Shown here: piece after piece, positions 1 through 64,000 of the stretch
Layout: the number at the start of each line of letters is the position of its first letter
How positions within the stretch are numbered: position 1 is the stretch's first letter
Origin: Armatimonas rosea
GTDB lineage: Bacteria > Armatimonadota > Armatimonadia > Armatimonadales > Armatimonadaceae
DNA length: 64,000 nucleotides
Assembly (NCBI RefSeq): GCF_014202505.1
Contig: NZ_JACHGW010000001.1
Location: 1,426,001 to 1,490,000, forward strand
Direction of reading: 5' to 3'
Translations under genes and position numbers: made by a program
Notes under the pieces: model-generated
Seen by the model: the letters and a program-made list of their open reading frames with translations, nothing else
What the model was told of the DNA's origin: nothing
Databases searched by the model: none

Positions 1-858
1 ACGGTCGCGGAGGATGTCTCGGGGATGCCGGGGCTCTGTCGGCCGGTCTCTGAGGGAGGCGTGGGCTTTGACTACCGTCTGGCGATGGGCGTGCCGGACT
101 TCTGGATCAAGCTCACCAAGGACCTCCCCGACGAGGCCTGGTCGGTGGGGGAGCTCTGGGGGACACTGACCAACCGCCGCTGGGACGAGAAGCATATCGG
201 CTACGCCGAGAGCCACGACCAGTCGATTGTCGGAGACCAGACTCTGGCCTTTCGGCTGATGGGCGCGCAGATGTACACGGAGATGGCGATTGGGCGCGAG
301 AGTGTCGTGATCGACCGTGGGATGGCGCTCCACAAGCTCCTGCGCCTGCTTACCTACACGCTGGCGGGCGAGGGCTGGCTAGGCTTTATCGGCAATGAGT
401 TCGGGCACCCGGAGTGGGTGGACTTTCCCCGTGAGGGCAACGGCTGGAGCGGCGACTATGCCCGTCGCCAGTGGTCCCTGGTGGAGAGCCCGTTTCTGCG
501 CTACCAGTTCCTCAACACCTTCGATGCAGCCTTGATGCACCTCCCACAGCCCACTGAGCCGCCGCGCCTTCTCGCGCTCCACGAAGAGAGCCAGCTTTTG
601 GTCTACCAGAGTGCGGGGCTGGTTATCGCGGTCAACCTTCACCCCACCCAGAGCCTCTCCGACCTGCGGATTCCCATCCCCGAGCCCAGCGACTACACCC
701 TTCTTCTCGATACCGACCGGGCTACGTTTGGGGGGCAAGGGCGGATCGCAGCCGAGGGAAACTATGTCTGGGAGCCGGTTGCGGTGGGGCATGCGGCGCA
801 GAGCATCCAGGTCTACTTGCCGAGCCGCGCGGCTCTGGTCTTGGAGAAGAAAAAATAA
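1..858 (+). CDS. glgB: 1,4-alpha-glucan branching enzyme, C-terminal part (5' truncated by window edge)
   Basis: Glycogen branching enzyme (GH13) that forms alpha-1,6 branches during glycogen synthesis in the cytoplasm. The frame is open from base 1, before the first ATG at 25, so the gene starts outside the window. Visible GH13 signatures are TVAEDVSGMPG, which carries the acid/base Glu, and YAESHDQ with the conserved His-Asp. NEFGHPEWVDFPR follows, typical of the eukaryotic-like GlgB subfamily, then a beta-sandwich C-terminal domain. The stop is TAA at 856-858. The next gene follows after 57 nt. Confidence 0.93.
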   Translation, partial: TVAEDVSGMPGLCRPVSEGGVGFDYRLAMGVPDFWIKLTKDLPDEAWSVGELWGTLTNRRWDEKHIGYAESHDQSIVGDQTLAFRLMGAQMYTEMAIGRESVVIDRGMALHKLLRLLTYTLAGEGWLGFIGNEFGHPEWVDFPREGNGWSGDYARRQWSLVESPFLRYQFLNTFDAALMHLPQPTEPPRLLALHEESQLLVYQSAGLVIAVNLHPTQSLSDLRIPIPEPSDYTLLLDTDRATFGGQGRIAAEGNYVWEPVAVGHAAQSIQVYLPSRAALVLEKKK

Positions 859-915
859 ATCTCCAGGATTGTCACATTCTTCACCAGGCTCTCGTCTAAC
901 CAAATAAGGAAAGCA

Positions 916-1635
916 ATGAAGAGCGCCGCACAAGTAGACGAGAGCCTCGCCGCCCTCCCCCGACTCCTCCCTGAGGGTAAGGTCGCGGAGGAGCCGCTCC
1001 CGGCCGCCTTTCATGAGCGCTTTCCCGTGTTGCTGATCGGACGGCGGACACAGGGGACGATCTGGCCGGACCACTCCGAGAACAAGGCGGCGGTCGAGCT
1101 CTACCGGGAAGGCTACAAAGCCCTCCACGAGGACCAGGACGCCGTCGCTGCGATGCGGGCCTACGAGCAGGCACTGGAGCTAGATCCTCTCTACTTCCGC
1201 GCCTGGGTGGACCTGGCCATCGCCGCCCTGACCGACAATACCGCAGAGAGTATCGAGAAGGCCGAGGGAATCTTCGCCCAGCTCTGTGCGATCGAGCCCG
1301 ATGGTGCGTGGCTCACGCGCGAGGTGGCGAGCATGCTACGGCAGAACCTGGGCTACACCCGGATTGTCCGCTACCGCCGAACGGGAGACAAGATTTACTT
1401 GGAGCTTGCAGATGCGGAGTACAAGCTCGCCGATGCCCTGGCGGAGCACCAGAGGGTAGATATGCTCTGTTCCTGGGCGTATGTAAAGCTAGAGCGGGGA
1501 GACAAGGAGAGCGCACAGCGGCTCTGGGAGCGTGCTGTGAAATTTGCCCCAACGAGGGACACTTTAGTGGAATTTGTCAGAAAGTTCGCGCCGCTCGCGG
1601 TATTATGGGAGAGTCACTTGGGAGTACAACAATGA
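916..1635 (+). CDS. TPR-repeat protein
   Basis: 239-aa protein without signal peptide. Residues about 55-130 hold tetratricopeptide-like helices (for example AMRAYEQALELDPLYFRAWVDLA), and a further helical pair lies near 165-210, suggesting a protein-interaction scaffold. ATG 916 is preceded by AAGGAAA at 906-912. The stop codon overlaps the ATG of the next small ORF (ATGA), so the two are probably co-translated. No enzymatic motif is seen and the partner is unknown. Confidence 0.8.
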   Translation: MKSAAQVDESLAALPRLLPEGKVAEEPLPAAFHERFPVLLIGRRTQGTIWPDHSENKAAVELYREGYKALHEDQDAVAAMRAYEQALELDPLYFRAWVDLAIAALTDNTAESIEKAEGIFAQLCAIEPDGAWLTREVASMLRQNLGYTRIVRYRRTGDKIYLELADAEYKLADALAEHQRVDMLCSWAYVKLERGDKESAQRLWERAVKFAPTRDTLVEFVRKFAPLAVLWESHLGVQQ

Positions 1636-1745
1636 AGAAATTAACGCTTTTACTGACTGCGGCACTGTTGCTTGCAGGGATGGTTCTTCCGGCAACAGCA
1701 CAGGTACAAGGTCCCCCACCTGGTAAGGAGAAGGGCGGCGGTTAG
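1632..1745 (+). CDS. 37-aa exported micro-peptide
   Basis: Short ORF starting in an ATGA overlap with the TPR gene stop. The product begins MKKLTLLLTAALLLAG and has an alanine-type signal-peptidase site (PATAQ), leaving a mature tail of about 14 residues rich in Pro and Gly and ending in GKEKGGG. The signal peptide is convincing. The function of so short a mature tail is unknown, so it may be a leader-like or coupling ORF for the downstream sigma factor. Confidence 0.55.
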   Translation: MKKLTLLLTAALLLAGMVLPATAQVQGPPPGKEKGGG

Positions 1746-1777
1746 CTGTTTTTGATTGCTTAGAGAGGAGAATCCAA

Positions 1778-2476
1778 ATGATGAATGCACAGGCGCTACA
1801 AGCACTCCAGGGGCTCAAGGCATGGCACGATCAGGCCACACCCAAGCCCGCTCCCACTACCACTGTCTCTGCCGCACCGAAGCGACAGACCAATAAAGAA
1901 CTTCTTGCGGTGATCCGCGATGCCCAGAGCTCCAAGCGTGAGCGCGACACGGCTGCGGAGCTGCTACGACGGCAGATCAAGTCGCTCTGCGCGGCCACAC
2001 TGGCACGGCAGGCACGCATGCTCGCGGCCAATGAGCTGGAGGACCTGACCCAAGAGGTCGTGATCCGCCTGCTCCAGAGCCCCGCGGGCACCGAGCCGAC
2101 CGGAGCCTATATCGCACGGATCGCCACCAACCTGCTGATCGACCGACAGCGCCACCTGGTGCGCCGCGGCCAAGATAAGCAGGCAGTCTCCCTGGATGAT
2201 ACCGAAGAGGGCGAGACCCGGGACCTGCCCGACCCCGAGACCCGTGTGGAGGAGACCGTCTTGGCGCGTATCCAGCAGCGGGCGATCCGCGAGGCACTCT
2301 TGACCCTGCTCAAGCCCCATGAGGCACTCGTGGTCCTGCGCCGCGCCGAAGGAGCCAGCCACGATGAGATCGCGGAGGAGCTGGGAACCAACGCCGCTTG
2401 CGTCCGCAAGCAGGCAGAGCGTGGCCTCAAGCGGCTCCGTGAGCACGCCGAGGCGGGACGGTTCGCCTTCGCGTAG
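1778..2476 (+). CDS. RNA polymerase sigma-70 family factor
   Basis: 232 aa. An N-terminal extension of about 60 residues precedes a sigma-70 region 2 (ELEDLTQEVVIRLLQ, then AYIARIATNLLIDRQR). After an acidic linker comes a region 4 helix-turn-helix near residues 170-222 (SHDEIAEELGTNAACVRKQ). It resembles ECF-type sigma factors and directs RNA polymerase to alternative promoters. The start at 1778 (two consecutive ATGs) follows AGAGAGGAG at 1761-1769. A terminator follows the gene. No adjacent anti-sigma gene is visible. Confidence 0.85.
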   Translation: MMNAQALQALQGLKAWHDQATPKPAPTTTVSAAPKRQTNKELLAVIRDAQSSKRERDTAAELLRRQIKSLCAATLARQARMLAANELEDLTQEVVIRLLQSPAGTEPTGAYIARIATNLLIDRQRHLVRRGQDKQAVSLDDTEEGETRDLPDPETRVEETVLARIQQRAIREALLTLLKPHEALVVLRRAEGASHDEIAEELGTNAACVRKQAERGLKRLREHAEAGRFAFA

Positions 2477-2507
2477 GGCACGCGTCCACTTTTTCACAGT
2501 AATCAAA

Positions 2508-2542
2508 GGCAACCGCTCCCCGTGGCGGTTGTCTTTGTTTTT
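2508..2542 (+). terminator. intrinsic terminator after sigma factor gene, abutting next start codon
   Basis: A 9-bp stem (2508-2516 with 2525-2533, one G-U pair) and an 8-nt loop are followed by a T-rich tract at 2534-2542. The T tract ends directly at the ATG at 2543, leaving no room for a Shine-Dalgarno sequence. Confidence 0.75.
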
Positions 2543-3181
2543 ATGGACGCACTCAAAGGGATTGGTTTTCTGCTCAAGCACCCGCGCCTCTGGCCGCTGG
2601 CTCTGGTTCCGGGGCTGATTGCCTCGGTACTGTACTTGGTTCTGGGCGTGCTGGGCTGGCAGCGCTATGGAGCGGGGCTGGAAGAGGGGGCGCGGCTGGC
2701 GGCGTTTTTGCTCTACCTGGTGCTCTTTCCCTTTGCCTTCTACCTGCTGAGTAGCAGCTTTCTGGGGATTGTCTTCGACCCACTGAGCAAGGAGACAGAG
2801 CGGCTGCTGGGAGGCTCGCTTCCCACGTGCCCGCTGAGCTTCTGGCAGCTCTTTGGGGATACCTGCAAGCGGCTTGTCCTCAATGCGACCATTGCGCTGG
2901 TAGCCCTTGGCCTAGGGGCGGTGAGCGGCCCGCTTGCGCCGGTTTTGGGAGCCCTAGGGGCGGGAGTGATTAGCCTGCTAGACTACACCTCGCCCGCGTT
3001 CCTGCGCCGTGGACTGACACTTGGCGCACAGGTGCAGAAGCTACGCAAAAAGCCCGACCCGCATATCGTCTCGTTTGCCATTGTTGCTGGGCTGCTCTCG
3101 CTGATTCCCTTTGTGGGCCTATTTCTCGCACCAGGGCTCATTGTCGGCGGAACCCTGCTGGCTCGCCGACAATTAAGCTAG
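2543..3181 (+). CDS. EI24/CysZ-like integral membrane protein
   Basis: 212-aa multi-pass membrane protein. The N-terminus MDALKGIGFLLKHPRLW resembles EI24-domain proteins, and four or more hydrophobic segments are visible (about 15-35, 55-85, 120-150, 180-205). EI24/CysZ proteins are membrane proteins; some bacterial members import sulfate, but the substrate here is not determined. A GTG in the same frame lies at 2522, but it falls inside the terminator hairpin, so ATG 2543 is preferred. No ribosome binding site is visible. Confidence 0.7.
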   Translation: MDALKGIGFLLKHPRLWPLALVPGLIASVLYLVLGVLGWQRYGAGLEEGARLAAFLLYLVLFPFAFYLLSSSFLGIVFDPLSKETERLLGGSLPTCPLSFWQLFGDTCKRLVLNATIALVALGLGAVSGPLAPVLGALGAGVISLLDYTSPAFLRRGLTLGAQVQKLRKKPDPHIVSFAIVAGLLSLIPFVGLFLAPGLIVGGTLLARRQLS

Positions 3182-3184
3182 CGG

Positions 3185-4666
3185 CTAGCGCTCAGCGTCC
3201 GCCTTATCACGGTAGGCTTTGGCTTCGTCGTGGCGCTTGAGCTGATCAAGTATCTCCGCCATGCGCCGCCAGTCCCGTGCGTGCTTAGGGGAGGAGAGCC
3301 ACTTGTCATCCTGCTGGATTGCTACTTTTAGCCAGAGCAGGGCACCATCGCGTGGATCGAAACCACTCTGCATGACGGACTCGACTAGAGGAGCATCGTC
3401 TTTCCAACGCCCGTCTAGGAAGTACTCCGCTCGATCACGTGCCCGCTCTCCCGAGAGAGTGGGGAATGCTTTGCCAATCTCATCGCCGACATCCCCGGTA
3501 GGAATGGTGCTACCAAATCCAGCAATCTCTGGTACGACGGTCACATTGCCATCAGGGAACTGAAAGTGCAGCTGCCAGTCGCCATTGCCCATTGGTGCGA
3601 CAAAAGTCTGGCGGAAATAGGCCCAGCGCAGACGCTTGCCTTGGATCTTATAGCGCTCACGCAGTGTGAGGATGCTATCTCCTACAACGCCTTGAGCAAG
3701 CAAGGGGCAGGTATTACCTTTACCCGAGAGAGCGATCTCCGGTAGCGAATTTTCGTCATCCACGGTGTACCAGACGACCAGTCCGAGAGCCTCCATTAAA
3801 GGAAAGCTCAGGACGGTTACTCCATTTTTGCTGGTCGTGGCTCTTTTGCCTATGCTGGGTTTATGTATCTCCTTATAGAAGTTCTCGGTAGCATAGTCGC
3901 TTGATTTGACGAGCTTCTTACCTGGGAAGTTTGTGTTGAATGTCGCCTTGGGAATGTCAATGTCAAACTCAAGGTCTTTGTAGCTGGAGCTCCAGTGGCC
4001 TGCTTGCGTGCGATGCTCTTCCAAGCGAATGGGCAGGTTTGTCTCAGGAGAGACAAAGAGCCGGAGGTAGGAGGATTCCTTCACCGAACTCCCTAGATTG
4101 TAAGCTCCCTCAGGGAGCGTGATCTTGTAGACATGGACGGTACGTGTACCCAAAATCTGGACTCCCTCAAAGGTCACCCAGTCAGGCGGGAGATCGCTCA
4201 GATTTTGAGCTCTAAGAGTCGAGGCAAGGGTGGGCACGGAGAACTCATAAGGGATGATCTCACTTTCAACAACTATATCTTTCTCATCGCTAATTCCATA
4301 CGACTGCGTGCCGACAGTCAGAGAGTAGGGCTTGCAAGGGCCACTAAAGCAATGATCAATGCGGTGGCGGTTGTTACTGTGCCACTCTTCGCTGACAAGC
4401 TGCTTGCCGCTGAATACTCTGATATGGACACTCTTGGTATTTTGAAGTGCCTTGCTAATTTTGTCGAGTGCATAGACGGGCTTGGGGGTCAGCCAGCGTG
4501 GCACTGTGAAAAGTCCGATGCCTGCCACGGCAGCGAGAGCGAGAGCCGGGGCAAGAAAGCGGCGACGGTTCGGCTTGGCGGGGTGCTCCAGGCGAGCGGC
4601 GACACGAGCGGCAAGTGTATCGGTAACGGCTGCATCAGGATAGGCGGCGTTCAGGGCATCTTTCAT
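3185..4666 (-). CDS. membrane-anchored partner of ECF sigma factor, LolA-like exported domain
   Basis: 493 aa. A short cytoplasmic N-terminus (about 1-36) is followed by one transmembrane segment near 38-57, then an exported region beginning YALDKISKALQNTKSVHIR. That region resembles the LolA/MucB-type outer-membrane-lipoprotein sensor folds found behind many ECF sigma genes. The C-terminal 60 residues are helical and TPR-like. Its ATG overlaps the stop of the upstream sigma gene by 4 nt, so they form a translationally coupled pair. An anti-sigma or stress-sensing role is inferred from context; no zinc-binding anti-sigma motif is seen. Confidence 0.65.
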   Translation of the reverse strand: MKDALNAAYPDAAVTDTLAARVAARLEHPAKPNRRRFLAPALALAAVAGIGLFTVPRWLTPKPVYALDKISKALQNTKSVHIRVFSGKQLVSEEWHSNNRHRIDHCFSGPCKPYSLTVGTQSYGISDEKDIVVESEIIPYEFSVPTLASTLRAQNLSDLPPDWVTFEGVQILGTRTVHVYKITLPEGAYNLGSSVKESSYLRLFVSPETNLPIRLEEHRTQAGHWSSSYKDLEFDIDIPKATFNTNFPGKKLVKSSDYATENFYKEIHKPSIGKRATTSKNGVTVLSFPLMEALGLVVWYTVDDENSLPEIALSGKGNTCPLLAQGVVGDSILTLRERYKIQGKRLRWAYFRQTFVAPMGNGDWQLHFQFPDGNVTVVPEIAGFGSTIPTGDVGDEIGKAFPTLSGERARDRAEYFLDGRWKDDAPLVESVMQSGFDPRDGALLWLKVAIQQDDKWLSSPKHARDWRRMAEILDQLKRHDEAKAYRDKADAER

Positions 4667-5247
4667 TTCGTTTCCTCCCAGAGGTTAAAGTAGCTCTCTC
4701 CACGCTTGCGGGCTTCGGTGCGGGCACGCTGGAGCAGGCTATTGATGGCTTTTTCGGAGCGTCCAAGAGACACTGCGATCTCTTTAAGGCTGAGCTCCTC
4801 GACATACTTGAGCAGGAGCACTTCCCGCCAGTCCGCAGGCAGGGCATCGAGGATCTTGCGGAGCTGGCGAGCGCCCTCACGCTTCTCTAGGCTCTCTTCC
4901 AGGGAGTGGGGCAGGGCTAGCTCAGGGGAGAGTGTCTCTTGGGGGTGACGGCTACGTTTGCGGAGGCTATCGGTCACTTTGCGCCGTGCAATACCGATGA
5001 GATAGGCGCGTGTGAGGTCGTCGCTTGTGTCTGTCGTGAGTTTTGGGACACGGCTTGGGTGTGCGACAACGGCGGCAAAGACCTCTGCGGTGATGTCTTC
5101 CGCCTCGGCGGAGTCGGTGACGCGCCGGACAGCATAACGGAAGATCTCGGCCTGGTAGCGATTCGCCAGCACCGTCGCGCTCACCGTGGAGGCGGGCGGG
5201 AAGAGCGCATTCCAGGTAGCAGCAAGGGGAGGGGGCATCTTCTTCAT
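4663..5247 (-). CDS. ECF RNA polymerase sigma factor
   Basis: 194 aa with both ECF regions. Region 2 is near 30-95 (RYAVRRVTDSAEAEDITAEVF, split as usual by the DxxAE motif, then YLIGIARRKVTDSLR). Region 4 is near 130-180 (LPADWREVLLLKYVEELSLKEIA). The start at 5247 follows GAAAGGAA closely. It is the first gene of a two-gene operon with the membrane-anchored protein and is divergent from tsaD. Confidence 0.88.
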   Translation of the reverse strand: MKKMPPPLAATWNALFPPASTVSATVLANRYQAEIFRYAVRRVTDSAEAEDITAEVFAAVVAHPSRVPKLTTDTSDDLTRAYLIGIARRKVTDSLRKRSRHPQETLSPELALPHSLEESLEKREGARQLRKILDALPADWREVLLLKYVEELSLKEIAVSLGRSEKAINSLLQRARTEARKRGESYFNLWEETK

Positions 5248-5290
5248 TTCCTTTCACTCTCTCCTTCGCGCAAAGCCGACAAATGCCCCG

Positions 5291-5296
5291 TATAAT
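5291..5296 (+). promoter_or_regulatory. -10 box TATAAT of leaderless tsaD
   Basis: A perfect TATAAT lies 7 nt before the GTG at 5304. Transcription would begin at or next to the start codon. No -35-like hexamer is evident 16-18 nt upstream. Confidence 0.65.
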
Positions 5297-5303
5297 TTTA
5301 CCC

Positions 5304-6341
5304 GTGATTATTTTTGGGATCGAGACAAGCTGCGATGAGACAAGCGCCGCTGTCGTAGAAGATGGGCGCAGGCTCCTGTCTAATGTCGTGGCCTCGCAGA
5401 TGGAGGAGCACGCACGCTTTGGCGGGGTCGTGCCCGAGCTGGCGAGCCGCCGCCACGTGGAGGCACTTCTGCCGGTCTTTCGCCAAGCCCTTTCGGAGGC
5501 GGGTGTCACCTGGGCGGAGATCGATGCCATCGCAGTGACCAACCGACCAGGCTTGCTGGGGGCGCTTCTGGTGGGAACGTCGGCGGCCAAGGCGCTCGGG
5601 ATGGCGCTAAAAAAGCCGGTCGTGCCCGTGCACCATATCGAGGCGCATCTCTATGCCAACTGGCTTGTAGCCCCCCCCGCCCCCATGGATGGGGGAGAAA
5701 GGGGCGGGGCGGACTATCCCGCGGTGGCGCTCGTCGTGAGTGGCGGCCACACGGATCTGTTTCACTTGCGCGGGCACGGCGACTATGTCTTGCTGGGGCG
5801 CACGCGCGATGATGCGGCGGGGGAGGCGTTTGATAAGTGCGCCCGGCTGATGGGGCTGGGCTATCCCGGCGGCCCCGCGATGCAGCGCGCCGCCGAGGGG
5901 GGGAACCCCAAGGCGATCGCCTTTCCACGAGCACTGCTCCCCGGGACCCATGAGTTTAGCTTCTCTGGCCTCAAGACCTCGGTGCGCTACGCCATGCAGG
6001 GCGAGAACCTCCCCTCCCTCTCCGATATCGCGGCGAGTTTTCAAGAGGCGGTGGTGGATGTGCTCAGCAAGAAGACCGTCGCGGCCGCCAAAGAGCTCGG
6101 CGTAGAGCATGTTTTATTGGCCGGCGGTGTCTCCGCCAACACCCGCTTGCGGGAAGTCATGCAGGAGCGCTGCGACAAGGCCGGGCTGGCGCTGTTCTAC
6201 CCGCCTGTCGCCCTCTGCACCGACAACGCCGCCATGATCGCCTGCGCGGGCTACTGGTACCTGCAAAATGGCCGCACCTCATCGCTCGATTTTGAGACCC
6301 GCGCCTCGGAGCCGCTCGCGGCGCTGTCGGGGCAGCCATGA
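5304..6341 (+). CDS. tsaD: tRNA N6-adenosine threonylcarbamoyltransferase
   Basis: TsaD transfers threonylcarbamoyl to A37 of ANN-decoding tRNAs, a universal essential modification. GTG 5304 gives the canonical N-terminus MIIFGIETSCDETSAAVV; an ATG at 5283 would add seven atypical residues and overlap the -10 box. Metal-binding HHIEAH, VVSGGHTDLF, the glycine-rich FDKCARLMGLGYPGGP and LLAGGVSANTRLR are present. Between YANWL and the VALVVSGGHT strand there are about ten more residues than usual, encoded by a GC-rich inverted repeat at 5675-5709. The stop overlaps the waaA start (ATGA). Confidence 0.95.
   Translation: MIIFGIETSCDETSAAVVEDGRRLLSNVVASQMEEHARFGGVVPELASRRHVEALLPVFRQALSEAGVTWAEIDAIAVTNRPGLLGALLVGTSAAKALGMALKKPVVPVHHIEAHLYANWLVAPPAPMDGGERGGADYPAVALVVSGGHTDLFHLRGHGDYVLLGRTRDDAAGEAFDKCARLMGLGYPGGPAMQRAAEGGNPKAIAFPRALLPGTHEFSFSGLKTSVRYAMQGENLPSLSDIAASFQEAVVDVLSKKTVAAAKELGVEHVLLAGGVSANTRLREVMQERCDKAGLALFYPPVALCTDNAAMIACAGYWYLQNGRTSSLDFETRASEPLAALSGQP
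5675..5709. repeat. GC-rich inverted repeat inside tsaD
   Basis: CCCCGCCCC at 5675-5683 is complementary to GGGGCGGGG at 5701-5709, and the spacer contains a second CCCCAT/ATGGGG pairing. It sits at a surface-loop position of TsaD and adds about ten residues (APPAPMDGGERGG) in frame. Confidence 0.6.
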
Positions 6342-7618
6342 TCTACAATCTCTTGCTATTCTTGCTCTCGCCGCTGCTGCTGCTCTACTATCTCTTCCGG
6401 CTGGCAACGGGCAAAGAGGACCCGGTGCACTGGCGTGAGCGCTTTGGGGATTTTCCCTCATCGGTGCCGCCCCGTGCTGGCGGCGAGGGGGCGAGGCGGT
6501 TCTGGGTGCATGCGGTCTCGGTGGGGGAGGTGATGGCGGCCAAGCCGATCCTGCGCGAGCTACGCAAGCGCTACCCCGAGGCGTTCTTGCTCTTGACCAC
6601 GACAACGCGCGGGGGGCGGGAGGTGGCGCAGGGGATCGCGGATGCGTCTGCGGTGGCGTTCTTCCCCTTGGACTTCCCTTGGGCGGTGGGGCGGGCGCTA
6701 CAGCACGTGCAGCCCGATGCGGTCCTCTTGATGGAGTGGGAGATCTGGCCGAACTTTCTCTTGGCCGCAAAGCGTCAAGGAGCAAAGGTCGCGGTGCTCA
6801 ATGGGCGCATCTCCGACAAGGGGCTGCGGCGCGGCTTGAAGGCACGTGGGCTCCTCAAAGACGGCCTTGGCGCGGTAGATCTCTTTGCGATGCAGTCCGA
6901 CGAAGACACGCGGCGAGCGGGGCTCGTGGGGGTGCCGAGCGAGCGAGCGCAGACCTTTGGCAACACAAAGTTCGATGAGTCGGTGAGCATGCTCAGTAGC
7001 GACGAGCGCAGGGCGCTCCGTACAGAGCTGGGAATCCCGGAGGGCGCTCCTGTCTGGATCTGTGGCTCAACCCGCGACGGCAAAGACGGCATCCCCGACG
7101 AAGAGCTTTTGGTGGCGGAGGCGGCGCAAAAAGTGCGGGAGCGCTTCCCCGAGCTGCAGCTCATTGTTGCGCCTCGCCACCTGGAGCGTGTGGAGACGGT
7201 GAAGGCGCACCTGCCGGGAGCCGTCCAGCGCAGCAAGCGAGAGCAGGGGCCAACCCTGATCCTGGATACCTTTGGGGAGCTCGGGCGGGTCTACGCCGTG
7301 GCGGATGTGGCCTTTATCGGCGGGTCGCTCGCGCCGTGGGGTGGACAGAGTGTCTTTCAGCCGCTGGCCCAGGGAGTCCCGGCGCTCTTTGGCTCCCACA
7401 TGAACAACCAGCGGGATATCGCCGCGCTGGCGATCGCCGAAGGGGTGGCAGAGCAGGTGGAGGGGGCCGCGGGGCTGGCCGCTGCGGTCTGCCACTGGCT
7501 GGCGCTCTCGCCCGAGCAGAAGGCGGAGACAGCCGTAAAGGCGCGTGGCCTGATCGAGCGTAACCAGGGGGTCTCGGTGCGCTGCCTAGACGCGGTGGAG
7601 GCGCTCCTTGAAGCCTGA
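6338..7618 (+). CDS. waaA: 3-deoxy-D-manno-octulosonic acid (Kdo) transferase
   Basis: 426 aa. WaaA/KdtA adds Kdo from CMP-Kdo to lipid IVA at the inner membrane. A hydrophobic N-terminal anchor (LLLFLLSPLLLLYYLF) is followed by a GT-B glycosyltransferase: WVHAVSVGEV (catalytic Glu region), LLTTTTRGG, LLMEWEIWPN, and in the C-domain FIGGSLAPWGGQSVFQPLAQG. Length is typical. It overlaps tsaD by 4 nt and lpxK by 11 nt, so the three form one transcription unit. An insertion-like VPPRAGGEGARR before WVHAVSVGE looks GC-rich and palindromic in DNA. Confidence 0.94.
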   Translation: MIYNLLLFLLSPLLLLYYLFRLATGKEDPVHWRERFGDFPSSVPPRAGGEGARRFWVHAVSVGEVMAAKPILRELRKRYPEAFLLLTTTTRGGREVAQGIADASAVAFFPLDFPWAVGRALQHVQPDAVLLMEWEIWPNFLLAAKRQGAKVAVLNGRISDKGLRRGLKARGLLKDGLGAVDLFAMQSDEDTRRAGLVGVPSERAQTFGNTKFDESVSMLSSDERRALRTELGIPEGAPVWICGSTRDGKDGIPDEELLVAEAAQKVRERFPELQLIVAPRHLERVETVKAHLPGAVQRSKREQGPTLILDTFGELGRVYAVADVAFIGGSLAPWGGQSVFQPLAQGVPALFGSHMNNQRDIAALAIAEGVAEQVEGAAGLAAAVCHWLALSPEQKAETAVKARGLIERNQGVSVRCLDAVEALLEA

Positions 7619-8765
7619 GAAGCTCTTGGAGGAGAAGAGCCTGCGGGGAGGGCTGCTTTGTCTTGCCATGGCTCCCCTTGCGGGCCTGCACTTTCTGGGG
7701 CTGGAGCTCTACCTGCTTCCCTACCGCCTGGGGATTCGTAAGCGCTACAGGCTCCCCGTGCCCGTGATCGCCATCGGGAATCTCTCGTCGGGGGGGACCG
7801 GCAAGACCCCGATGGCGGCGCTGGTGGGGAGGCTACTGCGCGACGAAGGCTTGCGAGTGGTGCTGCTCTCGCGGGGGCACGGGGGGAGCCATGAGAGAGA
7901 GCCCGGGGCAAAGATCGTCAGCCGCGGCGAGGGCACGCTCCTTCTGAGCGCCGAGGTTGCGGGCGATGAGCCCACCCTCCTGGCCCAGCTCCTCCCCGAT
8001 GTTCCCGTGATTGTCGGGCGGGACCGGCGGGTCTCGGGGGCGCTGGCCTGCGCGGAGTTCGCCCCCGATGTGCTCCTCCTCGACGATGCCCTGCAGTTCT
8101 GGCAGCTCCACCGGGACCTAGATATTGTTCTTTTGGATGCCCGCCGTCCCTTTGATAATGGCTGGATGCTCCCCCGTGGGCTCCTGCGCGAGCCGCCGTT
8201 TCACCTGCGCCGTGCGGGAATTGTCGTGCTCACCCGTGCGGACCAGGTCTCGGGCGAGGCACTGGAGTCGGCGAAGAAGCTCGTCCAGCGCTTGGCTCCC
8301 CAAGCGGCGCTCTTTACCGCCACCCATGCACCGACCGCTTGGGTGAGCCGTACAGGGGGGCAGAAGCCGCTGGAAAACCTTGCCGGCCAGGACGTCGTGG
8401 CCTTCTCTGGGATCGCCGATGGGGCGGCATTTCTCCATTCCCTAGAGCAGCTTCAACTTTCTTTAAAATTTTCCTGTGAGTTTGGGGACCATCATACCTA
8501 CAATAAAGAAGAGACTCTCGCTCTAATTGCCCAAGCCCCCCAGGGAACCTTCGTCACGACGGAGAAAGACCTGACTCGCTTGCTGCAGCTCTGGCCCGTG
8601 GAGGGACCGCCCCTCTGGGCACTCCGGATTCAGATGCAGGTGGCAGACCAGGAGAGTTTTCGCAGGAAGTTAAACTGGTTTTATGGCCGTCCAAGAGAAG
8701 AAACGCAGCAGCACAAAGCGACCAAGCCCGAGCCCTCCGCCAAAGAAAGTGGAGGCGACGGATAA
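7608..8765 (+). CDS. lpxK: tetraacyldisaccharide 4'-kinase
   Basis: 385 aa. LpxK phosphorylates the 4' position of the lipid A precursor using ATP at the inner membrane. The P-loop GNLSSGGTGKTPM is near residue 60, followed by SRGHGG, GDEPTLLA, IVGRDRR and LLDDALQFWQLHRDLDIVLLD (the usual DDGFQ motif appears as DDALQ). TTG 7608 gives MKPEKLLEEKSLRGG and overlaps waaA. The C-terminus is about 40 residues longer than usual and overlaps the next gene by 83 nt, so the last residues may be dispensable. Confidence 0.92.
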   Translation: MKPEKLLEEKSLRGGLLCLAMAPLAGLHFLGLELYLLPYRLGIRKRYRLPVPVIAIGNLSSGGTGKTPMAALVGRLLRDEGLRVVLLSRGHGGSHEREPGAKIVSRGEGTLLLSAEVAGDEPTLLAQLLPDVPVIVGRDRRVSGALACAEFAPDVLLLDDALQFWQLHRDLDIVLLDARRPFDNGWMLPRGLLREPPFHLRRAGIVVLTRADQVSGEALESAKKLVQRLAPQAALFTATHAPTAWVSRTGGQKPLENLAGQDVVAFSGIADGAAFLHSLEQLQLSLKFSCEFGDHHTYNKEETLALIAQAPQGTFVTTEKDLTRLLQLWPVEGPPLWALRIQMQVADQESFRRKLNWFYGRPREETQQHKATKPEPSAKESGGDG

Positions 8766-10848
8766 GCTGGTTCGGGTCTCGCCGTTTGTGCTGGCACCTC
8801 TGGTTGGGCTGGGCCTCTTTCTTTTGTTCCTGCTCTTGCGCCTTCCCTTGGTGAGTAAGAGCCTGATTCCCCCGGCCGTTCTTGCTCTGGGACTGGGAAC
8901 GGGGCTCGCGCTGTGGCAGGGGCAAGGACAGAAAGCGCAGCGTCAGGTCGCCGAGGAGCGCCTCACACACGAGCAAGAAAAGCAGGGTTTTCAGCGACGT
9001 GAGGGCTACCTCAAGGCGCTGGTCGAGGTGGAGCGCCTGCTCCTGGCCGACTCACGTGGGAAGGCGCTGGAGGATGCTCTCCCCCTCCTTGGGGAGGCGA
9101 CCCGCGCGGACCGTATCTACCTCAGCCAGTGCTACTCCGACCAAGGCGAGCTATTTTCTCGCTTGCTCGCGGAGTGGTGTGGCCCGGGGACTACCGGGCA
9201 GATCAACAACCCCGCCCGTAAAGATGTCCCGCTCTCGCAGAGCTTCCCGCGCTGGGTGCAGGTTCTCGGGGACGAAGGGGTCGTGTTGGGGCAGGTGAGC
9301 AGCTTCCCACAGGAAGAGCGCCGCGTGCTGGAGACCCAGGGCATCTTCACGCTGTTTGTGCTTCCCATCAATATCGACGGTGACCTCTGGGGGTACCTGG
9401 CGCTGGAGAGCCGACGTCAGCCGCGGGAGTGGTCTGTGGAGGAGCAGGGCTACCTCAAGATCGCCACGGAGGCGATTACGGGGGCGCAGACCCGGCGTAA
9501 CTCCGAGCAGAACACGCTCCAGCAAGCCCTCCATGATCCTCTGACTGGCCTCTCGAACCGCCGCCGCCTGCGCGAGCAGCTAGAGCTGGCGATCGAGCGC
9601 GCCCAGAAGAACCATACCTCGGTGGTGGCGGTCTACATGGACCTGGACCGCTTCAAGCAGATCAACGACACGCTCGGGCATGCCTTTGGCGACCGCTTTC
9701 TACAGTTCGTCGTGCGGCGGCGCCTGCTCACCACGATTGGGCAAAAAGACCTGCTGGCCCGTGTGGGCGGCGATGAATTTGTCCTGATCATGTGCGAGGA
9801 GAACCACGCCGATATTGTCAATGGGGCCGCTAAGATGGCTGAGTCGCTGCTCAAGGCGCTCACGGAGCCGATCTTGCTGGAAGGGCAGGAGCTGGTGATC
9901 TCGACCAGTATTGGGATCAGCCGCTACCCCACCGATGCCCAGGACGCGGACACCCTCGTGAAGAACGCCGATGTGGCGATGTACCGTGCCAAGGAAGAGG
10001 GACGCGGCGATTTTCGCTTCTTTACCCCGCAGATGAACCGCAGCACGCGGGAGCGCTTCGAGCTGGAGGCGGACCTGCGCCACGACCTGACCCGTGTGGC
10101 CCCCAGCGAGAACTTCACGCTGTTCTTCCAGCCCCAGGTGGATGTGGGGACAGGTCGGATGATCGGGGTGGAGAGCCTGGTGCGCTGGCGCCATGCCAAG
10201 CGCGGCCTAGTCTCGCCGGCAAAGTTCGTTCCGATCGCGGAGGAGACCGGCCTGGTCCAGCCCCTGGGCGACTTTGTGCTCAATGCGGCCTGTGCGCAGG
10301 CCGCGGCGTGGGCCGCGATGGGCTGCCCGCTCCGTGTGGCGGTGAACCTCTCGGCGCAGCAGCTCCGCAACCGGGAGCTACCGCACCAAGTCGGGGAGGT
10401 GCTGGCAAAGCACAACCTTCCCGCCAAGTTCCTGGAGCTGGAGCTCACCGAGACCGCGCTCCTTGTCGATACCAATGGCGCTTTGGTGATCCTCAATGCG
10501 CTCAAGCAGATGGGGATCGCGCTCTCCCTCGATGACTTCGGGGCCGGGTACTCGTCGCTCTCGCACCTGCGTCAGTACCCCTTCACGGTGGTGAAGGTGG
10601 ACCGCTCCTTTGTGAAGTCGATCGTGGGGAGCGTGCGGGACCAGATGGTGGTCAAGGCCCTGATCCAGCTCGCGCATGATCTGGGAATCACGGTCGTGGC
10701 CGAGGGCGTGGAGACGGCACCGCAGTGCGAGATTCTCCACCAGCTAGGCTGTCGGCACTTCCAGGGCTACCTCTTCAGCCCGCCCGTGGACGCCGAGGAG
10801 CTGAGCCGGCGCTTCTTAAAGCCGAACCTGCACGAGCGGGCGGCGTAG
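8683..10848 (+). CDS. membrane-bound GAF-GGDEF-EAL cyclic-di-GMP protein
   Basis: 721 aa. A basic N-terminus precedes two transmembrane segments (about 32-52 and 57-77), then a coiled stretch, a GAF-like sensor (about 105-265), GGDEF (about 275-440) and EAL (about 455-710). The GGDEF site is intact (ARVGGDEFVLI), but the upstream I-site RxxD reads GQKD, so product inhibition is unlikely. The EAL start reads ESLVRW instead of EALVRW. ELTETALL, DDFGAGYSSL and VKVDRSFV are present, so phosphodiesterase activity is plausible. ATG 8683 lies inside the end of lpxK. Confidence 0.9.
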   Translation: MAVQEKKRSSTKRPSPSPPPKKVEATDKLVRVSPFVLAPLVGLGLFLLFLLLRLPLVSKSLIPPAVLALGLGTGLALWQGQGQKAQRQVAEERLTHEQEKQGFQRREGYLKALVEVERLLLADSRGKALEDALPLLGEATRADRIYLSQCYSDQGELFSRLLAEWCGPGTTGQINNPARKDVPLSQSFPRWVQVLGDEGVVLGQVSSFPQEERRVLETQGIFTLFVLPINIDGDLWGYLALESRRQPREWSVEEQGYLKIATEAITGAQTRRNSEQNTLQQALHDPLTGLSNRRRLREQLELAIERAQKNHTSVVAVYMDLDRFKQINDTLGHAFGDRFLQFVVRRRLLTTIGQKDLLARVGGDEFVLIMCEENHADIVNGAAKMAESLLKALTEPILLEGQELVISTSIGISRYPTDAQDADTLVKNADVAMYRAKEEGRGDFRFFTPQMNRSTRERFELEADLRHDLTRVAPSENFTLFFQPQVDVGTGRMIGVESLVRWRHAKRGLVSPAKFVPIAEETGLVQPLGDFVLNAACAQAAAWAAMGCPLRVAVNLSAQQLRNRELPHQVGEVLAKHNLPAKFLELELTETALLVDTNGALVILNALKQMGIALSLDDFGAGYSSLSHLRQYPFTVVKVDRSFVKSIVGSVRDQMVVKALIQLAHDLGITVVAEGVETAPQCEILHQLGCRHFQGYLFSPPVDAEELSRRFLKPNLHERAA

Positions 10849-10850
10849 CC

Positions 10851-11576
10851 CTAGAGGAGCTCCCGCACCCCGACCACGTCCCCGATGACAATAATCGCGG
10901 GGGGGAGGATCTCGCTGACGAGGCTCTCGATGGTAGCCAGGGTTCCGGTGACCACGCGCTGCTCGGGGCACGTTGCGGAGGCGATCAGCGCGACCGGGGT
11001 GCTCTCGGGCCTGCCGTACTGGCGCTGCTTTTCCAAGATCTTGGGCAGGCGTGCCACTCCCATCAGAAAGACCGCTGTGCCGATTAGGGCCGCCGCCTGC
11101 CAGTGGCTCTCGGGGAGGTGGTTGGCCTCGCCCTCCTGCCCGGCAAAGACACAGAACCCAGCGGAGATACCACGGTGGGTGACGGGAATCCCTGCCGCGC
11201 CGGGACCGGCAATCGCGGAGGAGACTCCCGGGACCACGGCGTAGGAGATGCCGTGCTGCCGTAGGTAGGCCGCCTCTTCACTGCCGCGCCCAAAGACAAA
11301 GGGATCGCCGCCCTTGAGCCGCACGACTGTCTTCCCCTGCTGGGCATGGGCGACCAGCGCCTCGTGGATCGCGTCTTGGCGGGGCTGCGACGGTGAGCCG
11401 AGGTCCTTGCCCACATAGAGCCGCTCGGCACCCGCAGGGGCATAGTCCAGCAGCTCTGGGGCGATCAGCCGGTCATAAAGGACCACATCGGCCTGCTGGA
11501 GTGCCTTCAGGCCCTTGAGAGTCAGTAGCTCAGGGTCGCCCGGCCCGGCACCCACCAGATAGACAAAACCGCTCAT
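10851..11576 (-). CDS. cobA: uroporphyrinogen-III C-methyltransferase
   Basis: 241 aa. SUMT uses SAM to methylate uroporphyrinogen III at C2 and C7, giving precorrin-2 for siroheme. Motifs are VGAGPGDPELLTLKG, DVVLYDRL, RLKGGDPFVFGRGSEE and VVPGVSSA. The ATG at 11576 follows GAGGAG and gives the canonical MSGFVYLVGAGPGD; the ORF extends 12 codons further upstream without support. It overlaps the 3' end of the upstream fusion gene by 47 nt. It is the last gene of the sulfur operon and supplies the substrate of its neighbour. Confidence 0.93.
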   Translation of the reverse strand: MSGFVYLVGAGPGDPELLTLKGLKALQQADVVLYDRLIAPELLDYAPAGAERLYVGKDLGSPSQPRQDAIHEALVAHAQQGKTVVRLKGGDPFVFGRGSEEAAYLRQHGISYAVVPGVSSAIAGPGAAGIPVTHRGISAGFCVFAGQEGEANHLPESHWQAAALIGTAVFLMGVARLPKILEKQRQYGRPESTPVALIASATCPEQRVVTGTLATIESLVSEILPPAIIVIGDVVGVRELL

Positions 11577-12801
11577 CACACGCTCCTCGCTCTGCTTGAA
11601 AGGGACAGGCAACCCTCAGCTCCATCCGCCGGTTGGCCTCGTCTAGGTTGCCCGCTGCCAAGAGCGCCGGAATCTCCGAGTCTAAGACTGCCTCCCAGAA
11701 CTGCTGCTTGGCCTCAAAGGTGGACAGGGCTGCTTTTACCCGGGGGCGCCAGCTCCCCAGAAAGCTCGCCAGCTCGCCCAGCTCGGGGGTCAGGATCTCC
11801 TCGACAATGCGCCGCCGCACCCGCTGGGCCAGCGCGGGGCTGCACCCCGCCGACGAGATCGCGACCTGCATCGGCCCGGAGCGCGCGACAGCGGAGAGGA
11901 TAAAGTTGCAGAACTTGGGATCGTCCACGGAGTTCCCCAGCCGCCCCTGCCGATCCGCCTCCTGAAAGACCGCTCGGTTGACGGTCTTATCGTTCGTGGC
12001 CCCGATGGCGACAAAGGCCTCGGCCTGATCGGTGGGCTCCCAGCGCTTAGGGTGCCACTCAAAGCGCCCCTCCGCGTGCCAGCGCTGGAGCTCCGGGGAG
12101 AGCTCCGGGGAGACGACCCGAAGCACCGCCCCGCTCTCAAAGAGCACGGAGAGTTTCTCGCCCGCGACATAACCACCGCCCACGACAACCACAAGCCTCC
12201 CACGCAGGTCGAGATAGACCGGCTGGTAGCTGGGCTTGGGACGCTCGGGGCTCTGGGTGAGGCGCTGCCAGCTCTCTGGGTCGTTGGCGCTCTCCAGGTG
12301 TGAGGCGAGGGCGGCGGGCAGGGGAGCAAGGCGCAGGAGCCCGGAGGCCAGAAGTGGCTTGAACGAGCGGTCGCCCCGCTCTAGCGCCTGCTGGAGGGTG
12401 GGGAGGAGCGCGGGGGTGTAGCGGGCAAAGAGCGGCTGCGGCATGCCGTCGGGGGTGACCGCGACCACCCCAAGCTCACCCGTCTCTTGCGTGCCGAGCC
12501 AGCGGAGCGCCTCCACCGAGAGCAAGGGGAGGTCGCAGGGAACCACAAGGAGGGGGCCCTCTGCCTGAGCCAAGGCCGTTGCCAGCGCGGCGAGCGGCCC
12601 GGCATCGGGGAGGCTGTCCGGGAGGAAGTGGACATTCTGCAGGTCTGCCTCCCGCCCGACAATCGTGATGCGGGTGTGCCCACTCTCCTGAAGCAGGCGG
12701 ATCGTGCGGGTGAGCAAGGTCTCGTCGCCGAGCTTGAGGAGCGCTTTGTCCGCTCCCATCCGACGGCTCTTCCCTCCTGCGAGAATGACGGCTTCAGACA
12801 T
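11530..12801 (-). CDS. MobA-like nucleotidyltransferase fused to precorrin-2 dehydrogenase/sirohydrochlorin ferrochelatase
   Basis: 423 aa with two modules. Residues about 1-190 are a MobA/IspD-type nucleotidyltransferase (LAGGKSRRMGADKALL, VVPCDLPLLS), the family that attaches GMP to molybdopterin. Residues about 200-360 are the siroheme synthase CysG N-terminal module (VVVVGGGYVAGEK, NSVDDPKFCNF, ISSAGCSPALAQRVRR), which oxidises precorrin-2 and inserts iron. A C-terminal tail carries four Cys, partly in the overlap with cobA. ATG 12801 is 16 nt after cysN. A TACACT box at 12809-12814 is 7 nt upstream of the start, so a separate leaderless start is possible. Confidence 0.87.
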   Translation of the reverse strand: MSEAVILAGGKSRRMGADKALLKLGDETLLTRTIRLLQESGHTRITIVGREADLQNVHFLPDSLPDAGPLAALATALAQAEGPLLVVPCDLPLLSVEALRWLGTQETGELGVVAVTPDGMPQPLFARYTPALLPTLQQALERGDRSFKPLLASGLLRLAPLPAALASHLESANDPESWQRLTQSPERPKPSYQPVYLDLRGRLVVVVGGGYVAGEKLSVLFESGAVLRVVSPELSPELQRWHAEGRFEWHPKRWEPTDQAEAFVAIGATNDKTVNRAVFQEADRQGRLGNSVDDPKFCNFILSAVARSGPMQVAISSAGCSPALAQRVRRRIVEEILTPELGELASFLGSWRPRVKAALSTFEAKQQFWEAVLDSEIPALLAAGNLDEANRRMELRVACPFQAERGACDERFCLSGGCRAGRP

Positions 12802-12817
12802 AATGGCTAGTGTATCG

Positions 12818-14344
12818 CTAGATTCCCTCGGCAAAGCCAATGAGGTTGCTCCCCGGGAGAGTGAGGGCCTCTAGCTGGCTCTCGACTGAGGCGCTTGGTT
12901 CGCCAAGAGTTAGGACCACGAACCCATTCTCCGCGAGCTCGGGGCCGGGGGCGCTCTCGACAAATGCGGTGTGCCAGCCTTGCGCTGCGAGCCGTCGCTC
13001 TAAGGTGGCGGCAGCGGCGCGGCTGGGAACCACGACTAGCCCACCGCGGTGGCCGTGGCGCAGCTCCCGCTCGGTGCGGCTCCAGGGCTCGGCGGCGGCT
13101 TCGTGGGCGGAGTCGGGGAGGAGCTCGGTGACCATGCCCGCCGCGACCGGGACACTGGTGGCGGGGTCGAGGAGCAGAAAGCCTCCCAGTTCGCGGCTCT
13201 GCTGGTAGGGGTCGAGCAGGAGCGGCTGCGCGAGGGCGATGGTCACTTGCCCCAGCTCATTGAGGCTCAGGCTGCGTGCTTCCTCGTGTTCGAGTGTCTC
13301 GACCGCGAGCCGGTACTCAATTTTTTCTACTGTTGCCGTTGCCTGACGCGTGGTGTGTGTGGCGATATAGGGCCGTCCGGGGGCAAGCCCCGCCTCACTG
13401 AGCACGCAGACAGTCGCCGTGAAGCGCCGCGCAACTGTCGGTGGGTTCTCGGGCAAGGCGATGAGATCGCCGCGGCTGATATCGACTTCATCGGTGAGCG
13501 TGAGCACGACCGACTCACCCGAGCTCGCCTCTGCGAGGTTGCCGTCGGCGGTGACAATCTCTTTCACCACGGAGCGCTTCCCCGAGGGCAGGGCGATAAT
13601 GGAGTCTCCCGGGCGGACACTGCCCCCCGCGACACGGCCGGCAAAGCCGCGGAAGTTCTGGTGGGGCCGAATCACGCACTGCACGGGAAAACGAAACGGC
13701 TCATCGCCGCGGGTCTCGGCGACCGGCAGGCTCTCTAGCCACTCCAGCAGCGACGGCCCACTATAGTAGGGGGTGTTCTGGCTCCGCTCCACGACATTAT
13801 CGCCCGCCAGCGCCGAGAGAGGAATCGCGGTCGCGGTGACACCCAGCTTGGCCGCAAACGCCGCAAACTCCGCCTCGATCTGGCGGAAGACTCCCTCATC
13901 GAAGCCGACCAGGTCCATCTTATTGATCGCGACGGCTAGGTGGGGAACGCGTAGCAGCGCCGAGAGGGCCGCATGCCGTCGCGACTGTTCTAAGAGCCCA
14001 TTGCGCGCGTCTACCAAGATCACCGCCGCCTGTGCAGTCGAGGCGCCCGTGACCATGTTTCGCGTGTACTGGGCGTGCCCCGGCGTATCAGCGATTATAA
14101 AGCGGCGCTTGGGAGTGGCGAAGTAGCGGTAGGCCACATCGATCGTGATCTTCTGCTCCCGCTCGGCGCGCAGGCCATCGGTGAGGAGGGCAAGATCGAC
14201 CCCGCCATCGTCGCTCTGGCTGGCGCGCTGGATCGCTTCGTACTGGTCATCGGGGATGGCCTTGGAGTCGAAGAGTAGCCGCCCGATCAGTGTCGATTTG
14301 CCGTCGTCCACGCTCCCCGCGGTGGAGAATCGCAAGAGTTCCAT
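12818..14344 (-). CDS. cysN: sulfate adenylyltransferase subunit 1 (GTPase)
   Basis: 508 aa. CysN is the GTPase that drives APS formation by CysD. It has the P-loop GSVDDGKSTLIGRLL, DTPGHAQYTRNMVTG and NKMDLV, followed by EF-Tu-like beta-barrel domains. The last 80-90 residues (from about RELRHGHRGGLVVVPSR) look like a remnant of the APS-kinase CysC domain: no Walker A motif, only the general strand-helix pattern. The start abuts the cysD stop. CysN/CysD are co-expressed in the sulfate assimilation operon. Confidence 0.93.
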   Translation of the reverse strand: MELLRFSTAGSVDDGKSTLIGRLLFDSKAIPDDQYEAIQRASQSDDGGVDLALLTDGLRAEREQKITIDVAYRYFATPKRRFIIADTPGHAQYTRNMVTGASTAQAAVILVDARNGLLEQSRRHAALSALLRVPHLAVAINKMDLVGFDEGVFRQIEAEFAAFAAKLGVTATAIPLSALAGDNVVERSQNTPYYSGPSLLEWLESLPVAETRGDEPFRFPVQCVIRPHQNFRGFAGRVAGGSVRPGDSIIALPSGKRSVVKEIVTADGNLAEASSGESVVLTLTDEVDISRGDLIALPENPPTVARRFTATVCVLSEAGLAPGRPYIATHTTRQATATVEKIEYRLAVETLEHEEARSLSLNELGQVTIALAQPLLLDPYQQSRELGGFLLLDPATSVPVAAGMVTELLPDSAHEAAAEPWSRTERELRHGHRGGLVVVPSRAAAATLERRLAAQGWHTAFVESAPGPELAENGFVVLTLGEPSASVESQLEALTLPGSNLIGFAEGI

Positions 14345-15343
14345 CTAAAAATACCCCGCGCGCTTGCGGTCTTCCATCGCCGCCTCGGAGCGCTTGTCGT
14401 CGCCGCGACCACTGCGCTCGGTCACCCGAAACGTGCGCACTTCCTCGATAATCTGGTCGAGTGTGCTGGCATCGGAGAAGACCGCGCCGGTGACCGTGAT
14501 ATCGCCCATCGTCCGAAAGCGGACGCGGCGCGTCTCGATTTTCTCGCCCGGAAGCAAGGGGAGCAGCTCGGACTCTGCCAGCCAGGTTCCCCGGCGGTTG
14601 AAGACCCGGCGCTCGTGGGCAAAGTACAGCGACGGCAGGGCGATCTCACGGGCCTTGATGTAGCGCCAGATATCGAGCTCCGTCCAGTTGGAGAGGGGAA
14701 AGACCCGGAAGTGCTCGCCGGGCGCTTTTCGCCCGTTGTAGAGGCTCCAGAGCTCGGGGCGCTGGTTTTTCGGGTCCCACTGGCCGTAGCGGTCCCGGTG
14801 GGAGAAGAAGCGCTCTTTTGCCCGCGCTTTTTCTTCGTCGCGCCGTGCTCCCCCTAGCGCCGCATCGGCCCGGAGCTCGTCGAGCGCATCGAGAAGTGTC
14901 CGGGTCTGGAGCGCGTTGCGTGTCGCCTCGGGGCCGCTCTCTTCCGTGACTCGCCCGGCGCGGATCGTCTCCTCGACATAGCGCACCAGCAGATCCGCGC
15001 GTAGCTCCCGAGCGAGGTTGTCTCGGAATGTCAGGGTCTCCTCGAAGTTATGCCCCGTGTCGATATGCAGGAGCTTGAAGGGAATCCGGGCAGGCGCAAA
15101 CGCCCGCGCGGCGAGGTGTGCCAGGACGATAGAGTCTTTGCCGCCGGAGAAGAGAAGCACGGGGCGCTCAAACTGTCCGTAGGTCTCCCGCAGGACATAG
15201 ATGGCTTCGGATTCGAGGGTGGCGAGGGCGGGTTCTAGAGAACCTCTCCCCAACCCCTCACCTAAAGGCAAGGGGCTTTCGGCGACCCCTCTGGCTCCCC
15301 CCTTGCCTTTAGGTGAGGGGGGCTGGGGGGGAGAGGTTGTCAT
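14345..15343 (-). CDS. cysD: sulfate adenylyltransferase subunit 2
   Basis: 332 aa. CysD makes APS from ATP and sulfate. The PP-loop LLFSGGKDSIVLAHLA and LHIDTGHNFEET are followed by NWTELDIWRYI and the C-terminal RSEAAMEDRKRAGYF, all typical. The ATG at 15343 overlaps the sulfite reductase stop (ATGA), which fixes the start. Residues 3-35 are encoded by a 98-bp palindromic element and are absent from ordinary CysD, whose N-terminus aligns from about residue 38 (LATLESEAIYVLRE). Confidence 0.94.
   Translation of the reverse strand: MTTSPPQPPSPKGKGGARGVAESPLPLGEGLGRGSLEPALATLESEAIYVLRETYGQFERPVLLFSGGKDSIVLAHLAARAFAPARIPFKLLHIDTGHNFEETLTFRDNLARELRADLLVRYVEETIRAGRVTEESGPEATRNALQTRTLLDALDELRADAALGGARRDEEKARAKERFFSHRDRYGQWDPKNQRPELWSLYNGRKAPGEHFRVFPLSNWTELDIWRYIKAREIALPSLYFAHERRVFNRRGTWLAESELLPLLPGEKIETRRVRFRTMGDITVTGAVFSDASTLDQIIEEVRTFRVTERSGRGDDKRSEAAMEDRKRAGYF
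15241..15338. repeat. 98-bp palindromic element forming the cysD N-terminus
   Basis: Nested inverted repeats: 15241-15251 pairs with 15328-15338 (11 bp, AACCTCTCCCC), and 15254-15275 pairs with 15299-15320 (22 bp). Only 23 nt separate the inner arms. The element starts 5 bp inside the cysD ATG and is open in the cysD frame, encoding Pro/Gly/Lys-rich residues such as PPSPKGKGG and SPLPLGEGLGRG. Confidence 0.85.
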
Positions 15344-16917
15344 GCCGCTTCCACAAACGCCGTGCGCATCAGCGCACCGAGCTCGTCGTCGCTGGCACGG
15401 TCAACGAAGCTCCCAAAGTCCTCGTCCTCGTCGCGCTCGTTGAGGTAGCCGTTGAGCAGATTTTCCAGGGCGACCGGGACATCGGTCGCGGGGACCTTAC
15501 GCCAGATCGGGCGGACAAACTTCGCATCGCGGCCCAGGCGACCGCCGAGCGAGATATCGTAGCCGTCCACGGAACCGCCCTCGGGGAGCTTGACGACACA
15601 GCCCTGGAGGCCGATATCGCCGATATGGTGCTGGCCGCAGCCGTTGGGACAGCCATTGAGGTTGATCCGCAGGGGCTCATCGAGCGAGACCGTCTTGTCG
15701 AGGTGCCGGACGATCTGCCACATGAGGTTCTTGGTCTCCGTGAGGGCGAGGTTGCAGAACTCACTGCCCGTGCAGGCCACGGCGGCGCGGCGGATCGGGG
15801 ACGCCACCACGGGAAAGCCGATCGCCTCCAGGCCCGCGACCACAGTGGGGACATCGGCCTCCTTCACATTGACAATCAGCAGGTTCTGCTGGTTGGTCGT
15901 GCGGGTATCGCCGGTGCCGTACTCCTTGGCGAGGCGTGCGACCTCGAAGAGCTGCTCGCTGTTCATGCGCCCCGTCAGGACATTGGCCCCGACCCAGAAC
16001 AGCCCGGGCTGGCTCTGTGGATGCACCCCCACATGGTCGCGGAAGTTGTTGGTCGGCTCGGGCCACTCGGCCTCGGTGAGGGCGGGCTCAGGAACCCAGC
16101 TCAGGCGCTTGAGCACCTCTTCTTCGTACTTGGCCGCGCCCCAGTCGGCGACGAGGAACTTGATACGTGCCTTCTTACGGTTCTCCCGGTAGCCCGAGTC
16201 CCGGTAGACCTCGGTGACCGCGCGGAAGGCATCGACCAGCTTGTCGGCGGGAATAAAGAAGTTGAGCTTCTGGGCGAGGAACGGCCGCGTGGAAAGACCG
16301 CCCCCGACCCGAATGTGAAAGCCTTTCTCTCCGTTCTTGATGACGGCTGTCGCCGCGATATCGTTGATCTCCGGCTGGGAGCAGTGCTCGCAGCAGCCGG
16401 TGATAGAGATCTTGTACTTGCGCGGCAGGTCGGCGAACTCCGGGTTGCCGAGGAAGTACTCATGGACCGCCTGGGCGTAGGGCTGGGCATCGAAGGTCTC
16501 GTTGGGATCGAGGCCCGCGACGGGGCAGCCGGTGACGTTGCGTGGGATATCGCCGCACGCTCCAAGCGTGCTGATCCCGACCGCGCTGAACTTGGCAAAG
16601 ATCGCGGGGAAGTCCTGCGGGGCCATCCAGTGGAACTGGAAGTTCTGGCGCGTGGTGATATCGGCGATATTGCGGGCGTAGTCCCGGGTCACTTCCGCGA
16701 CAGCGATCAGCTGGTCGTAGTTGAGCTGGCCACCGGGTACTTTAATCCGTAGCATGAAAAAGCCGTCCTTGGGCTTCTGCTCGTAGAGCCCCAGCCAGCG
16801 CAGGCGGAACATATCGTCGGCATCGATTCCCGCGTAGCCTTCGGCGGCGATCCGCTGCAGGTCGTTCCAGACCTCCAGCCCGCCTTTTTCTTTCTTGATT
16901 CGTTCAACGTCGTTCAT
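15340..16917 (-). CDS. sir: ferredoxin-type sulfite/nitrite reductase (sulfite reductase by context)
   Basis: 525 aa. Siroheme/[4Fe-4S] reductase with duplicated ferredoxin-like and catalytic repeats. In the first half TTRQNFQFHW and a Cys cluster ITGCCEHC are visible; the second half has TTNQQNLLIVNV, ACTGSEFCNLA and INLNGCPNGCGQHHIGDIG. By sequence it could reduce nitrite or sulfite. Its place between cysH and cysD, in an operon that also makes siroheme, favours sulfite to sulfide. ATG 16917 follows GGGAG. The ORF extends upstream into a repeat and is not used. Confidence 0.88.
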   Translation of the reverse strand: MNDVERIKKEKGGLEVWNDLQRIAAEGYAGIDADDMFRLRWLGLYEQKPKDGFFMLRIKVPGGQLNYDQLIAVAEVTRDYARNIADITTRQNFQFHWMAPQDFPAIFAKFSAVGISTLGACGDIPRNVTGCPVAGLDPNETFDAQPYAQAVHEYFLGNPEFADLPRKYKISITGCCEHCSQPEINDIAATAVIKNGEKGFHIRVGGGLSTRPFLAQKLNFFIPADKLVDAFRAVTEVYRDSGYRENRKKARIKFLVADWGAAKYEEEVLKRLSWVPEPALTEAEWPEPTNNFRDHVGVHPQSQPGLFWVGANVLTGRMNSEQLFEVARLAKEYGTGDTRTTNQQNLLIVNVKEADVPTVVAGLEAIGFPVVASPIRRAAVACTGSEFCNLALTETKNLMWQIVRHLDKTVSLDEPLRINLNGCPNGCGQHHIGDIGLQGCVVKLPEGGSVDGYDISLGGRLGRDAKFVRPIWRKVPATDVPVALENLLNGYLNERDEDEDFGSFVDRASDDELGALMRTAFVEAA

Positions 16918-16927
16918 AATATTCTCC

Positions 16928-17003
16928 CGCCCCCGTTGGAGGGGGGCGTCTCGCCCCCATAAACGGGGGCGTCTTGCTATCGTCGCAGGCTCCGACACAA
17001 AGG
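16928..17003. repeat. palindromic repeat, copy 1 (second copy at 55278-55408)
   Basis: In the cysH-sir intergenic gap. The 23 bp at 16928-16950 are the exact reverse complement of 55386-55408, and the 38 bp at 16966-17003 match 55293-55330 with two differences. Internally it has a CGCCCCCGTTGG/GGGGGGCG type fold and a further GCCCCC/GGGGGC hairpin. It lies just upstream of the sir ribosome binding site. Confidence 0.8.
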
Positions 17004-17034
17004 CCGTTCCGGCCATGATGCGGTATGGGCGGCA

Positions 17035-17724
17035 TTATTTATGCAGGCCGCACTCTTTCTGTTCGGGGTTTTCCCACCACCAGCGTCCGGCGCGCAGGTC
17101 CTCGCCCGGCTCGATGGCGCGGGTGCAGGGGGCGCAGCCGATACTGGGGAAGCCCTGGTCGTGGAGCTTGTTGTAGGGGACGCGGTGGGCCTTGATGTAG
17201 TCCCAGACCTGCGCCTCGGTCCAGTCCGCCAGCGGGTTGAGCTTGGCGATACCGCCGTGGGTGGCGTCTGTTTCCCACTTTGGGAGGCTCGCGCGGGTGA
17301 CCGACTGCTCGCGGCGCTGTCCGGTGATCCAGCCCGCTGCATCCGCGAGAGCGCGGGAGAGCGGCTCGACTTTTCGGAGGTGGCAGCACTCGCGGCGGTT
17401 CTCGATCGAGTGATAAAAACTCCCCGGGCCCTTGAGCTGGAGGAGCTGCTGGAGCGGCTCGGTCTGGGGCGTGTAGGCGACAATCTTAATACCATAGCGC
17501 TGGTTGAGCTGCTCCCAGAGGTCGTAGGTCTCCTGGTGGAGCCGGCCCGTGTCGAGCACGAAGACTGAGATCGGGAGCTTGTTCTGCGCGATCAGGTCTA
17601 GGAGCACGACATCTTCCGCGCCAAAGCTACAGGCCAGCTTGAGGCCGTCGCCGAAGTGTCCCACCGCCTCGGTGAGCAGCGCGGCTGCATCTAGCGACTC
17701 TCCGTCCACGCGATGGTCAGACAT
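17035..17724 (-). CDS. cysH: adenylylsulfate (APS) reductase, CysH family
   Basis: 229 aa. It reduces the activated sulfate to sulfite. PP-loop fold with SFGAEDVVLLDL and VLDTGRL; C-terminal catalytic motif ECGLH with Cys225. Cys113-Cys114 and Cys197-Cys200 (ECCHLRKVEPL, GCAPCTRAI) are the [4Fe-4S] ligands that mark APS-type reductases rather than PAPS-type E. coli CysH. This fits the absence of a functional CysC kinase here. It overlaps the upstream PQ-loop gene by 8 nt. Confidence 0.92.
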   Translation of the reverse strand: MSDHRVDGESLDAAALLTEAVGHFGDGLKLACSFGAEDVVLLDLIAQNKLPISVFVLDTGRLHQETYDLWEQLNQRYGIKIVAYTPQTEPLQQLLQLKGPGSFYHSIENRRECCHLRKVEPLSRALADAAGWITGQRREQSVTRASLPKWETDATHGGIAKLNPLADWTEAQVWDYIKAHRVPYNKLHDQGFPSIGCAPCTRAIEPGEDLRAGRWWWENPEQKECGLHK

Positions 17725-17998
17725 GCTGCAGGCTCCGGTGCTGTGAGCGGTAGGCGAGTATCTTTGCTAGAAGCGCACCACGGACAAGCGTTCCCACCAG
17801 AAAAAAGGCAATAAAGAGCTCGCTGTGTTCGACAATTGCCGCGCTCAGCCCGACCAAGCGCCCAAGGAGGTGGAGACAGAGCCAGAGAAGAGACGCACCG
17901 TCGGTGTCGTTTTGCTGGTGGAGCCGCCAGAGCTGCGGTAGCGCACTCGCCTCCACGAGCCAGGTCGCGACAAGCCCAAGAACAATCGGCCAAGACAT
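17717..17998 (-). CDS. small three-helix PQ-loop (SemiSWEET-like) membrane protein
   Basis: 93 aa with three hydrophobic segments (about 3-20, 38-57, 60-82). SALPQLWR carries the Pro-Gln of the PQ-loop/SemiSWEET family, whose dimers transport small sugars or other solutes. It is the first gene of the sulfate operon and overlaps cysH, so co-expression is near certain. Transport of a sulfur-pathway solute is inferred only. ATG 17998 has a TACACT box at 18008-18013, 9 nt upstream, so the leader would be very short. Confidence 0.7.
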   Translation of the reverse strand: MSWPIVLGLVATWLVEASALPQLWRLHQQNDTDGASLLWLCLHLLGRLVGLSAAIVEHSELFIAFFLVGTLVRGALLAKILAYRSQHRSLQHV

Positions 17999-18021
17999 AC
18001 TGGAGACAGTGTACTCGCATT

Positions 18022-18051
18022 ATTCTACTTATGCAATCAAAAAAGTAGAAT
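18022..18051. repeat. AT-rich 9-bp inverted repeat upstream of the sulfur operon
   Basis: 18022-18030 (ATTCTACTT) pairs with 18043-18051 across a 12-nt spacer, just upstream of the operon's -10-like box. It could be an operator; no T tract follows on either strand, so a terminator is less likely. The rest of 18052-18135 is GC-rich, repeat-like and non-coding. Confidence 0.4.
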
Positions 18052-18135
18052 TTGATAAAGGCACAAGTCGCGGAGCGACATCGAGGCCGGAGGCCAGGAG
18101 CGAAGCGGTGCCCCTGACCTCCACGTCAGCCGGGA

Positions 18136-20388
18136 TCAGAGGCCGGGGAAGAGAGTTGTGCTGAGAAAGACCCGGTAGGCCTTGATACGCCCGTGGTCGT
18201 TGTCCTGGCGTGGCTGGCAGCGGATTCCGGTGACCGTCTGCTCGCTCCCCAGATCGACCACGAGCTGGTGCGGGTGCGCGGTCTTATCGCTGCTCCAGGC
18301 CGTGTGCCAGAAGGTCACCGGCTGGAGGTCAAAGACATTGTCCGCCGTCCCGCTCTCCCCAATCAGCTCCTCGCTGTCGGCGTAGGCGATCTTCCAGGCA
18401 CTGCGTGGCAGGAGCTTGCCGTCTGGCCCCAAGAGCTCTAGCTCGGTGAGGGTGGTGTAGACACTGTTGTCGTGGGCGCTGAGTGCCTCCAGGCAGAGGT
18501 AGCGTCCCTTGGCGGGTGCGGCAAAGCGTGCCTCCTGCCACTCGCCGCCGGGGCCGAAGGTGCCCGTGTGCGTGGGGGTGAGGCCCTCCAGCCGCAGGGT
18601 CTGGCCTGGCTTGCGATGGCGCTGGCTCAGGTCGACCACGAGCTCATCGAGAATCGGGGCCGTCCTACCTACCACTGTGGCCCTAGTGGGAGTCTCCAGG
18701 TCCAGCACGACTAGTGTGTTCTTGCCCTTCTTGAGCCAGCAGCCGGGGCAGTAGAGGGTCTGCTGTGGCCCGATATGCCAGAACCGCCCGAGCGCGTTGC
18801 CATTGATCCAGGCCATCCCCTTGCGGAAGCCCTTCATTTCGAGATACGTGTCGCCGGTCTGGGTGAGGGTGAAGCTCCCCCGATGGAACGCCGGCCCCTC
18901 GGTGGGAGCCTTCTCGGAGAAGCGCAGGCCTGCCAGCGGCGACTCGCCCCAAGAGAGCGGGAAGACCTCCCAGCCCATGAGCGGCTTGCCATCGAGGCTC
19001 GCCTCCCCGACCAGACCTTTTCTATCGTGGATGCCGCGCCCGAAGTTGATGCGCCCCATCGCCTCGACCAGCACATCGAGCTGGGCGGGCTTCTCGCGCG
19101 CGGGGAGGCGCAGGGTGGACTGGTTGCGCCGCCGGTCCAGGACCCCCACACGCACGCCGTCCACAAAGACCTGAGTCCAGTCGTGCGCCTCGGCAAGCTT
19201 GAGCACGCCCTCAGGCCCAGCGGGGAGCGTGGTGCGGTAGAGCACGGCTCCAAACCCAAGGTCGTAGCTCTCCATCGCGGCGGGCTTCTCGGCGCGGATC
19301 GCACGGGGCAGGCTGGCAAAGAGCGGCGCTCGCTCGGTCAGGCTTACTTCGGGGATTGCGATCACGGGAAGAGGCTCCGGGATCGCCGGGAGCGGCTTGC
19401 CGTCGGGCTGCCACTTGGCCAGCAGCGCCCGGAGCGCGTGGTACTTTTCCGTGGGCTTGGCAGCCTCATCGAGCGGCGCGTTGTAGTCGTAGCTGGTGAC
19501 AATCGGATCGTAGGGTGGCCCACCCGCGCCCGCCCAGGGCCCGAAAGTCGTCCCACCGTGGGTCATGTAGAGCGAGAACGAGCCGCCGTTGTCGAGGATC
19601 CAGCCCAGGTCCTGGAGCGCTCCCGCGATAGGCCGAGTCTCGTGGGGCTTGCCCCAGTGGTCGAACCAGCCGCTCCAGTACTCGCTCACAAAGACTGGGC
19701 CATCCCCGGTGCGCTTGCGCTTGAACTCCGCGACATTGCGCTCGGCGCTATTGCCGAAATTCACGGTGGAGAGGACGCCCGGGAGCGCGTTTTGCGTAAA
19801 GTTCGACGACCAGTCACACGCGGTGAGCGGGACATCGGTGAAGCCTGCTGCCAGTAAGAACTTGCGCACCGCCTCCATGTAGGGCCGGTCGGTTCCGTAC
19901 GCCCCCAGCTCGTTCTCGACTTGGACCAAGGCAATGGGGCCGCCATGGGGGAGCTGCAGAGGTGCCAGCACCCGCCCGACCTCTTTTAAGTAGCGCTCGA
20001 CCGCGGCGAGGTAGTCCGCATCCGCCGACGAGCGTAGCTGGATGTCTTTCTTCTTGAGGAGCCACCAGGGCAGGCCACCCATCTCCCACTCCGCACAGAC
20101 ATACGGCCCCGGCCGCAGGCAGACCAGAAAGCCCTCCTGCTGAGCGAGCTTGATAAACGCCGCCGCATCGGCCATCCCCGACCAGTCGAACTTGCCGGGG
20201 TGGGGCTCGTGGCGGTTCCAGAACAGATAGACCGCCACCGTATTGAGGCCCATCGCACGGAGTAGCTTCAGGCGGTGCGCCCAGTACTCACGCGGAATCC
20301 GGGCGAAGTGGAGCTCGCCACACAGGAGGCGAATCGGTTTACCATCGAGGAGAAAATCGGCTTTTCCGATCTCAAAGCGGGAAGACAT
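18136..20388 (-). CDS. GH35 beta-galactosidase with C-terminal discoidin-like domain
   Basis: 750 aa. It cleaves terminal beta-galactosides. GH35 TIM barrel at about residues 1-330: RIPREYWAHRL, RPGPYVCAEWEMGG, acid/base VQVENELGAYG, nucleophile FVSEYWSGWF. Beta-sandwich domains follow, and a C-terminal F5/8-type module (residues about 600-750) ends near QTVTGIRCQPRQDNDHGRIK. The start is placed at 20388 because a TATAAT box lies 7 nt upstream, giving MSSRFEIGKADFLLDGKP; the longer ORF start is unsupported. No signal peptide is seen, so it is probably cytoplasmic. Confidence 0.9.
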   Translation of the reverse strand: MSSRFEIGKADFLLDGKPIRLLCGELHFARIPREYWAHRLKLLRAMGLNTVAVYLFWNRHEPHPGKFDWSGMADAAAFIKLAQQEGFLVCLRPGPYVCAEWEMGGLPWWLLKKKDIQLRSSADADYLAAVERYLKEVGRVLAPLQLPHGGPIALVQVENELGAYGTDRPYMEAVRKFLLAAGFTDVPLTACDWSSNFTQNALPGVLSTVNFGNSAERNVAEFKRKRTGDGPVFVSEYWSGWFDHWGKPHETRPIAGALQDLGWILDNGGSFSLYMTHGGTTFGPWAGAGGPPYDPIVTSYDYNAPLDEAAKPTEKYHALRALLAKWQPDGKPLPAIPEPLPVIAIPEVSLTERAPLFASLPRAIRAEKPAAMESYDLGFGAVLYRTTLPAGPEGVLKLAEAHDWTQVFVDGVRVGVLDRRRNQSTLRLPAREKPAQLDVLVEAMGRINFGRGIHDRKGLVGEASLDGKPLMGWEVFPLSWGESPLAGLRFSEKAPTEGPAFHRGSFTLTQTGDTYLEMKGFRKGMAWINGNALGRFWHIGPQQTLYCPGCWLKKGKNTLVVLDLETPTRATVVGRTAPILDELVVDLSQRHRKPGQTLRLEGLTPTHTGTFGPGGEWQEARFAAPAKGRYLCLEALSAHDNSVYTTLTELELLGPDGKLLPRSAWKIAYADSEELIGESGTADNVFDLQPVTFWHTAWSSDKTAHPHQLVVDLGSEQTVTGIRCQPRQDNDHGRIKAYRVFLSTTLFPGL

Positions 20389-20395
20389 GGCCTGA

Positions 20396-20401
20396 ATTAT
20401 A
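20396..20401 (-). promoter_or_regulatory. -10 box TATAAT of leaderless GH35 gene
   Basis: TATAAT on the minus strand, 7 nt before ATG 20388. No -35 hexamer is recognisable. Confidence 0.65.
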
Positions 20402-20422
20402 CACTGTACAAGAAAACTAGCT

Positions 20423-20842
20423 TCAGGGATAGAGCCCTCGCAGGTTGAGAGCGACACGCTCTGCCACACGAATGCTTCTATTAAAATCAAAGAGACGGGC
20501 TGTCACAATACCCTCAGGAGTCAGGCCGACGAGCTCACCTGTTGGCTGATAGAGAAAGTGTACAGTCCAGTCGTCCCACCGAGGATGAAAAAATCGCGTG
20601 AGCTGAGTCGCCTCGGCAGTAAGATAAGAACCCAGATCACTTCCCTTGGCGCGATTACACTCAAAACAGGCAAGGGCTAGGTTACTCTCGATCGTGAGGC
20701 CACCATGTTTTTCGCTAATGATATGATCCACCTCACAGCCGAGGAGGGTTGTGATCTCTCGGATTTTGCAATATTCACAACAGTTACCTGCCCGCTCACG
20801 CACGCGGCGGCGAAGCTCAGTGGGAATGTAGGTGGTACTCAT
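20423..20842 (-). CDS. HNH endonuclease
   Basis: 139 aa. ββα-metal HNH nuclease fold with CEYCKI and CFECNRAKG zinc-ligand pairs around VDHIISEKHGG and NLALAC. Stand-alone HNH proteins of this size occur widely, and their targets are usually unknown. It starts 3 nt after the stop of a 75-aa gene, so the two are co-transcribed. The C-terminal 55 residues are a conserved-looking tail (FFHPRWDDWTVHFLY) found in many such HNH proteins. Confidence 0.87.
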   Translation of the reverse strand: MSTTYIPTELRRRVRERAGNCCEYCKIREITTLLGCEVDHIISEKHGGLTIESNLALACFECNRAKGSDLGSYLTAEATQLTRFFHPRWDDWTVHFLYQPTGELVGLTPEGIVTARLFDFNRSIRVAERVALNLRGLYP

Positions 20843-20845
20843 GAG

Positions 20846-21073
20846 CTAGGCGGCGATAGGGGATAGGGCACGGGCTTTGGCGAGCCTTACCACATGCTCA
20901 AGCTGAGAAAATGTCTCGAGCTCTTGGCGCTCTTCTTCCGTGAGGTTTCCGTCACGCTCGCGCTTCGCAAGCTCCCAAGCACGTGTACGAGACTCTTCAG
21001 ATAGGTGGAAGCTTGCTAAACCAGGAGCCGATGCGAGAAGCTCAACAAGCTCATCATAGGCGTGTAGTTTCAT
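20846..21073 (-). CDS. 75-aa helical protein paired with HNH endonuclease
   Basis: Short, charged, mostly helical protein (SEESRTRAWELAKRERDG, LTEEERQELETF) directly upstream of the HNH gene. The arrangement resembles toxin-antitoxin or nuclease-accessory pairs, but no DNA-binding motif is certain. The start at 21073 is fixed by TATAAT at 21081-21086, 7 nt upstream on the minus strand. Confidence 0.65.
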   Translation of the reverse strand: MKLHAYDELVELLASAPGLASFHLSEESRTRAWELAKRERDGNLTEEERQELETFSQLEHVVRLAKARALSPIAA

Positions 21074-21080
21074 GCTTCAA

Positions 21081-21088
21081 ATTATAGC
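21081..21088. promoter_or_regulatory. overlapping divergent -10 boxes
   Basis: Minus-strand TATAAT (21086-21081) lies 7 nt before the ATG of the 75-aa gene. On the plus strand TATAGC (21083-21088) could start a transcript with a leader of about 35 nt for the 21129 gene, which has GGGGAA near 21114-21119. Confidence 0.5.
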
Positions 21089-21128
21089 ACTCGCAGGAAA
21101 AGTTGGTAGGTTTGGGGAACCCGTTGGT

Positions 21129-22337
21129 ATGAGACAGCAAGAGCTAGGGGGCTGGAAGGCGGCGCATGAGTGCCATCTTGGGGCGCGGAAGGGCAATCTC
21201 GTGGTGCGTACCACGGGCGGCGATCCGTACTTGATCGCGAGCGAGGTGCCGTCGGTGAGCGGGTCGCTGACACTGGAGTGGCGGCAGCGGACAAAGACAC
21301 GCGGCTCGGCGGAGGTGTTCTGGGGCGATGCCCGCGGTGGGTTTGCGGCGGAGCGCAGTGTCCTAGTGGGCTACACGCCCGGCGAGACATGGCAGGAGCT
21401 AAAGGCGACTCTGCCCGTGCAGGGCGCGCTCACGGCACTCCGTCTCGATCCCTGCCAGGGCCAAGGCGAGCTGGCGCTCTCCTGGCTCCGCCTCAAAGAT
21501 GCCACCGGCAAGCTGGTGCGCGAGTGGAGGTTCACGAACCTCAAAGACGCCGAGCCCGCCGGAGTCCTGCCGCCCGCCGAGAAGTGGGCCTACCTCGACA
21601 ACGGCAAGCTGAGAATCGGGGTAAAAGTGTCGTCGGGGGCGGCGCTTGGCTGGCTCTCGCTCTCCAAGTCCGAGCGGAACCTGCTCAACCACTGGGACCA
21701 CGGGCGCCTGGTGCAGCAGAGCTACTACGGCGACGACGACGGCTCGATCTGGGGAAACAAGCCGTGGCGCTGGAACCCGGTGCAGGGCGGGGACTACAAA
21801 GGGACGGCGGCGAAAGTGCTGGCGCTCAAGATCGGCAAGACCGAGCTCTACGCCAAGACCATGGGGCGCAACTGGGCGGGCTGTACGGACTTGCCCGAGG
21901 CGATCTTCGAGCAGTGGATCACACTCAAGGGCGAGCTCGCGCAGGTGAAGTACCGCCTGACCTACTCCGGGACCCACTCCCACGCCAGCCGTCACCACGA
22001 GATTCCCGCGATCTTTCTAGAGCCCGACCTCGACACGCTGGTGGTTGGGGGCAACGAAGCGGCGCGCAGCAAGCCCGGCTGGCCCAACGAGGGCCGCAAG
22101 CTCCCCGAGCACTGGGCGGCCTACGTGGACAAAGATGAGTTCGGGGTGGGGGCGAAGGTGCCTATCGCCGATGAGCTGACCTGCTACCGCTTCGGCGACG
22201 GCAAGCCGGAGCACGGGAGCTGCTCGTACTTTGCGCCGCTGACCAAGTTTGCGATCACGCCCGGCATGGTCTTCACCTATGAGCTCTACTTGACCTGCGG
22301 GACGCTCTCCCAGATTCGGCAGCGACTTACCCCCTAA
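21129..22337 (+). CDS. unrecognised protein with carbohydrate-binding-like beta domains
   Basis: 402 aa from ATG 21129 (GGGGAA about 10 nt upstream); an ATG at 21072 would extend it into the divergent promoter. The first 140 residues read like a jelly-roll module (LTLEWRQRTKTRGSAEVFWG, LTALRLDPCQGQGELALSWLRL). The remainder looks like a mutarotase-type beta-sandwich (LLNHWDHGRLVQQSYYGDDD, HSHASRHHEIPAIFL). No catalytic family is recognised; a role in sugar metabolism is a guess from the neighbouring GH35 and SDR genes. The stop codon TAA lies inside a 15-bp inverted repeat. Confidence 0.6.
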   Translation: MRQQELGGWKAAHECHLGARKGNLVVRTTGGDPYLIASEVPSVSGSLTLEWRQRTKTRGSAEVFWGDARGGFAAERSVLVGYTPGETWQELKATLPVQGALTALRLDPCQGQGELALSWLRLKDATGKLVREWRFTNLKDAEPAGVLPPAEKWAYLDNGKLRIGVKVSSGAALGWLSLSKSERNLLNHWDHGRLVQQSYYGDDDGSIWGNKPWRWNPVQGGDYKGTAAKVLALKIGKTELYAKTMGRNWAGCTDLPEAIFEQWITLKGELAQVKYRLTYSGTHSHASRHHEIPAIFLEPDLDTLVVGGNEAARSKPGWPNEGRKLPEHWAAYVDKDEFGVGAKVPIADELTCYRFGDGKPEHGSCSYFAPLTKFAITPGMVFTYELYLTCGTLSQIRQRLTP

Positions 22338-22409
22338 CCCCCGTGCAACAGGGGGAATACAAGGAATCTGCTTCCTATTTGTCCCCCCGCCCGGCGGGGG
22401 TTAGGGGGT
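22329..22409. repeat. inverted repeat supplying stop codons to two convergent genes
   Basis: 22329-22343 (ACCCCCTAACCCCCG) is perfectly complementary to 22395-22409. Each arm contains CTAAC, whose TAA is the stop codon of the plus gene (22335-22337) and of the minus SDR gene (22403-22401). The left end also matches a CCCCCTnnCCCCCn...GGGGGAA...AAGG pattern seen at 54106 and 57082. Confidence 0.8.
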
Positions 22410-23129
22410 GGGCTCGGTGGAGCCGATAAAGTCGATGTGCCCCGACTCTAGGTTGTTGTTGGTGGCGGAGGCGACAATGGCGGCAGCAAACTCAGCGATT
22501 GTCGGGAGATCGCGGCTGCTGTCTAGAGTGCCTTTCTGGAGGCGCTCCAGGAGCTTGACCGTGATGGTCCCCTCAATGCCGTCGCCGCTGACAATCGTGA
22601 GGCGGATGCCCAAGGCCTCCAGCGCCGGAATGCGGGCCCGGAGCGCGTCCTCGCCCGCTTTCTTGCTCGCCGCCACGGCCTCGTAGGCGGGGGCGACCGG
22701 GTGTGTCCCGTAGAAGTGCGCCCAGTGGCTGGTGACAAAGACCACGCGGCCTCCCGGTGGCATCAGCGGCAAGAGGGCATCGAGCGTGGCTAGCTGGGAG
22801 TCCCGGTTGAGCCGGAGCGCGTAGTCGGCGTCTCTGTCTTTCTCCATCCCACCGCTGGCATTGAGGATCAGCAGGTCTAGCCGCCCAAACTCATGGTGGA
22901 CACGCTCCGCCATCGCAGTGCGCTCCTCGGGTTCGGTGATATCGGCCTGCGCGAGCAGAGCACGCCGCCCGAGTGCCCGCACCTGCGCGGCGACCTCCTC
23001 GGCGCGCGGCCCCTTGCTCCGGTAGTTGATGACAATATCGACTCCCTGCTCCGCAAGCAAGAGAGCCGTTGCCGCTCCAATGCCACGCGAGGCCCCCGTG
23101 ATGAGGGCGACGTTTCCTATGCGCTCCAT
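22401..23129 (-). CDS. SDR-family NAD(P)-dependent oxidoreductase
   Basis: 242 aa Rossmann-fold dehydrogenase. TGASRGIG is near residue 12, then LILNASGG and VTSHWAH (catalytic Ser). The usual YxxxK appears in the lengthened form YEAVAASKKAGED. The substrate is not predictable. Start ATG 23129 follows TATACT (23142-23137) by 7 nt, another leaderless-type start. The last residues (STEPTP) and the stop come from an inverted repeat. Confidence 0.85.
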   Translation of the reverse strand: MERIGNVALITGASRGIGAATALLLAEQGVDIVINYRSKGPRAEEVAAQVRALGRRALLAQADITEPEERTAMAERVHHEFGRLDLLILNASGGMEKDRDADYALRLNRDSQLATLDALLPLMPPGGRVVFVTSHWAHFYGTHPVAPAYEAVAASKKAGEDALRARIPALEALGIRLTIVSGDGIEGTITVKLLERLQKGTLDSSRDLPTIAEFAAAIVASATNNNLESGHIDFIGSTEPTP

Positions 23130-23136
23130 AACGGAG

Positions 23137-23142
23137 AGTATA
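23137..23142 (-). promoter_or_regulatory. -10 box TATACT of leaderless SDR gene
   Basis: Minus-strand TATACT, 7 nt before ATG 23129; no Shine-Dalgarno fits between. Confidence 0.6.
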
Positions 23143-23146
23143 CCCG

Positions 23147-23572
23147 TCAGCGCTTCTTACGTGGGGGATGGTCTGAGACGGCAGGGCTACCGGCGACAGG
23201 GGGTGTGGTGTTGCACTCTTCGGCGGTGGTCGGGGACGAGGCAGCGGCGGGGCGGGGGACAGGGTTGGCGGAGCGCCACTCCACGACAAAGGCCGTGGTC
23301 GCACCAACAATCAGCACGATGAGCCCGAGGAGCATCCCAAGGGGCGCAGGGTAGGCGGGGCCGCTGGTGAGAGCCGCAAACCGAGGCTGCTGGCCGGGCT
23401 GGGTGAGGCCCTGGGCAAGCCGGGAAGACACCTGGGCGTAGGCCTTGAGCTGCGCACGGCAGGCAGGACAGCCCGCGAGGTGGAGGTACTGGCGGAGTCG
23501 TCCGGTGAGGGGGAGCTCACGGTGCACCAGCAAGAGCAGGGCCTCGTCGTTGCACGTGGAGAGATTTTTCAT
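23147..23572 (-). CDS. membrane anti-sigma factor with zinc-finger (ZAS) motif
   Basis: 141 aa. The N-terminal HLAGCPACR, with an upstream His/Cys-rich stretch (STCNDEALLLLVHRELP), is the HxxxCxxC zinc-binding anti-sigma pattern. One transmembrane helix is near residues 80-100 (LGMLLGLIVLIVGATTAFV), followed by a short exported Pro/Ser-rich tail. Its start overlaps the sigma gene stop (ATGA), so it is the cognate anti-sigma that holds the sigma factor at the membrane. Confidence 0.83.
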   Translation of the reverse strand: MKNLSTCNDEALLLLVHRELPLTGRLRQYLHLAGCPACRAQLKAYAQVSSRLAQGLTQPGQQPRFAALTSGPAYPAPLGMLLGLIVLIVGATTAFVVEWRSANPVPRPAAASSPTTAEECNTTPPVAGSPAVSDHPPRKKR

Positions 23573-24114
23573 GGGTGTGCTTCTTCCTGATTTGTCATTC
23601 CACTGAGCCGGAGGCTGCGCGCGTGTGCTTGGTAGAAGTGGTATTTTACCGTATTGAGGTTACGGTCCAGGACCAGAGCGACCTCGGCGAGAGTTAGGTC
23701 ATCAAAGTAGTAGAGCTCCAGGAGGAGACGCTGCTCATCGGGGAGCTGTGCGAGGAGCGCCCGTGCCCAGAGCGCGTTCTCTGTGGCAGCCAAGCCTGTG
23801 TCCACCGGCTCTTGTGCAAGCTGGTCGAAGGGGACCTCGCGCGACGAGCGGCGCATGCTGTCGGCCACTTTATGGAGCGCGATTCGGTAGAGCCAGGTCT
23901 TGAGGCGCACCCGCGGCTCGAAGGCGGGGAGGGCAGACCAAGCCGCCAAGAAGGTCTCCTGGATCACGTCCTCGACCGCGTCGCTGGGAAGGCGGCGTCG
24001 GAGGAACCCACGCAGCGGGGTCTGATGGAGCTGGACGAGGCCATCAAAGGCAGCACGGTCGCCGCGCTGGGCACGGAGCAACAGGCTACGCTCCGATGAG
24101 GCGCGGAGTGCCAT
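23569..24114 (-). CDS. ECF RNA polymerase sigma factor
   Basis: 181 aa. Region 2 has AVEDVIQETFLAAW and LKTWLYRIALHKVAD; region 4 has LPDEQRLLLELYYFDDLTLAEVA and LDRNLNTVKYHFYQAHA. ATG 24114 follows AAGGGAAG closely; the ORF continues 28 codons upstream without a better start. Coupled to the zinc anti-sigma gene. Confidence 0.88.
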   Translation of the reverse strand: MALRASSERSLLLRAQRGDRAAFDGLVQLHQTPLRGFLRRRLPSDAVEDVIQETFLAAWSALPAFEPRVRLKTWLYRIALHKVADSMRRSSREVPFDQLAQEPVDTGLAATENALWARALLAQLPDEQRLLLELYYFDDLTLAEVALVLDRNLNTVKYHFYQAHARSLRLSGMTNQEEAHP

Positions 24115-24216
24115 ACTTCCCTTTTCCGTTTCGTTGCGAATTCCTTCCACTGTAAAGCTTCTATCGGGAAGGAGCCGCCAATAGTTGGCCCTCATCAAAG
24201 AATTTTAGCACACCCT

Positions 24217-24410
24217 CGCACAAACGCCGCCGCGAGCCTAGGACGGAGATCGTCCGGCTATGGGGCGTCGTCCCTCCGCCGCCTCGCTTCGCTCGGAAAA
24301 ATCTTGTACCGACGAGGAACGAGGAGGCGGCCGAAGGCCCGGGTACCCTCTGGGTGAGCCGGACGATCTCCGTCACGGCATCTGTGCCCGCACAAACGCC
24401 GCCGCGAGCC
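24217..24410. mobile_element. palindromic non-coding element flanked by 22-bp direct repeats
   Basis: Exact 22-bp direct repeats at 24217-24238 and 24389-24410 bracket about 150 bp. Inside are near-perfect terminal inverted arms: 24241-24255 (GGACGGAGATCGTCC) and 24361-24375. The core is shared with the element at 49914-50028. No transposase ORF is present, so this resembles a MITE/REPIN-type non-autonomous insert. It lies across the 3' end of the sugar isomerase gene and provides its stop codon. Confidence 0.7.
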
Positions 24411-25188
24411 GGTACTCCTCCTCGTTGGGCAGGTGCTCCAGCATAAAGGGCGTGTCGGGGGGGAGCGCACTCATTTCCTCCAAAAAGACGCTGTAGTCCA
24501 GTTCGCCCAGGCCGGGGCGCACTTCGTCGAGATGCACCGTGAGGTTCTCCCGCAGCGCGATATCTTTGGCATGTACTCCCACAATCTGCGGCCCAAGTAG
24601 CGCAAAGCACTCGCGCAGGAGGGTGGCATTGTTGAAGTAGCGCGCGGGGCAGTTGATGAGGTTCACCGGATCAAGGTGCACCGCGACACTCTTGCGGTCG
24701 ATGGCCTGCATCAAGTCTAGGTAGCTCTGCGGCGAGTCCGGGTACATCCAGGGCATGGTCTCCAGCGTGTAGACCGCCCGATCGGGCTGGACTGCGTCCA
24801 CGATCTCCTGGACACTCTCGACAATCTGCGCAAACGCCGCCTCGGTTAAATCCTCGGCACAGGGTCCGTCCCATTTTCCCCCCAATGACCCCGCGATATT
24901 GACACAGCACACCGCCCCGATCTTGTCCGCCAGCGCGAGCTGCCGCTTACAAAACTTCCGCGCCTCGCGCCGCGTTTGTGGGTCTTGGGAGAGGGGATTG
25001 CTCCACGCCCCGACCTCCGCGATCACAATATCGGCCTCTCGCGCCGCTTGGGCGTAGGCTGCAATGGTTGTCTTGGATGCGTCGTTCTTCACCGGGCAGT
25101 ACGCCGCCCGGTAGCCCGCCGCCTGCACCGCGGCGACCCATCTCTGGGGTGTCGAAATATCCCCGAAAACGGGGCCACCTAATCTCAT
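24373..25188 (-). CDS. sugar phosphate isomerase/epimerase (xylose isomerase-like TIM barrel)
   Basis: 271 aa. The TIM barrel contains YTLETMPWMYP (metal-ligand Glu), VAVHLDPVNLINCP and GVHAKDI, typical of the AP-endonuclease-2/xylose-isomerase superfamily that isomerises or epimerises sugars. ATG 25188 is 7 nt after a TATAAT box; the longer ORF start is rejected. The last four residues (AQMP) and the stop are encoded by the repeat element. Reading through the left-hand direct repeat instead would give RGCAKIL then a stop, probably the ancestral end. Confidence 0.85.
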   Translation of the reverse strand: MRLGGPVFGDISTPQRWVAAVQAAGYRAAYCPVKNDASKTTIAAYAQAAREADIVIAEVGAWSNPLSQDPQTRREARKFCKRQLALADKIGAVCCVNIAGSLGGKWDGPCAEDLTEAAFAQIVESVQEIVDAVQPDRAVYTLETMPWMYPDSPQSYLDLMQAIDRKSVAVHLDPVNLINCPARYFNNATLLRECFALLGPQIVGVHAKDIALRENLTVHLDEVRPGLGELDYSVFLEEMSALPPDTPFMLEHLPNEEEYRLAAAFVRAQMP

Positions 25189-25195
25189 GGTGGTT

Positions 25196-25201
25196 ATTAT
25201 A
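25196..25201 (-). promoter_or_regulatory. -10 box TATAAT of leaderless sugar isomerase gene
   Basis: Minus-strand TATAAT separated by 7 nt (AACCACC) from ATG 25188. Confidence 0.65.
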
Positions 25202-25267
25202 CGGGCGGCTAAAGCGGCCCGCCGTTGCGGCAAGACCCATGAATGGGCCTGGAAGCATCTTTGCTAG

Positions 25268-25348
25268 CCCCTCTTCCCGCGACGAAGGAGCAACGCCCAG
25301 AGGGCACCCGGGAAGAGGGGAGACGAGGAACGAGCCGAGGAGATGGCC
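25268..25348. repeat. palindromic repeat unit (same family as 41802-41969)
   Basis: CCCCTCTTCCCG at 25268-25279 pairs with 25309-25320. It is followed by GACGAGGAACGAGC and GGAGATGGCC, the order also found in both halves of the 41802-41969 repeat. It lies between the isomerase start and the alanine dehydrogenase stop. Confidence 0.7.
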
Positions 25349-25352
25349 CTAA

Positions 25353-26468
25353 CTATCCCAGTAGGCTCTCCGGGGCGACAAAGGGGATATTGAACTCCTC
25401 GGAGAGGGGCTCGTAGGTGAGCTTGCCTTCGACAATATTGAGGCCCTTGCGGAGCCCGGCATCGTCCTTGAGGGCCTTCTTCCAGCCTTTTTTGGCGAGG
25501 GAGAGAACATACGGGAGGGTCGCGTTGGTGAGCGCGGCGGTCGACGTGTGCGGGACCGCGCCGGGCATGTTGGCGACTCCGTAGTGCAGGACACCGTCCA
25601 CGAAGTAGGTCGGGTTCTGGTGGGTAGTGGGGTGGGTCGTCTCGATACAGCCGCCTTGGTCCACGGCTACGTCTACGATTACGGCGCCTTTTTTCATCTG
25701 CGCGACCACGGTGCGGGGGACCAGTGTCGGGGCTTTTGCGCCCTTAAGCAGCACGGCCCCGATGAGGAGATCGGCCTGGAGGGCTTTCTCGCGGATCGCG
25801 GCGAGGGTGGAGTAGAGGGTCGTCACGTTCTTAGGCATGACATCGTCGAGGTAGCGCAGGCGCGGGATCGAGACATCAAAGAGGCTCACATTGGCCCCAA
25901 GGCCTGCTGCCATCTTCGCCGCCTCGGTGCCGACCATGCCGCCCCCGATAATCACGACATTGGCGGGCGCGACACCGGGGACGCCACCGAGCAAAATTCC
26001 ACGGCCACCCATCGCGCGCTCCAGGTACTTGGCGCCCTCTTGCACCGCCATGCGCCCCGCCACCTCGCTCATCGGGGCGAGCAGCGGGAGCAGGCCATCG
26101 GGGGTCTCGACCGTCTCATAGGCGATACAGATCGCGCCGGACTCCAGGCAGGCATCGGTGAGGGCGCGGCTGGCGGCGAAGTGGAAGTAGGTGAAGAGAA
26201 TCTGCCCCGCGCGCATCAGCGGCCACTCCTGCGGCAGGGGCTCCTTGACCTTGACCACCATCTCGCAGCGGGCAAAGACCTCCTCCGCCGACGAGACAAT
26301 CTGCGCTCCGGCCGCGGCGTAGTCTTCGTCCTCGAAGTTGATCCCGGAGCCACAGCAGGTCTCGGCCAGAACGGTGTGGCCTGCGGTTACCAGCGCCTCG
26401 ACGCCCGCGGGTAGGAGCCCCACCCGGTTCTCGTCGTCTTTTATCTCGCGAATTACTCCAACTATCAT
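25353..26468 (-). CDS. ald: alanine dehydrogenase
   Basis: 371 aa, the usual length. It interconverts L-alanine and pyruvate + NH3 with NAD. The N-terminus MIVGVIREIKDDENRVGLLP, KVKEPLPQEW (substrate Lys region), LLAPMSEVAGRMAVQ, NAD-binding VVIIGGGMVGTEAAKMA and DVAVDQGGCIETTHPTTH are all canonical. Start ATG 26468 follows TATACT (26480-26475) by 6 nt. It is monocistronic. Confidence 0.95.
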   Translation of the reverse strand: MIVGVIREIKDDENRVGLLPAGVEALVTAGHTVLAETCCGSGINFEDEDYAAAGAQIVSSAEEVFARCEMVVKVKEPLPQEWPLMRAGQILFTYFHFAASRALTDACLESGAICIAYETVETPDGLLPLLAPMSEVAGRMAVQEGAKYLERAMGGRGILLGGVPGVAPANVVIIGGGMVGTEAAKMAAGLGANVSLFDVSIPRLRYLDDVMPKNVTTLYSTLAAIREKALQADLLIGAVLLKGAKAPTLVPRTVVAQMKKGAVIVDVAVDQGGCIETTHPTTHQNPTYFVDGVLHYGVANMPGAVPHTSTAALTNATLPYVLSLAKKGWKKALKDDAGLRKGLNIVEGKLTYEPLSEEFNIPFVAPESLLG

Positions 26469-26474
26469 AGCAAG

Positions 26475-26480
26475 AGTATA
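26475..26480 (-). promoter_or_regulatory. -10 box TATACT of leaderless ald
   Basis: Minus-strand TATACT, 6 nt before ATG 26468. Confidence 0.6.
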
Positions 26481-26604
26481 CCCAATTAATTGGGACAGTC
26501 TACTTTGAGGCAGAAGGCTGAGAGGAATTTATACGGGAAGCGGCTTGGGGATATGGAATAACTTAGGTAGATACAAATTACAGTCTATAGTAGGAAAGTT
26601 ATAT

Positions 26605-28728
26605 ATGTTTCGCCTCGTCGATCTCTCCACCGCAACGCCGGATATTCTCGTGGTTATTCTAGAGTCAGGACTGCACAACGCCCCAGGGGCGGTCTCCTTG
26701 CCGGATCAGAACCCCGCCGCCTGGAGCTTGGACGGCAGCCAGCCCTCGGTGGTGAGCTGCTACGCCATGCCCTGGGACGAAGAAAAGGCGATCTTTGGGC
26801 GGCCCAATCTCTACCCCGTGACCATGCGCTACTGGGTCTTTCTGCGCCTCCCACAGACCTTCCAAGAGGGGAGGACCTATTTTCTGAGCACCCCCTACGG
26901 CACCCGCACCTGGACCTTTCGGAGCTGGGAGACACGCTGTGAGTCGATCAAGGTCAACCAGGTGGGCTACAACCAGCGGTGCACGTCGCGCTATGCCAAC
27001 TTCGGGGTCTACTTGGGCGATGGGGGCTCCCTCTTGCTACCATCGCTGCCGCCCTACGAGGTGGTTCATGAGCCCACCGGGACGGTCGTCTACCAGGGCA
27101 TGGGCAGCTACGTGGGCAACGATACGACAGTCTCGGGGACAGCGGTGAGCTCGGGGGAGCAGGTCTATCGGCTCCGGCTCGATGCGGTGCCGCCGGGCGG
27201 GCCGTACTTTATCTCCGTGCCGGGCTGTGGGCGCTCCTACTCGTTTGGGATCGGGGACGAGTACAGCCGGCAGCTCGCGCGGACGATCACCCGGGGGCTC
27301 TACCACCAGCGCTGTGGGATCGCGCTGGAGGCTCCCTACACGCAGTACACGCGCCCGTGCTGTCATGCTGAGGTGGTCGATACGCGGACGATCTGGTCCC
27401 GCAGTGGCTTTATCAGCGCCTCGCCGCTGACACCGCGCAAGCCGATCTCGGGGGGCTACCACGATGCGGGCGACTTTGATCGGCGGCCCTTTCACACGAT
27501 TATCTCCGTGCTGATGCTCTCGTACTTCGACTCGTTTCCGGGGAACTTTGTCGATAACCAGTACAACATCCCCGAGTCGGGCGATGGCATGCCGGACTTC
27601 CTGAGCGAGGCACTCTGGGGCGTGCGGCTCTGGGAGAACCTCCAGGTGACCGAGGTCGCCGACCCGGACTGTGGGGGAGTCTGTGTGGGCACCGAGACCT
27701 TTGCCAATGTCAACTACGGGATCGACAGCGCCGCCAACGACCGTCGCCTCTACGGCACATGGGAGGTCCAGGTGGAGCACACCGCCACCTGCGCGGGGAT
27801 CTTCGCTCAGGCCGCGCGGCTGGTCCAGCGCTACGACCCCACACGCGCCCAGGCGCTCCTGGCACGCGCCGAGCTGGCCTGGGGCTTTCTCCTGCAGCGT
27901 GCCAATGTCGGCGCTCCCAAGACCTGCTTCCTCTATGCCGCGCTCCAGCTCTACCTGGCGACGGGCGAGCTGAGCTACCATAGCCTCTTCCAGAGCGCCG
28001 CGAACGCGATTGTGCTGAGCGTGGGGGTCTGGCCCGAGCAGTACCAGCCAGGAAATAGCAATGCCTTCTGCCAGACCGCACACTTTGTGAGCTATCTACT
28101 CGCCCACGGACGCTCCGTGGACAGTGCCTTTGCCTACGCGCTCCGGGCGAAGATCCTCCAGTTTGCCGACCGCGGCGGCTACATGGGCCCGCCCCCGGAG
28201 AACCTGCCCTACCCGCAGGGGGTGACCAAGTCGCTGGGCTGGGGCTCGGGGACAGCGCAGGGGCGCTACGCCGACCTCTATGCCTTCGCCTGGCTCTTCA
28301 CCACCGACCCGGTCAAGAAGCAGCGCTACTTCAATGCGGTCAGCCAGTACGCCGACTATGCTTTAGGGCTGAATCCGCTGGGGATCTCGTACTACACAGG
28401 GCTAGGGAGCTCCCAGCTCAACTCCCCGCTCCAGTGCGACTCCTACTTCACGAAGGAGGGCCTCAGCGACGGGCTGAACGCTAGCCACCAAGGCCAGCCC
28501 AAGGGGAATGTCCCTGGGATTCTGGTCTATGGTCCCACCATGAACCGGAGCGCGGTCGGCTACCAGAAAGCGGTCTCCGATAAGCTCTACCCGACCTGGG
28601 ACAACCTACCGGGCCAGCGGCGCTATGCCCAGGGCTGGTCTCTGATTAATAGCAACGAGTTCACGACCTGGGAGACCATGGTCTGGAATGTCGTGATGCA
28701 CGGCTTCCTCTACAACGCGGGGCAGTAA
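26605..28728 (+). CDS. glycoside hydrolase family 9 (endoglucanase-like)
   Basis: 707 aa. Ig-like CelD N-domain near residues 110-215 (SIKVNQVGYNQRC), then the GH9 (alpha/alpha)6 barrel. GGYHDAGDFDRRP carries the nucleophile/base Asp pair; IPESGDGMPDFLSEALWG and the C-terminal NSNEFTTWETMVWN carry the acid Glu. GH9 enzymes hydrolyse beta-1,4-glucans. The first 100 residues are unrecognised and there is no signal peptide, which is unusual for a cellulase. ATG 26605 follows AGGAAAG at 26592-26598; the ORF extends to a TTG at 26545. The upstream 120 bp are notably AT-rich. Confidence 0.88.
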   Translation: MFRLVDLSTATPDILVVILESGLHNAPGAVSLPDQNPAAWSLDGSQPSVVSCYAMPWDEEKAIFGRPNLYPVTMRYWVFLRLPQTFQEGRTYFLSTPYGTRTWTFRSWETRCESIKVNQVGYNQRCTSRYANFGVYLGDGGSLLLPSLPPYEVVHEPTGTVVYQGMGSYVGNDTTVSGTAVSSGEQVYRLRLDAVPPGGPYFISVPGCGRSYSFGIGDEYSRQLARTITRGLYHQRCGIALEAPYTQYTRPCCHAEVVDTRTIWSRSGFISASPLTPRKPISGGYHDAGDFDRRPFHTIISVLMLSYFDSFPGNFVDNQYNIPESGDGMPDFLSEALWGVRLWENLQVTEVADPDCGGVCVGTETFANVNYGIDSAANDRRLYGTWEVQVEHTATCAGIFAQAARLVQRYDPTRAQALLARAELAWGFLLQRANVGAPKTCFLYAALQLYLATGELSYHSLFQSAANAIVLSVGVWPEQYQPGNSNAFCQTAHFVSYLLAHGRSVDSAFAYALRAKILQFADRGGYMGPPPENLPYPQGVTKSLGWGSGTAQGRYADLYAFAWLFTTDPVKKQRYFNAVSQYADYALGLNPLGISYYTGLGSSQLNSPLQCDSYFTKEGLSDGLNASHQGQPKGNVPGILVYGPTMNRSAVGYQKAVSDKLYPTWDNLPGQRRYAQGWSLINSNEFTTWETMVWNVVMHGFLYNAGQ

Positions 28729-28734
28729 GCGGCA

Positions 28735-29673
28735 CTACTTCCCTGCTAGGATAAGCTCAAAGTCCTCAAGATAGAGCTGAACCAGCTGGGAAGTAGTGCT
28801 GGTCTTGTCGTCGGCGATTCGGTAGATTCCCAGGTGCTTCAGGTTGATCGTCAGGAGGACCTCTTTAAGGTCGGGGGCAAGCAGCTCTAGCTTGCCCTCT
28901 CTTTCCTGGGAGTCGGTGTTATTGCCCTTGACCACAAAGTCCTGGAGCCAGCTGGCGAACGGACCTGCGGCACTCTCGGCGACCGCCAGGGTTAGGTCTG
29001 GGATCTCGACCAGCTGCCCCCCTTGGGAGAGCTCACGGTAGGCACCAGCGCCACCCGCGGCGACTTTCTGACGGTAGGTTATGGCGCTGATCTTGCTGAC
29101 ACGGGAGCAGTCAACCCCAGGGATCGTCAGGCGGAAGTTGTTGGCAAGCAATGCCTTGGTCTTTCCCGAGAGGGCAGCGGTACTGGCCCCCTTGCCGTCA
29201 ACGGGCCGTGTGTTCTCCGGCTGGAAAGTGACACTGATGAGTCCCGCTTCCTTCGAGGTCGCATCCAGTGCGGGAAGGCTAAACTCTGTGAGCAGCGCGT
29301 TCTGAAACTCGAGGCGCGTGACTGCCTTGTAGTTGAAGTCAGCGACGATCAGGGCGCCATTGCGGCGGGGCTTGCCCTGGGTCTTGGTATCGCGTAGCCA
29401 CTCCGCGAGGGCGGGAAGGGCATCTATGTAGCACTCCACGTGGATGGGGTCGTAGTGGACTCCGGCAAGGTGCTTCTTAGGGGCCTGGCCACCGCCTGCC
29501 TTCTCCTGGACCACATCGGCCACGGGGCCGCCCCCATCGGCGGACTTGACCCAGCCGACAAACTGTCCCTCAATCTCAAGCCCGATACGCCCCGATGACA
29601 AGTCTCGGCTTTTCTGTGCGTGGGCTGTGGGCAGGGTAAGACAGAGCAAAACCAGAAGAAGGAGCTGTTTCAT
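28735..29673 (-). CDS. exported protein with two phage tail-tube (gp19)-like domains
   Basis: 312 aa with signal peptide MKQLLLLVLLCLTLPTAHAQ. Residues about 28-150 follow the T4 gp19/tail-tube pattern: IEGQFVGWVKSADGG, HYDPIHVECYIDALPALAEWL, RRNGALIVAD, then FQNALLTEFSLPALDATSKE. Residues about 175-310 repeat it (FRLTIPGV, VEIPDLTLAV, GPFASWLQDFVVKGNN, LVQLYLEDFEL). Tail-tube folds normally occur in phage, T6SS Hcp or contractile injection particles, not behind a signal peptide. It is the last gene of the exported-protein operon. Domain assignment is by pattern only. Confidence 0.6.
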   Translation of the reverse strand: MKQLLLLVLLCLTLPTAHAQKSRDLSSGRIGLEIEGQFVGWVKSADGGGPVADVVQEKAGGGQAPKKHLAGVHYDPIHVECYIDALPALAEWLRDTKTQGKPRRNGALIVADFNYKAVTRLEFQNALLTEFSLPALDATSKEAGLISVTFQPENTRPVDGKGASTAALSGKTKALLANNFRLTIPGVDCSRVSKISAITYRQKVAAGGAGAYRELSQGGQLVEIPDLTLAVAESAAGPFASWLQDFVVKGNNTDSQEREGKLELLAPDLKEVLLTINLKHLGIYRIADDKTSTTSQLVQLYLEDFELILAGK

Positions 29674-29701
29674 GGCTCTATCTTACCCAGAATCCGCGCT
29701 T

Positions 29702-30802
29702 CTAAAAAATTCCTTCGTAGGCCCACTTGTGTGCGCCGCCACAGCCTAGGGTGAGCTTCTTGAGCTTGGCGCTCTTGGGAACCTGGAAGACAATCCGGAA
29801 GGTGTACTCGTCGCCGAACTTAAACTCCTTACTGGCGTCTTCGTCGCGGCTGGCCTTGTAGTAGGCCGTGGGCTTGTAGCTCTCGCCATCGGTATCGGTG
29901 AGGGCATGGAGGGGGAAGTCGCCGCCGGTGATATCGAAGACCGAGCCCGTGCCCTTGTTGGCAAACTTGGCCGTGACTGTCGCGACCGCAAACTGCTTGC
30001 CTTCCTCCGGGGGATTGCCGTTCAGCTCCGCGCTGGAGAGGGCGAGCTTATCGAGGCGTAGCAGAAAGTTCCCTGAGGGCACGTACTGCCCAGGAGTGCC
30101 CTTGCCCTCCGCGAGCGGAGTCGCTCCGGATGCGTCGCTGGAGTCAGCTGCGCTGGCCGGAAGCGCGGCCACGGTATTCTTCGGATCGCCCGCCTCGCCC
30201 GCTTCCTCCTTGGTCGCACCGGCAACAAAGAACCGGAAGACCTTCTCATCGGCGCGGCCTAGGCGGCCCTGGTTGATCATCACCTTGACGATGCGTGCCT
30301 TGGCGGGGACAACAAACGCTGCCTGCACCGCATCGTTGAGCGTCGCCTGCCCCAGGCCTTGGCCCGGGCGTAGCGTGGGGGCGAACTCCGCATCGGGGTT
30401 GCTCTGGAGTGCCCAGCTCGCGTTGGGATAGAGATTGCCTTGAGCATCTACCAGGGTGAAGAAGCCATCCGAGTTAAACCAGTTGTCTTTCGGGGAGACA
30501 TTCTTCAGTGCCACGTTGAGCACGACCAGCTTCTCCTCGGTCTTGGGAGCGGTAGCACTGTAGCAACGAAAGGGCTCTAGCGTGTACTTGGCCGAGAGAA
30601 TCGAGACGTTGAGCTCGTTCTGGAGGGAGTAGACCACGCCAAACTGCCCATTGACCCCCTGGAGCTGTCCTTGCCCCTTGGTCTCGTTTTTCGGTGCGGG
30701 CTTCGCCTGAGGGGGCTTCGCGGGCGGAGCCTTTGGCTTGGGCTTCTGAGCAAGGGCAGGAGCGATCAAGAGCAGTGTCGCGGCGAGCGAGAGAGCTTTC
30801 AT
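29702..30802 (-). CDS. exported protein with two DUF4352-like beta domains
   Basis: 366 aa. The signal peptide (LSLAATLLLIAPALAQ) is followed by a Lys/Pro-rich linker. Two Ig-like domains of the DUF4352/telokin kind follow, near 55-190 (EEKLVVLNVALKNVSPKDNW) and 240-366 (GKQFAVATVTAKFANKGTG). The same two-domain arrangement ends the giant FN3 protein upstream. Start ATG 30802 overlaps the PEP-CTERM gene stop, and AAGGAA lies just upstream. Function unknown; a surface or periplasmic binding role is inferred. Confidence 0.65.
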   Translation of the reverse strand: MKALSLAATLLLIAPALAQKPKPKAPPAKPPQAKPAPKNETKGQGQLQGVNGQFGVVYSLQNELNVSILSAKYTLEPFRCYSATAPKTEEKLVVLNVALKNVSPKDNWFNSDGFFTLVDAQGNLYPNASWALQSNPDAEFAPTLRPGQGLGQATLNDAVQAAFVVPAKARIVKVMINQGRLGRADEKVFRFFVAGATKEEAGEAGDPKNTVAALPASAADSSDASGATPLAEGKGTPGQYVPSGNFLLRLDKLALSSAELNGNPPEEGKQFAVATVTAKFANKGTGSVFDITGGDFPLHALTDTDGESYKPTAYYKASRDEDASKEFKFGDEYTFRIVFQVPKSAKLKKLTLGCGGAHKWAYEGIF

Positions 30803-31443
30803 TTGGCTTGTTTCCTTAAAAACACAGGGATTCCCAGGCAGAGAAGCGCCAGTGCGCTCGGCTCGGGGGTGGCGGCGAGTGTCCCATTGACCCGCACGAC
30901 GGGAGCCGAGGAGCTAGGTTGTGCGCTCCAGGAGTAGATGCCTGAGACGACATCGGCCTCGTAGAGTGAGTGCCCTTTATCGCCTGTCGGGCTGGAGCCC
31001 CACCAGAACCCTCCATTGCCCGTGGCGGGGGTGAGGGCCTGAAGGACCACCCAGTAGGTCGTGCCACTACTGAGCGTGATCCCCGAGAAGCTGGAGGAGT
31101 AGATCGCCGATGTGAACGCGGGGGCAGCCGTGGCGGGCTGGCTGACACTGCCCAGAACCGCTCCGGGTTGACCGCCACTATCCGCGCAGATCAGGGTCGT
31201 GAAGCGGTTATCGCCCGTCTCGTAGTAGAGCGCCAGCTCGATACTCGTCAGGCTGTAGGTCTGGGTGGGAACAAAGGACTTGGCCCGATCCTGGCGGGAG
31301 ATATTGTTGATGCCGCGAATCTCCCAAGCCCCTGGGTTGTAGGCATTGCCTGCCCCAAAGTTATTGAAGATAACATCGGCGTGGGCCTGAGGAGCCGCGA
31401 GTGTGGCAAAGACGAGAGCGGTGAGTAGCTGCTGAGCTTTCAT
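30799..31443 (-). CDS. PEP-CTERM sorted exported protein
   Basis: 214 aa. Signal peptide ending APQAHA, a beta-rich body of the choice-of-anchor type (SFVPTQTYSLTSIELALYY, SSGTTYWVVLQAL), then the sorting tail TPEPSALALLCLGIPVF followed by RK. PEP-CTERM tails are recognised by exosortase; none is in the window. Start and stop overlap both neighbours by 4 nt. Confidence 0.85.
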   Translation of the reverse strand: MKAQQLLTALVFATLAAPQAHADVIFNNFGAGNAYNPGAWEIRGINNISRQDRAKSFVPTQTYSLTSIELALYYETGDNRFTTLICADSGGQPGAVLGSVSQPATAAPAFTSAIYSSSFSGITLSSGTTYWVVLQALTPATGNGGFWWGSSPTGDKGHSLYEADVVSGIYSWSAQPSSSAPVVRVNGTLAATPEPSALALLCLGIPVFLRKQAK

Positions 31444-34400
31444 TTTAGTTCTCCTTGTGGGTAGACATAGGTGCGGGCATCTCCCTCGCGCAGGGTCATG
31501 CGCTTGAAGCTCGCTCCCTTGGGGACGGTGAAGAGATAGCGGACAAGGCGCGAGTCGCCGTCGGTGCCGGTGGGAGCCAGCGGTGCGGTGACCGGCTCGG
31601 GCTTGGTCTCCTTGTAGGGCTTGTCCGCGGTGTACTTGTCGTCGTCGGTGTCGTAGAGCGTCAAGGTGAAGGTCTGGTACTCCGCCTTAGACTCTTCAAT
31701 GGCCTTGTTCTTGAGCGCGAGCGTGACAATCACAAACTCCTTGCCGTCTTCGAGCGCCTGGTCGCCAAACATGGCCGAGCTGCGGGTGATCCCGACAAAG
31801 GCGGCCTCAAAGCGTGCGCCGGGATAGGCCTGGCCGCGCTGGGCCGGAACCTCCGCGGCGACCGTGACACCATCTTTGGACAAGAACGGTGGCAGGCTGG
31901 CGACCGTGTTGCCCTCACCGAGCGGGAAGACCGTCTCGCCGACATGGATCGCCTTGGCCGCTCCCGTGGCGCTGACCGTGACAATCGCCTCGACTGTCGT
32001 GGTCTTGCCGGCGGGCAGGAGCTGCTGGCTCTGGTTGCCGTTGTCGGTGCGCTTGAAGTTCTGGAAGTCCGGGCCGTTGTTGCCATCGGCGCTCACCCCA
32101 TGCCCGATCAGGCTCTGGTAGCCAAACTCGTAGGAGTCCTTGCCGATGTTCTTGACCGCGAGCGTCAGCTTGATGAACTTCTCCTGGGGAGTAGGGTAGA
32201 AGAGCCTGGTGTCGTCTTTGGGGCCCCAGACAAAGGCTGCTGTGGTGTACTCCGCCGTCAGGATCGAGAAGGCCCAGCGGTTGTCGGTGTCGTAGCGGTA
32301 CCACTTACCAAACTGGGCGCTCTTGCTGCGGGGCAGTAGCTCGCCCGTCGGCTCCACGGGGTTGGGCTTGACCGGCGCGACAGGCGGCGGCGGTGCTGGG
32401 GTGGTGCTGGGGGCGGGGTCGCCAAAGCTAGCAGCCGCGAGGGCGGGGACCACCACGGTGGCGGTGAGGGGCTCGGAGAAGAGGCCCTCGCTATCGACCG
32501 CGCGCAGGCGGTAGGTGTACTTGCGGCCACTGCGGACATCACCATCCAGGAGCTGAAGCCCGGTGGGGGAGGGGAGCTTGATAAAGTTGGGGGCCGCGGT
32601 GTCGGTGAGCTTCTGGGTGGCACGCTCCAGCACATAGCTCGCTGGCACCTCACTGGCGGGGGCTTGCCAGTGGAGCTCTGCCTGGGGAGTGCCGGTGGTG
32701 CTGTCGTGTGCCAGCACGCTGGTAAAGCTCCGCGGGGACTCACAGCGGACTTTGAGCGCCGTGCCATCCAGCACATTGGAGGGCTGTGAGCCGATCTGGT
32801 CCTCGTTGATCGCCACGACACGATAGGCCATGGGGACGCGCGGTGGGGTCTTGGTGTCCACGAAGGTCAGGGGCTGCTCCCGATTGGCCGATGCCGCCAC
32901 CTCACCGATCTTGACATAGCCCTGAGGGTCTAGGAGGGTCCTCAGGAGCGCCCCCCCATTGGCCTTCAGGTCCTTCATGCTGAGGTTGCGTAGCCTGCTC
33001 TGCGAGAGCGTAGGGGCTTGGCGGATCGGTAGGTTTTGTGTCGAGGCCACATGGGTGCGCGACTGCTCGCGCTGCACCACTCTTGCGGCTGCATCTACCG
33101 CTTTGGCGAAGACCGCGTAGCGGGTGATGTTCTCATTGGCCGGGCCCGGGCTGATCGCCAGCCGCACCCGGCCGTCGTCCTGGAGCTCATCGACCACTGC
33201 GCTGAGGAGTGTCGGGGTGCTGGGCGGGAGGGTTGCCGGCACCAAGACATCGGTGACCGGTGTCTCCGGGCCCTCGACTCCCCAGCGGCTGACCGGGACA
33301 ACCCGGTAGTGGTAGTGCGTCCGCTGCGAGACCCCGAGCGTGTCGGTGAACTCGGTCTTGGTGGTCTCGCCCAGGAGCACGTAGTTCTGCCGTGGGACAC
33401 TGGGGTAGTTCTCGAAGTACTTAACGGGTGCGAGGCGCTGCTGGACAATGTCCTTGAAGCCGGGTTTCTGGGGCATGCCAAGCTTGGGATTGAGCGGGGC
33501 CTTGGGCTGGGGAACTTGGCCCGCCGAGGCTATCGGTGCCGTGGGAAAGAGCCCGGTCGCCACGGCCCGGTAGACCCGGTAGGTGGTCGGCGAGGTGAAC
33601 ACCGCAGGCTGCCACTTGACCGTCACCTTGCCCGCGATCGCCTTGGTCGTCGTGGGTTTAAAGAGCTTCGTGCCTGAGGGGCCGAACTTGGCCTTGGCAT
33701 CGTTTCCTGCAACGAAGCCCCCCGGCTTGCCTGCCCCGGCTCTCTTTGCCTGCTTTGCGGCCAAGACAGAGGTCATGGTCTCCGCCCCCACACGCCCACT
33801 GGTGCGCAGGGTGGGAGAGGTGCCGTCTTGGAGATAGCCAAAGCTCCCAGCCCCCTTGGCGAAGGTCGCACTCAGGCTCCAGCCCGCAGCAGGGGCCGCG
33901 GGAGCCGCCGTGCTCGGAAGCGCGGTGACAGCGGACTGGGCAGGCGTCCCATGGTGGCTCGGGTTGGTCGTGTAGCACGCCGCGACCCGGTAGCTATAGT
34001 TCTTATCGGGAACCCCGGTGGTGTCCAGGAAGAAGCGGAGGGCGTTGGGGTCTTGGGCATGGACGGTGAGGAAGTTCTTTGCCGCATTGGCCCGCACCGT
34101 GTCTGTGGTGCTGGTCTGGAGGTCGGTGAGCCGACGTAGAACCTCAGTGAGGGGCTGGTCGCGCAGGGCAGTAAGCTCGTCCTTGCTAAATATCGCCGGG
34201 ATGATCCCGCCGCCCAGGTTGCCTAAGCTGCTCAGGTCCACCGATGTGGTGAGCATCGCCTCCCACTGGGGCATGACCTTGAGGAAGTCTCGCAGGGTAA
34301 TGTCCTTGAGCTCGGGGGCCTGGAGGAGCGACGTGCTAATGGGGGTATTGCCGATCCGGGTGGTCGGGGTTGTCAAGGCCACCTCGGGCTGGTTGCTCTC

Positions 34401-35627
34401 GGTGCGGTAGAGGTCGAAGCTCAGTGGGCTGAGGGGCGCATCTCCGGTGTCGTCGCTGGGGGGTGCCCAGACAACCCGCAGGGCTCCGGGGGTGGTCCGC
34501 GATGGAACGGCGATCACGTTGGTGACGGGGCCAGGGGTGCGCAGGTCCTCCAGCGAGACCGCGAGCTTGGCCGGGGTGCTCTCGCGGCCAAAGGCATCGG
34601 TGAGGATCACGCTGTAGTTGAGATTGGTCGCTCCGACCGTCTGTGGAAGGGGAACCGTGGAGTCGATAAAGCTCACCATGGGCGCGATATGCTTCCCATC
34701 GAGCTTGCCGGTCGTGTCTACCGTGGGCTGGAAGGCGATACGCAGCGGGGTCTCGTTGAGCTTCTTGCCCTCGCGGTAGACCGCGTAGGTCGCCCCGACC
34801 AGCGCCTCTTCCTCCGTGGCGGTGAGGGGCTCCCAGTGCAGGGCGATACTGGTCTGGCTCAGCTGGACGCCGTTGAGCTCCGCAGGGGCGGGTGGGGTGA
34901 GGCTGCCTGAGGCGGGCACTTGGACCGTGGCGATATCGCCGGGGAGCTCCTTGCCCTGCTTGTCCACGGCGCGGAGGGTGTAGGTGTAGGCGACACCGGC
35001 ACGGGCGGTCTTGTCGATAAAGGCCAGCCCAAACTTCTGCGCCGCCTCGTAGCTGGTCAGGGCGGAGAGAAGCACCTGGATGCGGGCGCTGTTGATCTGC
35101 TCCTCCACCGTGAGCGGGACACCTCCCTTCAGGTCCGCGGGGGCCTTGGGCGGGGCGAGGCGCTTGCGGTAGGCAATCACCTTGGGAGCCTGTGCGGCAG
35201 CCTTCGCCGCCATCTGCGAGCCGCGCACCCCGGGCTCGGACTGGACATCCTGGAGCTTTTGCTTGAAGTCCGCAAAGGCCTCCTTGCTGGAGAGGGTTGT
35301 CTCGGTGCTGGTGCGCGCAATCGCCTGACCAAAGAGCTTGTTTGCGGCTCCCGAGCGGGTGCCCGGCGCGAGCTTGGCATCGAGATTGAACTTCGCATCC
35401 AGCTTGATCGGGCTCTCGTTGAGGGGCTTGGTGGGCTGGTCGGAGCGGTAGAGATTGACTCCCCCCTCCGGTAGCCAGCCCTGTGTGACCATCCAGAGAA
35501 GCCGGACCTGGGGGCGCTCTTTGACCACCGTGCGCGCCGCCATGAGCTCAAGCTGGTTCTGGGCCCAGGCCCCGCTCGCCAGCGTGAGCGCAAAGACAGG
35601 CGCGAGCGTCTTTAGTTGTAGGTCCAT
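31440..35627 (-). CDS. giant exported fibronectin type III repeat protein
   Basis: 1395 aa. ATG 35627, with AAAGGA 6 nt upstream, gives a clean signal peptide (LAPVFALTLASGAWAQ). Several FN3-like modules follow (ELNGVQLSQTSIALHWEPL, VTNVIAVPSRTTPGALRVVW, YRVVPVSRWGVEGPETPVT, YVLERATQKLTD). Low-complexity Ala/Pro linkers lead to two C-terminal DUF4352-like domains (LTLAVKNIGKDSYEFGYQ, IVTLALKNKAIEESKAEY). It probably acts as an extended surface or periplasmic adhesion/scaffold protein. It overlaps the upstream gene by 16 nt. Confidence 0.78.
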   Translation of the reverse strand: MDLQLKTLAPVFALTLASGAWAQNQLELMAARTVVKERPQVRLLWMVTQGWLPEGGVNLYRSDQPTKPLNESPIKLDAKFNLDAKLAPGTRSGAANKLFGQAIARTSTETTLSSKEAFADFKQKLQDVQSEPGVRGSQMAAKAAAQAPKVIAYRKRLAPPKAPADLKGGVPLTVEEQINSARIQVLLSALTSYEAAQKFGLAFIDKTARAGVAYTYTLRAVDKQGKELPGDIATVQVPASGSLTPPAPAELNGVQLSQTSIALHWEPLTATEEEALVGATYAVYREGKKLNETPLRIAFQPTVDTTGKLDGKHIAPMVSFIDSTVPLPQTVGATNLNYSVILTDAFGRESTPAKLAVSLEDLRTPGPVTNVIAVPSRTTPGALRVVWAPPSDDTGDAPLSPLSFDLYRTESNQPEVALTTPTTRIGNTPISTSLLQAPELKDITLRDFLKVMPQWEAMLTTSVDLSSLGNLGGGIIPAIFSKDELTALRDQPLTEVLRRLTDLQTSTTDTVRANAAKNFLTVHAQDPNALRFFLDTTGVPDKNYSYRVAACYTTNPSHHGTPAQSAVTALPSTAAPAAPAAGWSLSATFAKGAGSFGYLQDGTSPTLRTSGRVGAETMTSVLAAKQAKRAGAGKPGGFVAGNDAKAKFGPSGTKLFKPTTTKAIAGKVTVKWQPAVFTSPTTYRVYRAVATGLFPTAPIASAGQVPQPKAPLNPKLGMPQKPGFKDIVQQRLAPVKYFENYPSVPRQNYVLLGETTKTEFTDTLGVSQRTHYHYRVVPVSRWGVEGPETPVTDVLVPATLPPSTPTLLSAVVDELQDDGRVRLAISPGPANENITRYAVFAKAVDAAARVVQREQSRTHVASTQNLPIRQAPTLSQSRLRNLSMKDLKANGGALLRTLLDPQGYVKIGEVAASANREQPLTFVDTKTPPRVPMAYRVVAINEDQIGSQPSNVLDGTALKVRCESPRSFTSVLAHDSTTGTPQAELHWQAPASEVPASYVLERATQKLTDTAAPNFIKLPSPTGLQLLDGDVRSGRKYTYRLRAVDSEGLFSEPLTATVVVPALAAASFGDPAPSTTPAPPPPVAPVKPNPVEPTGELLPRSKSAQFGKWYRYDTDNRWAFSILTAEYTTAAFVWGPKDDTRLFYPTPQEKFIKLTLAVKNIGKDSYEFGYQSLIGHGVSADGNNGPDFQNFKRTDNGNQSQQLLPAGKTTTVEAIVTVSATGAAKAIHVGETVFPLGEGNTVASLPPFLSKDGVTVAAEVPAQRGQAYPGARFEAAFVGITRSSAMFGDQALEDGKEFVIVTLALKNKAIEESKAEYQTFTLTLYDTDDDKYTADKPYKETKPEPVTAPLAPTGTDGDSRLVRYLFTVPKGASFKRMTLREGDARTYVYPQGELK

Positions 35628-38600
35628 TCGATATCCTTTGCAAAGGGCAGCGAGAGCGTGTGCCCCTTGATCGTGAAGCCGAGGTCGGCGTAGGCCTGAC
35701 CGTGGATAGAGAGCTTGTCTTTGGTGGCCGAGCCTGTCAGGTCCGCCTCCAGCACCGCAGAGATTCCGATATCGGGGACATTGAAGGCAAAGCCCCACGC
35801 GGGATCGACACGGATGCCCGATGCCTTGCCCTTGAGCAGGGCGTAGAGATAGAACTCCCCAGAGGCATTGAGGTTATCGTCGAGGGCCGGGCTCCCTGGC
35901 TTGGGACTCCCCAGACCGGCGAAGCCGACTTTGAGCCAGCCTAGCGCATCGAACTCCCCGTCGAGTGTGTACTGGTACTTGATGGTCGCCACATGCACAT
36001 CCGCGATCGTCGCATCGTAGGTCTGTGCCCCGCCCGAGTCGGCGTGGAAGGTCTGGTGGATCTTGAGCCCCGCGAGGAACTCGCCCTTGTTCAGGTCCAC
36101 GCTGATCGCGCCTTGGATGGGCTCGAGGCCGCGGATCTTGAGGGTCACCGGGTCGCTGATGGACAGACTGCGGTGCGCGGTGACTCCGTTCTGGGTGGTC
36201 TCCGGTCCCAGGTTGATCGGCCCGCCCAGCTTGGCGAAGAAGACCCGGCTGTTGGTGTCCTGCTCAAAGCCCTTGTCGGTGTTGGGGTCGTACTTGCCGA
36301 TCTTGAAGAGGAACGGCGCGTGGAGCCGCATCAGGGTCTTGTCGATCACCTTGCCCGAGGCATCTTTGTAGGGCTTGCCCATGGCGTCTTTGTCGTCTTT
36401 TTTCGGGATACAAAGATCGGCGACCCCGCGGATCTGGAAGGTGTTACTGAGGCCGTCGTAGCTGATCGCCGCGCTCAGCACGCGGTTCATCTTGTCGGGG
36501 CTCGCGGGGACCTCGGCGGGCATGGGGTCGGCGAGGTAGCAGTCGCCCTGGAGGGTGAAGGTGAGCTTACCGATATCGGCGACCAGGGTGATATCGCCCC
36601 AGACCGGTGCGGGAGTCGCCACGGTGCCCAGCCGGACACTGGCGAGCGCAATGATATTGGGCAGGCCGCTCGCCGATGGCTTGCCGTCAATCGCGGCGAG
36701 ATCGGGGACTACTTGGTAGGAGCGCCCCGGAATGCCGACCGCTCCGGGCACCTCGGACGTAATGTTGTAGCCGACTCCGCCGCCGAAGCCGTAGAGCGCG
36801 AGCCCGGACTGCCCCAGGGGAATGAGCGGGCTGGTGCTGCTGAAGCTGCCCATCACAAACCAGCAGTTGCGCGCGACCAGGAACTCCACCGTGCCGCCGG
36901 GGCCGGAGTCGCTGTCGGGGTCGCCCCCGAGGATGGGCAGGGAGATCGAGACCTGGCCGTCCACCACCTTGAGGGGCTTGTTACCACTGAGCATCAGCGG
37001 AATCTTGTCGCCGACATTCAGGGCCTTACCCCCCGACCGCCCCGCGACGGTCCGGGTGATGTAGCCATCGGTCTGCTCGATATAGCCGCTGACATGGACA
37101 ATGTTCTTGACGTCGCAGTCGATCCCGATACGGCCAATATTGATATCGCCGTTGTCGAAGATCGTCAGCCCATCGAAGTCCGCGGAGGCCTGCACGGGGA
37201 GGTCGCCGCTGAGCTCGACACTGCCAGTTAGCCCCACCCAGGCGTGCTGGGTGCCTGGTCCGATCCCGCCAAAGCCGATCTGGTCGGCCTCCAGGCAGAC
37301 CGGCCCGATATCGAGCTTTGTGGAGGCGGGCAGGTCGATCCAGAGCGAGTCGAGGGCGAACTTGCCCTGGGAGTCGATCTGCAAGCCCTTGACCTGAACC
37401 GCCACTCCCTGCACCGACTCGGGGGCCTTTTCGGTGAAGCTCCAGTTTCCTGAGAGCCCCAGGGTTGTCGCGGCGGGCTTGGTGCCGCTGGCGGGGGTGT
37501 GTAGAACCGTGCCATCCTCGATCTCTAAGATGGCGTTGAAGCTATCCAGGTAGACCTTGCCGGTCTTGACATGGAGCGAGGCCAGCCCCGTGTTGCTCAC
37601 CGAGCCGTCCACATCGAGCTTGGGGGCGGCGGCCGCCTTCCCCGACGGGTCCGGTGGGCCGCCAAGGCCGTTGAGGGCCAGGGAGGCCGCGATCGTACAC
37701 TCCTTGAGGCTGTTGCGCTGGACCTTGACACTGAGCTTCTTCAGATCGACAGGGAAGTCCTCAATACTGAGCTTGCCGCCGCTCACCTCCGCCGTGCCCG
37801 TGAAGCCGTTGTTGTCGATCCAGGCATTGGAGACCTTCACCGTAACCGGCACCGAGCTACCCGGCGTCTTGGGCGCGCTGGGGTCCGGAGCGGCGCTGGG
37901 ATCGACCGGGGCGCTCGGGTCCTGCTGGATGGTCTCGGGTAGGGTCAGGGTTGCTTTCTTGACAAAGACCCCCTCCCAGCTGGGGCCACCGGGGACTCCC
38001 GCAGGGCTTCCCGCCTCTGAGAAGTCAAGGGTCGCCTCGGTGATCGCGACCTTGAAGCCCTTGAAGAGTGCGGTGACGGGCTTCTTTAGCTCGGCCTGGA
38101 AGCCATTGGTCGAGAGATCGAACTTGACCTCCTCCGCCGTCACCCGCTTGCTATCGTCGGCGCTGGGCGGTGTGCTTGGGACACGGGTGAAGTCTTGCGG
38201 GAGCTCGATATCGCAGGTGAGGGTAAAGCCCTTGGGGAGATTGTTCTCCATGTCCAGAGTCACCGCCGACGGGCTCTTGAGGACGATATTAAAGTCCGCG
38301 GGCTTCATCAGGGAGATGGTGTAGGGGAACTTGATGCCGTCGCGGCGGCCACGCGCCACGGCGGCGGGAACCAGCCTGCGGGTGCTGGCCACTTGGGCTG
38401 GGGCCTGCCCCGCGGGGGCGGTCTTGAGCTGAGCGCCCTTAAAGCTCACTTGGCCATCGGTGTTGACGGAGGCACTCGCCACGGAGAGGGTGAGGGGGAC
38501 GGGGTTGTTGTCGCCGGTGAGCATGCCGGGAATCGGGGCCTGGACCGTGACATCGCCCAGCTCCATCTTCGCATCGTCGTCGTCGCTGCCCGGCGTGTGG

Positions 38601-39190
38601 CTGTAGCTGACCTTGACACTGCTGGCGGAGAGGAGAATCCCCCCGGGGAGCTTGATAGGGAGCTTGCTGGCGGGCAGGTTCGATGTCACTGTGAAGCTGA
38701 TCGCCCCGTTGCGCTGGATCGTCAGCGGCGCGACATCCACCTCGATAGGGTTGCCGTCTTTGTCTTTGACGGGAAGCACCAGCGCCACCCCACCCGAGCC
38801 CGAGGTTCCCGCCTTCTCCAGGACAATCCCAGAGGGGTTGGCGGTGAGCTTGGTCCTTGCCTGAATTTTTAGCCCAAGGCCGGTCCCAAAGAGATTGCGG
38901 AGCGTGTGCTCCCGGTTGAGGGTCTCGGAGCCGCCATTGACATACCCGGCGGAGTCGGCGCTGAAGGCGGGGACATTGGGGATCGAGTCGAGGGGAACCT
39001 CGGGGAGGTCGTGGCCGGCGACATGGACGGCGAGCTTGTTGCCTGTCTTGACCACCATCCGGAGCCCCCCGGCATCGGGGATACTCAGCAGGATCTTATC
39101 GGGCTCGGGCGGTGGGTCGGCGGCACGAGCCAGGGCGACACTAAGAAGGCTTAGCGTCAGCGCTATCGGAAGGAGTTTCAGTGCTCTCAT
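35612..39190 (-). CDS. giant exported beta-rich protein, family not recognised
   Basis: 1192 aa with signal peptide (LPIALTLSLLSVALARAADPPP). The body is almost entirely beta-strand/glycine-rich, in units such as GVAVQVKGLQIDSQGKFALD and GLTIFDNGDINIGRIGID. A central ALYGFGGGVGYN segment is reminiscent of DUF6603-type proteins. The C-terminus is LGFTIKGHTLSLPFAKDIEWTYN. No catalytic motif is seen. It overlaps the ArsR-like gene by 50 nt and the FN3 gene by 16 nt. The name of the fold is uncertain; its size and context suggest a surface structure. Confidence 0.6.
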   Translation of the reverse strand: MRALKLLPIALTLSLLSVALARAADPPPEPDKILLSIPDAGGLRMVVKTGNKLAVHVAGHDLPEVPLDSIPNVPAFSADSAGYVNGGSETLNREHTLRNLFGTGLGLKIQARTKLTANPSGIVLEKAGTSGSGGVALVLPVKDKDGNPIEVDVAPLTIQRNGAISFTVTSNLPASKLPIKLPGGILLSASSVKVSYSHTPGSDDDDAKMELGDVTVQAPIPGMLTGDNNPVPLTLSVASASVNTDGQVSFKGAQLKTAPAGQAPAQVASTRRLVPAAVARGRRDGIKFPYTISLMKPADFNIVLKSPSAVTLDMENNLPKGFTLTCDIELPQDFTRVPSTPPSADDSKRVTAEEVKFDLSTNGFQAELKKPVTALFKGFKVAITEATLDFSEAGSPAGVPGGPSWEGVFVKKATLTLPETIQQDPSAPVDPSAAPDPSAPKTPGSSVPVTVKVSNAWIDNNGFTGTAEVSGGKLSIEDFPVDLKKLSVKVQRNSLKECTIAASLALNGLGGPPDPSGKAAAAPKLDVDGSVSNTGLASLHVKTGKVYLDSFNAILEIEDGTVLHTPASGTKPAATTLGLSGNWSFTEKAPESVQGVAVQVKGLQIDSQGKFALDSLWIDLPASTKLDIGPVCLEADQIGFGGIGPGTQHAWVGLTGSVELSGDLPVQASADFDGLTIFDNGDINIGRIGIDCDVKNIVHVSGYIEQTDGYITRTVAGRSGGKALNVGDKIPLMLSGNKPLKVVDGQVSISLPILGGDPDSDSGPGGTVEFLVARNCWFVMGSFSSTSPLIPLGQSGLALYGFGGGVGYNITSEVPGAVGIPGRSYQVVPDLAAIDGKPSASGLPNIIALASVRLGTVATPAPVWGDITLVADIGKLTFTLQGDCYLADPMPAEVPASPDKMNRVLSAAISYDGLSNTFQIRGVADLCIPKKDDKDAMGKPYKDASGKVIDKTLMRLHAPFLFKIGKYDPNTDKGFEQDTNSRVFFAKLGGPINLGPETTQNGVTAHRSLSISDPVTLKIRGLEPIQGAISVDLNKGEFLAGLKIHQTFHADSGGAQTYDATIADVHVATIKYQYTLDGEFDALGWLKVGFAGLGSPKPGSPALDDNLNASGEFYLYALLKGKASGIRVDPAWGFAFNVPDIGISAVLEADLTGSATKDKLSIHGQAYADLGFTIKGHTLSLPFAKDIEWTYN

Positions 39191-39758
39191 GGGTCCCCGT
39201 TTCGTGATTTGGCTTGGGGGAGAGACCGTGCATTAAGTACATCAGCGAGACCTGGCGGCTTCCGGGAGTCTCGGCGGGAACGGAGAGCGCCTGGAACTCA
39301 TCGCTGAGCTCGAAGAGGCGCTTGATCAGCTTCGCTTCATTCTCGGGAGTGTGGTTTGTAATATAGTGGTAGGCAACCACGCCGTGAGGGTCTCCAACTT
39401 CATTCCAGGTGTTGCGGTAGAGATCCAGCGCCGCCTGGAGCGGGGCAGAAAAGTAGGCCGAGCTTCGGTCTTCGTCGGGAGCGACAAACCCCCCGATCGC
39501 GGCGCGGTAGAGCTTCTCGGTGAGGGGGCCTTTTTGCCGTGTCCCCGCCAGCTCGATCATGCCAACCTCTAGGAGCTTCATCGTGTGGAAGTAGAGCTTC
39601 CCCGATGCCACCTTCAGCTCTTTGGCGAGCTCCTCATTGGTGAGGGAGCCCTCGCCCAGAACCCGGAGAATGCCCAGCCGCAAGGGATGTGAGATCGCCT
39701 TGAGGCGTGCTGGGGTGTCCAGCACCATGATGGGTCGCTCTGGGGTGTTTTCTGCCAT
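39141..39758 (-). CDS. ArsR-like winged-helix regulator heading the exported-protein operon
   Basis: 205 aa. Winged helix at residues about 10-90: DTPARLKAISHPLRLGILR, GSLTNEELAKELKVASGKLY, FHTMKLLEVGMIELA. A C-terminal effector/dimer domain (about 100-190) lacks the metal-binding Cys pairs of classical ArsR. ATG 39758 starts at MAENTPERPIMVLD; the ORF reads much further upstream antisense to the PhyH gene and that part is not coding. Its 3' end overlaps the 1192-aa gene. It probably autoregulates through the palindrome at 39851-39880. Confidence 0.8.
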   Translation of the reverse strand: MAENTPERPIMVLDTPARLKAISHPLRLGILRVLGEGSLTNEELAKELKVASGKLYFHTMKLLEVGMIELAGTRQKGPLTEKLYRAAIGGFVAPDEDRSSAYFSAPLQAALDLYRNTWNEVGDPHGVVAYHYITNHTPENEAKLIKRLFELSDEFQALSVPAETPGSRQVSLMYLMHGLSPKPNHETGTHESTETPSDSADAKPS

Positions 39759-39850
39759 TAAATTGCCGATGCTATTTTTGCTAGCGCTTCCCCAAGTATA
39801 TCCGATTTCCTTTCGTCTTTGCCATAGAATAGTTAAACGGCAGTGTTTTG

Positions 39851-39890
39851 TATGTCGCCATAGTATAATATGGCGACATATTTTTGTCAA
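39851..39890 (-). promoter_or_regulatory. consensus promoter with overlapping 12-6-12 palindromic operator
   Basis: On the minus strand TTGACA (39890-39885), a 17-nt spacer and TATACT (39867-39862) form a near-consensus promoter for the regulator-led operon. A perfect inverted repeat, 39851-39862 (TATGTCGCCATA) with 39869-39880, covers the -10 region and spacer. A related half-site (GCCATAGAATAG) lies near 39822-39833. The spacer also reads TATAAT on the plus strand, so the plus strand might share control. Confidence 0.8.
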
Positions 39891-39950
39891 GCAATTTCTG
39901 AAGTATTTCTCAAGGAGCCGCGCGTGGGCCTCTGGGGTATGCTGGAGAGC

Positions 39951-40715
39951 ATGGAACTTAGCAAGACACAGGTCGCCTTTTTCCGCGCCAAGGGCTGGCT
40001 CACGGTCGAGGATTTCTGGAGCGCACCGGAGGTCGCGGCGATGCGCACCGAGCTGGAGCGCCTCAAGGCCGAGGGCAAGCTTCGCAATGTCGCCACCGAC
40101 GGCGACGGCAAGACACACTCGACCACGAAGGTCAATCTCCAGCTCTGCCCGATGTGGCCGCACTCCGCGCTGTTCAAGGCGATGCCCTTTGCTCCCAAGG
40201 TGGTCGCGGCGATCGAGGCGCTGATCGGCGCTCCCGCACTCTTGCACCTGGATCAGGTCTTTCTCAAGCCGGGCAAGCACGGGACGGGGACCAACTGGCA
40301 CCAGGACAATGCCTACTTCCAGATCCCCGATCCGCTCAAGGGGACCGCGCTCTGGACCGCCGTCCACGATGCGACTCTTGCGAACGGCACGCTTCAAGTC
40401 ATCCCCCGCGCCTTCGCCGAGCCGCTTCCCCACGAGCGCGATGGCTTCTCCGACCACCACATCCGGTGCTGGCCCGACGAAACCAAGGCCCTTCCTGTGG
40501 AGATAAAGGCGGGGGGAGTGATCTTTTTCTGCTACGGCACGCCCCACGCGACCGGTGCCAACACGACCGACCACGAGCGCGCGGGAGTCGCCCTACACTT
40601 CCTCAACACGGATCAAAATGGCGAGGCGCGCAGTGGCTTTGAGCCTGGCAAGCGCCCCGCGCTAGTCGCCGATGGCGCGGCCTGGGACGCCCAAGTCGCC
40701 TCCGTGCTCGCATGA
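39951..40715 (+). CDS. phytanoyl-CoA dioxygenase (PhyH) family Fe(II)/2-oxoglutarate oxygenase
   Basis: 254 aa. Double-stranded beta-helix oxygenase: WHQDNAYF supplies the His and Asp iron ligands and GTPHATGAN the distal His. The substrate is unknown. ATG 39951 lies 7 nt after TATGCT (39938-39943); the longer ORF starts inside the operator palindrome. It overlaps the next gene by 4 nt. Confidence 0.87.
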   Translation: MELSKTQVAFFRAKGWLTVEDFWSAPEVAAMRTELERLKAEGKLRNVATDGDGKTHSTTKVNLQLCPMWPHSALFKAMPFAPKVVAAIEALIGAPALLHLDQVFLKPGKHGTGTNWHQDNAYFQIPDPLKGTALWTAVHDATLANGTLQVIPRAFAEPLPHERDGFSDHHIRCWPDETKALPVEIKAGGVIFFCYGTPHATGANTTDHERAGVALHFLNTDQNGEARSGFEPGKRPALVADGAAWDAQVASVLA

Positions 40716-41797
40716 AGCAAGTAAGCTGGCGCACAGAGAAAGATGCGGTCTTTGTCGAGGCGAGGGCGCTGCACCGGCCGCTCTTTGTGCTCTTTGCCTG
40801 CCCCAAAGAGAAGCGCGCCGCCCCGATCCTGCGTGCCGAGAGCCCCGCGCTGGCCCACCTGCTCACCGAGCGCTTTCTCTCGGTCCACTACAGCAGCCTC
40901 AAGGGGATCGACCTGAGCCTCTTTCCCTTTGACTACGAGCAGCAGCTCATGGGGCTCGTGCTAACTCCCTTGGGCACGACTCTCGCCCGCTGGGGCGGCC
41001 GCGACCAGGGCTCGGTCGCCTCGCTGGTCGCGTTTCTGACACGCGTCCAAGCAATTCCCTGGCCCAAAGAAATCCCACCCGCTCGTCCAGGCCAGACAAT
41101 CGCCCAGCGCTACCCACGCTTTGCCCGCACGCCTCGCGCCGCCGAGGCCTGCTACCACTGCCACTACGCCCAGGATGCCGCGATCACGGAGCAGCTCGCC
41201 GCTAAGACATTCCAGAAACTCTCGCTCTACCGCTATCCGCCGCCCTCCGTGCTGGGCCTGACCCTCGGCGACGACAACCAGGTTCTGGCGCTCGCTCCGG
41301 GCTCCCCCGCGCAGAAAGCGGGCCTGCATGTCGGGGAGCGCCTCGCACGGCTCAACGATAAAAGTCTCTACAGCGCCGCCGATCTCTCCTACGCGCTAGA
41401 TGCCCTGCCCGCCGCCACCCGCACGCTCTCGCTCAATGGCAAGCGTCTCACGCTCCCCAAGAACTGGCGCACCTACGACATCTCCTCCCGCCCGTCGCAG
41501 GGCTTAGTGCCGCCGCTCTTTGGCTTCTGGGAAGAGCCCGCCTCTGGTAGCAAGACCCTCGCGCTCAAGGTCACGTTTCTTTTCACCGGCGAGCGCTGGC
41601 GCGCCTCGCAAGGCGACCTAAGAGTGGGGGATATCATTGTCGCCGTGGACAACAAAACACTCCCACAAATGAGCGCCTCGCAGTTCCACACCTGGCTCCG
41701 CATGAACAAAGAGGTCGGGCAGAGCGTCACCCTCACCGTCCTCCGCGACGGCAAACGCCTCTTGATCGCTCTGCCCTGTTTGGCGCTGGATGGTTGA
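40712..41797 (+). CDS. PDZ-domain protein with CxxCH motif
   Basis: 361 aa. The N-terminal 120 residues resemble a thioredoxin-like fold without CxxC (FVEARALHRPLFVLFACPKEKRAAP). A CYHCHY motif follows near residue 150, then two PDZ-like modules (LALAPGSPAQKAGLHVGERL and RASQGDLRVGDIIVAVDN). CxxCH normally binds c-type heme or metal, but no signal peptide is seen, so heme attachment is doubtful. Co-translated with the PhyH gene. Confidence 0.65.
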   Translation: MKQVSWRTEKDAVFVEARALHRPLFVLFACPKEKRAAPILRAESPALAHLLTERFLSVHYSSLKGIDLSLFPFDYEQQLMGLVLTPLGTTLARWGGRDQGSVASLVAFLTRVQAIPWPKEIPPARPGQTIAQRYPRFARTPRAAEACYHCHYAQDAAITEQLAAKTFQKLSLYRYPPPSVLGLTLGDDNQVLALAPGSPAQKAGLHVGERLARLNDKSLYSAADLSYALDALPAATRTLSLNGKRLTLPKNWRTYDISSRPSQGLVPPLFGFWEEPASGSKTLALKVTFLFTGERWRASQGDLRVGDIIVAVDNKTLPQMSASQFHTWLRMNKEVGQSVTLTVLRDGKRLLIALPCLALDG

Positions 41798-41801
41798 GAG
41801 G

Positions 41802-41969
41802 GCCATCTCCCCGCGCCTTAGAGCGCTTCCCCTCTTCCCCTCGCCGTTCGTTCCTCACTGGGAAGAGGGGCACCCGGAAAGCCTACCATGATAGGCCAGC
41901 CTCTCTTCCTGCGAGGTACGAGCAACAGGGGAAGAGAGGTGGCGAGCCCTAGCGAGGCGGAGAGATGGC
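41802..41969. repeat. compound palindromic repeat: two inverted copies of one unit
   Basis: Fills the gap between convergent genes. Outer arms are 41802-41809 and 41962-41969 (GCCATCTC/GAGATGGC). Inside, 41829-41839 pairs with 41860-41870, and 41900-41909 pairs with 41930-41939. The right half has the same order of motifs as 25268-25348 and the left half is its inverse, giving a REPIN-like doublet. Confidence 0.75.
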
Positions 41970-41976
41970 AAGCAAT

Positions 41977-42864
41977 CTACTTCGTCGGTGGCACCCAGCC
42001 GCGGGGATCGTAGCCGAGGCCGAAGGCATCGGCCATGCGGTTGAAGAAGGCAAATAGCGCCGTGTCGAAGGCCGCCTCGAAGATCTGATCGTCGTTCCAG
42101 CCTGCCTTGCGGAGCGCTTCCACATCGGGATCGCTGACCTTGGCAGGCTCCAGGGTCAGGCGCTTGACAAACTTGAGCAGCTCGCGCTCCTTGGGCGCCA
42201 GCCCCTTGGCTTTCTCGGGCTCGGCCATACCGACCGCATCTACATCACTGAGCTCTTGTCCCTGCGACCGCAGGAATCCACCATGGCTGGACACTCAGTA
42301 CTTACACCGGTTCAGCCCAGACACGTAGGTCGCGACCAGCTCTTTCTGGCGCCGGGTAAGGGCACCGTCGCTGAAGTGCATCATGCCCACGAGCTCCTGC
42401 ACCAAGGCCATCGCCTCCGGCTTGGGGCTCATCGTCCGCATGATCCCCGGAATCTGCCGGACAGTCTTAAAGGGCATCAGCTTCTGAAGCGCCACAAAGC
42501 GCGGGTCGGTGTCCTCCATGACCCAGTCGATCCGGGCGACACTGTTGGCCTTATTGATGAGTGCCATCAGCTCCTGCGGCCCGGTCGCCTTGCCGGTCAG
42601 CCGGCCACGGCGGTCGTAGATCAGGGCGCTGGGGGTGGTCGTGATCTCGTTCTTCTTGGCGATAGGCTCGTCGCCCGTGGTCAGGTGAATGGCCTTGAGC
42701 CCGATGGCGCTGTCTTTGAGCTGGGCCCTGACGCCGTCGAAGAGCTGCTGCTCCATCATGCTCCCGGGGCGGTAGAAGAAAAAGACCGTCGGTTGCTCAG
42801 GGACCAGATGGTTCGTGAAGACAATCTCGGCTCCGGTGGAGACGGGAGAGACAGGCGGTTGCAT
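41977..42864 (-). CDS. predicted selenoprotein: thioredoxin-like domain fused to AhpD-like peroxidase domain (in-frame UGA = Sec190)
   Basis: 295 aa if UGA at 42297-42295 is read as selenocysteine. The adjacent paralogue aligns on both sides of the UGA: it has CKFCLSSHAGF where this gene has CKY-UGA-VSSHGGF. The UGA thus replaces the second Cys of the AhpD CxxC, the peroxidatic one. Glu175, Cys187, Sec190 and His194 have the spacing of AhpD Glu118, Cys130, Cys133 and His137. Downstream, 105 codons stay open and similar to the paralogue. Residues about 20-120 are thioredoxin-like without CxxC (FFFYRPGSMMEQQ). ATG 42864 follows the paralogue stop by 1 nt. AhpD-type proteins reduce peroxides. 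Without Sec machinery it would end at residue 189. Confidence 0.85.
42261..42297 (-). promoter_or_regulatory. bacterial SECIS-like hairpin following the UGA codon
   Basis: On the minus-strand mRNA, 20 nt after the UGA (42297-42295), a 5-bp stem CCUGC/GCAGG (42274-42270 with 42265-42261) closes a GGUC tetraloop. Loop distance (about 25 nt) and a G in the first two loop positions match the general bacterial SECIS model. The apical GGUC is also present in the E. coli fdhF SECIS loop. Confidence 0.8.
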
Positions 42865-42865
42865 C

Positions 42866-43741
42866 TTAGTACTTTGCTCCTGCGGGGCGCGGCCAGCCGC
42901 TGGCGGCGTAGTCGAGGCCGTAGGCGTTGGCCATGCGGTTGAAGAAGGCGAAGAGGGCGGCATCGAAGGTCGCCTCGTAGAGCTCGGGGTCGGTCCAGCC
43001 GGCTTTACGGAGGCTCTCGATATCGCTGTCGGTGATCTTCCAGGGCTCCTCGGTCAGGCGCTTGACATACTCCAGCAGGGCGACATCCTTGGGAGCCAGC
43101 CCGATCGCCTTCTTGGGATCACGGAGCCAGAGCGCATCGATATCCTTGCCGTCCTGGCCGGCCTTGGAGAGAAAGCCCGCGTGGCTACTCAGACAGAACT
43201 TACACTGGTTGAGCGACGAGACATAGGTGGCGATCATCTCCTTGGTCCGCACCTTGAGCTCGCCGTCTTTGAAGTGCATGAGGTTGGCCATGCTGATCAT
43301 CCCTAGCATCGCCTCGGGGCGGAAGCTCATGGCTCGCATGATCCCCGGGAGGCGGCGCACATCGCTGAGGCCCATGCGCTTCTGGATCTCATCGGCCTGC
43401 GGCGATCCCGGCATGGCCCAGTCGATCCGGCCCACATCGCTCGCCTGCATCGCCAGCTTGACGATCTCATCGGTATTGGTCGCCTTGCCGGTCTGGCGGC
43501 CCCGGCGGTCGTAGACCAGCGCCAAGGGGGTCTCGGTCACGGCAAATTTCTTGGCCAGGGGCTCGTCGGTGCTCTTGACCTCGACTCCCCGAAGGGTCAC
43601 CGGGTGGCCGGTCGTGAGCTTCTGCAGGTCGGTGAAGAAGCTACGCTCCATGGAGCTATCCGGGCGAAAGAAGAGATAGATCGTGGCCTGCTCGGCTCCG
43701 AGGGGGGCAGGCAAGTCGTCGGCAGAAGCGGCTTTACTCAT
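42866..43741 (-). CDS. cysteine homologue: thioredoxin-like/AhpD-like carboxymuconolactone decarboxylase family protein
   Basis: 291 aa, full-length Cys version of the downstream selenoprotein gene. Residues about 15-110 form a thioredoxin-like fold without a redox CxxC (FFRPDSSMERSFF, TPLALVYDRRGR). Residues about 130-285 form an AhpD-like domain with Glu168, CKFC at 180-183 and His187. The C-terminus AFFNRMANAYGLDY is shared by both paralogues. It probably reduces peroxides or acts as a thiol oxidoreductase. Start ATG 43741 lies 7 nt after a weak TACCAT box in a short gap divergent from nudC. Confidence 0.85.
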   Translation of the reverse strand: MSKAASADDLPAPLGAEQATIYLFFRPDSSMERSFFTDLQKLTTGHPVTLRGVEVKSTDEPLAKKFAVTETPLALVYDRRGRQTGKATNTDEIVKLAMQASDVGRIDWAMPGSPQADEIQKRMGLSDVRRLPGIMRAMSFRPEAMLGMISMANLMHFKDGELKVRTKEMIATYVSSLNQCKFCLSSHAGFLSKAGQDGKDIDALWLRDPKKAIGLAPKDVALLEYVKRLTEEPWKITDSDIESLRKAGWTDPELYEATFDAALFAFFNRMANAYGLDYAASGWPRPAGAKY

Positions 43742-43763
43742 GCTCTCAATGGTACCATAGCCT

Positions 43764-44582
43764 ATGTTCGTCCGCGCCTATCCCGGCGGCAAGCCCGCCT
43801 CTCCCCCTTCGGGTCCCTCTCTCTTGCTTCCGTTTGTCGCCGACGGTGAGCTGCTGGTCCACCATGACCGCCACGGGGCGCGCCTGCTCCGTGCTGAGAC
43901 CGCTCCCGAGGGGGCGCTCTTTGTCGGCACGCTCGACGGTTTGCCCTGCCTCGCCTACACGCAGCCATCCACCGCCGATGACGATGCCGTGGAGCCAGAA
44001 GACATCAAGCGGCTGGGTCTGCGCTCGCTCTTTGGGCACATGAGCGACGACGAAGTGACGGTTGCGGGCTATGCATCGCAGCTGATCCGCTGGCAGAAAA
44101 ACGCCCGCTTTTGCCCGGCGTGCGGCGGCCCGACCCACAACGACGATGGCTGGAACCAGAAGTGCGCTGCCTGCGGCTTCTCCCACTACCCGCCTGCGAC
44201 CCCCGCGGTGCTGATCCTGGTCCACGACGGCGCGGGCAATATCCTGCTGGCCCAGAAAGAGGGCTGGGGCAAGCGCTACTCCATACTCGCGGGCTTTGTC
44301 GAGCCCGGCGAGTCGCTGGAGGACTGCTGCCGCCGCGAGACGGTCGAGGAAGTGCAGGTCACGGTGGGGGAGTGCACCTACGACGGCAGCCAGCCTTGGC
44401 CGTTCCCCCACCAGCTCATGGTCGGCTTTGTCTGCCGCTACGAGTCCGGCACCATCACCCCCGACCCCACCGAGCTCTCCCACGCCGCCTGGTTCCACCA
44501 CACCGCCCTCCCCGAGCTCCCGCCTTCGTATGCCCTCTCCCGCCAGCTCATCGACCGCTGGGTTGCCCAGCAAGGAAAATAA
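43764..44582 (+). CDS. nudC: NAD(+) diphosphatase / NADH pyrophosphatase
   Basis: 272 aa. NudC hydrolyses NADH or NAD caps of RNA to NMN(H) and AMP. It has a zinc ribbon (CPACGG and CAACGF), the Nudix box GFVEPGESLEDCCRRETVEEVQV (the usual EExG reads EEVQ) and the NudC signature SQPWPFPHQ. Start ATG 43764, divergent from the AhpD-like gene. The stop is followed at once by the next gene. Confidence 0.92.
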   Translation: MFVRAYPGGKPASPPSGPSLLLPFVADGELLVHHDRHGARLLRAETAPEGALFVGTLDGLPCLAYTQPSTADDDAVEPEDIKRLGLRSLFGHMSDDEVTVAGYASQLIRWQKNARFCPACGGPTHNDDGWNQKCAACGFSHYPPATPAVLILVHDGAGNILLAQKEGWGKRYSILAGFVEPGESLEDCCRRETVEEVQVTVGECTYDGSQPWPFPHQLMVGFVCRYESGTITPDPTELSHAAWFHHTALPELPPSYALSRQLIDRWVAQQGK

Positions 44583-45335
44583 ATGATGGAGTCATGGAGC
44601 TTGGATTTGGAGCAGAGTGTACCGATGCACAACGAAGGCTTTCTGGTCTTTGAGGAGGTCTTTCCGCCGGAGCTTCTGGCGAGCGTGACGGAGCGTATCG
44701 AGAGCTACCAAAAGCGGCATGAGGCGGCGATTGCGGCCAAGGGGGGAGTCGAGGGCATCTCCCGCGCAAGCGAGATCACTTTTACGTCGCACCTGGCAGA
44801 GAACGATCCGGAGCTTCTGGCCTTCTGCCGCCACCCGGCGATTGTCGCACTGGGAACGACATTTCTTGGCCGTGACGTCGATCTCTACTGGAACCAGGCG
44901 GTCTTTAAGCTGCCTGAAGGGGAGAAGCAGTTTCCGTGGCACCAGGACGATGGCTACACCCCCGTTAGCCCGTCGCCCTATCTCACGCTCTGGATCGCAC
45001 TCAACGATGCCACGGTGGAGAATGGCTGTGTCTGGGTGCGGCCCGGCTCGCACAAAAACGGCCTGGTTCCCCACAAGCAGACCCCGATTGGCCTCGCTTG
45101 CCACGCGCTCGACCACCCCGACCAGGGAATTCCGGTGCCCGTGCCCGCGGGCTCCATTGTCGCCTTCTGGTCGCTGCTGATGCACAAGAGCGGGGTGAAT
45201 GTCTCGTCGGGGCCACGGAAAGCCTACATTGTCCAGCTTGCGAAGGCAGGGCTGGTGAGTCTGCGGACGGGGGAGCCGATCCCGAATCTGCTGCCCATTG
45301 CCCGAGATCGTGTCGTTTGTGGAAAATCCCACTAA
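44583..45335 (+). CDS. phytanoyl-CoA dioxygenase (PhyH) family oxygenase
   Basis: 250 aa Fe(II)/2-oxoglutarate oxygenase: WHQDDGYTPV gives His and Asp ligands, LLMHKSGVN the distal His. Two in-frame ATGs (44583 and 44586) follow the nudC stop with no gap, so it is co-translated with nudC. Substrate unknown. It is the second PhyH gene within 5 kb. Confidence 0.87.
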   Translation: MMESWSLDLEQSVPMHNEGFLVFEEVFPPELLASVTERIESYQKRHEAAIAAKGGVEGISRASEITFTSHLAENDPELLAFCRHPAIVALGTTFLGRDVDLYWNQAVFKLPEGEKQFPWHQDDGYTPVSPSPYLTLWIALNDATVENGCVWVRPGSHKNGLVPHKQTPIGLACHALDHPDQGIPVPVPAGSIVAFWSLLMHKSGVNVSSGPRKAYIVQLAKAGLVSLRTGEPIPNLLPIARDRVVCGKSH

Positions 45336-45371
45336 GGAACAAATTTGTAAATGCCGAGGTATAATGACTGA

Positions 45372-45508
45372 GTCCATCACGTAGTGACCCTGGGTCAGCC
45401 TCCGAAGCGGGCGGCTGTTTACTGGGAGGTCCTACGGCTCTCAACGAAGAGTACGGAGCAGATGGGGACAAGGCGCGGCGGGTATCCCGTCGCGCCTTTC
45501 TCGTTTTT
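45372..45508 (+). ncRNA. structured leader or small RNA with its own promoter and terminator
   Basis: TATAAT at 45360-45365 would start a transcript near 45372. Hairpins include TCAC/GTGA around a GTA loop, TGACCC/GGGTCA, and CAGCC...GGCTG enclosing CCG/CGG. The RNA ends in a 13-bp terminator stem (45470-45482 with 45486-45498, one G-U) followed by CTCGTTTTT. The next gene starts 54 nt later without a clear promoter, so this could be an attenuator or riboswitch, or a free sRNA. No known RNA family was recognised. Confidence 0.5.
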
Positions 45509-45561
45509 GACGTTAGAATAGAGAGTGGCATTTCAAATGCTTGGATGAAGGAGAAAGAAAG

Positions 45562-45996
45562 ATGAAACGTGTTACTGCTGCGGTCTTTGCCGTGGGGATG
45601 CTGAGTGGCTTGGTGGTTGCCCGGAGCGCGAGCGCACAGCTCGACAGCCTGCTCAAGGGGGGGGCGATCATTGTCGCGATCGACAAATTCGGCGGCGATA
45701 TCAACAACTTTGTGGACAAGCTCGTGGGCAACCCGCCTCGGACAGCGGAGACCCGTGTGGTGCCGATCCTCTCGCTGGGCAAGGGCACCTACGCCGGAGC
45801 GGCGCAGATCACCGGTCCCAAGGCCCAGGTGGATAAAGTCCGCGCCATCGCCCAGATCGAGGGGGATGCGCGCCTTGGGCTGCAGATCCGTGTCAAGGGC
45901 CTCATTCCCATTGAGAGCCGCGAGGTCAAGAACCTAGACTCCCTGAAGCGTGTCGCAGGAGTGGGGATCACCGGCCTGATCGACGCCAAGCTGTAG
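45562..45996 (+). CDS. small exported protein, unknown
   Basis: 144 aa. Signal peptide (VTAAVFAVGMLSGLVVARSASAQ) followed by a mixed alpha/beta domain (GGAIIVAIDKFGGDINNFVDKL, TYAGAAQITGPKAQVDKVRAIAQIEGD). ATG 45562 follows GAAGGAG. No family recognised. It sits between a terminated leader RNA upstream and a bidirectional terminator downstream. Confidence 0.7.
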   Translation: MKRVTAAVFAVGMLSGLVVARSASAQLDSLLKGGAIIVAIDKFGGDINNFVDKLVGNPPRTAETRVVPILSLGKGTYAGAAQITGPKAQVDKVRAIAQIEGDARLGLQIRVKGLIPIESREVKNLDSLKRVAGVGITGLIDAKL

Positions 45997-46001
45997 GCCG
46001 T

Positions 46002-46043
46002 AAAAAAACCGCGGTCCGGAGCGCTCCGGACCGCGGTTTTTTT
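46002..46043. terminator. bidirectional terminator
   Basis: Perfect palindrome with 21-nt arms centred between 46022 and 46023: an A tract, CCGCGGTCCGGAGC, its complement, then a T tract. It can terminate the plus gene ending at 45996 and the minus gene ending at 46048. Confidence 0.93.
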
Positions 46044-46047
46044 GTTT

Positions 46048-47415
46048 TTAGAAGAGCTGCTGTAGCTTTCCGGTGGAGTCGCCGAGGGTCTCGCCGGGGA
46101 CTCCGAAGCGATCCAGCATCGTGATCAGCAGGTTGCTCATCGGGGTCTTGTCGGCGTAGCGGACGTGGCGGCCGGTCTTGATCGCCCCGCCACCCTTGCC
46201 ACAGAGCAGGAGCGGGAGATCGTTGTGGTTGTGCCGGTCACCGTCGCTGATCCCCGCGCCGTAGAGAAGCATCGTGTTGTCCAGAAGCGTCTTATCGCCC
46301 TCTTTGATGCTCTGCATTTTATTGAGGATGTAGGCCAGCTGCTCGGTGTGGTACTGGTTGATCTTGCGGAGCTTCTCCAGCTTGTCCGAGTCGCGGCCGT
46401 GGTGCGAGAGGTCGTGGTGGCCCTCGTTGATCCCGATATTGCGGTACGCTCGCCCCGAGCCCTCGTCGGCGAGCATGAAGGTCGAGATGCGGGTGATATC
46501 GGCCTGGAACGCCAGTACCATCATGTCGCCCAGGAGCTGAATCTGCTGGGGGTAGTCTAGAGCGCCCTGGCCTGGCGTGGGGAAGCGCTGCTGGAAGTTC
46601 TCTGCGGTCGCGCCCGTGGCCTTGCTGGCCTTCTCCAAGAACTCAATCCGGCGCTCGATCTCACGAATCCCGGTAAAGTACTCGTCGAGCTTCTGCCGGT
46701 CGTGCGCCCCGAGCTTTTTCTGCAGGCTCGTCGCATCGTCCTTGACAAAGTCCAAGATGCTCTGGTTGTAGCGCTGGCGCTTGGCCCGCGCCGCCGCAGA
46801 CTCATTGACATTCTCGACTTTAAAGAGCCGCTCGAAGACCAAGCGCGGGCTATCTTCTTTGGCAACGGGTGTGGTGTCGGAGCGCCAGGAGATCGTGTGG
46901 GAGTAGGCGCAGGAGTAGCCCGAGTCGCAGTTGCCCGCCATCGAGCCGCGCTCACAGCCGAGCTCCAGGCTCGGGAAGAGGGTCTGGTGGCCGCGCTTGA
47001 GGGCCGCGAGCTGGTCGGCGGAGATACCCGCTTTGATATTGGCTCCATCGGTCTTGCGCGGGTGGCAGCCGGTCAGCCACGCCGCCGCGGAGCGTGCATG
47101 GTCGCCCGCGCCATCGAGTTGCGCCTCGGCACCGTACTGCGAGAGGCCCGTGAGCACATTGATCGAGTTTTTAAAGGCCGCCAGCGGCTCCAGGGTCGAG
47201 GGAAGTGCCGTGAGCGCGCCCTCGTACTCGGGAGTCCAGTGCTTCATGTTGATGCCATTGGGCACGAAGAGAAACGCCATGCGCACCGGCGCACTTCCCT
47301 TGCCGCTCTGTGCCAGCGCACTCTGAGGGAGCATCGCCTCCAGAAAGGGCAGCGCCATGGCTGTGCCCGCCCCCCGCAGGAGCAGTCGTCGCGAGATCAA
47401 TGCATCGTTACTCAT
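46048..47415 (-). CDS. DUF1552 domain exported protein
   Basis: 455 aa. The N-terminus SRRLLLRGAGTAMALPFLEA is a twin-arginine-type signal. The body has DUF1552 hallmarks (FLFVPNGINMKHWTP, GLSQYGAEAQLDGAGDHARSAAAWLTG, MLADEGSGRAYRNIGINEGHHDLSHH). Such proteins pair with DUF1592-type cytochromes in Planctomycetota and relatives; their reaction is not established. ATG 47415 follows AAAGGCG. Same strand as and downstream of the DUF1592 gene, separated by an inverted repeat. Confidence 0.87.
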   Translation of the reverse strand: MSNDALISRRLLLRGAGTAMALPFLEAMLPQSALAQSGKGSAPVRMAFLFVPNGINMKHWTPEYEGALTALPSTLEPLAAFKNSINVLTGLSQYGAEAQLDGAGDHARSAAAWLTGCHPRKTDGANIKAGISADQLAALKRGHQTLFPSLELGCERGSMAGNCDSGYSCAYSHTISWRSDTTPVAKEDSPRLVFERLFKVENVNESAAARAKRQRYNQSILDFVKDDATSLQKKLGAHDRQKLDEYFTGIREIERRIEFLEKASKATGATAENFQQRFPTPGQGALDYPQQIQLLGDMMVLAFQADITRISTFMLADEGSGRAYRNIGINEGHHDLSHHGRDSDKLEKLRKINQYHTEQLAYILNKMQSIKEGDKTLLDNTMLLYGAGISDGDRHNHNDLPLLLCGKGGGAIKTGRHVRYADKTPMSNLLITMLDRFGVPGETLGDSTGKLQQLF

Positions 47416-47434
47416 AACGGTTTCGCCTTTCGCC

Positions 47435-47555
47435 GGGCATTGAAATACCCGTCTCCAAACCAATCGCGTCCCGGGGACGCCTCGAGTTTCAGGGGCCTAC
47501 TTGCTCGCGTCCTCGGGACGCTCCACAAGAGTGCCAGCTGGGTATTTCAATGCCC
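47435..47555. repeat. inverted repeat between DUF1592 and DUF1552 genes
   Basis: 16-bp perfect arms, 47435-47450 (GGGCATTGAAATACCC) and 47540-47555. Each arm is itself nearly palindromic (GGGxATT/AATxCCC). Between them lie two GCGTCC...GGACGC near-palindromes (about 47466-47480 and 47506-47520). The right arm encodes the last residues (AGH) and the stop of the DUF1592 protein. Confidence 0.75.
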
Positions 47556-49901
47556 AGCACTCTTCTTGCCGGACTCGTCCCCGCGCCGCTCACGGAAGGG
47601 GACACTGGTCACGACGGCTTCGACTATCGCGGAGAACTTGTAGCCTTTATTCTCTACCGATTTTGTCATGCTGTCAAGGTTGCACTTGTCGGTGCGCTCC
47701 ACGCCGCGCCCGAGGGCGTAGGTGAGGAGGCGATCCGTTAAAGTGTGGGTGAACTGGGTCTTCTTCTTCAGGAGCACTTTCTTGAGCTCCGACGGCCCGC
47801 TGAACTTGCTGCCATCGGGGAGGACTCCTGCGGTGTCGATCGGCTTGCCGCCATCGTCGGTGCGCCAGCGGCCCACGAGGTCGTAGTTCTCCAGCGCGAG
47901 GCCAATCGCGTCCATCTGCGTGTGGCAGTTGGCGCAGGCGGGGTTGGTGCGGTGGATCTCCAAGCGCTTGCGGAGAGTCTCAGCCGTGATCGCGCCTTTC
48001 TGTGCCTCCAGGAGCGGGACATTGGGCGGCGGCGGTGGCGGCGGTGTGCCTAGCAGGTTGTCCAGTACCCACTTGCCACGCTTGACCGGCGAGGTCCGGC
48101 TGGGGTTGCTGGTCAGGGTCAGCACCGAGGCCATCGAGAGGATGCCGCCCCGCTGGCCGGCAGGGAGCTTCACGCGCTGGAAGCCCTCGCCCGTAATCTC
48201 GGGGAGGCCGTAGAACTTGGCGAGCGGCGCGTTGACATAGGAGTAGTCGGCGTCGAGGAACTCCAGGACGCTCCTATCTTCCTGCACGACTCCGGTAAAG
48301 AAGCGCAGGGTCTCGGTCTCCATGGCGTTGCGTAGAGCGGGGCTGAAGGCGGGGTCGCCGGGCTGGGCGGCGGCGAGCTTGCGTAGCTGGAGCCACTGGC
48401 CCGCGAAGTTCTCGGCGAGCGCGGCGGCCTTGGGATCGCGCATCATGCGCCGGGCCTGGGCCACGAGCACCGCGGGGTCTTTGAGCTTGCCGGAGTCGGC
48501 GACCCGCAGCAGCTCATCGTCGGGCATGCTCGACCAGAGAAAATAGGAGAGCCGTGTCGCCAGCTCGTAGTCGTTGAGGAGCCGACGGGCCGTGGGATCG
48601 TCGGGCTTGGCATCCGGCTCCGGGCGGAAGAGGAAGCTCGGCGACGATAAGATCGCGCGGACCGCGAGCTGGATGCCCTCGGGGAACTCGTCGCGCTTTT
48701 TCGCCTCCCGCGCTAGGTGGGTCAGCGCGACCAGCTTGTTCTTCTCTTGCAGGGTGGGCGGGCGGCGGAACGCGCGCTTGGCCAGAGGATCGAGCACAGC
48801 GTGCGCGGCGGCGTCCCAGGCGGCATCGGTGTCGTTGGTCGGGAGGGCGAAGCTCAGGCCCCGCTTGACACTGGCCGGCGGCTGGAGCTCGATGTAGTTG
48901 ATGTAGAGGTTGCGGTCTTGCTGCTTGCGGCGAAACGGCAGGTCCTGCGGGTCGCGATCGTTGTTGTTGAGGAAGGTCGCGGAGATTTTGTGCTTGCCCG
49001 GCTGGTCAATCGTGAGTGTAAAGGCGGAGAGCTGCGGCTTCTGCACGGTCGCGGGAACCTCAATGACTTGAACTTGCTTGCCATCGAGTGCCACACCCAT
49101 CAGGGTCGCGCGGGGCTCGGCGTGCTGCTCGTAGGCCTCGATACGGAGCGTGTAGGTGCCGGCGACCGGAAAATCAAAGCTCGCGGTGGCCGTGTCGCCC
49201 GTCCGCCCCAGCTCGAAGCCCTCGCTGGAGCCACCCCCGCCACCCCCAAGGCCTGCGAGCTGGCGTGCGGTCACACGGATGGGCTTGGCACCCGCGCCGG
49301 GTGGGACAACCGCCTCCTCCGCGACTTTCTCCGCGGCGCTGAGGTACTTCTCCATCAAGAGAGGGGAGATCGAGAGCACATCGCCGATATTGTCGAAGCC
49401 ATAGCCCACATCGTCGTTGGGGAACTCATCGGCGGGCCGTAGGGTCACCCCGAGCAGGTCGCGGATCGTGTTGTTGTACTCGGCCCGATTCAGGCGGCGC
49501 ATCGTCACGCGCCCCGGGTCGTTGAGCTGGCAGTCCACCTGCGAGAACAGGCTCTCTAGCGTGTGCCCAATCCGCTCGCGCTCCGCCGCCGTGGGCTGGG
49601 GCATGTCAGCAGGCGGCATCCGGTTCTCCAAGACAGCCGGCCCGACTTTGTCCCAGACCGCACGGTTCTTCAGCGCCGCTTGGAAGGTCTTCTCTAGGTT
49701 CAAGCTAACACCCGCCGTGCCGTTGGGGGCCTTATGGCAGGGGACGCAGTATTTTGCCACCAGCGGGGCGACATCGCGCTCAAATCCAGCGGTGCTTTGT
49801 GTGGCCTTCGTTGTCTTTTGTTGCGGACGCGCCGCCGCGCCTAGTCCGACTAGGGCGGCTAAGGGCAAGGCAGCCAGCACGATGTGATTTTTTCGGTTCA
49901 T
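47547..49901 (-). CDS. DUF1592/DUF1588/DUF1585 planctomycete-type cytochrome protein
   Basis: 784 aa. Signal peptide, then a c-type heme site (KYCVPCHKAPNG) in a PSCyt-like domain. RRLNRAEYNNTIRDLLG follows (DUF1587), then a beta-sandwich carbohydrate-binding-like insert with a Gly run, and the DUF1592/1588/1585 block (YFLWSSMPDDELL, GGILSMASVLTLTSNPSRTSPVKRG, NCHTQMDAIGLALENYD). A second Cys pair there resembles CxxCH reduced to CANCH. It is likely periplasmic electron transfer or polymer oxidation with DUF1552. No Shine-Dalgarno before ATG 49901. Confidence 0.88.
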   Translation of the reverse strand: MNRKNHIVLAALPLAALVGLGAAARPQQKTTKATQSTAGFERDVAPLVAKYCVPCHKAPNGTAGVSLNLEKTFQAALKNRAVWDKVGPAVLENRMPPADMPQPTAAERERIGHTLESLFSQVDCQLNDPGRVTMRRLNRAEYNNTIRDLLGVTLRPADEFPNDDVGYGFDNIGDVLSISPLLMEKYLSAAEKVAEEAVVPPGAGAKPIRVTARQLAGLGGGGGGSSEGFELGRTGDTATASFDFPVAGTYTLRIEAYEQHAEPRATLMGVALDGKQVQVIEVPATVQKPQLSAFTLTIDQPGKHKISATFLNNNDRDPQDLPFRRKQQDRNLYINYIELQPPASVKRGLSFALPTNDTDAAWDAAAHAVLDPLAKRAFRRPPTLQEKNKLVALTHLAREAKKRDEFPEGIQLAVRAILSSPSFLFRPEPDAKPDDPTARRLLNDYELATRLSYFLWSSMPDDELLRVADSGKLKDPAVLVAQARRMMRDPKAAALAENFAGQWLQLRKLAAAQPGDPAFSPALRNAMETETLRFFTGVVQEDRSVLEFLDADYSYVNAPLAKFYGLPEITGEGFQRVKLPAGQRGGILSMASVLTLTSNPSRTSPVKRGKWVLDNLLGTPPPPPPPNVPLLEAQKGAITAETLRKRLEIHRTNPACANCHTQMDAIGLALENYDLVGRWRTDDGGKPIDTAGVLPDGSKFSGPSELKKVLLKKKTQFTHTLTDRLLTYALGRGVERTDKCNLDSMTKSVENKGYKFSAIVEAVVTSVPFRERRGDESGKKSAGH

Positions 49902-49913
49902 GTTTTTATGTCT

Positions 49914-50028
49914 GGACGGTAAACGTCCCTCTATGGGGCGTCGTGCCTCCGCCGTTCGCTTCGCTCAGATTTTACCGACGAGGCACGAGGAGGCGGCCGA
50001 AGGCCCAAGAGCCGGACGTTTACCGTCC
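49914..50028. repeat. palindromic element, second copy of the 24241-24375 family
   Basis: Arms 49914-49928 (GGACGGTAAACGTCC) and 50014-50028 are perfectly complementary. The core (TATGGGGCGTCGT, CTCCGCCG, TCGCTTCGCTC, ACGAGGAGGCGGCCGAAGGCCC in parts) matches the first copy. The five central arm bases differ from the first copy on both sides in a compensating way. It fills the DUF1592-anSME gap. Confidence 0.8.
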
Positions 50029-50042
50029 AAGCTTAATTCGTT

Positions 50043-51413
50043 TTATTTTTTGTGCAGGCAGCACACTTTATACTTTTTACCGCTTCCACAGGGGCAGGCG
50101 TCGTTCCTGCCCGGTGTCTTCTTCGCCGCCGCCGCGGTCTCGCGCTGGAGCAGCATTCCCATCAGCTCGGCGGGGGCGCGGCCCGACCGGAGCAGGGCGG
50201 TCATGGTCTTCATGTACGGATCGACATGGTGGAAGAACTTCAGGTACCCCGCGCAGAGGTAGTTCAGGCCCCACTCGCCATCGGGCGCTTTCAGAAAACG
50301 GTGCTTGGGGCACTCCCCGTGGCAGGCAAAGCGCACATCGCACTCCCGGCAGTACTTGGGCAGCAGATCCCGCTTGTCGTTGCCGAACTTGACCATCGTC
50401 TCGCTGTTGACTAGATCAGCGAGCGGCGTCTCCATTAAGTTCCCAAGCTTGTAGTCGGGATAGACATAGTGATCGCAGGCATAGAGATCGCCGTTGTGCT
50501 CCAGCGCCAGCGCCGCGCCACAGGTCTCCGCAAAGACACACAGGCTGGGGCCCGCTCCCGCCCAGTTTCCCAGCGCCACATCGAACATCTGGACAAAGGT
50601 CTTGCCGATATCACGGCGCACCCACTCGTCGAAGATGACGCTCAGGAAGGTCCCGTAGTCCTCGGAGCGCACCGACCAGTCGGTCACAGGCGAGCGTGGC
50701 TGGCCGGGCTGCGCGGGGGTGGCGAGCGAGAGCTGGATCAGGCCGTTTTCCGTCTCAATCGGCGCGACCGGGTTGCGCTCGACCAGGGGAATAAACTGGA
50801 TAAACCCCGAGCCGACCTCGCGCAGGAACTTATAGACCGCCAGTGGCTCCTGGGAGTTCTTGCGGTTGACCACGGTGAGCGTGTTGAACTCCACCCCGTG
50901 TTTCTTGAGCACCGCCATCCCCGCCATCACCCGATCAAAGGTTGGGCGGCCTTGCTTGTCCACCCGGTAGGCATCGTGCAGGTGCGCCGGGCCGTCCACC
51001 GAGAGCCCGATCAGGAAGTTATTTTTTGCCAGAAACTCACCCCAGGCATCGTTGAGCAGGGTCCCATTGGTCTGGAAGGCATTGTGGATGGTCTTGCCGT
51101 CGGCGTATTTTTTCTGTAGCTCGACCACCCGCTCAAAGAACCGCACGCCCAGGAGAGTCGGCTCGCCGCCCTGCCAGGCGAAGTTAATCTCGGGGACACT
51201 CTGGCTCGCGATGTACTGCTGGATGTAGCTCTCCAGCACTTCCTCGGGCATCGCCCACGATGGCCGCTGCTTGCGCTCGCTCTGGTAGAGGTCCTCTTTT
51301 TCCAGATAAAAACAGTAGCGGCAGTCTAGGTTGCAGATGGGGCCGATAGGCTTGGTCATCACATGGAACGCCGGACGGTGACCGACACCGGTCAGCAGAG
51401 GGGTAGAGGGCAT
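50043..51413 (-). CDS. anaerobic sulfatase-maturase-type radical SAM enzyme with C-terminal SEC-C motif
   Basis: 456 aa. The anSME family oxidises a Cys or Ser of sulfatases to formylglycine. The radical SAM cluster CNLDCRYCFY is near residue 27, then WQGGEPTLLG, FQTNGTLL and GLSVDGP. SPASM cysteines follow (CGAALAL..CDHYVYP, YCRECDVRFACHGECPKHR). The last 20 residues (NDACPCGSGKKYKVCC) are a SEC-C zinc motif, unusual for anSME. No sulfatase is in the window; a divergent Cys-rich peptide gene is adjacent. The start at 51413 is 8 nt after TACAAT (51427-51422). Confidence 0.88.
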   Translation of the reverse strand: MPSTPLLTGVGHRPAFHVMTKPIGPICNLDCRYCFYLEKEDLYQSERKQRPSWAMPEEVLESYIQQYIASQSVPEINFAWQGGEPTLLGVRFFERVVELQKKYADGKTIHNAFQTNGTLLNDAWGEFLAKNNFLIGLSVDGPAHLHDAYRVDKQGRPTFDRVMAGMAVLKKHGVEFNTLTVVNRKNSQEPLAVYKFLREVGSGFIQFIPLVERNPVAPIETENGLIQLSLATPAQPGQPRSPVTDWSVRSEDYGTFLSVIFDEWVRRDIGKTFVQMFDVALGNWAGAGPSLCVFAETCGAALALEHNGDLYACDHYVYPDYKLGNLMETPLADLVNSETMVKFGNDKRDLLPKYCRECDVRFACHGECPKHRFLKAPDGEWGLNYLCAGYLKFFHHVDPYMKTMTALLRSGRAPAELMGMLLQRETAAAAKKTPGRNDACPCGSGKKYKVCCLHKK

Positions 51414-51466
51414 AGTGCCTCATTGTACCTGCTTGTCTCGGGTCAGAGAGGGCTCTTTACATCACC

Positions 51467-51495
51467 TTGACAAAACCTAAGAGGACACCTAAAAT
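51467..51495 (+). promoter_or_regulatory. consensus promoter of the Cys-rich peptide gene with structured leader
   Basis: TTGACA (51467-51472), 17 nt, TAAAAT (51490-51495). The predicted leader of about 145 nt has hairpins 51504-51510/51532-51538 (TCTTCCC/GGGAAGA) and 51561-51566/51570-51575 (GTGCCC/GGGCAC). No known riboswitch was recognised. Confidence 0.75.
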
Positions 51496-51646
51496 AGGGC
51501 TAGTCTTCCCAAATTACTAAAGCTGAGCCTCGGGAAGATGTAGCTCCCCATAACGTTTCCGTGCCCGCAGGGCACACTTTGGAGTGGGAGAATGTTTGGC
51601 ACGGTTCAATTGGCGAGCTAATCAGCAGTGGTTGCAAGGTGAAACT

Positions 51647-51874
51647 ATGAATAGTGTTGTACGACGTACTGCGATAGTACTTCTGAGCTTGACTGCGGTT
51701 GGTGTCTGGTTTCAAGTAGGGCTTAAAACGGCCCGTGCCGCTGGTATTGACGATCCTACCTGTATTATCACAGGTTCATGCAAGTATAGCGCTAGCACAC
51801 GCTCCTGTGAGCAAAGTACCTGTGATACTGTTTGTCACTTGAAGACAAGTACCTGTACTTGTACATTAGACTGA
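51647..51874 (+). CDS. exported cysteine-rich small protein
   Basis: 75 aa. A signal-like N-terminus (AIVLLSLTAVGVWFQVGLK, ending near ARAAG) is followed by a mature part of about 43 residues with seven Cys (DPTCIITGSCKYSA, CEQSTCDTVCHLKT, TCTCTLD). ATG 51647 follows AGGTGA. The GC content is visibly lower than the surroundings. It could be a disulfide- or metal-bound peptide, or a substrate of the adjacent radical SAM enzyme. A terminator follows. Confidence 0.65.
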   Translation: MNSVVRRTAIVLLSLTAVGVWFQVGLKTARAAGIDDPTCIITGSCKYSASTRSCEQSTCDTVCHLKTSTCTCTLD

Positions 51875-51894
51875 GAATAGATTCTCTTACTATG

Positions 51895-51932
51895 ACTCCC
51901 TTTCGTTAGCTTATTGACGAGAGGGAGTTTTT
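51895..51932 (+). terminator. intrinsic terminator after Cys-rich peptide gene
   Basis: 12-nt arms 51895-51906 and 51917-51928 (ACTCCCTTTCGT type, one mismatch), 10-nt loop, then TTTTT. Confidence 0.85.
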
Positions 51933-51952
51933 GATTAGGAAGATCGATTTTT

Positions 51953-52492
51953 ATGAATGTTATTAACTATAAGCTATTTGTGGCTCTCCTCGTTTTGATC
52001 TCATTGACTGGTTGCGCAAAAAAGAACGTGACTGTTGCAGATGACTATGTTGATTCGGGCATTATGGATGCCAAAGACATGGCTTTTGTTCAGACTATCG
52101 AGGGTAAGATGAAGAAGCAAATTCCACTTACCGACTCGGATGTGGATACGGCCGTGGGCATTGTAAAAAAGAAGTCGCCTGTTGAGAGTGAGATACATCA
52201 AAAACGGAAGGCCCTAATGATGACGGCGGCGTTTGTGGGCAAAAAAAAGGTGACACCGGAGCAGCGCGCAAAACTAAAAGCAATGATGGCTCCCTATGTC
52301 AGCGATGAAAAAGTTGTCTCCGAGGCGGTTCGTGTGACGGCATCGTTTCGAGATAGAGAAGCACTCGCTGATATTCGTCAGATGGCAGCACAGGAAAATA
52401 TTGGCGAGAAAAACCGTGCCTACGCCCTCAAGACGGCCGATAAACTGGAGCGAATCCTAAACGGAGAGAAGATAGAAACATCGACTTGGTAA
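51953..52492 (+). CDS. predicted lipoprotein
   Basis: 179 aa. Lipobox LISLTGC near residue 21 after a short hydrophobic stretch, followed by a charged helical domain (MKKQIPLTDSDVDTAVGIVKKK, KVTPEQRAKLKAMMAPYVSDEK). ATG 51953 follows AGGAAGA. No family recognised. Like the preceding gene it has lower GC than neighbours. Confidence 0.7.
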   Translation: MNVINYKLFVALLVLISLTGCAKKNVTVADDYVDSGIMDAKDMAFVQTIEGKMKKQIPLTDSDVDTAVGIVKKKSPVESEIHQKRKALMMTAAFVGKKKVTPEQRAKLKAMMAPYVSDEKVVSEAVRVTASFRDREALADIRQMAAQENIGEKNRAYALKTADKLERILNGEKIETSTW

Positions 52493-52599
52493 GGAGCAGG
52501 GAGGGGAGACTCTCGCGGGACGGGCAACTTAAGGGTGTAGGCAATGCGGATTTCCCCGTACGGTGGAGCCCGCGTTTTCTGTAAACCACGACACAGGGC

Positions 52600-52628
52600 T
52601 TGAAACATTTGGGGGATGCGGGTAAACT
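52600..52628 (+). promoter_or_regulatory. promoter of atpD
   Basis: TTGAAA (52600-52605), 17-nt spacer, TAAACT (52623-52628), about 50 nt ahead of the atpD start. Confidence 0.65.
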
Positions 52629-52671
52629 GTACCGGTTTTCACAAACTCAAATTTTTTCGCTCAAGACATAA

Positions 52672-54099
<1,428 letters not shown>

Positions 54100-54105
54100 G
54101 AGTGG

Positions 54106-54139
54106 CCCCCTGACCCCCACACGCGGGGGAACGGCAAGG
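54106..54139. repeat. CCCCCTnnCCCCCn...GGGGGAA...AAGG motif, copy at atpD 3' end
   Basis: Same layout as 22330-22364 and 57082-57115: a C-rich doublet 54106-54119, GGGGGAA at 54125-54131, AAGG at 54136-54139. It sits 6 nt after the atpD stop. Confidence 0.55.
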
Positions 54140-54143
54140 TACT

Positions 54144-54180
54144 GCCCCGTGGGAACTTTCCCACGGGGCTTTTGTTTTTT
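54144..54180 (+). terminator. intrinsic terminator of atpD
   Basis: GCCCCGTGGGAA (54144-54155) pairs with 54158-54169, then a T-rich tract to 54180. The next gene's TTG start is only 8 nt further on. Confidence 0.9.
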
Positions 54181-54188
54181 CTGGTGCC

Positions 54189-55262
54189 TTGCAACTCTCC
54201 GACCGCGCTCTTGCTGAGCTCCGCCCGCCGCTCCTTCGCTTCTGCACGCGCTTGCTGGGAAGTGCGGATCAGGCCGAGGATATCGTCCAAGAAGCGCTTC
54301 TGATCGCGCTCCGCAAGCCCGAGACCAAAGACCCCGCAGCCTATGTCTTTGGGATCGCCCGGATGCTCTGTAAAAACGGGGTTCGTCAGCGCCAGAGCCT
54401 CCCTCTCGACGACGAGCTCCTTATGGGGATCGGCGACGACCCGCTTACCGAGCTGCTCTCTCGAGAGCGGGGGAGTGTGCTGGAGGCGGCATTTGCGCAG
54501 CTCGATACTCCCACCCGCACGCTGCTTACTGCACGCTACGTGGACGAGAAGCCGGTGTGGGCGCTGGCAGAGGAAGAAGGGCTCACCGAGAACGCGGCGT
54601 CGCTGCGGCTGATGCGGGCGCGTGAGGCTCTGGAGAGTGTGTTGGTGCGGGAGCTCCCCGAGGCGGCGCTGGTGCATGGGCTGATCTCCCCAAAAGCTGC
54701 GGAGGGCTGGCAGCCGACCTTGATCTACTGCCTGCGCTGTGGCAACCACAAGATGGAGGGGTGCCTTAGGAGAGATCGTTTTGTCCTGCGCTGCCCCGAG
54801 TGTGACAAGACGCGGCTATCGCTGGCGGGGCTTGCAACGACGGTCGCCCCGCTCCCCGCCGAGCGCGTCTTGGCGGGCGCGAGTGGCTTTCGTGTGGGGC
54901 TGCGCCGGGTGAATGGCTGGTGGCAGGCGTATCTGAGCGAAGGGCTACGGCGTGGGGTGGCACTCTGTGTGCACTGCGGCACACAGGCGAGTGTCCTGCG
55001 GGGCTGGCCGGGCGGCTCGCCGGGCTTTGTGTCGCAGTGTGCACAGTGCCGGCAGACCTTCTTCGTGGCCGTGGCGGGCTTGCTGATGCACAGCGACGAA
55101 GGCCAGCGGTTTTGGAGCGAGCAGGCGCGGCTTCGCTTTGCCGGGCAGGAGCGTCTGTGCTTCCAGGGCCGCGATGCGGTCCTCGTGCGCTTCGAGTCCC
55201 GTAGCAGCACCGCACGCCTGGAAGCCATCTACGCCGCCGATGATCTCACCCGTCTGAAGTGA
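54189..55262 (+). CDS. ECF-like sigma factor fused to zinc-ribbon C-terminal region
   Basis: 357 aa. Residues 1-150 are an ECF sigma: LLRFCTRLLGSADQAEDIVQEA (region 2), YVFGIARMLCKN, and LDTPTRTLLTARYVDEKPVWALA (region 4). Residues about 175-300 contain two double-Cys modules (CLRCG ... CPECD, and CVHCG ... CAQC) of zinc-ribbon type with W/G-rich strands between. The C-terminus has a further beta segment. It starts with TTG 54189 directly after the atpD terminator with no Shine-Dalgarno. The Cys modules may act as a built-in anti-sigma or redox/metal sensor (inference). Confidence 0.75.
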   Translation: MQLSDRALAELRPPLLRFCTRLLGSADQAEDIVQEALLIALRKPETKDPAAYVFGIARMLCKNGVRQRQSLPLDDELLMGIGDDPLTELLSRERGSVLEAAFAQLDTPTRTLLTARYVDEKPVWALAEEEGLTENAASLRLMRAREALESVLVRELPEAALVHGLISPKAAEGWQPTLIYCLRCGNHKMEGCLRRDRFVLRCPECDKTRLSLAGLATTVAPLPAERVLAGASGFRVGLRRVNGWWQAYLSEGLRRGVALCVHCGTQASVLRGWPGGSPGFVSQCAQCRQTFFVAVAGLLMHSDEGQRFWSEQARLRFAGQERLCFQGRDAVLVRFESRSSTARLEAIYAADDLTRLK

Positions 55263-55277
55263 TCGCTCCTGTGTAGA

Positions 55278-55408
55278 CCGCCCCGATGAACCGGGGCGTC
55301 TTGCTGTCGTCGCAGGCTCCGACACGAAGGGCGCTACGCGCCCATATGGCCGGAGGCCTTTGCGTCCGAGGCACGAGGATAGTAAGACGCCCCCCTCCAA
55401 CGGGGGCG
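55278..55408. repeat. palindromic repeat, copy 2 (first copy at 16928-17003)
   Basis: 55293-55330 matches 16966-17003 at 36 of 38 bases. 55386-55408 is the exact reverse complement of 16928-16950. Between them lie GGGCGC/GCGCCC and GGCC-rich hairpins. It occupies the gap before the YceI fusion gene. Confidence 0.8.
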
Positions 55409-55491
55409 ATAAAAAACGGAAAAATATTTCAAAACCTGCGAAAGATTTACCGCGCGGTATGCCAGTAGAGGGCAGAAAGGGATTTTGATCC

Positions 55492-57111
55492 ATGATGCCA
55501 CTACTTCTTGCCGCGACGACACTCCTCACCGTCCCCGGTGTTCGCACGTTCGACTTCGCCGACCCCAAGGGAACTAACACCGTCACGATTGCTGTCGATG
55601 CCCCGATCGAGCCGGTCACGGGGATCGCGGGTGGGATTACCGGGAGTGCGAGCTTTGACCCGGCTCACCCGGAGAAGACCACGGGTGAGATTCGTGTGGC
55701 GGTGGAGAGCATTCAGTTCGGCAACCCCGGCTACGCCAACTCGGTAAAGGGCTATGCACTGGAGGGCAAGAAATTCCCGACTCTGACCTGCAAGCTCAAG
55801 AAGATCGTCAGCGGGAAAGAAGTGGAGAAAGGGCGCTTTAAGGGGACTGTCGCGGTGGATTTTACGGTCAAAGGGATCACGAAGGCGCTGACAATTCCCT
55901 TGGACGTGCGCTACTTGCCAGGGCTCTCGAAAGAGCGCGACGGCCGTACGGAGGGCGATCTGATGGTGGTGAAGACGAGGTTTGCGATCAAGCGCTCGGA
56001 CTTTGATGTGGCGCCGGGGCTCTCGCCGCTCCTTGCTCCCGACACGGTCGAGATCGGTGTCTCCCTGGTGGGGATCGCGCCCAAGAACCCCACCCCCAAG
56101 GCTCCTGAGCCAAAGCCTAAGACCGAGCCGGTTGCGGAGCGCATGGCGTTTCATAAAGTCCCTGCGGCGACAGTCGTGCGGCTAAAAAACTTTGAGGTTG
56201 CATCGGTGGAGCACTACGGCACCGCGACCGCAAAGACGCTCTTTCCGGCGGGAGCGCAGGGGCGGCCTATCGCTGCGCTGGTAGCCCTGCGGCTTGTGCA
56301 AGAGGGGCGGCTGGCGCTCGACACCGACATCAACACGTATCTCAAGAGCTGGAAAGTCCCAGAGAACGCGTTTACCCAGCAGCAGCCCGTCACCCTGCGA
56401 CACCTGCTCTCGGGGACCAGTGGCTTTACCTGGGAGAAGTATCTCGGCTACCCCGCGGGTGCCGCGCTTCCGACTCTTGAGCAAGTCCTGCGTGGCGAGG
56501 CTCCCGCCCTGACCCCACCAACCACCGTCCACTTCTTGCCCGGGAGTAAGTTTGGCAACTCCGCGGAAGAGCTACTGGTCTTACAGAAGCTGGTTGAGGA
56601 TGTCACCGGGCAGCCCTGGCAGACGGTCGTGGCAAGCGTCTTCGGCCCCGAGATTCGTAGCCGCTACGAGGCCTTTCCCCAGGGCGAGATAATTGCTGTG
56701 GGCCACGACGAAGACGGCAAGCCGTGGCCGGGTGGGGGGCGTGCCTACCCCGAGCTGGCCGCCTCCGGGCTCTGGGCCGACCCCGCTGAGTTCGCGTTTG
56801 CCTTTGGGGAGATCCTCAAGATCGCCTCGGGGAAGAGTAGGTTTCTCGACGCGAAGTACGCGGAGTTCTTCACGGAGCTCAAGCCGGGGACACAGAAGAG
56901 TGCCTTTGGGATGGAGGACTTTGGGGGGCGAGCCATCCTTTTCCGCGGAGGCAATGCCAAGGGCTACTACTGCCAGTGCTGGGCCGATCCCAAGACCGGT
57001 GATGGCCTCGTGGTCTTCACCAGCCGCGATCTCTGCTGGAAGTTTGCCAACGAACTCCGCGATGCCTGGCTGGCCTCCTCGCCCCCTCGCCCCCGCCCGG
57101 CGGGGGAATAA
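55492..57111 (+). CDS. YceI domain fused to catalytically degenerate beta-lactamase-fold domain
   Basis: 539 aa with a short signal peptide. Residues about 17-195 are a YceI lipid-binding barrel (GGITGSASFDPAHPEKTTGEIRV, FPTLTCKLKKI, VDFTVKGITKALTIPLDV). A Pro/Lys linker follows, then about 240-530 the serine beta-lactamase/DD-peptidase fold (LVALRLVQEGRLALDTDINTYL, VTLRHLLSGTSGF). The SxxK position reads AQGR and the YxN position FGN, so nucleophile, Lys and Tyr are missing. It probably binds rather than hydrolyses. The C-terminal PPRPRPAGE and stop come from a GC-rich repeat. Confidence 0.82.
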   Translation: MMPLLLAATTLLTVPGVRTFDFADPKGTNTVTIAVDAPIEPVTGIAGGITGSASFDPAHPEKTTGEIRVAVESIQFGNPGYANSVKGYALEGKKFPTLTCKLKKIVSGKEVEKGRFKGTVAVDFTVKGITKALTIPLDVRYLPGLSKERDGRTEGDLMVVKTRFAIKRSDFDVAPGLSPLLAPDTVEIGVSLVGIAPKNPTPKAPEPKPKTEPVAERMAFHKVPAATVVRLKNFEVASVEHYGTATAKTLFPAGAQGRPIAALVALRLVQEGRLALDTDINTYLKSWKVPENAFTQQQPVTLRHLLSGTSGFTWEKYLGYPAGAALPTLEQVLRGEAPALTPPTTVHFLPGSKFGNSAEELLVLQKLVEDVTGQPWQTVVASVFGPEIRSRYEAFPQGEIIAVGHDEDGKPWPGGGRAYPELAASGLWADPAEFAFAFGEILKIASGKSRFLDAKYAEFFTELKPGTQKSAFGMEDFGGRAILFRGGNAKGYYCQCWADPKTGDGLVVFTSRDLCWKFANELRDAWLASSPPRPRPAGE

Positions 57112-57115
57112 AAAG
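57082..57115. repeat. CCCCCTnnCCCCCn...GGGGGAA...AAGG motif, copy at YceI gene 3' end
   Basis: C-rich doublet 57082-57095, GGGGGAA at 57102-57108 and an AAGG box. It encodes the last residues and stop codon of the YceI fusion protein. Confidence 0.55.
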
Positions 57116-57121
57116 GAGCGA

Positions 57122-57127
57122 TATAAT
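57122..57127 (+). promoter_or_regulatory. -10 box TATAAT of leaderless membrane protein gene
   Basis: TATAAT followed by 6 nt (CTCTCC) and GTG 57134. Confidence 0.65.
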
Positions 57128-57133
57128 CTCTCC

Positions 57134-57562
57134 GTGATACTTTTCTTTGCACTGAGTTTCTGTGTGGGAGCCCTCTTCGCCGCTGCTCGGCTGGGAAAGC
57201 CCCGCCCCGCCTCGCCGTCGGTGGTGCGCCGTGTACTGCGACCGATCGCACTGGTGGTACTGGTGAGTGTGTTCTTCGGGACGCTCATCGGGATCGCGGA
57301 TGCCAAGCGCTCCGCCAGTGCCCCGGCTTGGCGGCAGGTTCGTGAGGCGCGTCAGCGGCTGGATCCGAAGAACAAGACCAATAACCCGGAGCTCTGGAAG
57401 CAACAGCTGGTCGAGGGCGAGGCAAAGCTGACCGCGAGCGAGCACTCGGGGATCGAGGCTACCACGGTGGTCAAGGGAGTTGTCCGCACGAGCAGTATCG
57501 CGCTCTTCCTCTCGGGGATTATTGGGGGGCTGGCCCTCCTACGCTTCCGTATCGCTCCGTGA
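57134..57562 (+). CDS. small membrane protein with two terminal helices
   Basis: 142 aa. Hydrophobic segments at about 2-20, 35-55 and 115-135 surround a soluble helical loop (PAWRQVREARQRLDPKNKTNNPELW). No family recognised. GTG 57134 is chosen because of the TATAAT box 6 nt upstream; the same frame reads further back out of phase with the YceI gene. The stop overlaps the next start (GTGA). Confidence 0.65.
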   Translation: MILFFALSFCVGALFAAARLGKPRPASPSVVRRVLRPIALVVLVSVFFGTLIGIADAKRSASAPAWRQVREARQRLDPKNKTNNPELWKQQLVEGEAKLTASEHSGIEATTVVKGVVRTSSIALFLSGIIGGLALLRFRIAP

Positions 57563-58656
57563 CCCTGACGTGCTTCGGGCAAGACCCTACGAGCCAGCGC
57601 TGGTGGAAGCTGACTGGTGATGATGCCAAGGCACTCCGTGCGCTGCCTCTGCACTATCGCTTCATGCCCCAGCGTGACGAAGCCACGGCAACTCTGATCG
57701 CAGAGGGGGCACGGCCTGCGGAGGCGGTCTGGGTGGATACCGACGCGCTTCCTCCCGAGGCACACGAGCCGCATCCTCTACGCGTTCCCTGGGGCTATCC
57801 GGGCTGGCTGGAGAGCGCGCTCGCCTGGATCGCGGCTCACGCTGCGGGGCTACACGCGTGGAAAGAGCTCAAGTCCTGGAGCCTCTCGTGCGTGATCCGC
57901 GCGGAGACCGGCCGTGGCGTGGTCTACTTCAAGGCCACCAACCAGCGCCCTCTCTTTGCCAATGAGCCGCGTATCACCCAAAACCTTGCCCAGCGCTTCC
58001 CCGGCCGCATCCCGACACCCCTCGCGACCGACCCCGAGCGCGGCTGGATGCTTCTTGCGGACTTTGGCGACGAGCTCCGCACCAGTCACGGTGACGACGC
58101 CACAGCGCTTGCCCTCACCGACTACTCCCGGCTCCAGCAACAGACACTAGGGCAGGAGACCGAGCTGCTTGCGATGGGGTGTGTGGACCGTCGCCCCGCC
58201 CACCTCGCCCGCGAAGTCGCCCGCCTCCTCACCGACCAAGCCGCGCTGGACACGCTCACCTACGACCAGCGCGAGAAGCTGCTCTCCGTGGACTGGCAGG
58301 CCCGAATCGCTGCCTTTGCCGATGCCCCCTGTGGCCTCGTCCACGGCGACCTACACACCGGAAATGTCGCTACAGGCCCCGACGGCCTGCTCTACTTCGA
58401 CTGGACCGATGCCTGTGTCGCGCTCCCGTGGATGGACATCCTCCTGCCCTTCTGGCCCGAGAATGTGGATAAGACCCAAGAGCTCCTCGCTGCTTGGAGC
58501 ACGCCCCTCCCGCCCTGGAACGAGATCGCCCCGCTGATCGCCCTCCACCACGCCGTCAGCTACCGCCACATCCGCGATGCCACCGAGCCCTGTGTCCAGC
58601 ACGAGCTTGGGATCATGCTCACCCTCTTTCTCCAAAAAGTGGCGGCGTTTGTCTAG
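57559..58656 (+). CDS. aminoglycoside phosphotransferase (APH)-fold protein
   Basis: 365 aa. The C-terminal lobe has the APH/kinase catalytic loop CGLVHGDLHTGNVAT and the metal-binding YFDWTDACVALPWMD. The N-lobe includes VVYFKATNQRP (possible ATP Lys) and WMLLADFGDELR. The first 90 residues are an extra module. The phosphate acceptor is unknown; resistance should not be assumed. Co-translated with the small membrane protein. Confidence 0.82.
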   Translation: MTLTCFGQDPTSQRWWKLTGDDAKALRALPLHYRFMPQRDEATATLIAEGARPAEAVWVDTDALPPEAHEPHPLRVPWGYPGWLESALAWIAAHAAGLHAWKELKSWSLSCVIRAETGRGVVYFKATNQRPLFANEPRITQNLAQRFPGRIPTPLATDPERGWMLLADFGDELRTSHGDDATALALTDYSRLQQQTLGQETELLAMGCVDRRPAHLAREVARLLTDQAALDTLTYDQREKLLSVDWQARIAAFADAPCGLVHGDLHTGNVATGPDGLLYFDWTDACVALPWMDILLPFWPENVDKTQELLAAWSTPLPPWNEIAPLIALHHAVSYRHIRDATEPCVQHELGIMLTLFLQKVAAFV

Positions 58657-59054
58657 GGAGAGGGATAGGGCTCGCCTAGATCAAGATTATTTTCCCGTAG
58701 CCAGTGAAACCCATCAGAGATCAAGAGTGCTTTGATCTGTGTCTTGGGCGACCACCCGTACTCAAGCGCAGAGGTGATGAGTTTTGCGGCAACACGTGGG
58801 AGGTTTAGATTGATGATGTGCTCTGGTCTGTCGTCAAAGACCACAACACCACGTCGCCAGACATACTCACTCCCACCCAGGGGGGAGTGCCAAGGGAAAT
58901 CAAGCTGAAAGAAAGTGCGGGGATGGTCCTGGTGCGAGACATAAAATTTCGCGCCATAGCCCATTATTCCATCAGGACGTGGTATGTGGCCTGATCCTAC
59001 TTTCCAGAGATAGGTCTCCCCACCTACCACAATCTTCCTCAGCTTGCGTTTCAA
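58653..59054 (-). CDS. hypothetical protein
   Basis: 133 aa starting with TTG 59054 (AGGTGAAGG close upstream); a GTG about eight codons in is an alternative. Mixed alpha/beta with VGGETYLWKV, FQLDFPWHS and a helical end (LPRVAAKLITSALEYGWSP). No family recognised. Convergent with the APH gene, overlapping by 4 nt. Confidence 0.6.
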   Translation of the reverse strand: MKRKLRKIVVGGETYLWKVGSGHIPRPDGIMGYGAKFYVSHQDHPRTFFQLDFPWHSPLGGSEYVWRRGVVVFDDRPEHIINLNLPRVAAKLITSALEYGWSPKTQIKALLISDGFHWLRENNLDLGEPYPSP

Positions 59055-59073
59055 ACCTTCACCTCACAAGAAA

Positions 59074-59110
59074 AAGCTCCCTCCACCCAACGCCTGGATA
59101 GAGGGAGCTT
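59074..59110 (-). terminator. intrinsic terminator of the AAA ATPase gene
   Basis: 10-bp arms 59101-59110 and 59074-59083 (AAGCTCCCTC type), with a T tract on the minus strand at 59075-59071. It ends the minus transcript from 60835. Confidence 0.85.
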
Positions 59111-59131
59111 CAGCTCGTTCTTTGTCCGACC

Positions 59132-60835
59132 CTAGATCACGCCGCTCGGTTTTTTCGCCGTGCCCTTGCCGCGCGTATCTTGGCGGATGGGCTTGACATC
59201 GGCGACATTCTCCGGGGCTTGGTCGAGCAGCATCAGCCAGTCCTCGACCGCATCGCTCTTGGGGAAGATCTCGTTTTCCTTGAACTCCAGCGCGAGCGCC
59301 TTGTAGAGGTCCTCTTGGGTTAGGCCTTCGGTGTGGTTGCCGCTGGCAATCGCCCGCTTGATGGCGAAGTCCTTGGCCCGCTCCACCAGGGAGCTCAGGA
59401 GTGCTCCGGAGACCAGGTCCTTCCAGTAGAGGCGCTCCGTCCCGCCGTTGCGGTTGAAGACATCCAGAAACTCCGTCTCGGCGTCCTTGCGCCAGAGATG
59501 CGCCACGGTGTTGTCCACCAGCTCGGCGGCGGCGGCGCGCTTGTCGCCGTTGTGCTTCTCGATCAGCGCGCAGTCGATCGGGACATTCTCGTTGAGGTAG
59601 ATCGAGAGAATATCTTTGGCGGCCTTGCGGTCGGGGCGCTTGACACGGACGCGGCGGTCGATACGCTCGGGGCGGAGGATCGCGGGGTCGATGTAGTCCG
59701 GGCGGTTGCTCGTGAGCATCACCACGACATTGGCGCTGGAGACCAGGCCGTCCATCTCGGCGCAGAACTGCGGCACGACCGTGTTGGAGATATTGGTCCA
59801 GCGGCCCGAGTTTCGGGTGCGGAGGATCGACTCGGCCTCATCGATAAAGATGAAGACCAGGTGGCCCTCTTTTGCCTTCTCACGGGCAGTTGCAAAGATC
59901 TCGCGCACCTGGCGCTCGGACTCTCCCAGCCACATGTTGAGGATCTTGGGGCCATTGATGTACATGAAGTACTCTTTGAGGTTCTGGCCGGTCTGCTGGT
60001 TGTACTCCTTGGTCAGGTTGTAGGCGGTCGCCTTTCCGATCAGGGTCTTGCCACAGCCGGGAGGGCCGTAGAGCAGGATACCCTTGAGCGGGCGCTTCCC
60101 AAAGCGCTCGTAGAGCTCGGGGTAGAGAAGGGGCTTCTCGATCGCATCGCGGATAATCTCGATGACCTCGTCTTGGCCGCCCACTTTGTCCCAGGGCACC
60201 TGCGGCACCTCTTCCAGGAAGAAGTCCTTGCTCTCGGTCTTGGGGAAGTGCTCCATCGCGAGCTTACCGGTGGGGTCCATGCGGACCTCGTCGCCCGGCT
60301 TGAGCTCCGCAAAGAGCAGCGCCTCGCCCCGCCCGACAATCCGGGAGTTGAGCCCCTGGACATCGCCCCCAACCCGCAGCCGGGTATCGTCGAGCACCTC
60401 GCCCACCTTCACCAGCGGCCCGGCGACATGGGGGGGAAGCACTTGAACCACCGCAAAGGCATCGTTGAGGATCACCCGGTCCCCGATAGTCATGTCTTGT
60501 GCATCGAGCTTGGGGTCGACATTGCCGACATACTCGCCATCGCCGACGGCAAGGAAGACCTTCTTGCTATTCTCCAGCGGCCCAAGATACATCCCGATCT
60601 TGCTGGCGGTCTCGGTCAGCTTGGCGTAGGCCTCTTCAAACTGCTCCAGAACTTCTTGGGCATCGCGCATCTGGCGCTCATCGGTCTCTAGCTGGTGACG
60701 TAGCAGTAGCAAGTACTGGTACTTTGGGTCCGACGGCGCGGTCATTGCCAGCAGCTCATCTACTAGACCCACAGCGCGCAGCTGCAGCTCATCACTCTCC
60801 TGCGAATCTCCCCGGCGGTTATCTCGTCGTGCCAT
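59132..60835 (-). CDS. arc: bacterial proteasomal-type AAA ATPase (ARC/Mpa family)
   Basis: 567 aa. N-terminal coiled coil (about 40-80), double OB domain (NSKKVFLAVGDGEYVGNV, DRVILNDAFAVVQVL), then the AAA module: Walker A GPPGCGKTLIGKA, an inserted loop, Walker B FIFIDEAESI, arginine-finger RNSGRWTN, LTSNRPDYIDPAILRPERIDR. Mpa/ARC unfolds proteins for the 20S proteasome, recognising Pup in actinobacteria. The C-terminus KKPSGVI lacks the HbYX docking motif, and no pup, dop or prcBA is nearby. ATG 60835 follows TATAAT (60847-60842) by 6 nt; the upstream ORF extension is antisense to the next gene. Confidence 0.93.
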   Translation of the reverse strand: MARRDNRRGDSQESDELQLRAVGLVDELLAMTAPSDPKYQYLLLLRHQLETDERQMRDAQEVLEQFEEAYAKLTETASKIGMYLGPLENSKKVFLAVGDGEYVGNVDPKLDAQDMTIGDRVILNDAFAVVQVLPPHVAGPLVKVGEVLDDTRLRVGGDVQGLNSRIVGRGEALLFAELKPGDEVRMDPTGKLAMEHFPKTESKDFFLEEVPQVPWDKVGGQDEVIEIIRDAIEKPLLYPELYERFGKRPLKGILLYGPPGCGKTLIGKATAYNLTKEYNQQTGQNLKEYFMYINGPKILNMWLGESERQVREIFATAREKAKEGHLVFIFIDEAESILRTRNSGRWTNISNTVVPQFCAEMDGLVSSANVVVMLTSNRPDYIDPAILRPERIDRRVRVKRPDRKAAKDILSIYLNENVPIDCALIEKHNGDKRAAAAELVDNTVAHLWRKDAETEFLDVFNRNGGTERLYWKDLVSGALLSSLVERAKDFAIKRAIASGNHTEGLTQEDLYKALALEFKENEIFPKSDAVEDWLMLLDQAPENVADVKPIRQDTRGKGTAKKPSGVI

Positions 60836-60841
60836 GCGGGT

Positions 60842-60847
60842 ATTATA
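60842..60847 (-). promoter_or_regulatory. -10 box TATAAT of leaderless ARC ATPase gene
   Basis: Minus-strand TATAAT, 6 nt from ATG 60835, in the 24-nt gap between divergent genes. Confidence 0.65.
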
Positions 60848-60859
60848 CCTTTCAGGCGT

Positions 60860-62020
60860 ATGGAAACCACCCCCCAAACGGTCAGGGAGACCCTGGCAAA
60901 ACTCCGGGAACTTCCCCCGATTCCCGTGGAGCGCCGCCTCGCTGCCCTGGGGGCATTCTGGCAAAAAGTCCCTCTCGCCCCGCCGCCGGAGACGGGCGCA
61001 TTTCCCTGGGCACAAGTCCGCCGAGGGATCGCCGCCCTCGCCGCCTCCGCGCCGCACTGCTCGGAGCCCGTCGAGCTCGGGAAGCCCGGTGTCCTGGCGC
61101 TGATCCTCGCCGGAAACACCCCGCTACTCGCCTGGCCCACGCTGCACTACTGCGTCCTGCTGGGAATTCCCGTCTTCATCAAACAGAGCCGCGATGAGAC
61201 AGTCTGGACGCGCCACTTTGTCGAGACCCTCACCGAGATAGACGCCGAAGTGGCTGCCTTACTCCACCTTGATCTCTTCCCTGGAATGGTGGATGAGCGT
61301 ATGCTAAGCCTCTTGACGATAGCAGATGCGACGATTGCCTATGGTTCGGACGAAACACTAGAGGCTCTTTGGCCCCATCTTTATTGGAAACCATTTTTGC
61401 CGTTTGGTCATGCCACGAGCATTGGGTTTTGGTGTGATGGTTCAAGTCAGTATCGTGAGGGGGGCGAAGGGTTTGCACGTGATGTTTTGATGTACGATCA
61501 ACAAGGTTGTCTATCGCCACAAACCATTTTTGTTGATTGGGGCAATCATGGAGCTATTTCCGCTGGACAATTGCTTGCGGGTGAATTGGCAAAGGTGGTT
61601 GACGATTTGAAAGTCCCACCAGTCACTGATCTTGCGATTGCCCGAGAGGTGAGAGAGGTAGCCGATATAGCTCGTTTCACTCCGACGGACTATGTGATTC
61701 AAGATTCTCACTTGAGATGGACAGTCATCTACGGGACACAACCTAAGATTCTCTCACATGGAACTGGTCATGGCATCGTTCGTATCGTTCCAACTTACCA
61801 TCGTTTTATGCGACACCTTCCTTTTATCTTGGGTTCTCTTCAAGGGAAAGTGTCCTCGGTCGGAGTTGCGGGTGATATGTCTCAAGAACTGGGTATGGCA
61901 CTTGAAGCTGTGGGCGTCTCGCGGATTTGCCGGGCGGGGGAGATGCAGACGCCGCCACTGGATTGGAAAAATGGGGGAGTGGACTTGCGGGCATGGCTCG
62001 TAGAATCGCTGGCTTCATGA
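60860..62020 (+). CDS. LuxC-like acyl-CoA reductase / aldehyde dehydrogenase-fold protein
   Basis: 386 aa. LuxC family: LALILAGNTPLLAWPTLHYCVLLGIPVFIKQS, LMYDQQGCLSPQTIFVD (catalytic Cys), then the C-terminal oligomerisation region. LuxC enzymes reduce acyl-CoA to aldehyde. The first third and the last 40 codons are GC-rich, but about 61210-61900 is conspicuously poorer in GC with different codon choice. This suggests recombination with a divergent homologue. Divergent from the ARC gene by 24 nt. Confidence 0.78.
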   Translation: METTPQTVRETLAKLRELPPIPVERRLAALGAFWQKVPLAPPPETGAFPWAQVRRGIAALAASAPHCSEPVELGKPGVLALILAGNTPLLAWPTLHYCVLLGIPVFIKQSRDETVWTRHFVETLTEIDAEVAALLHLDLFPGMVDERMLSLLTIADATIAYGSDETLEALWPHLYWKPFLPFGHATSIGFWCDGSSQYREGGEGFARDVLMYDQQGCLSPQTIFVDWGNHGAISAGQLLAGELAKVVDDLKVPPVTDLAIAREVREVADIARFTPTDYVIQDSHLRWTVIYGTQPKILSHGTGHGIVRIVPTYHRFMRHLPFILGSLQGKVSSVGVAGDMSQELGMALEAVGVSRICRAGEMQTPPLDWKNGGVDLRAWLVESLAS

Positions 62021-62312
62021 CTTCTTCATGGCAACTCTCTAGGATCAATCTGTATTTTTTCGGGTCGCTGAGGGTTCCTTTTCCCAACGAGCGCAGGCAT
62101 GCGGCTTGACAAAACCGGTAGCTTTGCGGAACAATAGCGACGATTTTCTGATCGAATGGGGCAGTCCTGCGGGGGGACAATGATGCCCTTCGGAAATTTC
62201 GTAATAAAGAAGGAAATTGTCTGCGCGAGCGCGAATAGTGCGAGCGTAGGTTTTCGGCCACTTAGGACAGGGAATAATCCCTGCTGACGACCGAGAAGAG
62301 AGGTTTTACAGC
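62021..62312 (+). other. non-coding leader/promoter region
   Basis: 292 nt without a convincing ORF. TTGACA (62106-62111), 18 nt, AACAAT (62130-62135) is a candidate promoter for the lipoprotein gene, giving a leader of about 170 nt. A CAGGGA/TCCCTG hairpin with ATAA loop lies at 62268-62283, and GAGAGG at 62297-62302 is the ribosome binding site. Confidence 0.5.
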
Positions 62313-64000
62313 ATGCAGATTCGCACCGGGATGCGATCCTCCTGGTTGGCGGCGGCGGCAGCGGTGCTGGTGACAGGCCTGCTTGCGCTCCTGCCTTCTG
62401 GCTGTGGTGGAAGTGGAGGGGATACGATTCCCACAACACCCACACCCACACCGGTTGGGGCGACACCGACGCCAACACCAGCGGGCACCGCAGCTTTCAA
62501 GGTTAAGATCGATTGGGGCGCGCGTAGCCGCGTCGTGGGTCTCTCCTCGGCTCTTTCGGCCCGGATAACGCTGGTAAACGGCGATCCGGCCGGTGGTGAC
62601 ATCTCCTGGGTTGTGAATCGCCCGGCGGGGACATCGGCAGTTCTCCAGAGCTACGACGCACCGCGTAAAGCCAAGATCGGTAACTTCATCCTGAGGGTGG
62701 ACTTCTACACCAACGCCGATGCGACTCCGGAGACGAGCAAGGTTGGGTTCGCCCAAGCCTCGGCCACCGTTCTTGCGGATGGCTCGCTCTCGGTGACCAT
62801 CTCGACGTACACGGGAGTCCAGAGTGTCGAGATCATCGCCGGGCAGTCGGTTGCGGTGGGGGATACCCTGGATCTTGCCTTCCAGGCGAAGAACAGTGAT
62901 GGCAATATCGTTGCCGTGACCCGTGGCTCGGTCTTCTTTGCCGTGGTGGCGGATGCCGATGCGGGGAACCTCGCCGTGGTCAATGGGGGCTCGTCGGTCA
63001 AGGGAGTTCGCCCTGTCCAGGCTACCGTCACGGCGAGCATCGATGGTGCGACCAGTCCCGCGACCGTTGTACGTGTTACCTCCAACGCCTCTGTTGCCGT
63101 GACCCCGATCTCGGGTGACCTAGGCTCGGAAGCACCGCTTGATCTCACCGCAGTGGTGACCAACGCGCCTGTTGGGGATAGCGATGTCACCTGGTCGATC
63201 CAGGGGGGAGCGGGCACGCAGAACGGAACCCTGACGAACATTACGGGAACCACGGTGCGCTACCTTGCTCCTAAGGTGGTCGCGAAAGAAGTGCGCAACA
63301 TCACCCTGATTGCGACCAGCAAGTACGACACGAGCAAGACCTTCACCATCCCTATCAAGGTGAGTGCAACCACCGATGTGGTGATCACTCCTTCGCCGGT
63401 GAGCCTTTCCTGGGAAGAGTCGGTCTCCCTGACAGCGGTGGTGAACAACCTCTCGTCCCTGATCCCCGCTGCGGATTCCCGCCGCGAGGTTAAGTGGGAG
63501 CTCGTCAAGGACGGCACCAACCCGGTTGGCTCGCTGGTGGTGGACACGACGAATGCCAATAAGGCGACCTACACTGCACCAAAGCGCGATGCGACTATCA
63601 CGGTGCGTGCGATCAGCAACTACGACACCACCGTGATTGGGGTTGTGACCATCACAGTGAAGTCCAAAGTCTCGGTTGTGGTGACCAACCCAAGCCCGCT
63701 GGCGGACCCGTTCCGTATCTCCGTTGGCAAGGTGCAGAACTTTGCGGTGAACGTGACCAATATCGCCCCCGGGCGAGATGGCTCCGTCACGTGGACTCTG
63801 ACAGGACCGGCGGGAGAGCCCAACACGGGTGGCATCTACGGTGACATCGTCAGCACCAGCACGACAACAGCACGCTACACGGCACCGGCCTCCAAGCCGG
63901 GGACGGGCCGGGCACGGATTATTGCGACCAGCAACTACGACCCCAGCGCGACAAAGGTGATCAATATCGAGATCGTTGCCGGTTCGTTGGACATTAAGAT
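62313..64000 (+). CDS. Ig-repeat lipoprotein (3' truncated by window edge)
   Basis: At least 562 codons, open to the window end. The hydrophobic N-terminus (LAAAAAVLVTGLLALLPSGC) ends in a lipobox-like Cys, then a Gly and Thr/Pro-rich linker (TPTPTPVGATPTPTPAG). Repeated bacterial Ig-like modules of about 100 residues share the ends VRYLAPK...LIATSKYDTSKT, ATYTAPKRDATITVRAISNYD and ARYTAPASKPGTGRARIIATSNYD. Probably a surface-exposed adhesin or scaffold. ATG 62313 follows GAGAGG by 10 nt. Confidence 0.82.
   Translation, partial: MQIRTGMRSSWLAAAAAVLVTGLLALLPSGCGGSGGDTIPTTPTPTPVGATPTPTPAGTAAFKVKIDWGARSRVVGLSSALSARITLVNGDPAGGDISWVVNRPAGTSAVLQSYDAPRKAKIGNFILRVDFYTNADATPETSKVGFAQASATVLADGSLSVTISTYTGVQSVEIIAGQSVAVGDTLDLAFQAKNSDGNIVAVTRGSVFFAVVADADAGNLAVVNGGSSVKGVRPVQATVTASIDGATSPATVVRVTSNASVAVTPISGDLGSEAPLDLTAVVTNAPVGDSDVTWSIQGGAGTQNGTLTNITGTTVRYLAPKVVAKEVRNITLIATSKYDTSKTFTIPIKVSATTDVVITPSPVSLSWEESVSLTAVVNNLSSLIPAADSRREVKWELVKDGTNPVGSLVVDTTNANKATYTAPKRDATITVRAISNYDTTVIGVVTITVKSKVSVVVTNPSPLADPFRISVGKVQNFAVNVTNIAPGRDGSVTWTLTGPAGEPNTGGIYGDIVSTSTTTARYTAPASKPGTGRARIIATSNYDPSATKVINIEIVAGSLDIK

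Follow-up and report, generated by a model that had tools for sequence, protein, structure and literature searches.

AhpD-like selenoproteins with a CxxU motif have been reported since 2005, when 27 sequences were described from the Sargasso Sea (PMC1088965). A further report in 2008 gave 299 sequences from GOS (PMC2398784), and in 2026 AhpD-like selenoproteins were listed under TIGR01926 (PMC13188914). In the bacterial SECIS model (Fig. 2A of PMC13188914), the apical loop is 3-9 nt and the upper stem 4-16 bp long, a G is located at loop position 1 or 2, the distance from UGA to loop is 16-37 nt and the folding energy is <= -7.5 kcal/mol. Bacterial replacements of Sec by Cys are described as rare, and have been documented mainly for FdhA and SelD (PMC13188914).

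The locus described here is located in a window of 64,000 nucleotides, the whole stretch of Armatimonas rosea DNA that was analysed (contig NZ_JACHGW010000001.1, positions 1,426,001 to 1,490,000). A predicted selenoprotein gene occupies 41977-42864 of its minus strand, and the product would combine a thioredoxin-fold domain with an AhpD-like domain that carries Sec190. Because AhpD-like CxxU selenoproteins have been reported since 2005, this selenoprotein adds one more member to a family already described. It also adds a well-supported predicted selenoprotein to the phylum Armatimonadota, for which the full-text literature search found no selenoprotein study. For the AhpD-like selenoproteins, the papers searched described neither a fused Cys-free thioredoxin-fold domain nor a tandem Sec/Cys pair.

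Active site and probable function of the AhpD-like domain

The minus-strand translation of 41977-42864 is 295 aa long, with a single in-frame TGA (U190) and TAG as the terminator; the gene was assigned from this one TGA in an open frame, from a same-genus relative and from TIGR01926. The UGA codon (42295-42297, minus strand) does stand in place of the second Cys of a CxxC motif, as the original prediction had it. The first position of the motif is Cys187 (42304-42306), the only Cys of the protein. Two further residues are invariant in alignment A2: Glu175 (42340-42342), 12 residues ahead of Cys187, and His194 (42283-42285), 4 residues past Sec190. The active-site stretch is C187-K-Y-U190-V-S-S-H194, and the complete set Glu-(11)-Cys-x-x-Cys/Sec-(3)-His, invariant in A2, is present as E175, C187, U190 and H194, which agrees with the AhpD spacing proposed for the locus. 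In Mycobacterium tuberculosis AhpD, the catalytic residues are Glu118, Cys130, Cys133 and His137.

The C-terminal AhpD/CMD domain comprises approximately residues 137-285 (42010-42456, minus strand). It matches PF02627 at 54 bits and TIGR01926 at 96.4 bits, above the curated cut-off of 81.8, and all 10 members of A2 match the latter model at E<=0.1. Scores for two other models remained below their cut-offs: 19.1 bits against 191.95 for classical AhpD (TIGR00777), and 67.4 bits against 175 for NF041238 (AhpD_rel_CFYUT). None of the family models searched covers the two-domain form in full. In the Foldseek comparison, the C-terminal domain was matched to PDB entry 6k40 with an E-value of 9.2e-12.

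The product would be a two-domain thiol/selenol oxidoreductase, with the catalytic Cys187-x-x-Sec190 borne by the AhpD domain. By homology with AhpD, Sec190 is assigned the peroxidatic role and would most likely attack peroxide, with Glu175 and His194 acting as a proton relay. Cys187 may then resolve Sec190 to a selenenylsulfide, and an outside dithiol partner may re-reduce Sec190. Another function for a Sec-containing enzyme has to be weighed, namely that of a thiol-disulfide oxidoreductase, or of a reductive enzyme acting on some other substrate, with no peroxidase activity. The CMD/AhpD superfamily has members that catalyse other reactions, mycobacterial AhpD serves as the electron adaptor for AhpC, and Foldseek also places the protein near the debrominase Bmp8, which has the same fold. 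Moreover, a hydrophobic, signal-peptide-like N-terminal start was recognized by eye in seven two-domain Sec homologues outside the genus, and export would bring an enzyme into contact with different substrates; no such start was seen by eye in the window protein or in that of the same-genus relative. Against this, the named families and structures nearest to the protein are related to peroxidases (TIGR01926, 6k40), and no residue of the Glu-Cys-Sec-His set is missing. A function without peroxidase activity is possible but the less likely one.

Decoding of the UGA codon

A homologue search with a threshold of E<=1e-25 covered 291 genomes of the phylum. Fourteen places in 10 genomes were found; besides the window gene and its Cys paralogue, these are 12 homologues distributed over nine other genomes. 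The original prediction had called for an alignment of CxxU homologues, and in this alignment the homologous codon is TGA in every one of the 12. The in-frame UGA is therefore both conserved among homologues and aligned with a Cys, that of the paralogue. The contigs that bear homologues include Armatimonadetes and Abditibacteriales, and the same-genus relative, an Armatimonadetes MAG, encodes a protein 78% identical to that of the window, with the same TGA. Among the nine homologue-bearing genomes, selB is present in eight and selA in seven, compared with selA in 141 of the 291 genomes across the phylum. In one of them (G209, 88% complete), which has a TGA homologue, neither selA nor selB was detected.

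A scan of contigs with the single window protein as the query gave no match. With the alignment as the query, 7 loci were found, six of which were already present in the phylum genome search. In genome G003, a gene of the window type (L043:4746) and a gene for a single-domain CxxU AhpD selenoprotein (L043:6518) are located on the same strand, with their UGAs approximately 1.8 kb apart. A homologue in a Planctomycetales MAG (L042:5526-5605) carries GGG (Gly) in place of the Sec codon, with an intact hairpin (UUCCUGCAGUUGCAGGGA) and selB in the genome; its Gly would reflect either an error in the sequence or Sec that was lost recently.

The Armatimonas rosea genome examined is 6.33 Mb in size and 98.2% complete. 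The absence of all Sec machinery had been named as an observation that would refute selenocysteine, and the search found the pathway to be complete. The genes selA (506.7 bits), selB (356.6 bits) and selD (372.3 bits, with an in-frame TGA of its own) all score above their curated cut-offs, and a tRNA-Sec with the anticodon UCA was detected both by Rfam (61.6 bits) and by ARAGORN.

A SECIS hairpin, UUCCUGC-GGUC-GCAGGGA, was assigned at 42259-42276 of the minus strand from folding and compensatory changes. Its core, CCUGC-GGUC-GCAGG, begins exactly 20 nt past the UGA, and two further pairs extend it to a 7-bp stem with an energy of -9.1 kcal/mol. The claim that this hairpin fits the bacterial SECIS model holds for all four published features: a 4-nt loop on a 7-bp stem, a G in one of the first two loop positions (GGUC here, and either AGUU or GGUC in same-register homologues), a loop (42269-42266) located 25 nt past the UGA, and the energy just given. 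When the same peptide was recoded synonymously, a hairpin at least as stable, at any allowed spacing, appeared in 0.64% of 5000 trials (p ~0.006). The stem is 89% paired in the twelve sequences of one register. Three stem pairs have both partners changed (examples are CUUGC-AGUU-GCAAG and CCUCC-GGUC-GGAGG), and 4 of 500 shuffles reach three. These covariation counts are small and come from single sequences, the same bases are also under constraint from the coding frame, and a control slid by +3 reaches a similar covariation score. In one homologue (L033) the hairpin is shifted, with its loop 20 nt past the UGA. Folding of all 61 nt that start at the UGA gave an MFE structure other than the hairpin (z-score -0.31); folding of only the 34 nt that lie beyond the ribosome gave an MFE structure that includes it, with an energy that is not exceptional (z -0.74). 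The Rfam scan of the window returned nothing at gathering thresholds, and the Cys paralogue contains no hairpin that meets the SECIS model, its best reaching -5.6 kcal/mol. During translation, the ribosome would decode UGA190 as selenocysteine using tRNA-Sec and SelB, and SelB is presumed to bind the hairpin that starts 20 nt past the UGA.

At least three further predicted selenoproteins are encoded in the same genome. SelD (L014, minus strand, G000:C4:581092-582057) is itself a predicted selenoprotein, with CAGUASKIGP at the catalytic position and a GGGCC-GUC-GGCCC hairpin whose loop is located 17 nt past the UGA. A second AhpD-like predicted selenoprotein (L003:1354-1965; G000:C2, ~1223132-1223569, plus strand) carries the motif CFYU, followed by the hairpin CACGCAGA-GUU-UCUGCGUG with its loop 17 nt past the UGA. 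A Prx-like predicted selenoprotein (L060, minus strand, G000:C12:24225-24527) contains the stretch VFLRHLGULPCREH; its hairpin, GUCACGC-AGUU-GCGUGAC, has the loop 25 nt past the UGA, which is the spacing of the window gene, but it differs from the window protein in belonging to another protein family with the active site U-L-P-C. A thioredoxin-like frame (L059:520; G000:C3:842211-842567, plus strand) with TGA in FWGFWUGPCQ (UxxC) is a candidate only.

Three readings that dispense with selenocysteine were considered. If the UGA were a true stop, translation would yield a protein of 189 residues that lacks the catalytic one, and the remainder would be a separate gene starting from GTG 42294. The mechanical list of ORFs, made without recoding, does give such a pair, a 222-aa ORF at 42295-42963 and a 105-aa ORF at 41977-42294, just as the original prediction had warned; standard annotation would break the Sec gene in the same manner. 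Some termination at UGA is also usual in bacterial selenoproteins, and more of it occurs when selenium is short. The break, however, would cut the CMD/AhpD domain midway and part its two active-site residues. The CKFC paralogue is unbroken at this place, and conservation extends over the entire frame as over a single protein. The original prediction had the frame open and homologous for 105 codons past the TGA, and these codons are indeed open and conserved. Between the window gene and that of the same-genus relative, dN/dS is 0.184/0.83 before the TGA and 0.084/0.848 after it, a ratio of about 0.10; the low dN relative to dS in the latter part implies protein-level purifying selection there. 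Two separate genes are very improbable and this reading was rejected.

No better standing is given to the idea that the UGA is read as some other amino acid, through a changed code or a suppressor tRNA, although such read-through would look alike in frame. TGA is the terminator of 3 of the 10 genes checked within the window, and because UGA serves as an ordinary stop in neighbouring genes, it must be recoded here with the code unchanged. A tRNA-Sec (UCA) and SelA, SelB and SelD are present, relatives have Cys where the UGA stands, and a SECIS-type hairpin lies alongside; this reading, too, was rejected as highly unlikely. The least credible reading takes the gene for a broken CxxC AhpD whose TGA arose by nonsense mutation or by an error of sequencing. 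It draws on the single base that separates TGA from TGC or TGT and on the TGT of the neighbouring paralogue, but it is refuted by the same-codon TGA in 12 homologues from nine other genomes, which excludes an error of sequencing; purifying selection that goes on past the TGA and complete Sec machinery also speak against it.

The selenocysteine reading of the UGA is supported by the Sec machinery in the genome, the TGA kept in relatives and the SECIS-type hairpin. The prediction that the window gene encodes a selenoprotein, with UGA190 read as Sec, may therefore be regarded as well supported. With high confidence, we consider that Sec would be inserted at UGA190 by tRNA-Sec, SelB and the hairpin, that the product would be a two-domain oxidoreductase of the thiol/selenol type, and that the upstream gene would be a copy in which Sec has been replaced by Cys.

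The N-terminal domain and the tandem Cys paralogue

The first reading of the locus was sound for the AhpD part, but it missed the N-terminal thioredoxin-fold domain and the nature of the upstream gene as a Cys paralogue. The N-terminal domain comprises approximately residues 16-110 (42535-42819, minus strand) and was recognized by AlphaFold2 and Foldseek. The AlphaFold2 model of this part has a mean pLDDT of 90, and Foldseek comparison with PDB thioredoxins gave E-values of 9e-5 to 8e-4 and TMt of 0.55-0.73. Pfam matches of the domain to thioredoxin were sub-threshold only; the thioredoxin fold was assigned because fold comparison settled it. SxxE (S35 and E38) lies near the place of CxxC, followed by a cis-Pro-like T77-P78.

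The two-domain form is common to nine predicted Sec proteins in eight genomes, including that of the window, and four homologues (L031, L032, L034 and L035) are single-domain. CxxC is missing from the N-terminal domain, which has no Cys in any of the nine two-domain Sec proteins; S35 and E38 are invariant, and two of the nine have one Cys in the N-terminal hydrophobic stretch. Since the domain is without Cys, it cannot pass electrons by disulfide exchange, and our best guess is that it probably has a structural or docking role.

The upstream gene (42866-43741, minus strand) is a tandem paralogue, identified from the ORF list, the alignment and the tree, that encodes CKFC with a TGT codon (43195-43193) at the Sec position. 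Only 1 nt separates its stop from the ATG of the selenoprotein gene. In the tree, which left out the Cys homologues of other phyla and in which the Cys copy is long-branched, the paralogue clusters with the Sec genes of the window and of the same-genus relative, with a support of 99/99 (97/95 in a second tree). It nests in an otherwise all-Sec set, and one Sec/Cys change suffices. A tree constrained to keep five Sec proteins, that of the window among them, together without the Cys paralogue was rejected (p-AU 0.0001). The nesting of the Cys copy within the Sec clade implies a Sec ancestor, a duplication and a Sec-to-Cys conversion in one copy; the sequences thus point to an apparent origin of the upstream gene by conversion of a duplicated Sec gene. 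In the same-genus assembly the Sec gene adjoins a NUDIX gene and no Cys copy was found, so that either the copy was lost there or the duplication took place later than the tree indicates.

A more speculative proposal, which we hold to be rather unlikely as a whole, is that the Sec and Cys genes form one operon of paired isozymes derived from duplication and Sec-to-Cys conversion, one copy working when selenium is short, with the Cys-free domain docking a redox partner or another subunit. The convergent neighbour (40712-41797, plus strand) encodes PDZ domains after a CxxCH motif (ACYHCHY), and a gene end similar to this neighbour adjoins the Sec gene in the same-genus genome.

Comparison with known systems

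The best structural and sequence match of the C-terminal domain is Deinococcus radiodurans AhpD (PDB 6k40), in which Glu, both active-site positions and His align with those of the window protein. Unlike the window protein, it has Cys for Sec and no N-terminal thioredoxin-fold domain. NF041238 (Sargasso Sea hypothetical protein 1) shares with the window protein the AhpD domain, a CxxU close to the C-terminal end and an N-terminal part that exceeds 100 residues; however, the two align over the AhpD part only, and the window protein has CKYU instead of CFYU.

In common with the AhpD-like CxxU selenoproteins of TIGR01926 (COG2128), the window protein has the CxxU motif, the AhpD/CMD fold and a SECIS just past the UGA. 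It differs from them in its extra Cys-free N-terminal thioredoxin-fold domain, its Armatimonadota host and its Cys tandem copy. The natural tandem Sec/Cys pair in one genome offers a ready comparison of what Sec gains over Cys, and this pair, together with the fused Cys-free thioredoxin-fold domain, makes the window protein a variant of the AhpD-like family.
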